Shown piece by piece: positions 1 through 39,343 of a DNA stretch of 39,343 nt. Made by a program: the position numbers and the translations under genes. The stretch's first letter is position 1. Each line of letters opens with the position of its first letter. Source of the stretch: Pseudomonadota bacterium (lineage in GTDB: Bacteria; Pseudomonadota; Alphaproteobacteria; SP197); contig JBCCIS010000049.1 of the NCBI GenBank assembly GCA_039028155.1, forward strand, positions 1 through 39,343. Direction: 5' to 3'. The notes under the pieces are model-generated. The model saw only the letters and a list, made by a program, of their open reading frames with translations. It was not told the DNA's origin and did no database searches.

Positions 1-1
1 C

Positions 2-1231
2 CTGGCCGGCGTCATCATCATGATCCTGGTCAACCTATCCGGCAGACCAAGCGTCAAGTACGGCGTGCCCTACCCCGTCATGGCCCGCGCCAGCATGGGC
101 GTCTTCGGCGCCAAATTCGTGGCCATGTTGCGCTGCATCGTCGCGATTTTTTGGTACGGCGCGCAGACCTATGTTGGCTCGACAGCCGTCGCGTTGCTGC
201 TTCGAACCGTGTTCGGCACCGATGGCGGCGGACCGTTCCTTGGCTTGAGCCCGGTCGACTGGATCTCGCTTTTCCTGGTCAGCCTGTTCCAGATCGCGCT
301 CTTCTGGCGCGGCATTGAATCGATCCGCGTTTTCCTGAATTGGGCGGGACCGGCCGTCTATGCCGTCATGCTGACGCTGCTCGCCATCCTGTGGGTCAAG
401 GCCGGAAGCGGATTGTTGTCGGAAGTCGGCACCATCTTTGAGGGCATCGGACACTATGAGGCCGGCCCGGTCTCCGCATTCATGGCGATCACCGGCACCA
501 TGATCGCGTTTGTGGCGCCGCTGATCGTGAACTACGGCGACTTCTCCCGCTATGTCAGCACGCAAAGCGGCATGAAGCTCGGCAACCTGCTCGGGCTGCC
601 GCTGACGATCGCGTTCTTCGCGCTCATCGCCTTGTTCGTCACCGGCGGCACGGTCGTCGTCTTTGGCGAGCGCCTGACCAACCCGACGGAAATCGTTGGC
701 CGCGTCGACAATCTGGCGCTGACCGTCGTCGCGGCCTTGACGTTTTTTGTCGCCACTGTCGGCATCAACGTGGTCGGTAACTTTGTGCCGCCCGCCAACG
801 ATCTATCCAATCTCCTGCCGAGCCGTATCAGCTTCCGCACCGGCGGTTTGATCACGGCCTTTCTGGCCTTCTTCGTTAGTGCGCTTTGGGTATCGCTGAT
901 CAGCCAGTTCGGGATTGTCAAGTTCGTCAGCACACTCGGCGCGCTTATGGCGCCGGCCTACGGCATTTTGATCGCGGACTACTACCTGGTGAGGCGACAG
1001 CGGCTCGATATCCAGCAGCTCTTCTCGAGCGATGCGAATGGCGCCTACTTCTACAAGGGCGGCTGGAACCACAGAGCGTTGGTCGTCTTCGCGCCTGTGG
1101 CGGTGTTCGCGGTCCTCACCGTCTGGCTGCCGCAACTTGCCTTTCTTGCCGGTTTCGATTGGCTGATCGGCGCGCTGCTGGCCGGCGTACTCTACTATGG
1201 CGTCATGCCAAAGGTGAGTGGGAGCCGTTAA
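2..1231 (+). CDS. NCS1-family permease (nucleobase/allantoin/hydantoin type), 5' end cut by the window
   Basis: Inner-membrane cation symporter of the NCS1 family, which imports purines, pyrimidines, allantoin, hydantoins or thiamine precursors. The reading frame is open from base 2, so the first transmembrane helices lie outside the window and the first ATG at 20 is internal. The visible part starts in a typical NCS1 segment (SGRPSVKYGVPYPV, then ARASMG) and continues with about ten hydrophobic helices, a PPANDLSNL segment and a final helix pair ending VLYYGVMP. The gene converges on betA and the two stop codons overlap by 4 bp (1228-1231). The substrate cannot be read from the sequence. A nitrogen-rich ring compound is the family expectation; proximity to the urease 10 kb away is weak support for a ureide. 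Confidence 0.9.
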   Translation: MAGVIIMILVNLSGRPSVKYGVPYPVMARASMGVFGAKFVAMLRCIVAIFWYGAQTYVGSTAVALLLRTVFGTDGGGPFLGLSPVDWISLFLVSLFQIALFWRGIESIRVFLNWAGPAVYAVMLTLLAILWVKAGSGLLSEVGTIFEGIGHYEAGPVSAFMAITGTMIAFVAPLIVNYGDFSRYVSTQSGMKLGNLLGLPLTIAFFALIALFVTGGTVVVFGERLTNPTEIVGRVDNLALTVVAALTFFVATVGINVVGNFVPPANDLSNLLPSRISFRTGGLITAFLAFFVSALWVSLISQFGIVKFVSTLGALMAPAYGILIADYYLVRRQRLDIQQLFSSDANGAYFYKGGWNHRALVVFAPVAVFAVLTVWLPQLAFLAGFDWLIGALLAGVLYYGVMPKVSGSR

Positions 1232-2892
1232 CGCGCCTGCCGGTCAGCCGCGGCCGGATCGTCCGACCCGAACCAGTCCGCGTTGGACGGCGCCGGCGGC
1301 TCGCGGTCCAGGATCATGTCGGCGGCCTTTTCGCCGATCATCATGGTCGGCGCGTTCAGGTTGCCCGACGGAATCGACGGGATGATGGCGCTGTCGGCGA
1401 CGCGCAGGCCTTCGATGCCGTGTACCCGGCATTCAGGGTCGACGACCGCCATGGCGTCCGTACCCATCTTGCACGTGCCACAGGGGTGATAAGCGCTCTC
1501 GGCGGTCTCGCGGATCAACTGGTCGATCGCCTCATCGCTGCGGGTACTTGCCCAGGGCTCTTCTTCCGCGCCACGGTAGGGATCGAACGCGCGCTGTGCG
1601 ATGACGTCGCGGGCCTGGTGCACGCAGGCGCGCATGTCGTCGAGATCGGTGGGATCGTCGAAGAAGTTGAAGTCGATCAGCGGTCGTTCGTCCGGATCGG
1701 CCGACGCCAGACGCACCGTACCGCGGCTTCTCTCACGCAAGGTGCCGACGCAGACGCAGAACCCCGATCGTTTCGTACTGGCGCCCCAACCTTCCAGCAG
1801 GAAAGGGAAGAAGTGGTACTGGATGTCGGGATGCGGTTGGTCGGGCGCCGAACGCGTGAAGGCGCCGACCTCGACCTGGTTCGACGCGCAGATACCGTCA
1901 TGCGACAGAAACCAGCGCGCGCCGGCCATGACCTTGTTGATCGGCTTGGCATGCCGGTTAAGCGCGTGCGCGTGGCCGGTTCCCCACTGCATGTGGACCT
2001 CCAGATGGTCCTGCAGGTTGCCGCCGACACCGGGCAGATCATGGACGACGTCGATACCGTGTTCGCGCAGATGATCGGCGGGCCCGATGCCCGACAGCAT
2101 CAGAAGATGGGGCGAAGAAAAGGCGCTTGCCGCCAGTATGACCTCGCACTCGGCACGGATCGATTGCGCCTTGCCGCCAACAATGACCTCGACGCCGACG
2201 GCGCGTCGGCCCTCGGTCGCGACGCGCCGGGTCACCGCGCCCGTCAGAACGGTCAGGTTCGGCCGCGAGCGCACCGGCCCTATAAAAGCGTGCGCCGTGC
2301 TTGCCCTCACCCCTTTGTCGATGTTCATGTCGAACGGCCCGAACCCTTCCTGCTGGTAGCCGTTGACGTCGTCGGTCAGCGGAAAGCCGGCCTCGCCGCC
2401 GGCCTCGACAAAGGCCCGGTTCAGCGGCAGCCGCGTGCCGTGGTGTGTCGTCGCGAGCGGGCCCGAACCGCCGCGCCAGGCATCCTCGCCCCGGCTGCTG
2501 CGCTCGGATCTCTTGAAGTAAGGCAGCACGTCGGCATAGGCCCAGCCCGCCGCGCCCTCTGCCGCCCAGCGTTGGTAATCGAGCGCGTGGCCGCGGATAT
2601 AGGCCATGCCGTTGATCGATGACGAACCGCCCAAAACCTTCCCGCGCGGCTGATAGATGCGCCGGTCCGCAAGGTTCTTCTGCGGGACCGAATAGTAGGA
2701 CCAGTTATAGGGCCCGCCCGTGAAGTTCTCGCCATAGCCTGCCGGCATGCGGATCGACCAATGTTTCGCCTCGCCGCCGGCTTCAAGCAGCAGAACGCGC
2801 ACGTCCGGTTCCTCCGAGAGCCGCGCCGCCAGCACGCCGCCGCCCGAACCGGCGCCGACAATGATGTAATCGTATGTCCCGTCGACCGTCAT
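1228..2892 (-). CDS. betA: GMC-family FAD oxidoreductase, choline dehydrogenase type
   Basis: Oxidises an alcohol to the aldehyde with FAD; for true BetA this is choline to betaine aldehyde at the membrane. The 554 residues match BetA length. The dinucleotide fold is at the N-terminus (GAGSGGG, residues 13-19, then E37). GMC signature 1 lies around 84-101 (KVLGGSSSINGMAY) and the C-terminal catalytic pair is H469 (HPCGTCKMG) and the SGNLNAPT asparagines at 511-513. The ATG overlaps the betC stop by 4 bp, so the two are translationally coupled: sulfatase first, dehydrogenase second. No betI or betB is next to it, unlike the rhizobial betICBA operon. GMC enzymes are diverse, so the substrate rests on the betC neighbour. 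Confidence 0.88.
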   Translation of the reverse strand: MTVDGTYDYIIVGAGSGGGVLAARLSEEPDVRVLLLEAGGEAKHWSIRMPAGYGENFTGGPYNWSYYSVPQKNLADRRIYQPRGKVLGGSSSINGMAYIRGHALDYQRWAAEGAAGWAYADVLPYFKRSERSSRGEDAWRGGSGPLATTHHGTRLPLNRAFVEAGGEAGFPLTDDVNGYQQEGFGPFDMNIDKGVRASTAHAFIGPVRSRPNLTVLTGAVTRRVATEGRRAVGVEVIVGGKAQSIRAECEVILAASAFSSPHLLMLSGIGPADHLREHGIDVVHDLPGVGGNLQDHLEVHMQWGTGHAHALNRHAKPINKVMAGARWFLSHDGICASNQVEVGAFTRSAPDQPHPDIQYHFFPFLLEGWGASTKRSGFCVCVGTLRERSRGTVRLASADPDERPLIDFNFFDDPTDLDDMRACVHQARDVIAQRAFDPYRGAEEEPWASTRSDEAIDQLIRETAESAYHPCGTCKMGTDAMAVVDPECRVHGIEGLRVADSAIIPSIPSGNLNAPTMMIGEKAADMILDREPPAPSNADWFGSDDPAAADRQAR

Positions 2893-4427
2893 GACGGTTC
2901 GTGCTGCTGATCACTCCATTCCGTCGAATAGATGCCCTGCACGTCCTCGACCATGCGCACGTATTGCCGCGCGGCGTCGCGCTGGGGCTGCCAGTCCCAC
3001 GGCGTGCGGTGTCCAGTGTTGAGCGCGCGCGACAGGAACAGCCGCACTTGCTGGCTCGCCTCGACATCGGCCCTCAGCGCCTCGCGGTCCCACTGCTTCA
3101 AGACCTCGTCGGCCAGCTCGGCTTCGACCTGGGCGGTCTCGGCGTTGCCGGCAAGGTTGGTCAACTCATCGGGATCAGCTTCGAGGTCATAAAGGACCGG
3201 CGGATCACCGTCGCCCGCGATGTACTTCCAGCGGCCCCGGCGCACCATGAACATCGGCCCGGGCGTGCCCTCGCCGCAGTATTCGCTGAACGCCGTGTCG
3301 TGCCAGTCACGCGTGTTACCGGCCAGAAGGCCGTTGAGGCCGCCGCCGTCGATCGGCGCCACGAGGTCGGGCATCTCTCCGTCGCCCGCCCATTCCAAGA
3401 ATGTCGGGAAGAGATCGATCAGCGATGTGTTCTGGCTGACGCGCCTGGCTTGGAACATCTTGGGCGCATAGACGATCATCGGTACGCGCGCGGACCATTC
3501 GAAGAAGCTCATTTTGAACCACAGGCCGCGCTCGCCGAGCATGTCGCCGTGGTCGCCGGACAAGACGATAATCGTGTTGTCGGCAACGCCGATCGCCTCC
3601 AGCGTCTCCACGATGCGGCCGATGCGGTCGTCGAGCCAGGTCATGACCGCGTAATAGGCGCGCCGCGCGCGGCGAACGTCTACCGGCGACACCGCCTCCA
3701 TATGCCGGCCGGTAATGGTAAAGAGTCGGCGACTGTGGGCGTCGCGTTCGTCAAGATCCATGTCCGGCACCTTCGGATCGTCGATCTCGTCATCGGCGTA
3801 CATGCTCCAGTAGGGATCGGGTGCCAGATAGGGATCGTGCGGGCTGATGAACGAGGCGGTCAGGAAGAACGGCTTGCCGTCATTGCGGTCGGCATGGTCG
3901 TGCAGCCAGCGGCAGGCTTCGACCGTGACCTCTTCGTCATAGTCGATGTTGACGCTGCGCCGCCACGGACCGGCATCCAGCACGGCGCGCATGCTGTGAT
4001 ACCAGGGCACCCAGACGTCCGACCCGATCGACCAGTCCGTGGTCCAGGAAAAGTCAGCGGGATAGACGTCGGTCGTCACCCGTTCCTCGAAACCATGCAG
4101 CTGGTCGGCGCCGACGAAGTGCATCTTGCCCGACAGGCATGTGGCGTAACCCATGTCGCGCAGATAGTGCGCAAAGGTCGGTACCGAGGAGGCGAACTCG
4201 CTGGCGTTGTCATAGGCGCCGATCCGGCTGGGTAGCCGGCTGGCCATGAACGAAAAGCGGGCGGGCGCGCAGATCGGATAGTTGGTGTAGGCACTTTCGA
4301 ATACGACGCCACCTTCGGCTAAGCGGTCGATATTCGGCGTTCGACAGACCTTGCCGCCATAGGCCTGGAGCACCTGAGGCGCGAGCTGATCGGCCATCAG
4401 ATAGAGAATGTTGGGTCGTTGCGTCAT
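2889..4427 (-). CDS. betC: Choline-sulfatase (type I sulfatase)
   Basis: Predicted to hydrolyse choline-O-sulfate to choline and sulfate in the cytoplasm; there is no signal peptide. The formylglycine motif C-x-P-x-R is CAPAR at 53-57, with metal-site residues near D13 and in GDHGD (291-295), and SGKMHF near 99-104. The C-terminal tail (RTPWDWQPQRDA) matches the choline-sulfatase C-terminal domain rather than generic arylsulfatases. Its 512 residues are the usual BetC length. It is the first gene of a betC-betA pair whose product would feed the downstream dehydrogenase. An 80-bp spacer (4428-4507) separates it from a divergent FAD oxidase, so both may share a regulatory region. The formylglycine-generating enzyme is not in the window. 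Confidence 0.92.
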   Translation of the reverse strand: MTQRPNILYLMADQLAPQVLQAYGGKVCRTPNIDRLAEGGVVFESAYTNYPICAPARFSFMASRLPSRIGAYDNASEFASSVPTFAHYLRDMGYATCLSGKMHFVGADQLHGFEERVTTDVYPADFSWTTDWSIGSDVWVPWYHSMRAVLDAGPWRRSVNIDYDEEVTVEACRWLHDHADRNDGKPFFLTASFISPHDPYLAPDPYWSMYADDEIDDPKVPDMDLDERDAHSRRLFTITGRHMEAVSPVDVRRARRAYYAVMTWLDDRIGRIVETLEAIGVADNTIIVLSGDHGDMLGERGLWFKMSFFEWSARVPMIVYAPKMFQARRVSQNTSLIDLFPTFLEWAGDGEMPDLVAPIDGGGLNGLLAGNTRDWHDTAFSEYCGEGTPGPMFMVRRGRWKYIAGDGDPPVLYDLEADPDELTNLAGNAETAQVEAELADEVLKQWDREALRADVEASQQVRLFLSRALNTGHRTPWDWQPQRDAARQYVRMVEDVQGIYSTEWSDQQHEPS

Positions 4428-4507
4428 GCCGCCTCCTTGACCACGATGGCGTCTGGCATGACGCCGCTTGTGCAGACTAGACTAGCGCTCATGATCGGGA
4501 AATCGTC

Positions 4508-5797
4508 GTGACTCTGCCGGACAGTCTTTGGTCCGCAAGCGCCGTCAGCACTACGGAGACGCCCGTCCTGGCCGGCCGACACGGTGCGGACGTGGTGGTG
4601 GTCGGCGGCGGCTTCACCGGCCTGTCGGCGGCGCTGCACCTGGCGGAAGCGGGCAAGTCGGTCATGGTACTGGAGGCAGACGAGCCGGGCTGGGGTGCGT
4701 CGGGTCGCAATGGCGGTCAGGTCAACCCGGGCTGGCGCATGCTGCCCTCGGAGATCGCCGAGAAGTACGGCAGCAACCGGGCGCCCGCCGTGCTCGATAT
4801 GCTGAACCGAGCCTGCGATCTGACCTTCGATCTGATCGAACGCCACGGTCTCGACTGCGACGCCGAACGGCCCGGTTTCGTGCACGCGGGCTTCGGCCGC
4901 TTCGGCAAGGATTTTCTGGACAGCTGGATCGCCGAATGGGGCGAGCTCGGCGTCAAGGTCGAGCGTTTCGACAGCGCTGGCTTGAAACGCCTGATCGGCA
5001 CCGACTTCTACCACCTGGGCATGCTCGACCCACGCGGGGGCCACCTGCAGCCCCTGTCCTATGCGCGGGAACTGGCCCGCGCGGCCGCCGCCAAGGGCGC
5101 GCGGATTCACGGCCATTCGCGGGTGACGTCGATCCATGAGCAAGGCGCCGGCTGGCGCGTCATGACGTCCGGCGGCGAGGTCGAGACCGAACACGTCATC
5201 CTATGCACCAATGGCTATACGGACGGCTCCTGGCCCGGCCTTGCCAAGACCGTGGTGCCGATCACGACCTTCGTTGCCGCGAGCGAACCGCTGGACGCGG
5301 CAAGGCTCGAAACGATCCTGCCCGGGCGCCACGCGGTCGCCGAGACCCGGCGCGCGCTCCACTACTTCAAGCTCGACCGCGACAACCGCTTCGTCATCGG
5401 CGGGCGCGGCAACTTCACCAACCTGAACGAGCCGGGCTCGGTCGAGCACCTCAAGGCGACAGCACTGGAGATCTTTCCGGCACTGGATGGCATAGGTTGG
5501 TCCTACCGTTGGGGTGGCCAGGTTGCCGTCACGCCCGACCACACGCCACGCCTCTTCAAACTGGCGACCAACGTCCACGCCGGCATGGGCTTCAATGGCC
5601 GCGGCGTAGCCATGGGATCAATGTTCGGCACACAGCTGACCCGGGTCGTCCTGGGCGAGGAACCGGACATGCCGGTTGAACCGATCGACATCATTCCCAA
5701 CCACGCGTTCCGCCAGTTCGGCATCACCTGGTTCCTGGCGACCAGCCGGCTGCTCGACCGGCGCGACATCCGCGAAGACCCCGCAACCTTTGTTTAG
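4508..5797 (+). CDS. FAD-dependent amine/D-amino-acid oxidase (DAO family)
   Basis: A 429-residue flavoprotein of the DAO superfamily (gamma-glutamylputrescine oxidase, sarcosine or dimethylglycine oxidase relatives), expected to oxidise a C-N bond to an imine. The FAD fold is at 30-56 (GGGFTG, then E56), followed by GWGASGRNGGQ, a segment typical of PuuB/OrdL-type members. The C-terminal FAD contact is HAGMGFNGRGVAMG. GTG at 4508 is used because the upstream ATG at 4491 is in another frame and stops at once. It diverges from betC and ends 4 bp into the stop of the convergent LysR gene. Next to choline catabolism, a methylated glycine or a polyamine derivative is a reasonable substrate guess, but no residue proves it. 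Confidence 0.88.
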   Translation: MTLPDSLWSASAVSTTETPVLAGRHGADVVVVGGGFTGLSAALHLAEAGKSVMVLEADEPGWGASGRNGGQVNPGWRMLPSEIAEKYGSNRAPAVLDMLNRACDLTFDLIERHGLDCDAERPGFVHAGFGRFGKDFLDSWIAEWGELGVKVERFDSAGLKRLIGTDFYHLGMLDPRGGHLQPLSYARELARAAAAKGARIHGHSRVTSIHEQGAGWRVMTSGGEVETEHVILCTNGYTDGSWPGLAKTVVPITTFVAASEPLDAARLETILPGRHAVAETRRALHYFKLDRDNRFVIGGRGNFTNLNEPGSVEHLKATALEIFPALDGIGWSYRWGGQVAVTPDHTPRLFKLATNVHAGMGFNGRGVAMGSMFGTQLTRVVLGEEPDMPVEPIDIIPNHAFRQFGITWFLATSRLLDRRDIREDPATFV

Positions 5798-6729
5798 GCC
5801 GTCAGTTCGTCCTCGGGCGGGTGCAGTGTCTCCTCGGCCATGCGGAAGACCCAGTCGTGAAACGCGGCGATCGCCGGGCGCTCGAGCGCCTCAGGCAGGC
5901 AGACGAAAAAGATGCGGGTGTCGAGCGGCACCGAAAGGTCAAACGGCGCGACAAGGGCGCCGGACTTCAGGTCGTCGGCGACCAGGCTGCGCGTCGTCAA
6001 GGCAACGCCGCGGCCCAGCACCGCCGCCGCCAGCGCCATGGTGGCAATATCAAAGACCGGCCCTTTCGACGCATCGATGCCGGTCACGCCGACCGCGCGC
6101 AGCCACATGTCCCAATCCGGCGCCGTGCCGACGTAACCCCAGCTCTTGTCATGAAGCAGCGTGTGGTGGGCCAGATCCTCGGGCCGGCGTAACGAATGCT
6201 CGCCTTCCAGCAGCGCGGGGCTGCACACCGCCGTCATCCCCTCGGCCATGAGCGGTTCTTCATAAAGCCCGGCATAGCCACCCTTGCCGTAACGCAGACT
6301 GACATCGGCTTCGTAAGCTTCCAGGTCGACGATATGTGGCGTCGTCGACATGTGAACCTCGATCTTCGGATGCTGCTCCTGGAAGTCCTGAATGCGCGGC
6401 AACAGCCAGCGCGCGGCGAGTGTCGGCGAGGCCGTGATGATGAGCCGCATCTCGTTGTTCAGCGTCGACAAGCGCCGCACCGACCGCTCCAGGATCAACA
6501 ACCCGTCGCGCAGGCCTGGCAGCAACAGAATGCCCGCGGGGCTCAATTCCAGTTCGCGGTGATGGCGGATGAAGAGGTCTTGGCCCAGCCGGTCCTCCAA
6601 CGCGCGGATCTGATGGCTGACCGCCGCCGGCGTGACGTTGAGCTCCACCGCAGCGTCTTTGAAACTGAGCAGGCGGCCCGCCGCCTCGAAGGCGCGCAAC
6701 CCGTTCAGGGGCAGGGTCGAAATCGACAT
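5794..6729 (-). CDS. LysR-family regulator, GcvA-like
   Basis: A 311-residue LysR transcription factor: N-terminal winged helix-turn-helix around residues 20-48 (SFKDAAVELNVTPAAVSHQI, EDRLGQDLF), then a periplasmic-binding-protein-like effector domain. The opening LPLNGLRAFEAAGR and the RLSTLNNEMRLIITASPTLAARWLLPR stretch resemble GcvA-type regulators. It is transcribed away from the small ORF at 6859 across an AT-richer 129-bp spacer, the usual position for a LysR target promoter, so the small protein is its most obvious target. The gene converges on the DAO oxidase. The effector is unknown. Confidence 0.92.
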   Translation of the reverse strand: MSISTLPLNGLRAFEAAGRLLSFKDAAVELNVTPAAVSHQIRALEDRLGQDLFIRHHRELELSPAGILLLPGLRDGLLILERSVRRLSTLNNEMRLIITASPTLAARWLLPRIQDFQEQHPKIEVHMSTTPHIVDLEAYEADVSLRYGKGGYAGLYEEPLMAEGMTAVCSPALLEGEHSLRRPEDLAHHTLLHDKSWGYVGTAPDWDMWLRAVGVTGIDASKGPVFDIATMALAAAVLGRGVALTTRSLVADDLKSGALVAPFDLSVPLDTRIFFVCLPEALERPAIAAFHDWVFRMAEETLHPPEDELTA

Positions 6730-6858
6730 AGCGGCAGCTTTTCAGACGAGAAAATATATTGCAAGACACAAAAACATCTCGTTTGCGGAAATCCTACAGC
6801 GTCACCAAATTGTTAGTCAGCAGACGATACCGTCGGTTCCAGCATAAGGAGCACGATC
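6730..6858. promoter_or_regulatory. Divergent promoter region between LysR and the 58-residue ORF
   Basis: This 129-bp spacer is visibly richer in A/T than the surrounding genes, especially 6748-6785. It lies between the LysR start and the small ORF with its AAGGAG site. LysR proteins normally bind such divergent spacers. I could not identify a convincing T-N11-A operator or sigma70 boxes by eye. Confidence 0.4.
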
Positions 6859-7035
6859 ATGAACAACTACATTGACAAAGGTTTCTTTTCTCACACTGCG
6901 ACGGCGCGCCCCTATTGGGGCGGCGACGTGAACGTCACCAGCCTGCGCCCGGCGCCGCGCCTGCACGCCGGCCAATCCGGTGGCGGTTTCCACACCACCA
7001 TCGCCAAGCTGGTTTCGGTTTTCAGCAAGCGCTGA
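6859..7035 (+). CDS. Small protein of 58 residues, unknown function
   Basis: Too short for standard gene calls, but well supported. An ATG is preceded by AAGGAG with 7-8 bases of spacing, the frame runs 58 codons to TGA, and codon use is GC-rich like its neighbours. The product opens MNNYIDKGFFSHTATA, continues RPYWGGDVNV, contains a Gly-rich HAGQSGGGFH stretch and ends in the basic KLVSVFSKR. There is no clear signal peptide or membrane helix and no cysteine. It faces a GcvA-like LysR gene across an AT-rich spacer and lies before the convergent MttB-family gene. I do not recognise a family. A LysR-controlled regulatory or stress micropeptide is possible. Confidence 0.6.
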   Translation: MNNYIDKGFFSHTATARPYWGGDVNVTSLRPAPRLHAGQSGGGFHTTIAKLVSVFSKR

Positions 7036-7084
7036 GCCGCCCTGCCCGGTCGCCTCAGCAACCTGGCGGTGCCACGCGGACGCC

Positions 7085-8635
7085 TTAGTCGTCGGCCGTG
7101 GCGCCGCCCTCTTCCTTGCGCCTGGCGATAAAGCCGGTCAGTTCTTCACGAATGGCCGGGTCCATCGGCGGCTCCTCGTATTCGTCCAGAAGCTGTTTCC
7201 AGATGCGGTGTGCGCGTTGTGTTGCGTCGACCGCGCCGTCCTGATGCCAGGTCTCCCAGTTGCGCCAGTCCGACAGGATCGGCTGGTAGAACGCATTCTC
7301 GTAGCGCGCCAGGGTGTGCTGGGCGCCGAAATAGTGGCCGCCGGGACCAACCTCGCGCATGGCGTCGAGGCCCAGCTCGTCTCTTGAGAAATCCACCGGC
7401 TCCAATGCCTTCATCATCGTCTGGACCATCTCCAGATCGATGACGATCTTCTCGAACGAGGCACGCAAGCCGCCCTCCAGCCAGCCAAAGCTGTGCAACA
7501 GCATGTTAGTGTGTCCCAGGACCGTCGCCCATAGCGACATCGCGCCTTCATAGGTCGCCTGGGCGTCCGGCCAGTTCGACGCGTTCACGTTCGACGAGCG
7601 GTAAGGCAGCCGGTAGCGGCGCGCCAATTGACCGCCGATCAAGGCCGCCTTGACGTATTCCGGCGTGCCGAAGGCCGGCGCGCCCGAACGCATGTCGACA
7701 TTGCTGGTGAACCCGCCATAGATCACTGGCGCGCCCGGATTGACGATCTGCATGAAGGTGATGCCGGCGAGCGCCTCGGCGTTCTGCTGGGTCAAGGCGC
7801 CGGCGATCGAGACCGGCGCCATGGCACCGGCAAGGGTAAACGGCGTCACGACCACCGGCTGGTTGCGCCGCGCCATTTCGATCATGCCGATCAGCATGGG
7901 GATATCGAGCTGCAGCGGCGAATTGGCGTTGACCACCGTCCACATGCTAGGCTCATTGAGCAGCGTGGCCTCGTCAACGCCGCGCGCGATCCTGACCATC
8001 TCCAACGCGTCCAGGATCTTACGCCGGCCGAGCGCGTAGCCGAATGCGATCTTGTCGGTGATCAAAAGCTGCTCGCCGACGATATCGAGATAACGGATGT
8101 TGGGCTCGACATCGATTGGCTCCAGCATCGGCGTGCAGCCGTGGATCGCGTTGATCACCTGGCCGAGCTTCAGCAGGTCGCGGTAGTCGGCCAGGTTGCC
8201 GCTCCTGCGGCCGCCCTCGATGTCGGAAATGTTGGGGTTGCCGGCAACCGGCAGGAAATTGATGTAGTTGCCGCCGAAGATACGGTGCCGATCGGGGTTA
8301 CGGGCGTGAAGCGTGAACTCCCCCGGCGCCTTGGCGACCATCTCTTCGACCATGGCCCGCTCGAAGCGAACGCGCGTGCTGTCGGGGTCCACATCGGCGC
8401 CGGCCGCCTTCAGGATGTCCCGCGCTTCGTCCAGCAGGAAGTTAATGCCGATCTCCTGCAAGACCTCCAATGAGGCATCGTGGACCGCCTCGATCTCATC
8501 GGCGCTGGCCAACTCGAACGGCGGATAGGGATTGCGGACGGTTTGCCAGTCAAGCTGCGGCAGGCGCGACGGTTTGCCACCGCCGCCCCTCTTGCGCCGG
8601 CCCGCCGACGATGCCGTCTTGTCGCGTCGCGCCAT
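7085..8635 (-). CDS. Trimethylamine methyltransferase (MttB) superfamily protein, non-pyrrolysine type
   Basis: A 516-residue MttB-family TIM-barrel methyltransferase (COG5598 type). The family transfers a methyl group from a quaternary or tertiary amine to a corrinoid protein; the best-known non-pyrrolysine member is the glycine betaine methyltransferase MtgB of Desulfitobacterium. Recognisable stretches are the N-terminal RLPQLDWQTVRNPYPP, the ASLEVLQEIGINFL helix, and the barrel segments GGNYINFLPVAGNPN and GAPVIYGGFTSNVDMRSG. The frame has no in-frame amber codon, so pyrrolysine is not used. The first 25 residues are basic and low-complexity (KRGGGGK). No corrinoid protein or methylcorrinoid:folate transferase is in the window, so the acceptor must be encoded elsewhere. 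A GAGAG sequence 4 bases before the ATG is a weak ribosome site. Confidence 0.88.
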   Translation of the reverse strand: MARRDKTASSAGRRKRGGGGKPSRLPQLDWQTVRNPYPPFELASADEIEAVHDASLEVLQEIGINFLLDEARDILKAAGADVDPDSTRVRFERAMVEEMVAKAPGEFTLHARNPDRHRIFGGNYINFLPVAGNPNISDIEGGRRSGNLADYRDLLKLGQVINAIHGCTPMLEPIDVEPNIRYLDIVGEQLLITDKIAFGYALGRRKILDALEMVRIARGVDEATLLNEPSMWTVVNANSPLQLDIPMLIGMIEMARRNQPVVVTPFTLAGAMAPVSIAGALTQQNAEALAGITFMQIVNPGAPVIYGGFTSNVDMRSGAPAFGTPEYVKAALIGGQLARRYRLPYRSSNVNASNWPDAQATYEGAMSLWATVLGHTNMLLHSFGWLEGGLRASFEKIVIDLEMVQTMMKALEPVDFSRDELGLDAMREVGPGGHYFGAQHTLARYENAFYQPILSDWRNWETWHQDGAVDATQRAHRIWKQLLDEYEEPPMDPAIREELTGFIARRKEEGGATADD

Positions 8636-8726
8636 CAGACTCTCACTCTTGCCTTTCGCCGCTATCCTAGGCGGCGTTGCCGGGCGTGCGACAATTGAAC
8701 CTTCGCCGGAATTCCATGCATGGCTT

Positions 8727-9659
8727 TTATGGAGTTAGCGCGATGAAGCGTTCGCTTGTGCCGCCACACCAAGCCGCCAGGCGGGCCGCGACAAACGCCG
8801 CCGGCGTCTCTGCCACACCCTGGCGCCGGTGGCAGACGGACCATGGAATGGTCAGCCCCTGCTCCGTCAGCGGCCGGGTGGCCAGGCCCCACCGTTCGAG
8901 GTCAGGTGCGACCGCCCAACGGCTCACCACCGTCACCCCATGACCGGCCGCGACCAGCGCCAACATCGCATCGAGCGGGCCGGCGCGCAGGTATGTCGCC
9001 GGCAGCACACGCGCCGGGCGAAACAACAGGTCGTGCTCCATGCCCGGCTCAAACACAGTGGAATAGGTGACGTAGACCTGATCGGCCAGATCGGCCGCGA
9101 TCACGCAAGGCCGCTTGGCCAGTGGATGATCGTTGGCCATCACAGCGACCAGATCATCATCGAACAGGTGCACCACCTCAACGCCGCGACGCCGCGGATT
9201 TCCTGGCGCTAGCGCCAAATCGATCGCACCGTCTTCAAGCGCCGAAAGCGGCACCGAGAGCGTGTCGGTGTGGAACTCGACCTCGATCTCCGGCGCGTGT
9301 TCAGTGATGTCGTCCAGAAAGGCGGGGGCCCAGCGGAACCCGCAATAAGCACGCGCGCCGAGCCGCACCAGCGCCTTGACGCCGCCCCTGTAGCGCTCGA
9401 GATCGGCCTCCGCGCGTTCCAGCTCGCCCATGATCAGGCGGGCGGATTGCAGGAGCTCCTGGCCTTGCCAGGTCAGCACCAGCCGCCGGTTGACCCGGCG
9501 AAATAAGGGCACGCCCGCGCGCCGTTCGGCCTCGCGCACCTGATGGCTCAGCGCCGGCTGTGTCAGGCCCAACGCACGGGCCGCGCTGGTCACCGTCTTG
9601 TGCCGGTCAAGGGCGACCAGCATGCGCAGATGGCGGATATCCAAATGCGGCATGGTCAT
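8727..9659 (-). CDS. LysR-family regulator, MetR-like
   Basis: A 310-residue LysR regulator. The DNA-binding domain is at 8-65 (HLRMLVALDRHKTVTSAARA, LTQPALSHQVREAE), with the effector domain after residue 90. The opening LDIRHLRMLVAL and the LTWQGQELLQSA linker recall MetR-type proteins. It lies directly upstream of the MttB-family gene on the same strand with a 91-bp gap, so it may regulate or be co-transcribed with it. Its start may be either of two in-frame ATGs (9659 or 9653). The inducer is unknown; a methyl-group or one-carbon metabolite would fit both the MetR resemblance and the neighbour. Confidence 0.9.
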   Translation of the reverse strand: MTMPHLDIRHLRMLVALDRHKTVTSAARALGLTQPALSHQVREAERRAGVPLFRRVNRRLVLTWQGQELLQSARLIMGELERAEADLERYRGGVKALVRLGARAYCGFRWAPAFLDDITEHAPEIEVEFHTDTLSVPLSALEDGAIDLALAPGNPRRRGVEVVHLFDDDLVAVMANDHPLAKRPCVIAADLADQVYVTYSTVFEPGMEHDLLFRPARVLPATYLRAGPLDAMLALVAAGHGVTVVSRWAVAPDLERWGLATRPLTEQGLTIPWSVCHRRQGVAETPAAFVAARLAAWCGGTSERFIALTP

Positions 9660-9700
9660 AAGAATTGATCATGACCAAGCCTTGGCGATCCAGCAAGACC

Positions 9701-9764
9701 AGAGCAGATTTACGCGACTAATCTTGTGCCACTGAGTGGCTCTAGATTAGTCGCGACCCGCTCT
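9701..9764. repeat. AGAGC-bounded nested inverted repeat, copy 1
   Basis: Nested dyads read directly. The outer arms are AGAGC (9701-9705) and GCTCT (9760-9764). A perfect 12-bp stem pairs 9713-9724 (CGCGACTAATCT) with 9744-9755, and an inner 6-bp stem pairs GCCACT with AGTGGC (9728-9740). It lies between the upstream region of the LysR gene and the 3' end of the solute-binding protein gene. Its outer ends match two other elements in the window (14994 and 33341), so it looks like a dispersed intergenic hairpin family. Confidence 0.7.
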
Positions 9765-9770
9765 AGGTAA

Positions 9771-9800
9771 AAAGAAAGGCCGGCGGTTACCCGCCGGCCC
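9771..9800 (-). terminator. Rho-independent terminator of the solute-binding protein gene
   Basis: A 9-bp GC stem (GGCCGGCGG, 9778-9786, with CCGCCGGCC, 9791-9799) and a 4-base loop. On the minus strand it is followed by a T-rich run (TTTCTTTTTA), immediately after the stop codon at 9828. Confidence 0.85.
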
Positions 9801-9827
9801 TTCAGCCCCATGGATGGGATCGTTCGA

Positions 9828-11423
9828 TCAGGCTTCGCTTTCGTCGAGCCAGATTTCTTCGTAAGGCCAGCCGGCGCCCAGAGCGAACGCGGAACTGCCG
9901 TGGAAGTTCTGGATTCGGGCACTGATGCCTTCGACGTAATTGGAGAAGAATGGGATGAAAGCACCGCCATCGTCATGCAGCAGGGTGCAGGCCTCGCAAT
10001 AGATCTCCAGGCGCTTGGCCGGGTCGGTTTCGATACGGCCCATGACAAGCAGTTCATCGAAGCGCTCGTTGCACCACGCCGTCTCGTTCCAGGAACCGCC
10101 GCAGGCGTGCGCGATGGTCAGGATCAAATCGGCTGTCGGGCGCGAGTTCCAGCCCGACACGTTGAACGGCGTCTGCATCCAAGTGTGGCTCCAATAGCCG
10201 TCGTCGGGCACGCGGTTCAGCGTGATGTCGATACCGGCCTGGGATGCCTGTTCCTGCAGGATGACGGAGCTGTCGACCGCGTTCGCGTGACCGGCGTTGG
10301 AGACCGCCAGCTCAATCGACGACAAACCTGTCTTGTCCCAATAGAACTTAGCCTTGTCGGGATCGTAGTCATGCTGCGGAATGTCGCGGCAATAGGTCGG
10401 CAGACCGGGGTTGACCGGGAAGTCGTTGGCGACCACGCCGTGACCCAGCAAAACGTTGTCGACGAGATACTGACGGTCGACGCAATGCTTCATGGCCAGG
10501 CGAACATTCAGATCGCTGGTCGGTGCGCGGTCGCACATCATATCCCAAATGAAGAACGAACCGGACGGCGTCGACACGACGTTGACGTTGGGGTCCTGGC
10601 CCAGCAGGCTCGCCAGGCGCGGCTCGACCCGCAACGTCATGTCAACGTCGCCGGACTTCAAGGCGTTACCGCGCGCGGCATTATCGGGAATGCCTTGGGT
10701 AATGAAGGCGTCGAGATGACCGGCGCTTTCATTCCAGTAATTGGCGTTCTTCTCGGTGACCGATTCACGACCCGGCTCGAAATCGGACAGGCGATAAGGA
10801 CCCGTGCCGTTCACCGGATCGCCGTCGACCCAGCCCTCGGCCACGATCGACGTGTGATAGTCATGGCCCAACAGGACCGGGAAGTCCGCATTGCCCGAGT
10901 TAAGCGTGATCACCAGGACATGGTCGCCATCGGCCTTCATATCGACGATTGGCGACAGCAAAGGCTTCGACGGTGACTCCGAACCTTCCTTGATGTGCTC
11001 GTTGAGCGAATAGATCGCATCGGCAGCGGTGAAGGGCTTGCCGTCGTGGAACTCGACGCCTTCGCGCAGCTTGAACGTCCAGACCTTGGCCTCGTCAGAG
11101 GATTCCCACTCGGTCGCCAGGTTCGGCACCACGTTCAAGTCGCGGTCCAGGTTGGTTATGCGGTTGTAGACCTGATAGGCCCGCTGGATGTCCGTCGAGT
11201 TGGTCATCTTCGTCGGGTCGAAAGTCTCTTCGGCCCCGGCATACTCCGTCGCGACAACCGCCGTTCCGCCTTTCTGGGCTTCGGCCGCGACACCCGCCGT
11301 CGACATCATGGTTGTGGCGGCAGTCGCCGTTACACCTAAAGCACTGGCGCGCCCGACAAATTCGCGACGCGACATTTTGCCGGCTTTGGCCTGCTGAAGG
11401 TACCAGTCTAGTTGTTTTGTCAT
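9828..11423 (-). CDS. Family 5 ABC solute-binding protein (peptide/opine/amine type), Tat-exported
   Basis: Periplasmic substrate-capturing subunit of a Dpp/Opp-type ABC importer. The start at 11423 is chosen because GGGAG sits 6-7 bases before it; longer starts at 11429 and 11444 have no such site. A twin-arginine signal (MSRREFVG, arginines at 19-20) is followed by an Ala/Thr-rich hydrophobic stretch and a likely cleavage near AGVAAEAQ. The mature protein shows the family pattern: GGTAVVATEYAG, the LREGVEFHDGKPFTAADA signature, then NGTGPYRL. The product is 531 residues. No permease or ATPase gene is adjacent, so it is an orphan in this window. A strong terminator follows it. Confidence 0.92.
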   Translation of the reverse strand: MTKQLDWYLQQAKAGKMSRREFVGRASALGVTATAATTMMSTAGVAAEAQKGGTAVVATEYAGAEETFDPTKMTNSTDIQRAYQVYNRITNLDRDLNVVPNLATEWESSDEAKVWTFKLREGVEFHDGKPFTAADAIYSLNEHIKEGSESPSKPLLSPIVDMKADGDHVLVITLNSGNADFPVLLGHDYHTSIVAEGWVDGDPVNGTGPYRLSDFEPGRESVTEKNANYWNESAGHLDAFITQGIPDNAARGNALKSGDVDMTLRVEPRLASLLGQDPNVNVVSTPSGSFFIWDMMCDRAPTSDLNVRLAMKHCVDRQYLVDNVLLGHGVVANDFPVNPGLPTYCRDIPQHDYDPDKAKFYWDKTGLSSIELAVSNAGHANAVDSSVILQEQASQAGIDITLNRVPDDGYWSHTWMQTPFNVSGWNSRPTADLILTIAHACGGSWNETAWCNERFDELLVMGRIETDPAKRLEIYCEACTLLHDDGGAFIPFFSNYVEGISARIQNFHGSSAFALGAGWPYEEIWLDESEA

Positions 11424-11669
11424 TCTCATCTCCCAATCACGCATTGGCGGCGCCGTGCGCCTCTTTTTGTCGCCGGTCTCCCGCCGCTCCGCGCGAAGTC
11501 TAGCGGATCATCGAAAAAACGAAAGGCATTGCCAAAACAATTAGGATTGAGCCGGCCGCCGGTTTCTGGCCCGAAAACGACCGCAATTCCGCCAGTTTAA
11601 TGTGGTCCGGATGAAGAGCCGACGATCGGCCGGGTTAGGCGGCACGATCATCTGAACAGGTTCCGGTCA

Positions 11670-13379
11670 TCATCTGAGCATGTAGAGCTGGGCCAGCGCC
11701 AAACGGTCAACCGGATCGCACCACGCCCGTTCGCCATCGACCGTGACGTCGAAGGTCTGGTTGTCGACCGCAATCGCTGGCAGCGCGTCGTTCAGATGCA
11801 TCGACGCCTTGGACAAGTTCCGCGTGCCGGAGAGCGGCAGCAGCATGCGACCAAGATCCAGCCTGCCCGCCAGGTCGCCGTCGATGGCGCTGGGATGAAC
11901 GAAGGTCGCCGAGACCGCCTGTGGCGCATGACCGTGGGCGCCCCATTGCTCACGCAAGATGACGGGGTCGGCGGCGGCAATGCTGGCGGCTGAATCACCC
12001 ATCGCGGCCCAGGCCGTGAAGCCGCCCTTGATCACGACGCTCGGCTTGATGCCGAAGAAGGCGGGTTTCCACAAAACGATATCGGCCAGCTTGCCCGTCT
12101 CCAGCGAGCCGATATGACGGTCGATGCCGAACACGCGGGCCGCGTTGATCGTGTACTTGGCGAGGTAACGCATGATGCGCCTGTTGTCGGCGCCCGCGAT
12201 CAGCTCATCCGCCAGCGCGCCACGCTGATCGCGCATCTTGCTCGCCAACTGCCAGCAACGCGCGACGACCTCGTTGATGCGCCCCATGCCCTGGCTGTCG
12301 GAACCAAACATGGAGATCGCGCCGATGTCGTGCAAGATGTCCTCGGCGGCGATTGTCTGCGCGCGGATCCGGCTTTCAGCGAACGCGACATCCTCCGGCA
12401 CGTGCGGACTCAGGTGATGCACGGTCATCGTCATGTCGAGGTGTTCGTCGAACGTGTTCAGCGTGAACGGGTTGGTCGGGTTGGTCGACGACGGCAGACA
12501 GTTCGCTTCGCCGTTGCAGCGGATGATGTCGGGCGCATGGCCGCCGCCGGCGCCTTCGGTGTGGTACATGTGAATGGCGCGCCCGCCGATCGCCGCCATG
12601 GTGCTTTCGTAGAATCCCGCCTCGTTCAGCGTGTCGGTGTGGATCTGGACCTGGAAGTCCATGTCGTCGGCGACCGACAGGCAGCAGTCGATGGTCGCCG
12701 GCATGGCGCCATAGTCCTCGTGGATCTTAACGCCGATCGCGCCGCCGGCGATGTGGGCGCGGATGCCGTCGGGATCATGGCAACTGCCGCGGGTCAGGAA
12801 ACCGAAGTTCATCGCCATGGCGTCGCTTGCCTTCAGCATGTTGCCGGTTGTCCAGTCACCGCCGGAATCGACGCCGAATAGAATGCCGTGGCCACCGCCG
12901 ATCATGGTCGTCAGGCCGGCCGACAATGCGTGGCGGATCAATGCCGGGCTCTTGTGATGCACATGCACGTCAATCCCGCCTGGCGTCGCGATCATACCGT
13001 CGCCATGGGCGACCAGGGTCGCCGGACCGCAGACCAGGTCGGGGTGAACACCGTCCATGACCGCCGGATTTCCTGCCTTGCCGAGCCCGACGATGCGGCC
13101 CTCGCGAACGCCCAGATCGCCTTTCACGATGCCCAGGATCGGGTCCATGACGAGCACGTTGTGCACGACGAGATCAAGCGCGCCGTCGGCTTGACTGTGG
13201 CTTGCCTGGAAACCCATGGCGTCGCGGAACGATTTTCCACCACCTGTGGTGAGTTCTTCGCCGGGTACGCCGTGGTCATGCTCGACCTCGGCGACCAGAG
13301 ACGTGTTGGCAAGCCGCACCCGGTCACCCTTGGTCGGCCCGTACATGGCGGCATAGGCCGCCCGTGTCATCGTTGCCAT
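11670..13379 (-). CDS. ureC: Divergent urease alpha subunit (UreC-like)
   Basis: Catalytic subunit of urease or a urease-like amidohydrolase, 569 residues with the start at 13379, where [13 protein letters not shown] aligns with the UreC N-terminus and GGAG lies 9 bases upstream. All nickel-site residues are present: H139, H141, the carbamylated-lysine position K218 (VKIHED), H220, H247 (HTDTLNE), H273 ([10 protein letters not shown]) and D361 (GSDSQGMGR), with H321 in the flap. The flap cysteine of classical ureases (Cys319 in Klebsiella, before His-His-Leu) is valine here (V320). The segment after the first metal motif (HVHHKSP) also departs from the classical one. It follows the gamma/beta fusion by 4 bp. 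No ureD, E, F or G gene is in the window. The substrate is presumed urea but not certain. Confidence 0.9.
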
Positions 13380-13383
13380 CGCC

Positions 13384-14085
13384 CTACGCTCCGTTGAAAC
13401 CGCGATCGCGCGCCCGGTCCAGCGCCGCCGCACGGGTGTCGGCATCGTGGACCGAACCATTGGTCAGGTTGTTGAAGCCGGAGACCAAACCGTCGCCTCC
13501 GATCGCGACAAGGGCGACATCGCGGGCCTGCCCTGGCTCGAACCGCTGCGCGGTGCCAGAGGGGATGTCGAGGCGCATGCCGAACGCTGCTTCGCGGTCG
13601 AACGACAGCGCCGGGTTGACCTCGAAGAAGTGGAAGTGGCTGCCGACTTGCACCGGCCGGTCGCCGGTGTTCAGCACGCTGACTGTCGCCTTGTCGCGTC
13701 CGACGTTCAGTTCGATATCGCCGTCGGGTGTCACGATCTCGCCGGCGCGCGCGTCGTTGCCGTCGGCAATCGCCGCGCCTCCCGGACGGATGGGATCGTG
13801 CACGGTGATCAGTTTGGCGCCATCGGGGAACAGACCTTCGACCATGATGACCGGCAGCAGGCGGGTGACGCCAGGCAGCACGTCGTCGGTGGTCAGCAGC
13901 GTCGCGCCCCAACCCATCAGGTCCTTGACCGAGCGGCCCTCGCGCGCGCCTTCCAGCAGCGCGTCGGCGATATAGGCGTGGGCCTCCGGATGATTAAGCT
14001 TTAGGCCCTTCTCCTTGCGCCGGCGCGCCATCTCGGCGGCGACAAAGATCGTCATGCGCTCCAACTCGGTCGGTGTCAGCATCAT
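13384..14085 (-). CDS. ureAB: Urease gamma/beta fusion subunit
   Basis: A 233-residue fusion of the two small urease subunits, as in Helicobacter UreA and the second urease locus of some actinobacteria. Residues 1-100 are the gamma part ([20 protein letters not shown], then [17 protein letters not shown]). Residues 105-225 are the beta part ([38 protein letters not shown]). Two consecutive ATG codons can start it; GGGAG lies about 10 bases upstream. It is the first gene of a two-gene unit with the alpha subunit 4 bp downstream, and diverges from a PhyH dioxygenase across a very short spacer (14086-14147). Confidence 0.92.
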
Positions 14086-14147
14086 GGTCTCGCCACTCCC
14101 TGCATTGTTGCCTTATCTTACGGCCATAGCTCAGACGAGTGCACGCG

Positions 14148-14987
14148 ATGACAGACATGAAACGATTTGATCCTGGCGCCCAGAACGACTGGATCTTCGA
14201 TGCGGTCGCCCAGGACGGCGGCGCCATTGTCGAGGGTGTGCTGAACAGCGGTTTCTTGGCCGCGCTGCGCGACGAACTCACCAGCTCGATTGATCAAGCG
14301 CAGCCAGGAAGCCGGTCCGGCGTGGAGGGTGTCGAGACGTTCCATGGCGCCAACACCAAACGCATCTGTTCCCTGGCGCGCCGTTCCGAGGCTTTCATCG
14401 ATTTGATGCTGCACCCCCTGCTGCTCGCCTTTGCCGATCGCTTTCTGCTGCCGGCCTGCCGCGACTACTGGCTCAACACCGGCCAGTTAATGATCGTCGG
14501 CCCCGGCGAGCCGGCGCAGCGGTTGCACCGCGATGAAGGCAACTGGCCTTATCAGCCGTGGCCCGGACCGGAAGTGACGGTGAGTTCCATGTGGGCACTG
14601 TCGGACTTCACGGCCGAGGTCGGCGCAACACGGGTGGTGCCGGGCAGTCACCTTTGGTCGGACCGCGACCGCGACGCCGATGACGGCCAGACCGTTCAGG
14701 CGGTCATGCCGGCCGGCTCGGCCCTGCTCTACTCCGGCAAGGTCAAACACGGCGCCGGTGCCAACCAGACGGCGGACGCCTGGCGCTGGGGTCTTCATGT
14801 GAGTTATGTCGTCGGCTGGCTGCGGCCCGAGGAAAACCACAACATGGCGGTGCCGATCGAGACCGCCAGACGCCTGCCCGAACGCGCCCAGGCGCTGCTC
14901 GGCTATACGTCCTACGTACCCGACAACGGTGGGCGGTTGGGACTGGTGGAGTTCGAAGACGCCGCGCTGGTCACGCGCGGGAATTAG
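14148..14987 (+). CDS. PhyH-family Fe(II)/2-oxoglutarate dioxygenase (1)
   Basis: A 279-residue non-haem iron oxygenase of the phytanoyl-CoA dioxygenase family, which hydroxylates small molecules using 2-oxoglutarate and O2. The iron ligands are H127 and D129 (LHRDEGNW) and H201 (KHGAGAN). R213 is the probable 2-oxoglutarate arginine, and GATRVVPGSHLW is the usual family core. ATG 14148 is preferred over the in-frame GTG at 14139. It diverges from the urease genes and is followed by a long hairpin repeat. The substrate is unknown; the family includes ectoine and betaine hydroxylases as well as acyl-CoA enzymes. Confidence 0.9.
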   Translation: MTDMKRFDPGAQNDWIFDAVAQDGGAIVEGVLNSGFLAALRDELTSSIDQAQPGSRSGVEGVETFHGANTKRICSLARRSEAFIDLMLHPLLLAFADRFLLPACRDYWLNTGQLMIVGPGEPAQRLHRDEGNWPYQPWPGPEVTVSSMWALSDFTAEVGATRVVPGSHLWSDRDRDADDGQTVQAVMPAGSALLYSGKVKHGAGANQTADAWRWGLHVSYVVGWLRPEENHNMAVPIETARRLPERAQALLGYTSYVPDNGGRLGLVEFEDAALVTRGN

Positions 14988-14993
14988 GCGGCT

Positions 14994-15055
14994 AGAGCGG
15001 ATCATGGTTAGGTGGAACCGCTTGACGGTTCCATCTAACCACGTGAATCCGCTCT
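14994..15055. repeat. AGAGCGGAT-bounded long hairpin, copy 2
   Basis: The outer 9-bp stem AGAGCGGAT (14994-15002) pairs perfectly with ATCCGCTCT (15047-15055). The inner 16-bp stem (15005-15020 with 15026-15041) has one G:T pair and a 5-base CTTGA loop. It starts 6 bp after the PhyH stop codon and lies between convergent genes, so it could terminate or stabilise transcripts. It shares its ends with elements at 9701 and 33341. Confidence 0.75.
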
Positions 15056-15097
15056 CTATTTATGAGTAGTGCAGATTCACCTGCCTTGACGAAATCG

Positions 15098-15111
15098 CGA
15101 AGCGATCGCTT
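15098..15111. repeat. 14-bp perfect palindrome at the end of the glycosyltransferase gene
   Basis: GAAGCGATCGCTTC is self-complementary and sits at the stop codon of the minus-strand GT9 gene. A 7-bp dyad (GTGAATC at about 15043, GATTCAC at about 15073) links it to the neighbouring hairpin repeat. It may be part of the same intergenic repeat or a simple terminator stem. Confidence 0.4.
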
Positions 15112-16070
15112 CAAAACAGGATCGGCTCTAGGCTGTCACCCCAGCGGTTCCGAATGGCGGCCTCGACCATGTCGGCTGTCAGCCCGCCCATCATCGTGCC
15201 TGTCGTCCGGGTATCGTAATCCGGACCGCCGATCAGATCTTGGATGGATTCCGGCGTTCTGACGACCAAGCCGTTTGGCCCCCACGGACCATAGTGGACA
15301 TCGTTGGTGGGGCCGAACAAACCGACCGTCGGCCGCCCGGTCGCCGCCGCCAGATGCATCATGGCCGAATCGTTACCGACAAACAGCCGGCAGCGGCGCA
15401 TCGCGGCATACGTCGACAACACGTCGACACCCATGCCGTCGATCAACCAGTCGTCCGGCACGCCGTCGAAGATCGGCTGCGCTGTCTCTCGCTCCTGTTC
15501 CGCGCCGACCAGAAGCAGACGCGATCCGGCCAGCGCGCCGCTTGGCGCCAGCAGCCGGTTGGCCAGATCGACAAAACTCTGCGCCGGCCAGATCTTGCCC
15601 GGCCAAGAAGCGCCCGGCGCCATGGCTATGATATCGCGGCCTTCGCCTACCAGATCGCGAGCACGCTCTTCGTGCGTGGCATTGGTCCAAACAATGGGAT
15701 CCAGTGGCGCCGAACCGAGCGCCATCGCATTCAGCTCAACGCGGTGGATGGGGGCTGTGTTCTTGGGCAGAGCACGGCGGTCGCCCGCGCGCAACACATA
15801 CGGCATAGCCGTGCGCCGAAGATCGACGACGACCCGCCAACGCTGGCCTGCGGTGGCCCGCCACAGGTCAAACCAATGGAGCGAACGGCGCCGTTTGCGA
15901 ATGACGTGGATGCGCGCCAGCCGGGGCACCGCCTCGAACACCTTAGCCGCCGGCGCACCACAGGCGATCGTGACGGGATCATCGGAATAGTCGTCAAGCA
16001 GCCGTTTTAGCACACCCGACGAAAGGATGGCATCGCCAATGTAGGTCGAGGTGATGAAAAGAATGGCCAT
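15111..16070 (-). CDS. Glycosyltransferase family 9 (heptosyltransferase-like)
   Basis: A 319-residue GT9 enzyme, expected to transfer heptose or another sugar from an ADP-sugar onto lipopolysaccharide core at the cytoplasmic face of the inner membrane. The N-terminal ILFITSTYIGDAILSSGVL nucleates the first Rossmann domain. The C-terminal domain has the family signature at 231-255 (GNDSAMMHLAAATG, then GLFGPT), with APGASWPGKIWP near 151-163 as the sugar-nucleotide loop. It lies 30 bp downstream of the DUF6165 gene on the same strand, a pairing that fits an envelope polysaccharide role. It is shorter than typical WaaC/WaaF (about 320-350 residues) but complete. Confidence 0.9.
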   Translation of the reverse strand: MAILFITSTYIGDAILSSGVLKRLLDDYSDDPVTIACGAPAAKVFEAVPRLARIHVIRKRRRSLHWFDLWRATAGQRWRVVVDLRRTAMPYVLRAGDRRALPKNTAPIHRVELNAMALGSAPLDPIVWTNATHEERARDLVGEGRDIIAMAPGASWPGKIWPAQSFVDLANRLLAPSGALAGSRLLLVGAEQERETAQPIFDGVPDDWLIDGMGVDVLSTYAAMRRCRLFVGNDSAMMHLAAATGRPTVGLFGPTNDVHYGPWGPNGLVVRTPESIQDLIGGPDYDTRTTGTMMGGLTADMVEAAIRNRWGDSLEPILF

Positions 16071-16100
16071 GATGTCGAAAGCGCAACGTGACCGCCCGCG

Positions 16101-16487
16101 TCAGTACGCGGCGTAGGACTTTTCCTCGGCGATGTCGGATCCCAGATGCTCGTTGATTTGTTTCTTCAACGCCGCCCTCTGGTCGTTCTCGATGTAGACG
16201 GAACGCGCCAGTTCGACAAACCGGGCGTCGAAATTCTGCGCGCGCTCGTGGTCGCGGATCTCGTCCTCGATCTCCCAAAGCCGTTCGTTGACGGCCTTCA
16301 ACGCACGCTTGTTGTCGTCGATCGCGGCGGAGGGTTCGATATGGCGCGACGCCGACATTTCGAGAGTTTCTTTTTCACGGCGAATGTTCTCAAGCTTCGC
16401 CGGATCGGTGATCCGCTCTTCCTTGATCTCAAGGATCGTCAGCTTGTCCAGCAATTCCCCGGGCGAGACTTCCACGCTTATTCGCAC
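16101..16487 (-). CDS. DUF6165 family protein
   Basis: A 128-residue soluble, charged, probably all-helical protein. The N-terminal VEVSPGELLDKLTILEIKEERI segment is the hallmark of DUF6165 proteins, which in alphaproteobacteria are often encoded beside LPS or glycan transferases. GTG at 16487 is the start, with GGAGG 4 bases upstream; no ATG is available before the conserved region. Residues 30-110 look like two long amphipathic helices (LENIRREKETLEM and AVNERLWEIEDEIRDHER) that could form a coiled coil. It is the first gene of a pair with the GT9 glycosyltransferase. The molecular function is not known. Confidence 0.8.
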   Translation of the reverse strand: MRISVEVSPGELLDKLTILEIKEERITDPAKLENIRREKETLEMSASRHIEPSAAIDDNKRALKAVNERLWEIEDEIRDHERAQNFDARFVELARSVYIENDQRAALKKQINEHLGSDIAEEKSYAAY

Positions 16488-16783
16488 ATGTCCTCCATGG
16501 GCCGGCCCCGAATTGAGAGCGCATAACGGGTGCGACGCACGCCTTAAGCCGTTGCCGCCGATGTTTCAAGGCGTCGCCACACATTTCGACATACGTGCCG
16601 GTCGCAGGGGCCGCGCGCGCGGGCGTCGCTCGGCTGCATGTCCTGCATGCAGGCTATAGGGACGGTGGCGTTGGAAGGCGCCGCACTGGTGACGCGCGGC
16701 CCTGGATAACGTCTTCGGCAGGGGGCACCGGGTCTAGCGGCGGCTCCTGCCGAAGTTACTGGAGCAAGCTTGCTCGCTTTGCC
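16488..16783. other. Non-coding spacer with two dyads
   Basis: About 300 bp with no gene I can support. It holds a 10-bp inverted repeat, CTTCGGCAGG (16713-16722) with CCTGCCGAAG (16746-16755), and a 14-bp perfect palindrome GAGCAAGCTTGCTC (16762-16775) placed 8 bp beyond the stop codon of the 44-residue ORF. The palindrome could be its terminator stem, although no T-run follows. Confidence 0.5.
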
Positions 16784-16918
16784 TTATCGCTCCGCGGTCT
16801 TGGACCGTTCCGGTTTCGACGTCTTGGCCTTGTCGGCCTGCCTGACGCGGCGTTTACCGTGTTCGTCGCGATCGTCCAGCAGCGACAAGATGGTGTCGTT
16901 CATCAATCCTCCGAACAT
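16784..16918 (-). CDS. 44-residue small protein, tandem paralogue A
   Basis: A short gene with a strong ribosome site: AAAGGAG, 7 bases, then ATG. The product begins MFGGLMNDTILSLLDD and ends in a Lys/Arg-rich tail (GKRRVRQADKAKTSKPER). Its neighbour at 17069 has the same length, the same ribosome-site arrangement and the same N-terminal pattern M-x-G-G-x-M-x-x-x-I-x-S-L. The first 14 residues are mildly hydrophobic, and there is no full membrane helix or signal peptide. I know no family for it. Confidence 0.6.
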   Translation of the reverse strand: MFGGLMNDTILSLLDDRDEHGKRRVRQADKAKTSKPERSKTAER

Positions 16919-17068
16919 TTTTTGTCTCCTTTCGTCGAATGATGTTGTCTTCATGGATGTGGCATCGATGCCCGCTGGTGAGGTTTGCTCAGTTGGAAGA
17001 CCGGCCATGCATAACGTGTGGGTCTCGACCTGCCCCAGGGCGTCAAAACGGCCGATTTCGGCGAGATT

Positions 17069-17203
17069 TCAGGCCTTGCGGGCGCCGTCAGTCGCTTTTG
17101 GCTTAGGGGTCGCTAGGACCTGCCGGCTGGCGCCGCGGTCCGTGGCTTTCTGCCAGTCCCGAAACAGGGACCAAATGACGCCGCTCATGGGTCCGCCCAC
17201 CAT
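17069..17203 (-). CDS. 44-residue small protein, tandem paralogue B
   Basis: A second member of the pair. AAAAGGAG lies 7 bases before the ATG, and the protein starts MVGGPMSGVIWSLFRDW with a basic Thr/Pro/Lys tail (ATPKPKATDGARKA). Both proteins are exactly 44 residues; they share G3, G4, M6, I10, S12 and L13 and diverge after residue 16. It lies upstream of paralogue A on the same strand, 150 bp apart, and is divergent from a LysR gene across 127 bp. Function unknown. Confidence 0.6.
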   Translation of the reverse strand: MVGGPMSGVIWSLFRDWQKATDRGASRQVLATPKPKATDGARKA

Positions 17204-17330
17204 GTCTCCGCTCCTTTTCCTTGCCATCGACTGATCATGATTTGGCATCGATGCGGGCCTTGCGGGAGCCGTGAAATCCGGATATCGGTTATGCACCAGC
17301 GAATAAGGCCTTCAAAGGAGCGATACGCCG

Positions 17331-18248
17331 ATGAATTGGGATGATCTGAAGATTCTGGACGCCGTCGCCGCGACACGGAGCCTGTCAGCGGCGGCCAGAA
17401 AGCTCGGATTCAGCCAGCCCAAACTGTCGCGACGCCTGCGCGCCCTGGAAGATACGGTCGGCGCGCGCCTGTTCGACCGCCTGCCCACGGGCCTGGCACC
17501 GACGCCAGCCGGCGAGCGCCTGATCCCGCTGGTCGCCGAGATGGCGGTTGCCGCCGAGGCGGTCGAACGCCAGGCCCCGTCGCTGCCCGAAGCGGCCACC
17601 GGCACGGTCAGGATCTCGGCTCTGGAGACCCTGTGTTTCTTCCTGGGCGAACGCATGACCGAGCTTTGCGAGATCGCGCCCGGCCTCTCCTTCGAACTGA
17701 TCACCAACCATGCGGATGTCAGCCTGTCGCGGCGCGAGGCTGACCTCCTGATCCGCGCCTGTTTGCCCGACGGTGCCAGCCTGGTCGCGCGCCGCATCGC
17801 GGATTTGGCCTATGCGGTCTACGCCACCCACGACTATGTCGCGCGCAACGCGGCGGCACAGTCCGACGCCATGTTCAGCGACTGCGCCTGGATCGGTTTC
17901 GCGGAGGATCGTCTGTTCTTCCCCGGCGCCAAACATTGGCTGGACGAGCGTTCGGAGAGCGCGCCGCTGGTGCAGGTGACCGAGATCAGTTCGGCGCACG
18001 CCGCCATCCGTTCCGGTATCGGTCTGGGTGTCCTGCCCTGTGTCACCGGCGATGCCGACCGTGACCTCGTGCGGGTCACCGAGCCCATCCCGGAACTGAC
18101 CGACAAACTGCATCTCTTGATTCACCGCGACGTCCTGCGCGAACCGGCGGTCCGAAGTGCGACCGACGCGCTCGCCACCGTCTTCAAGCGTCACCGCCCA
18201 ATGCTGATGGGCGAACTGGCGGAGAAGGCGCGCGTCAGGGCGGCATAG
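17331..18248 (+). CDS. LysR-family regulator
   Basis: A 305-residue LysR protein. The winged helix-turn-helix is at 1-60 (LKILDAVAATRSLSAAARKL, FSQPKLSRRLRALED) and the effector domain runs to the C-terminus. AAAGGAG lies 10 bases before the ATG. The recognition helix has the less common Q-P-K-L-S-R-R form instead of QPA-S/HQI. It faces the two 44-residue genes and converges on the HPPD operon, so the small genes are its only adjacent divergent target. The effector is unknown. Confidence 0.92.
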   Translation: MNWDDLKILDAVAATRSLSAAARKLGFSQPKLSRRLRALEDTVGARLFDRLPTGLAPTPAGERLIPLVAEMAVAAEAVERQAPSLPEAATGTVRISALETLCFFLGERMTELCEIAPGLSFELITNHADVSLSRREADLLIRACLPDGASLVARRIADLAYAVYATHDYVARNAAAQSDAMFSDCAWIGFAEDRLFFPGAKHWLDERSESAPLVQVTEISSAHAAIRSGIGLGVLPCVTGDADRDLVRVTEPIPELTDKLHLLIHRDVLREPAVRSATDALATVFKRHRPMLMGELAEKARVRAA

Positions 18249-18337
18249 GCCCTGTTGAGAAATCGTGGGGCAACGCGGACCTTCGATGACGCCATCGTGA
18301 CGGCCGTCGCGATAACGCGCCACCGGAGCCGCAATGC

Positions 18338-18502
18338 ACCCTCTCCCCAGCGAGGGAGAGGGCCGGGGTGAGGGGCCCGCGCGCGACAGCGCGCGTGAAT
18401 AGCCAGCATCGCCGTTTCCGACGCAAGAACCCCTCACCCTACTCCGGCTAGGACGCTCACGCGCCCAAGCCTGCGTATCCCTCTCCCTCAAGGGGCGAGG
18501 GA
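18338..18502. repeat. REP-like intergenic repeat with paired CCCTCTCCC / CCCCTCACCC arms
   Basis: It starts with a CCCTCTCCCC...GGGAGAGGG hairpin (18339-18362) and GGGGTGAGGGG (18365-18375). The latter is answered by CCCCTCACCC (18430-18439), and the element closes with CCCTCTCCCT...GGGGCGAGGGA (18479-18501). Sequences of this type are widespread intergenic repeats in proteobacteria. It sits between convergent genes, where it may act as a bidirectional terminator. Confidence 0.7.
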
Positions 18503-18517
18503 AAACAACAAAATGCT

Positions 18518-19624
18518 CTAACTGGTCAGCACACCCCGCTCGACCTGGTCGCGTTCGATGGATTCAAAGAGCGCGCGGAAGTTACCCTCGCCAAAACCTT
18601 CATCGCCCTTGCGCTGAATGATCTCGAAGAAGATCGGTCCAATCACCGTCTTGGTAAAGATCTGCAGCAACAGGCCGCCACCGGGCGAGCCGTCGATCAG
18701 GATACCATGTCGCGCCAGGGCCTCGACATCCTCCTCGTGGCCCGGCAGACGTTCCTCGGTCATGGCGTAATAGGTCGCCGGCGGCGGCGCCATGAAGTCG
18801 GTACCGTCGGCCTCGAGCGCCCTCACCGTCGAAACGATATCGTCGGTGGAAAGTGCGATGTGCTGGATGCCCTCGCCGCGATAGGCCTTGAGGTATTCCT
18901 CGATCTGGCTCTTGTCGTCGGCGCTCTCGTTGATCGGGATGCGGATCTTGCCGCACGGGCTGGCCATCGCTTTTGACTTGAGCCCGGTCAGCTTGCCCTC
19001 GATGTCGAAGAAGCGGACTTCGCGGAAGTTGAAGAGCCGCTCATAGAACCCGGCCCAATCGTCCATGCGGCCGCGATGCACGTTGTGCGTCAGATGATCG
19101 ACGCCCGCGAGACCGACGCCCTTGGGCGCCCACACCGGATCGAGCGACGCACCGTCGATCGGCACGAAGTCGATGTCATAGATCGAACCCTTCAAACCGT
19201 AGCGGTCGACCAGATAGATCAGGCTGCCGCCAATGCCCTCGATCGCCGGGATGTTGAGCTCCATCGGGCCAATGCGCGAGGTTACGCCGCGTGCGCCCAA
19301 GTCGATCGCGCGCTGATAGGCCTTGCCCGCATCGGCCACGCGAAGCGCCATGGCGCAGGCGCTGGGGCCGTGCACGCGGGCAAAGGACTGCGCAAAGCTG
19401 TCGGGCTCCGCATTGACGATGAAGTTGATGTCGCCCTGGCGCCACAGGGTGACGTTCTTCGAGCGATGGCGCGCGATGGCGCGAAAGCCCAGCATTTCGA
19501 AGAGCTTGGCGAGCTCGCGTGTGTCGAGGGCGGCGTATTCGACGAACTCGAAACCGTCCGTTCCCATCGGGTTTTCTGCCGAGATACGGCCGGCCAGCCC
19601 GTCAACGCTCAGAGATTGGCTCAT
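18518..19624 (-). CDS. hppD: 4-Hydroxyphenylpyruvate dioxygenase
   Basis: Converts 4-hydroxyphenylpyruvate to homogentisate, the second step of tyrosine breakdown and the entry to pyomelanin. The 368 residues form the two vicinal-oxygen-chelate domains of HPPD. The iron ligands are H177 (GVDHLTHNV), H255 ([10 protein letters not shown]) and E334 ([10 protein letters not shown]), and the C-terminal [17 protein letters not shown] helix closes the active site. The ATG overlaps the stop of the upstream haem-oxygenase-like gene by 4 bp, so both are made from one message. No homogentisate dioxygenase, maleylacetoacetate isomerase or fumarylacetoacetase is nearby. A divergent Lrp/AsnC gene is the likely regulator. 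Confidence 0.95.
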
Positions 19625-20460
19625 GACAACCTCCGCTGCTTGCGGGTCTCGTCGAGACCGTTCCAGAACACCTGGACGCCGTCCAGCATCTGACGGCCGG
19701 CAGCAATGAAACTCTCTTCGTCGAAGTCGAGCGGACCGAAATAGAGGTCCTTCAGTTCGGCCATCGTGTGGGCAGCGTGCTGGTCCTCGATCTTGTCATG
19801 CCAACGGAAGAAACCGAGGTTGAGGTCGAGGCCCGAACTGGCGCTAAAACTCTCCAGTCCATCGATCAGTTGTTTCCAGAATCCGGCAGCCGCCCAGTTC
19901 TCGACCGCGAAACCGGCGCCGGCGGAGACAGAAAAATCGTCACTACCATAAAGCCTGATCAACTCGTCACAGAACGCCAGCGTTGCCGGCGTGCCGAGCG
20001 AACGCCGGCCGAGATCGCCAAAGCCGAGACCCAGCGGTGCGGCAAAGTGCAGCAGCCACTCATAGTGGGCGGCGCGGAAACGGAAGGTGCCGCCGTCGAC
20101 CGTACCTTCGATGCCGACGATATCAGGATCGACGTCGTCGCCGGTCGCGTCCTGCTTAGCGTTCTTGCGGGCGCGGAACACGACGCCCAGCTCGTTGGCC
20201 AGGATCTCCTTGGCGGCGCGCATCTCCTCCACATTGGCGGCGTTGATGACGCGCTGGGTCTGGGCGATCAGAAACTGATTGGAGAATACGGAAAACTGTC
20301 GCGTGAAATCGACGACGTCGTCCTGGCTCAAAGCGGCGCCGGCGAACCACGCGCAGTAACGATTGTCGGTGATTACCGGATGACTGAAGAGCTCCGTCTT
20401 GAGCCGATCCTGAAACAGATCGAACGACGAAACCGCGTGACTTAGCGCTGCTTGGGTCAT
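19621..20460 (-). CDS. Haem-oxygenase-like diiron oxidase/oxygenase (HDO superfamily)
   Basis: A 279-residue all-helical protein of the iron-containing redox enzyme (TenA/PqqC/UndA/CADD-like) superfamily. The six-ligand diiron pattern of the HDO enzymes can be traced: E90 (ILANELG), H132 (AAHYEWL), E187 (AVENWAA) and H221-x3-E225-x2-H228 ([10 protein letters not shown]). An extra loop of about 35 residues lies between the first Glu and first His, longer than the 6-residue gap in CADD. It is the first gene of a two-gene operon with HPPD. Known HDOs cleave C-C bonds or oxidise N or C, and CADD uses a tyrosine side chain, so a tyrosine-derived substrate is a reasonable inference. The reaction is unknown. 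Confidence 0.82.
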
Positions 20461-20575
20461 GCTCCCATCACTCCCTTCGGCGCGGAAGGCGCCGTCCAGT
20501 TATCCCTGTCCCGACCAATATGGGCGCATGAACACGCGAAGTCCTTGTGATGTCTTGGACGTAAGTTAACTTCTG

Positions 20576-20590
20576 TGCAATGATCTTGCA
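20576..20590. promoter_or_regulatory. 15-bp dyad, candidate Lrp/AsnC operator
   Basis: TGCAA-TGATC-TTGCA is an exact 5-bp inverted repeat with a 5-bp centre, the 15-bp size typical of Lrp/AsnC half-turn sites. It lies 27 bp upstream of the Lrp start in the 156-bp divergent spacer shared with the HPPD operon. It could serve autoregulation and operon control. Confidence 0.45.
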
Positions 20591-20616
20591 TGCTTCATGT
20601 GTTTTAGGGTGATTTC

Positions 20617-21093
20617 GTGCAAGTCATCGACCTGGACCCCTTCGATGTCGCTATCCTGAACGCGCTCCAGGCCAACGCGCGGATGTCGAGCGTCGCGATG
20701 GCGGACGAGGTTCACCTGTCGTCATCCCAAATCACCCGACGGCTGAAACGTCTGGAGGAAACCGGCGTGATCCGCCGCTATGCCGCGCTGCTGGAACCGG
20801 CCGCCCTGGGGCTCGGTCTAATGGCCTTTACCAGCGTCTCGTTGGACGTGCAGACCAAGGACACGGCACACGACTTCCATCAGGCGATGCTAAAACTGCC
20901 GGCGGTGTTGGAGTGTTACTCGACGACGGGCGATGCGGACTTCTTGATCAAGATCGTCAGCCGCGACCTCGCGAGCTTCTCCGATCTACTGATGAACGAC
21001 ATCATGCCGCTGCCCCATGTGCGCAACGTGCGCTCCAGTATCGTGCTGAGCGAACTGAAGAACACGACGACACTGGAACTTAACGACGCCTAA
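20617..21093 (+). CDS. Lrp/AsnC-family transcriptional regulator
   Basis: A 158-residue feast/famine regulator. The N-terminal helix-turn-helix is at 9-55 (LDPFDVAILNALQANARMS, LSSSQITRRLKRLEETG) and the C-terminal RAM effector domain contains the expected CYSTTGDADFLIKIV strand. GTG at 20617 is the start, preceded by AGGGTG at a suitable distance; no upstream ATG keeps the frame. It diverges from the diiron oxidase-HPPD operon with a 15-bp dyad in between, so tyrosine or another aromatic amino acid is the likely effector. A shared terminator hairpin follows. Confidence 0.93.
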   Translation: MQVIDLDPFDVAILNALQANARMSSVAMADEVHLSSSQITRRLKRLEETGVIRRYAALLEPAALGLGLMAFTSVSLDVQTKDTAHDFHQAMLKLPAVLECYSTTGDADFLIKIVSRDLASFSDLLMNDIMPLPHVRNVRSSIVLSELKNTTTLELNDA

Positions 21094-21106
21094 CGGCGAT
21101 CTAACG

Positions 21107-21140
21107 AAAACGGGCCGGGCGTCTCCGCCCGGCCCGTGAT
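21107..21140. terminator. Bidirectional terminator hairpin
   Basis: A perfect 11-bp GC stem, CGGGCCGGGCG (21111-21121) with CGCCCGGCCCG (21126-21136), loop TCTC. On the minus strand it is followed by TTTTC, which suits the betaine-binding protein gene; it also lies 18 bp after the Lrp stop. Confidence 0.85.
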
Positions 21141-21159
21141 CCTTGTAGCAAACCCGCGG

Positions 21160-22098
21160 TCAGGAACCGCCGGCCATCGCCTCGTCGACAAACGGCTGCC
21201 AGTAGTCTTGGTTGCCATCAACCCACTCGCTGATGACGACCTCCAGATCCTCGCCGTCATTGTCGATGCGGCCCATCAGCTCCTCCTGAATCTGGTTGTT
21301 CAGGTGGTAGGTGTTGACGAAACGCCAGGCTGCCGGCCACTTCTCTTCCATGCCGGGCCAGGCCGACTTGAAGACGCGCGGCTTTTGCAGGCTGTACTCG
21401 TTGACAACATCCTCGGGCATCTCAACCCAACCGTAGTCATGGGCAAAGAGGACCCAGTGAGGCGCCCAGAACATCATGACCAACGGTGACTGACGCTCGA
21501 CCGCGCTGTTCAGCTCGGCCACCAGTGCGCCTTCGCTGCCGGCGGGAATGGCGACAAACGGAATGCCGGTGCCCTCGATGATCTGCTCGGAGCGGTTGCT
21601 CCAGTCAGCCGGATAGGAAACCAGGCGACCATCGGGCAGCGTCTCGGGCGTCGCGAACAGATCGGAGCAGCCCAGGAACGCATCCCAATCGGGCAGACCG
21701 GGACAAAGCTCTTCAACATGCTTGGGGTAGAGCCAGCCCTCGCGCGCGTCGAGACCCAGATCGCCGACGTCGGCGACGCTGCCGTCGTCGAGCTTGCTGG
21801 GGAAGTACTCTCCCAGATTGTTGTCCCACAACTCCATGCCCAGATGGATCTGGCCGTCGGCGATGGCGTTCGCCATCGGCAACACCGCCGCGGTCACGTA
21901 TTCTACCTTGTAGCCCATACGCTCAAGGATCTGGCCGGCGATGTGCGCTGAAATGTGCTGACCGGTCCACTCGTTGATACCGATAACGATCGGCTCATCG
22001 GATTCCGGTACACTCTGCGCCTCGGCACCGGTCGCAAGACCGATGGCGAGCGCGACGCCGGCCATGGCGCCGAGGAGTTTTCTTCCCAACGAACCCAT
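21160..22098 (-). CDS. Glycine betaine/choline-type ABC solute-binding protein (OpuAC/ProX family)
   Basis: Periplasmic binding protein for quaternary amines. The start at 22098 is set by GGGAGG 7 bases upstream; the longer frame to 22191 is not needed. Residues 1-28 are a Sec signal peptide (GRKLLGAMAGVALAIGL, cleavage near AEAQ). The mature part shows the OpuAC pattern: IVIGINEWTGQHISAHIAGQ, MGYKVEYV, a tryptophan-bearing MELWDNN motif and VMMFWAPHWVLFAHD near the C-terminal lobe. It has 312 residues. No cognate permease or ATPase is next to it. Its aromatic residues could form the usual cation-pi cage, so betaine, choline, carnitine or a related osmolyte is the likely ligand. Confidence 0.9.
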   Translation of the reverse strand: MGSLGRKLLGAMAGVALAIGLATGAEAQSVPESDEPIVIGINEWTGQHISAHIAGQILERMGYKVEYVTAAVLPMANAIADGQIHLGMELWDNNLGEYFPSKLDDGSVADVGDLGLDAREGWLYPKHVEELCPGLPDWDAFLGCSDLFATPETLPDGRLVSYPADWSNRSEQIIEGTGIPFVAIPAGSEGALVAELNSAVERQSPLVMMFWAPHWVLFAHDYGWVEMPEDVVNEYSLQKPRVFKSAWPGMEEKWPAAWRFVNTYHLNNQIQEELMGRIDNDGEDLEVVISEWVDGNQDYWQPFVDEAMAGGS

Positions 22099-22232
22099 TA
22101 CAGAACCTCCCTTTTTGATTGAGTCACTTCTTTGTGCGATCGCCCGCTCAATACACCTGCTGCGGGCGCGACGTGGGCATATTCTAAGCACGGGAAACCG
22201 GAATCAGGAACCCCGGCGCAAGAAACACCGGT

Positions 22233-23183
22233 CTAGCGCAGCGAACGGTAGGCGTCGGCGACCTCGACCAGGGCCCGCGCGATACCGGGTTCGCTGACCG
22301 CGTGGCCTGCGTCGGAGACGACGAGATAGCGAGCTTCGGGCCAGGCCCTGGCCAGCGCGTCGGCGCCCGAAGGCGGACAGACGACGTCATAACGGCCCTG
22401 GACAATCGCGCCGGGGATCGCGCGGAGCCGATCGACATCGCGCAACAATTGGTTTGGTTCCAACCACCCCCCGTTCACGAAGTAATGGCATTCCAAGCGT
22501 GCCAGGCTTAGCGCCTTGGCCTCGCCGCCAAAGTCGTCGACCAGTCCGGGATTGGGCAACAATGTCACGCACGATCCCTCGTAACGGGACCATGCATGGG
22601 CCGCCGCATTATGGATCGCCGGGTCCGGGTCGAGCAGGCGCCGGTGATACGCGCCGAGGAGATCGCTGCGTTCGGCTTCGGGGATCGCCGCCAGGAAGTC
22701 CCGCTCGCTCTCGGGAAAGAAACGACCCATGCCATGCAGGAACCAGTCGATATCGAGGTCGCGGCACAGGAAGATGCCGCGCAGCATCAGGCTGATGCAG
22801 CTCTTGGGATGGCTCTGGGCATAGGCCAGGGAAAGCGTGCTGCCCCACGATCCGCCGGCGACATGCCAGCGTTCGATCTGCAAGTGTTCGCGCAGCCGTT
22901 CCATGTCGGCGACCAGGTGCCAGGTCGTGTTGTGCTTGATTTCCGCACGTGGCGTCGACCGGCCGACACCACGCTGATGGAACAGCACGATGCGATAGTG
23001 ATCGGGATCGAACAGGCGCCTGACATCCGGCGATGTCGGTGCTCCCGGCCCACCATGAACGTAGACAACGGGCATGCCATCGGGATTGCCGGCCTGGTCC
23101 CACGCCATGGTGTGGAGATCATCCAACGGCAGCATGCCGGATTCGTAGGCCTCAATGGCCGGATACAGCGCGGTTTGAGCCAC
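22233..23183 (-). CDS. pip: Proline iminopeptidase (alpha/beta hydrolase)
   Basis: A cytoplasmic serine peptidase that releases N-terminal proline from small peptides. The oxyanion motif is HGGPG (43-47) and the nucleophile is S112 in GGSWGS. The acid and base lie in GRYDVVCPP and DAGHAVSEPG near the C-terminus. The HQRGVGRSTP strand is typical of Pip. I place the start at GTG 23183 because MAQTALYPAIEAYESGML aligns with family N-termini and a GAGG lies about 8 bases upstream; the frame stays open to 23255, so this is not certain. With this start it has 316 residues. Confidence 0.88.
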   Translation of the reverse strand: MAQTALYPAIEAYESGMLPLDDLHTMAWDQAGNPDGMPVVYVHGGPGAPTSPDVRRLFDPDHYRIVLFHQRGVGRSTPRAEIKHNTTWHLVADMERLREHLQIERWHVAGGSWGSTLSLAYAQSHPKSCISLMLRGIFLCRDLDIDWFLHGMGRFFPESERDFLAAIPEAERSDLLGAYHRRLLDPDPAIHNAAAHAWSRYEGSCVTLLPNPGLVDDFGGEAKALSLARLECHYFVNGGWLEPNQLLRDVDRLRAIPGAIVQGRYDVVCPPSGADALARAWPEARYLVVSDAGHAVSEPGIARALVEVADAYRSLR

Positions 23184-23267
23184 GGACGGCACCTCTACCA
23201 CTAATTTGCACCGATCTGGGAGGAGACGGTAAAATACCGCCAACAATCGGGGCACACCTTATAGCCA

Positions 23268-24209
23268 ATGATGCCGATCAGGTCCTATCTGGCCGACCGA
23301 CGTGTGCAGCGTGTGCTTATCGCCGCCACCGGTGTCCTCGTCATTGCCGCAATTGTCATCGTTCTGGCAACGACGTCTCGCTGGCGTCACGTGACCGTGC
23401 CGAGCGCCAGCCGGCTTCTGGCGCTCTACGAGTCCATGGACTACAGCTTGCAGCCGATCCGCCAGATCGGCAGCCCGGTGCCACGCATCGATGTGCTCGC
23501 CATGCCGGACGATTGGGACAGCATCGCGTCGACGGATGAGAAGAAGCGCGGTTTCTTTCAGACGGTCCTGCCGCTGGTGTTGCTGGCCAACCGGAGCATT
23601 GTCGAGGATCGCGCACGCGTGGAGGCGCTCAAAGCCGCCTATGCCGACAGCGGTACGCTCAGCGGCAGCGATCTCGACTGGCTGCACGACCTGGCCGAAC
23701 ACTACCGATTGGATGTGAATGCCGACGAGACGCCCGATGCGTTGATCGCGTCCTTGTTGACCCGTGTCGACATCGTGCCGCCGTCGATGGCGCTTGCCCA
23801 GGCCGCCATCGAAAGCGGCTGGGGCGGTTCCCGCTTCGCGCTTGAGGGCAACGCGCTGTTCGGCCAGTGGACCTGGGATGGCGAGGGCATGCGCCCCCTG
23901 GAAGCGGGGGCTGATACGACCCACCGCGTCGCCACCTTCAGGAACCTTCTTGAGTCGGTCGAAGCCTATATGCTGAACCTGAACAGCCAGGGCGCCTATG
24001 GCGACTTTCGGCGCATCCGCGCCGCCCAACGCGCCCAGGGCGATATCCCCGACGGCCTGACATTGGCCACCACGCTGGTACACTATTCGCAGGAAGGTGC
24101 CGTCTACCCCGCCAAGGTCGACAGCATCATTCGCGGTAATCAGCTGGCAGAGCTTGACCATGCCGTCCTCGACAGCGGCGGCACGGGGCTGATCATCCAA
24201 ACCCGTTGA
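23268..24209 (+). CDS. Membrane-anchored Bax-like N-acetylglucosaminidase domain protein (tandem copy 1)
   Basis: A 313-residue single-pass envelope protein: a transmembrane helix at about 14-35, then a periplasmic Bax/FlgJ-type glucosaminidase domain that would cut peptidoglycan glycan strands. The core is VPPSMALAQAAIESGWG with the probable catalytic acid E182, followed by RFALEGNALFGQWTW. The C-terminal YMLNLNSQ and TLVHYSQEG segments are shared with Bax (COG2992). No good ribosome site precedes the ATG pair. An 84-bp spacer separates it from the divergent pip gene. A close paralogue follows 17 bp downstream, so this is a tandem duplication in one operon. Confidence 0.87.
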   Translation: MMPIRSYLADRRVQRVLIAATGVLVIAAIVIVLATTSRWRHVTVPSASRLLALYESMDYSLQPIRQIGSPVPRIDVLAMPDDWDSIASTDEKKRGFFQTVLPLVLLANRSIVEDRARVEALKAAYADSGTLSGSDLDWLHDLAEHYRLDVNADETPDALIASLLTRVDIVPPSMALAQAAIESGWGGSRFALEGNALFGQWTWDGEGMRPLEAGADTTHRVATFRNLLESVEAYMLNLNSQGAYGDFRRIRAAQRAQGDIPDGLTLATTLVHYSQEGAVYPAKVDSIIRGNQLAELDHAVLDSGGTGLIIQTR

Positions 24210-24226
24210 GATAGGGCGCGCAAACC

Positions 24227-25153
24227 ATGTCAAACGGAGAAAACCGACTCAGGCGCTGGACCATGTTGGCGATCATTGCCGCCGCCCTCATCGTTGTCCT
24301 GGCCGTTGTGGTCATCTTTGAGCAGGAAACGTCCAGATGGGAATCGGTCGACGTCAACGGTACCGACGGTCTGCTCGATCTCTATCAGTCCGAGGACTAC
24401 ATTCTCGCCGTGCTGGGCAGGAGCGACCCCGACGCACCGCGCATCAATGTCATCGAGATTCCCGCCGATTGGGCTGACGTGACCGATGTCGACAAGAAGA
24501 AGGATGGTTTCATTCGCACTGTCCTGCCGCTCGTGCTCTTGTCCAACCGCAACATCATGGACGACCGCAAGCGCCTGGTGGCGCTGAACGATACGCTGTC
24601 GGGCGGCGGTTCGCTGGACGATGATGACCAGGCGTGGCTCAAGGAGCTTGCGTCACAATACGGCGTCGACACGGATGGCAAGGACGGCGCCGCATTGGTG
24701 CAGGCCTTGCTGCCGCGCGTCGACACGGTGCCGCCCTCGCTCGCCGTGGCGCAGGCAGCCGTGGAGAGCGGCTGGGGTCAGTCGCGTTTCGCGTTGGACG
24801 GAAACGCGCTGTTCGGTCAGTGGACCTGGAGCGATGACGGCATCCAGGCCGAGGACTCAACCAGCCGCGTCGCTAGCTTCGATCAGCTTATCGACTCAGT
24901 CGAGGCCTACATGCTGAATCTGAACAGCCAACACGCCTATCAAGCGCTGCGCGAAAAGCGCGCCGATCAACGCGCCAAGGGCGAAGTGCTGGATGGCCTG
25001 ACGCTCGCTGCGACCCTCGTCCACTATTCCGAGGAGGGCACGGCGTATGCGGAAAAGATCGAAGGCATGATCCGCGACGACGAATTGGCGCCGTTGGATA
25101 CAGTCGTCCTGGACGATGACGAGATCGGGCTTCTGGTGCAGACGCGCGACTGA
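24227..25153 (+). CDS. Membrane-anchored Bax-like N-acetylglucosaminidase domain protein (tandem copy 2)
   Basis: A 308-residue paralogue of the preceding gene with the same architecture: a transmembrane helix at about 11-31, a linker with an Asp/Glu-rich segment, and the Bax-type domain with VPPSLAVAQAAVESGWG (catalytic candidate E180) and NALFGQWTW. The two copies are nearly identical around the active site and differ more in the N-terminal third. This copy is more acidic (for example DDDDQAW). The gene starts 17 bp after copy 1 and converges on the decarboxylase gene with an 11-bp gap. Confidence 0.87.
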   Translation: MSNGENRLRRWTMLAIIAAALIVVLAVVVIFEQETSRWESVDVNGTDGLLDLYQSEDYILAVLGRSDPDAPRINVIEIPADWADVTDVDKKKDGFIRTVLPLVLLSNRNIMDDRKRLVALNDTLSGGGSLDDDDQAWLKELASQYGVDTDGKDGAALVQALLPRVDTVPPSLAVAQAAVESGWGQSRFALDGNALFGQWTWSDDGIQAEDSTSRVASFDQLIDSVEAYMLNLNSQHAYQALREKRADQRAKGEVLDGLTLAATLVHYSEEGTAYAEKIEGMIRDDELAPLDTVVLDDDEIGLLVQTRD

Positions 25154-25164
25154 CGTGGGGTGTG

Positions 25165-26631
25165 TCACCCGTCGGTCGATAGAGACTCCGCGGTCGTCTG
25201 GATAACCTCCCAGGCCCGCATGACATGATCGCGGGTCGTCGTGCGTGCGCCGACCGAGAAGCGGATGACGTAGCGGCCGCGCACCTTGTTCTGAGTCAAA
25301 TAGAGCGCCCCCGAATCGTTCAGGGTTTGCAGCAAGCGCTCGTTCAGCGCATCGAGCGCCGCGTCCTCACCCGACCGGCCGGTGAAGGCGCGTGGTCTGT
25401 AGCGGAACGAGACGAGCGCCAGGGAGCGCGCCGACGTGATCTCGAAGTCCGGATGCGCCGCGACTGCATCGGCAAGCTCTTCGGTCCAGGCGATGTGGTC
25501 GGTGATCATCGCCTTAAGGCCCTCAGCGCCATAGTAGCGCAGCACGAACCACAGCTTCAGTGCGCGAAAGCGGCGGCCCAGCGGCACGCCCCAATCGCGA
25601 TAGTCGATGACCTCACCAGTTTCCGCCGAGGTCAGGTAGGATGGGTTGATCGCAAAGGTACGCTGCAAGGCCTCGGGATCACGCACCCAATGGGCCGCGC
25701 AGTCGAAGTTGGTGAGAAGCCACTTGTGCGGATTCATCGAGATACTGTCGACCGCCTCGATGCCCTCGATCATCCAACGGTGCTCGTCCAACACCAGAGC
25801 CGATCCGGCCCAAGCCGCGTCCACGTGGAAAAACAAATCTTCACGGCGGCAGATCGCGGCGCTCGCCGGCAGCGGATCGACACCGCCCGTGCCGGTCGTG
25901 CCCAGGGTCGCCACGACACAGGCCGGCGTAACACCGGCGGCGCGGTCGGCGGCGATCGCTTCCTCTAACGCCTCCGGGCGCATGGCGAAGTTCTCGTCGG
26001 CCGCGATCTTACGCACAGCCGCCCGGCCGTAGCCGGCGATCTTGGCGCCCTTCTCGATCGACGAGTGGGCTTCTTCGGAGACGTAAACACTCAGCCGCAC
26101 GCCGTCCGCACCCAACACAGCCAGGCCGATGTCGTTGGCCCTATCGCCGGTCGCGCGCTCACGCGCCATCAACAAAGCAGCGAGCGTGGCGTCGGACGCC
26201 GTCGACTGAATGACGCCGACCAGACCATCGGGCAGGCCCAGCAGTTGGCGCAGCCAGTCGAGGACGCGTGTTTCCATTTCCGTCGCCGCGGGCGATGTCT
26301 GCCACAGCATGCATTGGGCGGCGAGTGTCGCCGTCAACATTTCGGCCAGCACCGAGGGCGGACTGGCGTTCGCCGGAAAGTAGGCGAAGAAGCTGGGGTG
26401 CTGCCAGTGCGTCATGCCGGGCATGACGATGTCGTGGAAGTCCTGGAGGATCGCCGCCATCGCCTCGCCGGTCTCGGGGGGTGAGACCGGCAACTGATCG
26501 GCAATGGCGCCCGGCGACACCTGGGCGCGAACCGGATAATCGCCGACACCGGCCAGGTAGTCGGCCATCCAATCGACCAGGTCATGGGCCTGGCGCCGAA
26601 ACTCATCCGTTTTCATGTCTTCAAACGACAT
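25165..26631 (-). CDS. PLP-dependent aromatic-L-amino-acid decarboxylase family protein
   Basis: A group II decarboxylase (AADC, histidine or tyrosine decarboxylase relatives), 488 residues. PLP is bound by K303 (SMNPHKWLLTNFD). H189 (SEEAHSS) stacks on the cofactor and D271 (FFHVDAAWAG) contacts its pyridine nitrogen. The flexible-loop tyrosine of true decarboxylases is kept (INPSYLTS), followed by DYRDWGVPLGRRFRALK. The N-terminal EFRRQAHDLVDWMADYLAGV is the usual dimer segment. The start at 26631 is chosen for GGAGG 4 bases upstream; the frame is open further back without such a site. It diverges from a DMT exporter, suggesting make-and-export of an aromatic amine. Confidence 0.92.
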   Translation of the reverse strand: MSFEDMKTDEFRRQAHDLVDWMADYLAGVGDYPVRAQVSPGAIADQLPVSPPETGEAMAAILQDFHDIVMPGMTHWQHPSFFAYFPANASPPSVLAEMLTATLAAQCMLWQTSPAATEMETRVLDWLRQLLGLPDGLVGVIQSTASDATLAALLMARERATGDRANDIGLAVLGADGVRLSVYVSEEAHSSIEKGAKIAGYGRAAVRKIAADENFAMRPEALEEAIAADRAAGVTPACVVATLGTTGTGGVDPLPASAAICRREDLFFHVDAAWAGSALVLDEHRWMIEGIEAVDSISMNPHKWLLTNFDCAAHWVRDPEALQRTFAINPSYLTSAETGEVIDYRDWGVPLGRRFRALKLWFVLRYYGAEGLKAMITDHIAWTEELADAVAAHPDFEITSARSLALVSFRYRPRAFTGRSGEDAALDALNERLLQTLNDSGALYLTQNKVRGRYVIRFSVGARTTTRDHVMRAWEVIQTTAESLSTDG

Positions 26632-26756
26632 GACACCTCCGGTCATTGAACCACTCTGACGTCGCGCCAAGAGGCACGACACTTCATGGTCGCACGTCCG
26701 GCACCGAGCCTCTACACTTCGGCCACCTGCCTCCGTGTTTCGGGAGTCCCCGATCA

Positions 26757-27656
26757 TTGTCGTCCGCCAACCATGCGTCTAAGGGCCTGACGGGACCCTT
26801 GCTCGGCATCGCCTGTATCGCGGCGGCGGTTTTTCTGTTGTCGTCTTCGGACGCCATCATCAAGGGCGTGCGCGCGGACCTGCCGACCATGGAGATCATC
26901 ACCATCCGAAGCGTCTTCGGGCTGATCCCCGTTCTGGTCATCCTTCATGTACAGCGTGCGTGGTCGAGTTTGAAGACGCGGCGTCCGGTCGCACAGATCG
27001 TGCGCGGCGGCCTGATCGTTGTCTCCTATGCCCTGTTTCTGGAGGCGATTGCCGTCATGCCGCTGGCGACCGCCGTGGCGTTGACCTTTTCAGCGCCCAT
27101 TTTTGTTGCCGCCCTGTCGCCACTGGTGCTCGGCGAGCGGGTCTCGCTGAACCGCTGGTTCGGCGTTATCGTCGGCTTTGTCGGCGTCTTGATCATCGTC
27201 CAGCCGCATCCCGACACGTTTCACCCGGACGCGCTGTTTCCACTCGGCGCCGCGCTCGCCTATGCCAGCGCGTCGCTTCTGGCACGCCGGCTAGGGGCCA
27301 CCGATCCACCGGCAGCAACGGCCTTCTTTACAGGCATCATGTTCTTCTTCGGCGCTGCCCCCTTCGTGGCTGCCGTGCCCAGTGCGTGGGTGTCACCGTC
27401 GACCGATCACATGCTGCTGCTTGCCCTGTGCGGTCTGGTCGCCGGCACCGCGCACTTCCTGATCATCGCCGCCTACCGGCATGCGCAGGCCTCCGTCGTC
27501 GCCCCGTTCGAGTACACGGCATTGGTCTGGGCTGCCCTCTTCGGACTGGTGTTCTATGACGAGCTGCCGGACCTCGTGACGTTCGGCGGCATCGCACTGA
27601 TCATCGGCGGTGGCCTATGGATCATCTATGGCGAACGCAACCGCTCAGCCGCCTGA
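26757..27656 (+). CDS. EamA-domain DMT superfamily transporter
   Basis: A ten-helix inner-membrane exporter or exchanger with two EamA repeats (first repeat about residues 12-145, second 155-295). The first helix contains GIACIAAAVFLLSSSDAIIKG. TTG at 26757 is proposed as the start, with GGGAG 10 bases upstream, because the extra N-terminal 37 residues from 26646 are not membrane-like and overlap the promoter area of the divergent decarboxylase. It diverges from the decarboxylase, so export of the amine product is a plausible role, although family members carry many metabolites. The 3' end overlaps the convergent DsbA-family gene by 12 bp. Confidence 0.85.
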   Translation: MSSANHASKGLTGPLLGIACIAAAVFLLSSSDAIIKGVRADLPTMEIITIRSVFGLIPVLVILHVQRAWSSLKTRRPVAQIVRGGLIVVSYALFLEAIAVMPLATAVALTFSAPIFVAALSPLVLGERVSLNRWFGVIVGFVGVLIIVQPHPDTFHPDALFPLGAALAYASASLLARRLGATDPPAATAFFTGIMFFFGAAPFVAAVPSAWVSPSTDHMLLLALCGLVAGTAHFLIIAAYRHAQASVVAPFEYTALVWAALFGLVFYDELPDLVTFGGIALIIGGGLWIIYGERNRSAA

Positions 27657-28253
27657 ACCGCCGGTGACGTGGCGCTCCAACAGGTCCATCCGGTCAGTGC
27701 CGAAGAAAAGTTTGCCGCCGGCGACAAAACCCGGCACCCCGAACAAACCATCGTCGACCGCCGTTCTCGTGTTGGCCTCGACCGCGGCCTTGTAGTCGGG
27801 GTCCTCGGCGATTTCGGCAATCGGCCGAGGCCCCAAGCCGACCGTGTCGGCGACGGCCTGCAGCGCGGCGAAATCCGAGATATCCATCGCTTGCGACCAG
27901 TAGCCCGCCATCACCGCGCTGACGAACGGCTCGGCCACACCCTGTTCGGCAGCATACACACACGCACGCAGCGCCCGCGACGGCCGCAATGGATAGTTGG
28001 GATGAGGCCTGAGGGGCAGACCATAGAGCGCGGCGTGGTCTTTCAGATCCTGTTCGTACCACGCGACGCGTGCCGGACTTTGATTGAGCGGCTGCATGCC
28101 ATCGATCATGGTCATCAGGTTAGCCAGATGCAGTGGCCGCCACTCAAGACGTGAGCCGGTGCGCCGGGCCAGATCGCCGATGCGCTGGCTCGCCAGGTAA
28201 CACCAGGGGCTGTGAACGTCGAACCAGAACGTGATATCGGCGTCGGCGTTCAC
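27645..28253 (-). CDS. DsbA-family / 2-hydroxychromene-2-carboxylate isomerase-like protein
   Basis: A 202-residue thioredoxin-fold protein of the kappa-GST/HCCA isomerase group. The N-terminal strand-loop ITFWFDVHSPWCYLA carries the active-site serine (S15), where DsbA has a CxxC motif. An all-helical insertion follows, and the C-terminal half has GLFGVPGFVAGGKLFFGTDRMD, the conserved cis-proline region. Such enzymes use glutathione to isomerise aromatic degradation intermediates, or act as disulfide proteins. The GTG start overlaps the upstream PhyH stop (GTGA), so it is coupled to that dioxygenase. The substrate is unknown. Confidence 0.88.
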   Translation of the reverse strand: MNADADITFWFDVHSPWCYLASQRIGDLARRTGSRLEWRPLHLANLMTMIDGMQPLNQSPARVAWYEQDLKDHAALYGLPLRPHPNYPLRPSRALRACVYAAEQGVAEPFVSAVMAGYWSQAMDISDFAALQAVADTVGLGPRPIAEIAEDPDYKAAVEANTRTAVDDGLFGVPGFVAGGKLFFGTDRMDLLERHVTGGSGG

Positions 28254-29053
28254 GATGCCTTTGGCCAGACGAGAGGGAACTCCGGCGCGTCCATCGGATC
28301 GCCTTGTTTCAGCGTCACATCAGGAAACGGCGGTGACGTCATGCCGGGCCGTTCGGCAAAGGTCGCGTCGTCACCGACCCAGCGCGACGAGAAGGCGCGC
28401 CGGCGCGTCTCGAGCGAGCGGTTGGGCGGTGCGCCATGCAGCGTGCGGAACGAGAAAGCGACCGCATCGCCCGGCTCCAGCGCCCATCCAAGAATGGTGT
28501 AGTCATCGCGATGGCCATCGATGTCAGGCAACGCCTCATAGGTGGCGGTCTCGTAAAGCGGCGTCTTGTTGAAGCGTTCGGGCGCGAAGAACCGGCCCCA
28601 GGCGTGCGAGCCGCCCACGAATTCTAGCGTCGTCTCGCGCGGCACCGGGTCCAGCACCAGCCACAGGCTGCACGTCATCGCGCCATCGACGCAATAATAG
28701 GGCTGGTCCTGATGCCACGGCGTCGCGATCGATGTTCCCGGCTCCTTCACCAGGACATGCTCGTGGAACAGGCGCGCCGTGGTCGAGCCCATCAGCGCGG
28801 CCGCGACACCGGACGCGTCGGAGCCGAACAGGAACTCACGGTACTCGGGGATGCGATCCCAGCTGCAGTAGTCACCGAAGAAACGGCGGCCGTCGTCGTC
28901 GTCATAAATGCGCGCGATCGGGCTGGGCTGCGCCATGTTGGCCTCGATGCCCTGCCGCATCGTGTCAACCCAATCGGTGAACAGGCCATAAAGCGGCGCC
29001 GCCCCATCGCGGCGGAACGCCTCGACCGTCTCGCTGTCCAGATCGTAACCCAT
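28250..29053 (-). CDS. PhyH-family Fe(II)/2-oxoglutarate dioxygenase (2)
   Basis: A non-haem iron oxygenase of about 267 residues. Numbered from the in-frame GTG at 29056, one codon before the ATG used here, the iron ligands are H115 and D117 (WHQDQPYY) and H207 (LHGAPPNRS), with a downstream arginine cluster likely to bind 2-oxoglutarate. The N-terminal ARIYDDDDGRRFFGDYC and LFHEHVLVKEPGT segments are shared with uncharacterised bacterial PhyH proteins. It forms a coupled pair with the HCCA isomerase-like gene and diverges from a TIM-barrel isomerase gene across about 120 bp. The trio may form one small catabolic unit, but the substrate is not evident. Confidence 0.88.
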   Translation of the reverse strand: MGYDLDSETVEAFRRDGAAPLYGLFTDWVDTMRQGIEANMAQPSPIARIYDDDDGRRFFGDYCSWDRIPEYREFLFGSDASGVAAALMGSTTARLFHEHVLVKEPGTSIATPWHQDQPYYCVDGAMTCSLWLVLDPVPRETTLEFVGGSHAWGRFFAPERFNKTPLYETATYEALPDIDGHRDDYTILGWALEPGDAVAFSFRTLHGAPPNRSLETRRRAFSSRWVGDDATFAERPGMTSPPFPDVTLKQGDPMDAPEFPLVWPKAS

Positions 29054-29172
29054 CACGCATCACCCATCAGAATCCAACGGAGCTTGGCAAGGCCTGCCCT
29101 GTTGCGCAAGCCGGTTGACGGGATCGTTCGGCACCCTAACCTCAGGCACTTGGTTTTCCCCGGAGGTGTCGC

Positions 29173-30027
29173 GTGGCGCAACAATTGGAGGTGTTTCAGT
29201 CCTTGTGGGCGATGGAGCGGCGCGCGCCGGACGGCAAGGAATGGTCACTGCCGGAGAAGTTCCGCATGATCGCGGAGGCCGGTTATGACGGGCTCTCGAT
29301 CGACATGGCGGCAAGCGACATTCCAACCGTCGAAGAGGCCCAGCCGCTGTTCAGGGAGTTCGGCCTTGGATGCCTTATCGTCGCCTTCCCGCGCACGGTC
29401 GAGGACCTGAAGCCGGTCTATGACATGGCGGGCGAACTGGGCGCGCGCTTCGTCGCGATCAACGCGGTAACCTTTCCGTTTACGCCGGAGGAAGGCGCAG
29501 CTTTTGTGCGCGGCGCGCTCGACCTCGCCGCTTCGTCTGGCATCGAGGCGCATTTCGAAACCCACCGGCTGACGCTCACCACCGACATGCTCTACACCAT
29601 CCAGGTCATGGAGCTGGTGCCGGAAATGGAACTTGTCTGCGACCTCTCCCACTTCGTCGTCGCCCGCGAGTTCGAAGTGCCGCCCGACGACTTTCACGCC
29701 ACACAGATCGACCGCTGCCTGCAACGCTGCGTCGGCCTGCAGGGCCGCATCGCGACGCGCGAGCAGGTGCAGATCCAGCCCGCCTTTCCGCGCCATAAAC
29801 CCTGGGTCGAGCTGTTCTGGTCCTGGTGGGAACAGGGTTTTCGCTACTGGCGCGCCCGCAAGGGACCCGACGCCATCATGAACTTCCTGTGCGAGCTGGG
29901 GCCGCCGCCCTATGCCATCACCGGCGCCGACGGCCACGAACTGTCGGACCGCTGGGACGAGGCCTTGCGGTTCAAGGACGAAATCCAGGCCCTTTGGGGG
30001 CGCCTGGAAAGTGAAGACGCGCGCTAG
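29173..30027 (+). CDS. Sugar phosphate isomerase/epimerase-like TIM-barrel protein
   Basis: A 284-residue protein of the xylose isomerase-like TIM-barrel family (AP endonuclease 2 fold), which includes epimerases, hydroxypyruvate isomerase and inosose dehydratase. The GTG start has GGAGG 6 bases upstream. Barrel strands with acidic or metal-type residues are visible in YDGLSIDMAASD, ARFVAINAVTFPF, SGIEAHFETHRLTLT and ELVCDLSHFVVAREF. The C-terminal third (WVELFWSWWEQGFRYW) is unusually tryptophan-rich. It diverges from the PhyH/isomerase pair and ends in front of a long hairpin. Confidence 0.85.
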   Translation: MAQQLEVFQSLWAMERRAPDGKEWSLPEKFRMIAEAGYDGLSIDMAASDIPTVEEAQPLFREFGLGCLIVAFPRTVEDLKPVYDMAGELGARFVAINAVTFPFTPEEGAAFVRGALDLAASSGIEAHFETHRLTLTTDMLYTIQVMELVPEMELVCDLSHFVVAREFEVPPDDFHATQIDRCLQRCVGLQGRIATREQVQIQPAFPRHKPWVELFWSWWEQGFRYWRARKGPDAIMNFLCELGPPPYAITGADGHELSDRWDEALRFKDEIQALWGRLESEDAR

Positions 30028-30051
30028 AGTATCGCTTGTCTGCAGAACCGT

Positions 30052-30121
30052 GCCGGCCCACTCCCCTCCCGGCCACCCCAAGGATACTGTCATGGGTGGC
30101 CGGGAGGGGGAGCGGGCCGGC
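30052..30121. terminator. Very long near-perfect hairpin between convergent genes
   Basis: The left arm (30052-30078, GCCGGCCC...GGCCACCC) pairs with 30094-30121 over about 27 bp, with one bulged G and one G:T pair. The loop is 15 bases. It lies between the ends of the TIM-barrel gene and the VOC gene and could stop transcription both ways. There is no T-run, so it may instead be an mRNA-stabilising or repeat element. Confidence 0.7.
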
Positions 30122-30145
30122 GTTGCCATCTCAGTCGACAAAGCC

Positions 30146-30520
30146 CTAATCGTCGTCGCGCGCTTCCTGCAGGACCCAGCCGTTACCGTCGGGGTCGCTG
30201 AACATCGCAAAGCGACCCCAGGGTGTGTCGCCAACCTCGGTAATGTCGACACCCTTGGCGGCAAGGGCGTCGCGGTCGGCCTCGATGTCGTCGGAGGTCA
30301 TGACAAGGCCGCGCATTGATCCCGCCGGCATCCCGTCGGGCCAGTTGACGAGCGTCAGGCTTGTCTCCGCGCCCTTCGGGCCGACCTGGACCCAGCGCCG
30401 GTCTGGACCCATCGGGTTGTCACGGATGATGTCGAAGCCGAGGATGTCGGCGTAGAAGTCCCTGGCCGCAGCCTGGTCAGACACGGGCACGGAGATGATC
30501 GCAATACGGTTGAGTGACAT
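30146..30520 (-). CDS. VOC-family (glyoxalase/bleomycin-resistance-like) protein
   Basis: A 124-residue single-domain vicinal-oxygen-chelate protein with two beta-alpha-beta-beta-beta units: IAIISVPVSDQAAARDFYADILGF in the first half and GLVMTSDDIEADRDALAAKG with FAMFSDPDGNGWVLQEA in the second. The usual first metal-binding histidine is not seen in the first strand (NRIAIIS), while the last glutamate is kept, so it may bind ligand without metal. It diverges from the acyl-CoA ligase gene. The function is unassigned; such proteins are often lactoylglutathione-lyase-like or binding proteins. Confidence 0.85.
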   Translation of the reverse strand: MSLNRIAIISVPVSDQAAARDFYADILGFDIIRDNPMGPDRRWVQVGPKGAETSLTLVNWPDGMPAGSMRGLVMTSDDIEADRDALAAKGVDITEVGDTPWGRFAMFSDPDGNGWVLQEARDDD

Positions 30521-30601
30521 GGCCCTTTCCTCGGTCGGCGCTCTCGCCGACTATAGGCCATCAACCTAACGTCACGACACCGCCGCCACACGTCCGAGAC
30601 C

Positions 30602-32149
30602 ATGACATCGCTTCCCACCGACGCCAGCCGAATCGGCGCCTGCCTCGCCCACCACGCCGCGCAGACGCCTGATGGCGAGGCGTGCGTGCACGATAGTCGC
30701 CGCGTTTCGTTCGGCGAACTCCACGCCGACGTGACCCGATGGTCAAAAGCGTTGATGGCGGCCGGCATCGAGCCCGGCGACCGCGTCGCCATGCTGACGG
30801 CGCCGTGCATTGAGTGGCTGACACTGATGCTCGCCGTCACCGATATCGGCGCGATCTGGCTCGGCTATCACCCACGCTATCAGTTGCCGGAGTTCCAGCA
30901 CGTGACGGACCTCGCCGGCCCAAAGGTCATCATCGCCTTTCGCAGCATCCATGGCCGTGACTACAGCGAGGAACTGAACGCCATAAAAGGTGTGGCACCC
31001 GGCGTCGAGAACATGATCATGCTGGACGATGCCGATACGTTTCTCGCGGCAGGCGGCGGCGTTTCAGACGACGACCTGGATTGCCGGCGGAACGCGGTGC
31101 AACCGGACGATACCGCGATCATCATCTTTACCTCCGGTACCACGGGCCAGCCGAAAGGCGCTATGGTGCGCCACCGCGCGCTCTTGACCGGCGCCAAGAC
31201 CGAGCTGGAGCATTGGCCCAGCAGTCGTCTGCGCATCCTGCACATGATGCCGGTCAACCACATCGCCGGCACCGGCATGGTCGGCGTCTTCGGTCTTTAT
31301 GCCGGCGGTACGCTGGTGTTCCAGGACAGGTTCGAGGCCGGCGACCTGCTGCGCCTGATCGAACAGGAGTCGATCAACTTTCTGCTGGGCTCACCGGTCC
31401 AGTTTCACATGATGGCCCACCACGACGACCTCGAACGGCGCGACCTCTCCAGCCTTGCCTATACCATCTGGGGCGGCGCGCCGATGGCGAAGGATCTGGT
31501 TGAGCGCCTCAACAGTCTGCCCGGCCATCTATGCACCGCCTTTGGCATGACTGAGCTCGGTCTCTACGCCACCTATTCCGATCTCGACACGCCCCTGGAC
31601 GTGCTCAGCGCCACCATTGGCCGGCCCCATGCCGGTTATGAAATCCGCGTGGCCGACGGCGAGGGCAATGTCGCGGCGCCGGGCGCGGAGGGTGAAATCC
31701 AGGCGCGCGGCGACTGGCTCTTCGCCGGCTATTTCGGCAATCCCGAGGCGACCGCCGAGGCCTATACGGCGGACGGCTGGTTCCGGACCGGTGATATCGT
31801 CAAGGTCGGATTAGACGGCAATCTGGAGATTGTCGGGCGGCTGAAGGAAATGTTCATCTCCGGCGGCTTCAACATCTATCCGCGCGAGGTCGAGATCGCG
31901 TTGGAAAGCCATCCGGCCACCGGCCTTGTCGCGGTCTTGGGCGTGCCCGACGAGGCATTTGGTGAAGTCGGCCACGCTTTCATTGAACTGTTGCCCGGCC
32001 ACAGCGCGAGCGAGGACGATCTTCGCGCCTGGTGCCGCGATCGTCTGGCCAATTACAAGGTTCCAAAGATCTTCGACATCCACGCCGAATTGCCGCGGCT
32101 GCCCATCGGCAAGATCGACAAGCAGGCCTTGAAAAAGTTGCTGGCGTAG
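30602..32149 (+). CDS. AMP-dependent acyl-CoA synthetase/ligase
   Basis: A 515-residue class I adenylate-forming enzyme that activates a carboxylic acid to the acyl-AMP and then the CoA thioester. The P-loop is at 177-187 (TSGTTGQPKGA), the A5 motif is TAFGMTELG, A7 is WFRTGDIVK, A8 is GRLKEMFISGGFNIYPREVE, and the catalytic lysine K504 lies in LPIGKIDK. The length fits medium-chain or aryl-CoA ligases. A carnitine/crotonobetaine CaiC-like role is possible but unproven. No strong ribosome site was seen. It diverges from the VOC gene; the following small genes lie 96 bp downstream on the same strand. Confidence 0.9.
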   Translation: MTSLPTDASRIGACLAHHAAQTPDGEACVHDSRRVSFGELHADVTRWSKALMAAGIEPGDRVAMLTAPCIEWLTLMLAVTDIGAIWLGYHPRYQLPEFQHVTDLAGPKVIIAFRSIHGRDYSEELNAIKGVAPGVENMIMLDDADTFLAAGGGVSDDDLDCRRNAVQPDDTAIIIFTSGTTGQPKGAMVRHRALLTGAKTELEHWPSSRLRILHMMPVNHIAGTGMVGVFGLYAGGTLVFQDRFEAGDLLRLIEQESINFLLGSPVQFHMMAHHDDLERRDLSSLAYTIWGGAPMAKDLVERLNSLPGHLCTAFGMTELGLYATYSDLDTPLDVLSATIGRPHAGYEIRVADGEGNVAAPGAEGEIQARGDWLFAGYFGNPEATAEAYTADGWFRTGDIVKVGLDGNLEIVGRLKEMFISGGFNIYPREVEIALESHPATGLVAVLGVPDEAFGEVGHAFIELLPGHSASEDDLRAWCRDRLANYKVPKIFDIHAELPRLPIGKIDKQALKKLLA

Positions 32150-32245
32150 AAGTACCAGGCTCAGGCATTACCTTTAGTCTTCGAAATGCCAGGCGTTGCC
32201 CACTCGCGAATCGACGCCAGAGCGAGGCTACTATGGGAGGTGACG

Positions 32246-32767
32246 ATGACAGCGAACTCCAAATCCGACCGCGACAACCTGCTGGTTGCCGCGATCTCCA
32301 CACTCGCCGGACTTGGCGTGCCCACTGGGGCGCGTTTCGATGGCATCGAGATGCCGGAGCAGGAAGCGCAGACGATGATCGACGACCTCTACAACATCTA
32401 CCCGTTGGGTGACGAAGACCGGCCGCTCGCTGCGTCGGAACTGCGCACAATGGCCGACGGCAACACCATCTATGGCGCGCCATACCAGAATGACCCCTAT
32501 GTGATTTCGTTTGGCGAGGGCGGAAAGGGTCTGATGAAGATCGCCGGCAGACCGCTTGAAACGGGCACGTGGTGGATTGGCGAGGATGACGACACGATAT
32601 CCTCCCAATGGGAGAAATCGGCTGGCGGCAGGGTGATCACGGCCCGCTACTATGCGACGTCCGAGCCGGCCGTGTTCAAGCACACGGGCGTGACAACGCC
32701 GTTGCCAAAGGCACACTGGAAGATGTTCATCCTCGTTCCGGGCTTGGCGCTGGAGGCAAACGACTAA
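32246..32767 (+). CDS. Uncharacterised protein with GNTIYG/WWI motifs (tandem paralogue 1)
   Basis: A 173-residue protein starting at 32246, where GGGAGG lies 5 bases upstream (the longer frame from 32186 has no such site). The N-terminal 30 residues align with the signal peptide of the next gene (NLLVAAISTLAGLGVP) but lack the arginine pair and an AxA cleavage site, so export is doubtful. The C-terminal domain shares with its neighbour the pattern GNTIYG, then YVISFGEGGKGLMKIAGRP, then GTWWI and ISSQW. The layout resembles DUF995-like exported proteins, but I do not claim membership. The two genes are 14 bp apart and form a duplicated operon. Confidence 0.72.
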   Translation: MTANSKSDRDNLLVAAISTLAGLGVPTGARFDGIEMPEQEAQTMIDDLYNIYPLGDEDRPLAASELRTMADGNTIYGAPYQNDPYVISFGEGGKGLMKIAGRPLETGTWWIGEDDDTISSQWEKSAGGRVITARYYATSEPAVFKHTGVTTPLPKAHWKMFILVPGLALEAND

Positions 32768-32781
32768 CTAGGAGGAATTGA

Positions 32782-33342
32782 TTGGCAATGACACAAGACA
32801 CGCACGGCCACCCGGGCCCGCGCCTTGATCGTCGCTGTATGCTGGTATCGGCAATCGCCGTCCTGACGGGTCTTGCCGTACCGCACCGCGCGATCGCCGG
32901 CGATACCGCAATGACCATGGAAAAGGCCCGGGCGGTCATCGGCAATCGCTATAAGGACTTTGGTTTCGACGGCAACAAACCGCCGATGACCGCAAACGAT
33001 ATGCACGACTTCGTCACCGGCAACACGATCTATGGCGTGCTGCATGACGACGAGGCCTACGTCCTGGCGTTCCACCCCCAGGGAAGAGGTGTTCTGAAGA
33101 TCGAAAAGCGACCGGTTGAGCTCGGCAACTGGTGGATCGATGCGTCCAATCAGACGATCCACTCGCGGTGGTCTCACGCGGCGCGGCGCGAAGTGATCTC
33201 GAAGAGTTACCTTCCGACCGAGGAACCCGGCCTGGTCAAGGCCGTGACGGACCTGTCCCGTGAAACGGACGGCTCTCAGTCGTGGACGAAACAGGGCATG
33301 TTCATTCTGCAGCCTGGCCTACACCTGACGCCGCCGAGCTAG
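32782..33342 (+). CDS. Uncharacterised exported protein with GNTIYG/WWI motifs (tandem paralogue 2)
   Basis: A 186-residue secreted protein. GGAGG sits 6 bases before TTG 32782 and 12 before ATG 32788; the TTG has the better spacing, so both starts are possible. A signal peptide (LDRRCMLVSAIAVLTGLAVP, cleavage near AIAG) precedes a domain with MTANDMHDFVTGNTIYG, YVLAFHPQGRGVLKIEKRP, LGNWWIDAS and IHSRW, colinear with the preceding gene. It may be a periplasmic beta-rich ligand-binding or stress protein. Its stop codon is followed at once by the AGAGCGGATC hairpin. No family function is known to me. Confidence 0.75.
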   Translation: MAMTQDTHGHPGPRLDRRCMLVSAIAVLTGLAVPHRAIAGDTAMTMEKARAVIGNRYKDFGFDGNKPPMTANDMHDFVTGNTIYGVLHDDEAYVLAFHPQGRGVLKIEKRPVELGNWWIDASNQTIHSRWSHAARREVISKSYLPTEEPGLVKAVTDLSRETDGSQSWTKQGMFILQPGLHLTPPS

Positions 33343-33400
33343 AGCGGATCCAGTGGGCGTCGACCTGATTGTCGGACGCCTCTTGACCACGATCCACGCT
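33341..33400. repeat. AGAGCGGATC-bounded hairpin, degenerate copy 3
   Basis: It begins at the stop codon of the exported protein gene with AGAGCGGATC (33341-33350) and ends GATCCACGCT (33391-33400), an imperfect outer pair. The inner stem GGCGTCGAC (33356-33364) pairs with GTCGGACGCC (33371-33380) with one bulge. It shares boundaries with the elements at 9701 and 14994. It overlaps the last base pairs of the convergent channel gene. Confidence 0.6.
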
Positions 33401-33851
33401 AGCCGTGCTGCTTGTCGTTTTGCGGCACCTCGTGAGCGACCATGATGCGCGACACCGCGGCAACAGCCAGGCCGGTTGACAGTCCGAACAGCAGAATGCC
33501 GCCGGCGGCCTCCAGGCTGCTCAAGAGTTGCCAGCGTTCGGTCAGCACGATGTCGCCGTAGCCCAATGTCGTGAACGTCACGGTCGAGAAGTAAAGCGAG
33601 TCCGTCATGTTGGGGAACTCGCCGAGATAAATGTAGAGAGCGGCCCACAGCCAGATCTCGACGGTGTGGGCGGCCAGAAGCCCCAACACGATCACGACCA
33701 TGGTGCTCGTCGCGCCGACGTAATAGCTCGACTTCAGCCATGCGCCGGCATGGCGTTTCAATATGCCAAGCAGAATGATCATGGCGGCGATATGGATGGC
33801 GACGCAAAGCGCCACCATGGCCGACCCTAAAAGCAATTGCTGAACCAGCAT
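33399..33851 (-). CDS. Potassium-channel-like membrane protein (ion channel 2-TM family)
   Basis: A 150-residue protein with hydrophobic helices at about 5-30, 47-63, 66-78 and 112-136, plus a pore loop. The K+ selectivity filter is TTLGYGD (94-100) in STVTFTTLGYGD. This is the ion-channel (Ion_trans_2) fold with an extra N-terminal helix pair and no RCK or cyclic-nucleotide domain, so gating cannot be predicted. No clear ribosome site precedes the ATG. It converges on the tandem exported genes and diverges from PhyH (3) across about 100 bp. Confidence 0.85.
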   Translation of the reverse strand: MLVQQLLLGSAMVALCVAIHIAAMIILLGILKRHAGAWLKSSYYVGATSTMVVIVLGLLAAHTVEIWLWAALYIYLGEFPNMTDSLYFSTVTFTTLGYGDIVLTERWQLLSSLEAAGGILLFGLSTGLAVAAVSRIMVAHEVPQNDKQHG

Positions 33852-33953
33852 GGCGCATCATAAGGCGATGGCATTGCCGCCGTCATGCCCGGTCTATCCA
33901 CATGCAGGCCGGGCCTGTTTTTCATCCAAAAGTCGTCCTATGCTTGGCTTGTC

Positions 33954-34895
33954 ATGATGGCGACACGACCCAACGACGTCCCCGTCCCGACCCGCGATAT
34001 CGTGCAGGCCAAAGCTGATATCGCTCACGCCGGCTATGGGATCCTTGAAGGCGCCCTGGATGAGGCGACCACGAAGGCAATCCGCGACCGGCTGCTGGAC
34101 CAGGCGACTGCCGAGCGTGAACGTCAGGTCAATGTCAGCAACTCCGCGGTCGAACCCGATGACGACGTCAATCAGTGGGTCACCATGCTGCCCAACAAGG
34201 GGCCGGTGTTTCGCGCGCTGATCAACAACGATGGGTGTCTCGGCCTTGTGCGGTCTGTCTTGGGCGACGATGCCATCCTTTCCGAGTTTTCCGCCCACAT
34301 CACCTGGCCGGGCAACAAGGAGATGGCGCTGCACACCGACCAATGGTTCATGCCCCAGCCCGCCATGCCCGGTGAGCATCACAGCCGAGTCAGCGACATC
34401 AGCCGTGCCAATCAGCCATTCGGTGGCCCCGAACCCGCGACTTGGGCGATCAACGCGCCGGTCGTGACCAACGCCATGTGGGCAATCACCGATTTCACAC
34501 GCGAAAACGGTGCGACCCGCCTGGTGCCCAAGAGCCACCTTTCCGGTAACCATCCCGCGCCGGATACGGCCTACGACTGCGTCTTCGCCGAAGCGCCGGC
34601 CGGCAGCCTGGTGGTCTGGGAAGGCCGCACCTGGCACGCGGCGAGCCTGAACACCGGCACAACACCGCGCATGGGCATCACGACCCACTGGTGCGCGCCC
34701 TTCATGCGACAGCTGCTGAACTTCACCTATGGTCTGAGGCCCGACGTCGCCGATGATTTGAGCGAACACGAACGCTCAATCATGGGCTTCAAGGTCTGGA
34801 GCACCTATGGCGCGACCGGCGACTTCAACGCCACGTGGGCGACGCCCGGTGTCGAGAACCCCGGCGAGATGACGGCCGACGACGAGTCAACATAG
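33954..34895 (+). CDS. PhyH-family Fe(II)/2-oxoglutarate dioxygenase (3)
   Basis: A 313-residue dioxygenase. The iron ligands are H127 and D129 (ALHTDQWF) and H228 (TWHAASLN), and R239 is a likely 2-oxoglutarate contact. The core TNAMWAITDFTRENGATRLVP is typical of bacterial PhyH enzymes of unknown substrate. ATG 33954 is preferred over the upstream frame from 33885, which adds a non-conserved stretch. A Met/Pro-rich loop (FMPQPAMPGEHHS) follows the metal motif. It differs clearly from PhyH (1) and (2) in length and loops, so these are not recent duplicates. Confidence 0.9.
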   Translation: MMATRPNDVPVPTRDIVQAKADIAHAGYGILEGALDEATTKAIRDRLLDQATAERERQVNVSNSAVEPDDDVNQWVTMLPNKGPVFRALINNDGCLGLVRSVLGDDAILSEFSAHITWPGNKEMALHTDQWFMPQPAMPGEHHSRVSDISRANQPFGGPEPATWAINAPVVTNAMWAITDFTRENGATRLVPKSHLSGNHPAPDTAYDCVFAEAPAGSLVVWEGRTWHAASLNTGTTPRMGITTHWCAPFMRQLLNFTYGLRPDVADDLSEHERSIMGFKVWSTYGATGDFNATWATPGVENPGEMTADDEST

Positions 34896-35166
34896 TCAGA
34901 GCAGACTCACGCACCGATGAGCATGCCGGATGGCGACCCGCGTCCGCATCACCCTTTCCTATGCCAGAGAGTTAGCCCGAAGGTGTGGAAATCATCCGAT
35001 TGAGATGAACGCAACGTCCGACGATCCACTACACTTGACCCTTGGCGGATACGTCACGGTCTGCCCGAGATGCAGTTCGTACTAGGTGCATGCCTCTTAC
35101 GGCCCAAGACCGAGGTTTGAGTGTCGATTGACAGATCCGCCGTGCGCCGAGGGAGCACGTTGAGCG
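34896..35166. other. Non-coding spacer, no feature recognised
   Basis: About 270 bp upstream of the secreted Cys-containing protein. Codon structure and ribosome sites are absent on both strands apart from GGGAG 11 bases before ATG 35167. I could not match it to a riboswitch or a known RNA. Confidence 0.4.
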
Positions 35167-35724
35167 ATGGACAGCGGATCGAGAACGAGCAACGCAGTGG
35201 TGACGGTCGGTCTCGCCGCCACTCTCTTGGCGATGGCAACCGCTGCAGCCATTGCTGATACCGGTGAGTCCCCACAAAGCCAAAACACCACGATCTCCAT
35301 CATCATTCCCGAACGGGTCAGCGTCAGGGAAGTCAGCGCAGTCAGTACGGGCGCGTCGAGCAACGCCACGGACGAACAGGGCACGGTCGACCTATGCGTC
35401 TGGTCGCAAGGTGGCAGCGGCTACCAGGTGACTGTTATCTCCGACACCGGCGACTACAAGCTGACCAATGGCGAGGCGCCCGGCGATATTGGCTTTACGG
35501 TCAAGTGGAACGATCAGCTGAGTGAGACCGGCGGCACCGCCATTCCCTATGACACGGCGATGCCCCTTGTGACCCTGGCATCTACGACGCCGACTTGTGG
35601 GGGCGTTGGAAACAGCAACTCGACAATTGTTGTCGACACCGCCGAGGGGGGCTTGTCGCTTCAGCAAGCAAACGCGGCCGGCTACGACGCGACACTAACC
35701 GTCACCGTGGCGGCCACCCCCTGA
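35167..35724 (+). CDS. Small secreted beta-rich protein with two cysteines (pilin/spore-coat-U-like architecture)
   Basis: A 185-residue protein with an N-terminal signal peptide (VVTVGLAATLLAMATAAAIA, cleavage near AIADTG). The mature part is Ser/Thr/Gly-rich with only two cysteines (DLCVWSQGGSGYQV and PTCGGVGNSN) and a final alternating strand (YDATLTVTVA). One disulfide and a closing beta-strand are the layout of CsuA/spore-coat-U or DUF4402-type proteins. No chaperone or usher gene is adjacent, so the assignment is by resemblance only. The signal peptide and length argue for a real gene. Confidence 0.7.
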   Translation: MDSGSRTSNAVVTVGLAATLLAMATAAAIADTGESPQSQNTTISIIIPERVSVREVSAVSTGASSNATDEQGTVDLCVWSQGGSGYQVTVISDTGDYKLTNGEAPGDIGFTVKWNDQLSETGGTAIPYDTAMPLVTLASTTPTCGGVGNSNSTIVVDTAEGGLSLQQANAAGYDATLTVTVAATP

Positions 35725-35785
35725 CCGATCCAGCGGCTCCCTTTCTTACATTTCCGGGACGCCCAACGCCCGAGTCCATAAAAAA

Positions 35786-36691
35786 CTACATCAGGTACTT
35801 CTTGAAGAAGGCGATCGTGCGTTCCTCGGCCAGTTTGGCCGCGGCCTCGTCGTAGCGCGGTGTCGTATCGTTATGGAAACCGTGATTGACGTCCGGGTAC
35901 ATGTAGGCTTCGTAGGTCTTGCCATGCGCCTTCAAGGCTTCCTCATAGGCCGGCCAGCCTTCGTTTATACGATCGTCGAGGCCAGCGTTTTGAATCAGCA
36001 GCGGCGCTTCGATGGCCGCGACGTCGGCAGGGTCTGGTTGCCGGCCATAGAATGGCACGCCGGCCGCCAGTTCCGGATAGGCGACCGCCAGCGCATTGAC
36101 CACGGCGCCGCCGTAGCAGAAGCCGACGGCGCCCACCTTGCCGGTGCAATCCTCACGGTTGAGCAGGTACTCAAAGCCGGCGAACATGTCGTTCATCAGC
36201 TTTTCGGGATCGACCGTGGCCTGCATTTCGCGACCCTCGTCGTCGTTGCCGGGGTAGCCGCCGAGTGAGCTCAGCCCGTCGGGCGCCATCGCCATGAAGC
36301 CCGCCTTGCCAAGGCGCCGAGTGACATCCTCGATATACGGGTTGAGACCGCGATTTTCGTGGATCACCAGAACCGCCGGCAGTTTTTCGTCTGGGCCCGC
36401 GGGGCGAACCAGGTAGGCATTGACCTCGCCATGGCCGTTCGGCGACGGATAGGTGATGCGACTGGTCACAATGTCCGGATCGTCGGGAGCGACTTGCTGG
36501 GCCAAAGCGTAGTTCGGCGAGAGCTGGCTCAACAGAAAGGTCGCTGACATACCAACCAACGTGAATTTCGCGGCGCCATCAAGAAACTCGCGCTTCGTGA
36601 TCTTTCCGTGGGCGTAGTAGTCGTAGAGTTCCAGCAGTTCCTGCGGGAAATCTTTGGCCGTCATACGACGCTTCGGCGTCAGATCATTCAT
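35786..36691 (-). CDS. Dienelactone hydrolase family protein
   Basis: A 301-residue alpha/beta hydrolase with a cysteine nucleophile: C192 in GFCYGG, an aspartate in AGLDDR (239-240) and H270 in DVNHGFH. The active-site glutamate motif is [15 protein letters not shown]. The start at 36691 is supported by GGGAG 8 bases upstream. The N-terminal 65 residues are an extension beyond the usual 235-residue enzyme: [18 protein letters not shown], then a hydrophobic stretch, resembling a Tat-like or membrane-anchor leader seen in exported DLH relatives. The substrate is unknown. Confidence 0.9.
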
Positions 36692-36958
36692 GAACGTTGC
36701 TCCCTGTTTCAACTCGGTTTGTCCCTTAGGGGATCTTGGTGGACTTGATTTGGCGCAGGCGTTCTGGCTTTTCAAGTCGATCGTCCCAGCGGGAGAACGT
36801 AGTATGCTGATGTGTTACGAGAGGAAGAAGCGGCGCGATCACCCGATGAAGCTTGCCCCCATGTGCGCGGATCTCGCCGAGGCCTCATGACAGCGCGCTT
36901 AGACTGGGCCGTGAACCACGCCGCGACCACCGACGGCTCCGCCGCTGGAGCCTAGCCG

Positions 36959-37912
36959 TTGGACTTCCTCAATCTTCTGCTGCCTATCTTCGCCATCATC
37001 CTGACCGGCTTTGTCGTCTCGCACTTCAAGCTCCTGCCAGAGACGGTCGGCGATATCCTTATCCAGTTCGCCTACAACATCGGCCTGCCCGCCCTCTTGT
37101 TCCTGGTGATTGCCCAGGAGTCGCTGGCCCGGCTTTTCGATCCTGGTTTTCTTCTGAGCTATGGCGGCGGCACGTTCTTCTTCTTCGTGCTGATCCTGGT
37201 GCTCACCAAAGTCTGGCGCAAAGTGTCGACCGGCGATGCGGTGATCCTGGCACTTATCGGCGCCTGCGCGAACACGGCCTTTGTCGCCCTGCCGATCCTC
37301 AAATCCACCTTCGGGCACAAAGCCGTTCTGCCGGCGGCCATGGCCTGCGTGATCATGGTGGCGATGATCCTGGTCGGCGTGCTGTTGATCGAACGAACCC
37401 GGCGCGGCGATGACGCCGGAGAGGACTCGATCTGGCCGCATGTGCGCCATGCCCTCTTGAACCCGCTGGTGCTCGCCGTGTTGCTGGGTGTTCTTTATGC
37501 GGCCGTGGGCTTGCCGGTACCGGTCATGGCGGCCGAGTACCTGTCACTGCTGGGCGACTCCGTGACCCCTTGCGCCCTGTTCGCGGTCGGTATGTCAATC
37601 CGGCTGCAGAGCCTGAGGACGGGTGCGGCGGCGATCCTGCTGCTCTCGGCCGTCAAGCTGATCGTCATCCCAGCCCTCGTGCTTTTCCTGGTTCTGCTGC
37701 TCAACCTCGATCCCTTCCTCTCGGTCGCCGCCGTCATTTGCGCCGCCGTCCCGACGGCAAAGACGATCTTCGTGCTGGCCAGCCAATACGACCACAAGAA
37801 GGAACTGGCGGCTGAAACCGTATCGGTGGGCACGCTCGCATCAACCGCCACGCTCTTCGTCTGGCTCATCGTCCTGGCGCAGTTCTATCCCGATACCTTC
37901 GGCGCGTCGTGA
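36959..37912 (+). CDS. AEC-family transporter (auxin efflux carrier-like permease)
   Basis: A ten-helix inner-membrane protein of 317 residues in the AEC family, whose bacterial members carry malate, malonate or other small acids. The TTG start follows an in-frame TAG by one codon, so no earlier start exists in this frame; GGAG lies 8 bases upstream. Family landmarks are NIGLPALLFLVIAQ, GACANTAFVALPIL and the second-half SVTPCALFAVGMSI and AAVPTAKTIFVLASQY, showing the inverted 5+5 helix repeat. It converges on the DddP-like gene with a 9-bp gap. Confidence 0.9.
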   Translation: MDFLNLLLPIFAIILTGFVVSHFKLLPETVGDILIQFAYNIGLPALLFLVIAQESLARLFDPGFLLSYGGGTFFFFVLILVLTKVWRKVSTGDAVILALIGACANTAFVALPILKSTFGHKAVLPAAMACVIMVAMILVGVLLIERTRRGDDAGEDSIWPHVRHALLNPLVLAVLLGVLYAAVGLPVPVMAAEYLSLLGDSVTPCALFAVGMSIRLQSLRTGAAAILLLSAVKLIVIPALVLFLVLLLNLDPFLSVAAVICAAVPTAKTIFVLASQYDHKKELAAETVSVGTLASTATLFVWLIVLAQFYPDTFGAS

Positions 37913-37921
37913 CCTGACGCG

Positions 37922-39169
37922 CTAGACGTCTTCCCAGGGAAAACTATCCAGCCGTTCTGCGCCGGTGTTGGTCACCAGGACCTGGGTCTCCAGTTTGATG
38001 CACTCGCTGCCTTCCTCGCCGATCAGGCTTTCGACGCAGACCGTCATGTTCTCCTCGAAGTGGCCGTCATAGCCGTGCTCGAAGTCGGGATGCAGCAACA
38101 CCACCGGCCACTCGTCAGCCATGCCAACACCGTGGATGGCGAGCGAATAACGGTAGGGCTGGTGTTTCTCAGGAATACGCCAGGACTTCTCATTGAACTC
38201 GGCGAACGAGACACCGGCTTTGACCAGCGTCAGGTTATGGTCGATCTGCTCGCGCGCGGTCAGGTAGAGCTCGCGCTGGCGGTTGGTCATCGCGACGTGG
38301 CCGCAGGTCCATGAGCGCGAGAGATCGGCGCAATAGCCATAGGGCCCGATCATATCGGTGTCGAAGCTGATCATGTCGCCTTCCCGGCAGACATAGTCTG
38401 AGCACTCGGCGTACCAGGGGTTGGTGTGCGGACCGGCCAGCAACAGCCGGGTCTCCAGCCAGCCACCGCCGGAGCGCGCGTTCTCGTGGTGCAGCTCGGC
38501 CCAGATCTCCTGTTCCGTGCGCCCGGGCTCGGACACCTCATACATGCGCGCCATGCCGGCTTCGCAGACACGGACCGTCCATCGCATCAGGTCGATCTCG
38601 TCGGCGCTTTTGATCGCGCGCGCGCGTTCGGTCAGCTCCTGCCCCTCGACATAGGTGTAGCCGAGGTCCTCCAGCGCCTTCAGGCCGGGCGGCTCGATCT
38701 TGTCAATCGCCAGGCGCCGGTTGCCGCCGCCATGGGCGCGCATGAGGTTATCGACCTCGCCGGCCCAGTGTTTCAGCCGTTCGTCGCTGCGGTCGCCCGC
38801 CGCCATATAGATCCACGACGTCGCCCGGCGCACCTCATCAACCGCCGCGACATCATCGCTCAGGTGTTCGGCATCCTTGAACTCGAACAGCACGGCAGGG
38901 CCATCGGCAAAGACCAGCGCGTAGCGCACGGCGTTGTGCAGCGCCCAAAGCTGCATGTTCGTGACATCGAGCGCATAGTGAATGTTGACGGGGTCATAGA
39001 GCAGGATCGCCGCGCAATCGTGACGCGCGAGCTGACCGCGCAACCGGCCAAGGCGATAGGCACGGGCGGCTTCCAGTGTCGAGGCGGGCAGTGGGCTCTT
39101 GAGCGGCTTGTCAGCGCCCTCTTCGTTCAGATAGGTCGCCTTGCGCGGATCCTTGAAGACCTCGGCCAT
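37922..39169 (-). CDS. dddP: M24-family protein of the DddP (DMSP lyase)-like group
   Basis: A 415-residue pita-bread-fold protein. It keeps the full M24 metal set (D270, D272, D282, H346, E380, E394). It also keeps the two residues reported as special to DddP DMSP lyases: Y341, five residues before the metal histidine, and D352 in HGVGMADEW. DddP-specific blocks are visible too: DPVNIHYALDVTNMQLW, GGGWLETRLLLAGPHTNPW and ISFDTDMIGPYGYCADLSRSW. DddP splits dimethylsulfoniopropionate into acrylate and dimethyl sulfide. The N-terminus is shorter than in Roseovarius DddP. ATG 39169 is preferred over TTG 39178, which overlaps the upstream stop. A divergent clade with another substrate is possible. 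Confidence 0.8.
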   Translation of the reverse strand: MAEVFKDPRKATYLNEEGADKPLKSPLPASTLEAARAYRLGRLRGQLARHDCAAILLYDPVNIHYALDVTNMQLWALHNAVRYALVFADGPAVLFEFKDAEHLSDDVAAVDEVRRATSWIYMAAGDRSDERLKHWAGEVDNLMRAHGGGNRRLAIDKIEPPGLKALEDLGYTYVEGQELTERARAIKSADEIDLMRWTVRVCEAGMARMYEVSEPGRTEQEIWAELHHENARSGGGWLETRLLLAGPHTNPWYAECSDYVCREGDMISFDTDMIGPYGYCADLSRSWTCGHVAMTNRQRELYLTAREQIDHNLTLVKAGVSFAEFNEKSWRIPEKHQPYRYSLAIHGVGMADEWPVVLLHPDFEHGYDGHFEENMTVCVESLIGEEGSECIKLETQVLVTNTGAERLDSFPWEDV

Positions 39170-39174
39170 GGCGC

Positions 39175-39343
39175 TCAACCCGCCCTGCCGTAGAAGCCGA
39201 TGCGTTCGGCCTCGCTGAACATGACACCGGCGTCCTCGTAATAGGAGAAGACAGCGATGATGCGATCGCGATCGCCTTCGACCGGTGTCACCCGGTGCGC
39301 GGTGTTCTTGCCCTTGAAGACATTCAGCGTGCCCGGCGCCAGC
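39175..39343 (-). CDS. C-terminal fragment of a 2OG-Fe(II) oxygenase (HalD/BesD-like tail), cut by the window
   Basis: An open frame enters from the window edge and ends with TGA at 39175, giving 55 residues. The sequence LNVFKGKNTAHRVTPVEGDR, then IIAVFSYYEDAGVMFSE and GFYGR, matches the distal histidine-arginine region of the 2OG oxygenases that end FYGR. The visible His is the third iron ligand and the Arg shortly after it the probable 2-oxoglutarate contact. It lies just upstream of the DddP-like gene and is probably co-transcribed with it. The N-terminal metal motif is outside the window. Confidence 0.7.
   Translation of the reverse strand, partial: LAPGTLNVFKGKNTAHRVTPVEGDRDRIIAVFSYYEDAGVMFSEAERIGFYGRAG

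Follow-up and report, generated by a model that had tools for sequence, protein, structure and literature searches.

A DddP-like M24 protein encoded next to a HalD-like oxygenase as a candidate enzyme of betaine catabolism in an alphaproteobacterium

We analysed a stretch of alphaproteobacterial DNA of 39,343 nucleotides (below, the window), which is the entire contig C49 of a 5.3-Mb assembly in 118 contigs (G000). An unbroken open reading frame at 37922-39169 on the minus strand, from ATG to stop, encodes a DddP-like M24 enzyme of 415 amino acids. Membership in the M24 (pita-bread) superfamily follows from the Pfam model Peptidase_M24 (96.9 bits, gathering score 23). The top solved relatives by sequence in a search of PDB are RdDddP (4b28, E-value 3.6e-93, 40-42% identity) and RlDddP (4rzy). 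An AlphaFold2 model (mean pLDDT 90.9) matches both in Foldseek with TM 0.89, and prolidases, creatinase and ectoine hydrolase (EutD/DoeA) with lower TM, about 0.65-0.75. In the alignment to RlDddP the metal ligands are complete (D270, D272, D282, H346, E380, E394), and Y341 and D352 correspond to Y366 and D377 of RlDddP. Thus the original prediction of a DddP-like M24 gene that keeps this Tyr and Asp together with the full metal set is confirmed, down to the residue numbers Y341, D352 and H346, and the structural model it had proposed as a check does resemble RlDddP.

The original prediction also placed an AEC permease and a partial HalD-like oxygenase beside this gene, and both are present. 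The AEC carrier (36959-37912, plus strand; PF03547, 114.7 bits) is convergent and lies 9 bp from the M24 stop codon. On the other side, the C-terminal 55 residues of a HalD-like HxD Fe(II)/2OG oxygenase are encoded at 39175-39343 on the minus strand, cut by the contig end. Taken alone, this piece gives 21.1 bits with the Pfam model HalD, below the cut-off of 26. However, the window end shares an identical overlap of 141 bases with another contig of the assembly (C90). Joining the two contigs yields a full-length oxygenase of 262 amino acids, and thus its partial state is an effect of the assembly. The completed gene lies upstream of the M24 gene on the same strand and stops 5 bp before its ATG, so that M24 is the second gene of an oxygenase-M24 pair.

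The HxD triad of the oxygenase (H154, D156, H223) is kept in all 22 aligned HalD-like rows, and the partner at locus L010 exceeds the Pfam HalD cut-off (57.8 vs 26 bits). The model of the oxygenase from locus L009 (mean pLDDT 95.7) has HalB, BesD and a lysine hydroxylase as its nearest folds, the best TM being 0.69 with the latter. In halogenases of the BesD/HalD family, the Asp/Glu of the triad is replaced by Gly or Ala (HxG/A). The partner gene belongs to the same fold group but, unlike the halogenases, keeps HxD, with H154 and D156 invariant in the 22 rows, and a halogenase reading is thus ruled out. The BesD-family enzymes nearest to the model take lysine, ornithine or related amino acids in free form as substrates, so an amino-acid-like substrate would fit and C-hydroxylation is also possible.

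Further upstream, C90 carries a co-oriented gene for a protein of 404 amino acids that resembles another M24 protein. It has no match in NCBIfam at E <= 1e-10; its counterpart in L009 gives a match of 40-45 bits to M24 references. Farther on this contig lie cupin, TauD-like, LysR and Rieske genes, the C90 labels (cupin, TauD-like, prolidase-like) being assigned partly by eye. In another genome (G040, L176:7420-10163), a close HalD-like gene (55%), accompanied by a divergently oriented LysR gene but by no M24, is followed by a gene resembling, by eye, a polar amino-acid binding protein, a hint at the substrate class of the oxygenase.

The Tyr and Asp of the M24 protein had been considered diagnostic for DddP lyases, and DMSP cleavage had been suggested. 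The scores, the trees and the residues themselves do not support this. The NCBIfam DddP model NF043017 gives 402.6 bits, below its equivalog cut-off of 600. Of 250 genomes of the class chosen as a sample, 240 were searched with this model; 79 match and 4 exceed the cut-off. In a tree of 122 rows, built without duplicate loci of the query and paralogs, L007, L127, and ORFs below 150 bits or 330 columns, the window M24 lies inside a clade of 84 rows (SH-aLRT 100; the query clade). A second tree, of 52 rows, excludes the outgroups, 64 rows of the query clade, both L123 rows and L064_13372. In it the query clade (20 rows) and the DddP clade (six rows: RdDddP, RlDddP, L099, L100 and two L044 copies) are separate, each with support 100/100. 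Constraining them together in this second tree, in which none of the six DddP rows is a validated divergent protein of the fungal or Oceanimonas kind, costs 79.5 log units and is rejected (p-AU 0.0008). Thus phylogeny, which the original prediction had named as a test of its own claim, places the window M24 outside the DddP clade.

Tyr at the position of Y366 is found in all 119 aligned DddP-like rows (DddP 6/6, intermediate 9/9, query clade 84/84, other 20/20), and Asp at the position of D377 in 118 of them (6/6, 9/9, 84/84 and 19/20, respectively). Since both are common to all DddP-like subfamilies examined, the pair is a mark of the DddP-like group and not of activity as a DMSP lyase, and was ruled out as a diagnostic. 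The D307 position holds Asn in one query-clade row. Trp occurs at the position of W75, which is Trp95 of DddP, in 115/119 rows; each row of the alignment begins with the earliest start codon of its ORF, so that some carry extra N-terminal residues. Four positions set the query clade apart from DddP: F278 is replaced by Tyr in 80/84 rows (Y253 in the window), R258 by Ser in 84/84 (S233), C376 by Ala in 80/84 (A351), and D422 by Thr in 82/84 (T395). The Phe is retained in four rows forming one basal subclade (L017, L115, L116, L126); MttB or DMGDH-like genes lie near three of these, and near the fourth no tested neighbour class was found.

Thus, by the tests run, the window protein is not a member of DddP; it may act like DddP on another onium compound. 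The M24 fold, six metal ligands, Tyr366, Asp377, His371 and Trp95 are shared with DddP, whereas the clade, the score and the four substituted residues differ, and oxygenase or demethylase neighbours are conserved in the relatives of the window M24. Of the original prediction the observation stands and the inference of DMSP cleavage does not; its side suggestion of a new substrate was the better one.

The neighbourhood was analysed in the best 80 of 140 relatives (63-96% identity), with genes called by simple ORF scores without curation. A HalD-like gene is found near M24 at 42 of these loci and a Rieske oxygenase with a reductase at 27, never both at one locus; three more have MttB, Bmt/corrinoid or DMGDH-like genes. 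A HalD-like, Rieske, MttB, Bmt, corrinoid or DMGDH-like gene occurs within 2.7 kb at 72/80 loci and beyond 3.5 kb at 4/80, a contrast biased by the fact that the classes were drawn from genes seen near M24. Eight loci (L012, L015, L016, L019, L025, L041, L068, L069) have no tested partner nearby, which counts against the association. All 27 Rieske loci are from Rhizobium or Rhizobiales; the split between Rieske and HalD-like partners tracks taxonomy and thus reflects few independent events. Distances of the partners correlate with those of M24 (HalD-like, r = 0.71, 42 loci; Rieske, r = 0.62, 27), as do distances of LysR (r = 0.90, 29) and the reductase (r = 0.67, 27). None of 2000 permutations gave correlations as high; shared descent alone can produce such values.

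Among 40 further loci, a core neighbour class is present at 3/5 loci of the query clade, 2/5 loci at 554-592 bits, 10/26 others, and 0/4 loci over the DddP cut-off, where none of the tested classes was found. The remaining two query-clade loci lack a tested partner and again count against the association. The class sample of 240 genomes contains 45 HalD-like rows in 28 genomes, seven of them beside a DddP-like M24 (six places, as the query's gene is split over two contigs); strong matches in G040, G185 and G196 are not beside M24, which argues against obligate pairing.

A blastp search (E <= 1e-5) of the flanks of the 80 loci gave no relative of the AEC carrier, which thus looks incidental. 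It likewise gave none for the YghX-like gene of the window, and one for the PhyH gene (79%, in L009). Of the two neighbours that the original prediction called not typical for dddP loci, the oxygenase is no oddity, as it recurs beside M24 in the relatives.

The closest solved structures to the Rieske proteins of the relatives are of the stachydrine-demethylase type (4qup, named 'demethylase'; 3vca). Thus in Rhizobium M24 follows a Rieske-reductase pair like that of stachydrine demethylase and glycine betaine monooxygenase operons; however, these Rieske proteins score below the GbcA cut-off (410 vs 670 bits). At L017, a betaine-homocysteine methyltransferase exceeds its cut-off (498.5 vs 338 bits). 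By sequence similarity, then, M24 of the relatives appears beside known types of betaine-demethylating enzymes, the gene linked to the window copy being that of the putative HalD-like oxygenase. We know of no M24 component in the known demethylase systems, and no M24 enzyme of betaine catabolism was met in a search of titles and abstract openings, in which subscription journals are poorly covered.

Similar contexts were seen on plasmids, where 262 records have a match and contexts were examined for seven. In Rhizobium anhuiense (query clade) the order is LysR, Rieske, reductase, M24, followed by a convergent regulator, 4-hydroxyproline epimerase and a glycine-betaine-type ABC transporter; genes for formaldehyde detoxification are found at a distance of about 11 kb. 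In Terrarubrum (query clade) soxBDAG, FAD oxidoreductase, DUF1289, bmt, MttB, MR/MLE and M24 lie on a single strand. The copies examined at 55-38% identity (Pseudomonas, Paraburkholderia, Parasedimentitalea, Alisedimentitalea, S. meliloti) have Rieske, FAD oxidoreductase, MttB, sarcosine oxidase, diiron desaturase-like oxygenase or glycine betaine transporter genes nearby.

We propose, with a probability of about 0.5, that the window M24 is the second of the enzymes encoded by an oxygenase-M24 operon and would cleave a C-N bond in an N-methylated zwitterion or its oxidised product, and that it is not a dedicated DMSP lyase. The betaine part of this proposal, taken alone, seems somewhat more probable than the whole. 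The substrate would be an amino-acid betaine or a related quaternary ammonium carboxylate. The upstream oxygenase would oxidise it, most likely by N-demethylation, which is favoured by analogy, as Rieske, MttB and betaine-homocysteine methyltransferase genes replace the oxygenase elsewhere. In DddP, according to the accessible text of PMC5395565, the carboxylate is bound to iron, the sulfonium packs against a Trp and a Tyr, and an Asp is the base. Similarly, the two-metal centre of the window M24 (the six ligands listed above) would bind the carboxylate of the betaine or its oxidised product, the onium group would pack against the candidate residues W75 and Y341, and D352 would act as the base. 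The C-N bond would be broken in a nitrogen counterpart of the C-S elimination of DMSP by DddP. We infer the substrate, the order of steps and the bond cleaved from two facts: several unrelated demethylating or oxidising enzymes occur beside one M24, with an N-methylated zwitterion as the simplest common factor, and the residues of the DddP mechanism are kept.

A broader possibility, put forward tentatively, is that nitrogen-betaine cleavage lies at the root of the DddP-like M24 superfamily and DddP is its sulfur-specialised branch. The query clade would then represent a new two-part system of marine alphaproteobacteria and legume rhizobia, consisting of an oxidative (2OG/Rieske) or corrinoid demethylase and a two-metal C-N-cleaving M24.

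The strongest competing explanation is that the protein is a true DMSP (or DMSOP) lyase which has diverged, and that its gene lies near betaine genes because DMSP enters by the same transporters. The fold, the conserved ligands with Tyr and Asp, and the identity to RdDddP agree with it, and divergent lyases do exist: in the accessible parts of the respective articles, FgDddP, 32% identical to RdDddP, made DMS in E. coli (PMC4108388), and a DddP from a scallop symbiont, which branches independently, is active (PMC10989825). However, we consider it unlikely given the position outside the DddP clade, the score below the cut-off, the four pocket changes, neighbours unlike those of loci over the cut-off, and many relatives in soil Rhizobium. 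In addition, no AcuI over its cut-off was found in the genome (best 112 vs 297 bits), but this is weak evidence, since some dddD strains also have no AcuI, as stated in the available portion of PMC3338564.

Less probable still is a creatinase- or ectoine-hydrolase-like C-N hydrolase acting on some other amidine or amide, unrelated to betaines. M24 does include such non-peptidase branches, and Foldseek matches creatinase and EutD/DoeA at TM about 0.7; however, the ectoine hydrolase models score weakly (32 vs 575 and 21 vs 613 bits), the residues kept are those of the DddP type, and the demethylase neighbours would be left unexplained. Similarly improbable is an Xaa-Pro dipeptidase or aminopeptidase, as in public annotation (plasmid records read 'Xaa-Pro peptidase family protein'): the M24 fold and family-5 solute-binding proteins near some members (a class including peptide binders) are consistent with it, but both active-site His of 2zsg are replaced, here by Tyr253 and Asp352 (alignment, by eye), no peptidase model attains its cut-off, and RlDddP, which also has Asp there, showed no measurable Val-Pro activity in the accessible text of PMC5395565.

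The rest of the window fits an organism using quaternary amines. A GMC oxidoreductase gene adjoins a sulfatase with a choline-sulfatase C-terminal domain (1228-5194, minus strand), and the pair possibly serves choline-O-sulfate use. An MttB (trimethylamine methyltransferase) family gene (7085-8635, minus strand) and one for an OpuAC-type glycine betaine binding protein (21160-22191, minus strand) also contribute to this picture. The MttB gene is one of 15 in the genome, in our impression an unusually large set for one bacterium. A 596-residue protein encoded at 11670-13460 (minus strand) matches the Urease_alpha N-terminal domain and Amidohydro_1. The genome has three more DddP-like genes (47, 45 and 38% identity).

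More specific substrates were considered. The MR/MLE neighbours could have been hydroxyproline-betaine epimerases, but the one of S. meliloti matches 2pgw and that of Terrarubrum 4dye/2oqh; thus proline betaine is not named as the substrate. An aromatic-amino-acid-lyase family gene follows M24 at 6/80 loci (L039:9388-10872 and five others); the best solved match is ergothionase (6s7j), and Ala-Ser-Asp is found, by eye, at the expected MIO triad of the L039-type lyase. A hut cluster is present at 4/80 loci. Histidine or ergothioneine is thus a possible substrate but was not adopted, as the loci outside these six and four have neither. No close copy of the window M24 was found on the four plasmids pRL9, pRL10, pRL11 and pRL12 of Rhizobium leguminosarum 3841, from which we take strain J391 to descend. 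Hence J391, a DMS-negative host in the text available from PMC10686828, was dropped as evidence.

Dimethyl sulfide, released by the enzymes that the window M24 resembles, is a climate gas, and dddP accounts for about 65% of all ddd genes in ocean data, according to the same part of PMC10686828. In one published survey of genomes, E < 1e-70 was the threshold for accepting a protein as DddP, as given in the accessible text of PMC5395565. With 3.6e-93 to RdDddP, a value from the PDB search that varies with database size, the window M24 and its rhizobial relatives would probably be counted as DMSP lyases at this threshold. A DMS-gene label for the window gene is probably wrong, as the gene belongs to a sister family whose neighbours indicate breakdown of nitrogen osmolytes (betaines). 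If the clade acts on betaines, the potential for DMS is overestimated and a nitrogen-osmolyte pathway underestimated; the clade also offers a testable route to the origin of a DMSP lyase. Some intermediate 'DddP' genes just under the cut-off may also not be DMSP lyases.

Two loci hold such genes just under the DddP cut-off, at 570 and 592 bits (L163:10748-13388 and L160:4672-8724), beside a Rieske oxygenase and a DMGDH-like gene. At another locus (L171:4854-19501, G086:C7), five DddP-like M24 genes, MttB and MR/MLE lie within 15 kb.
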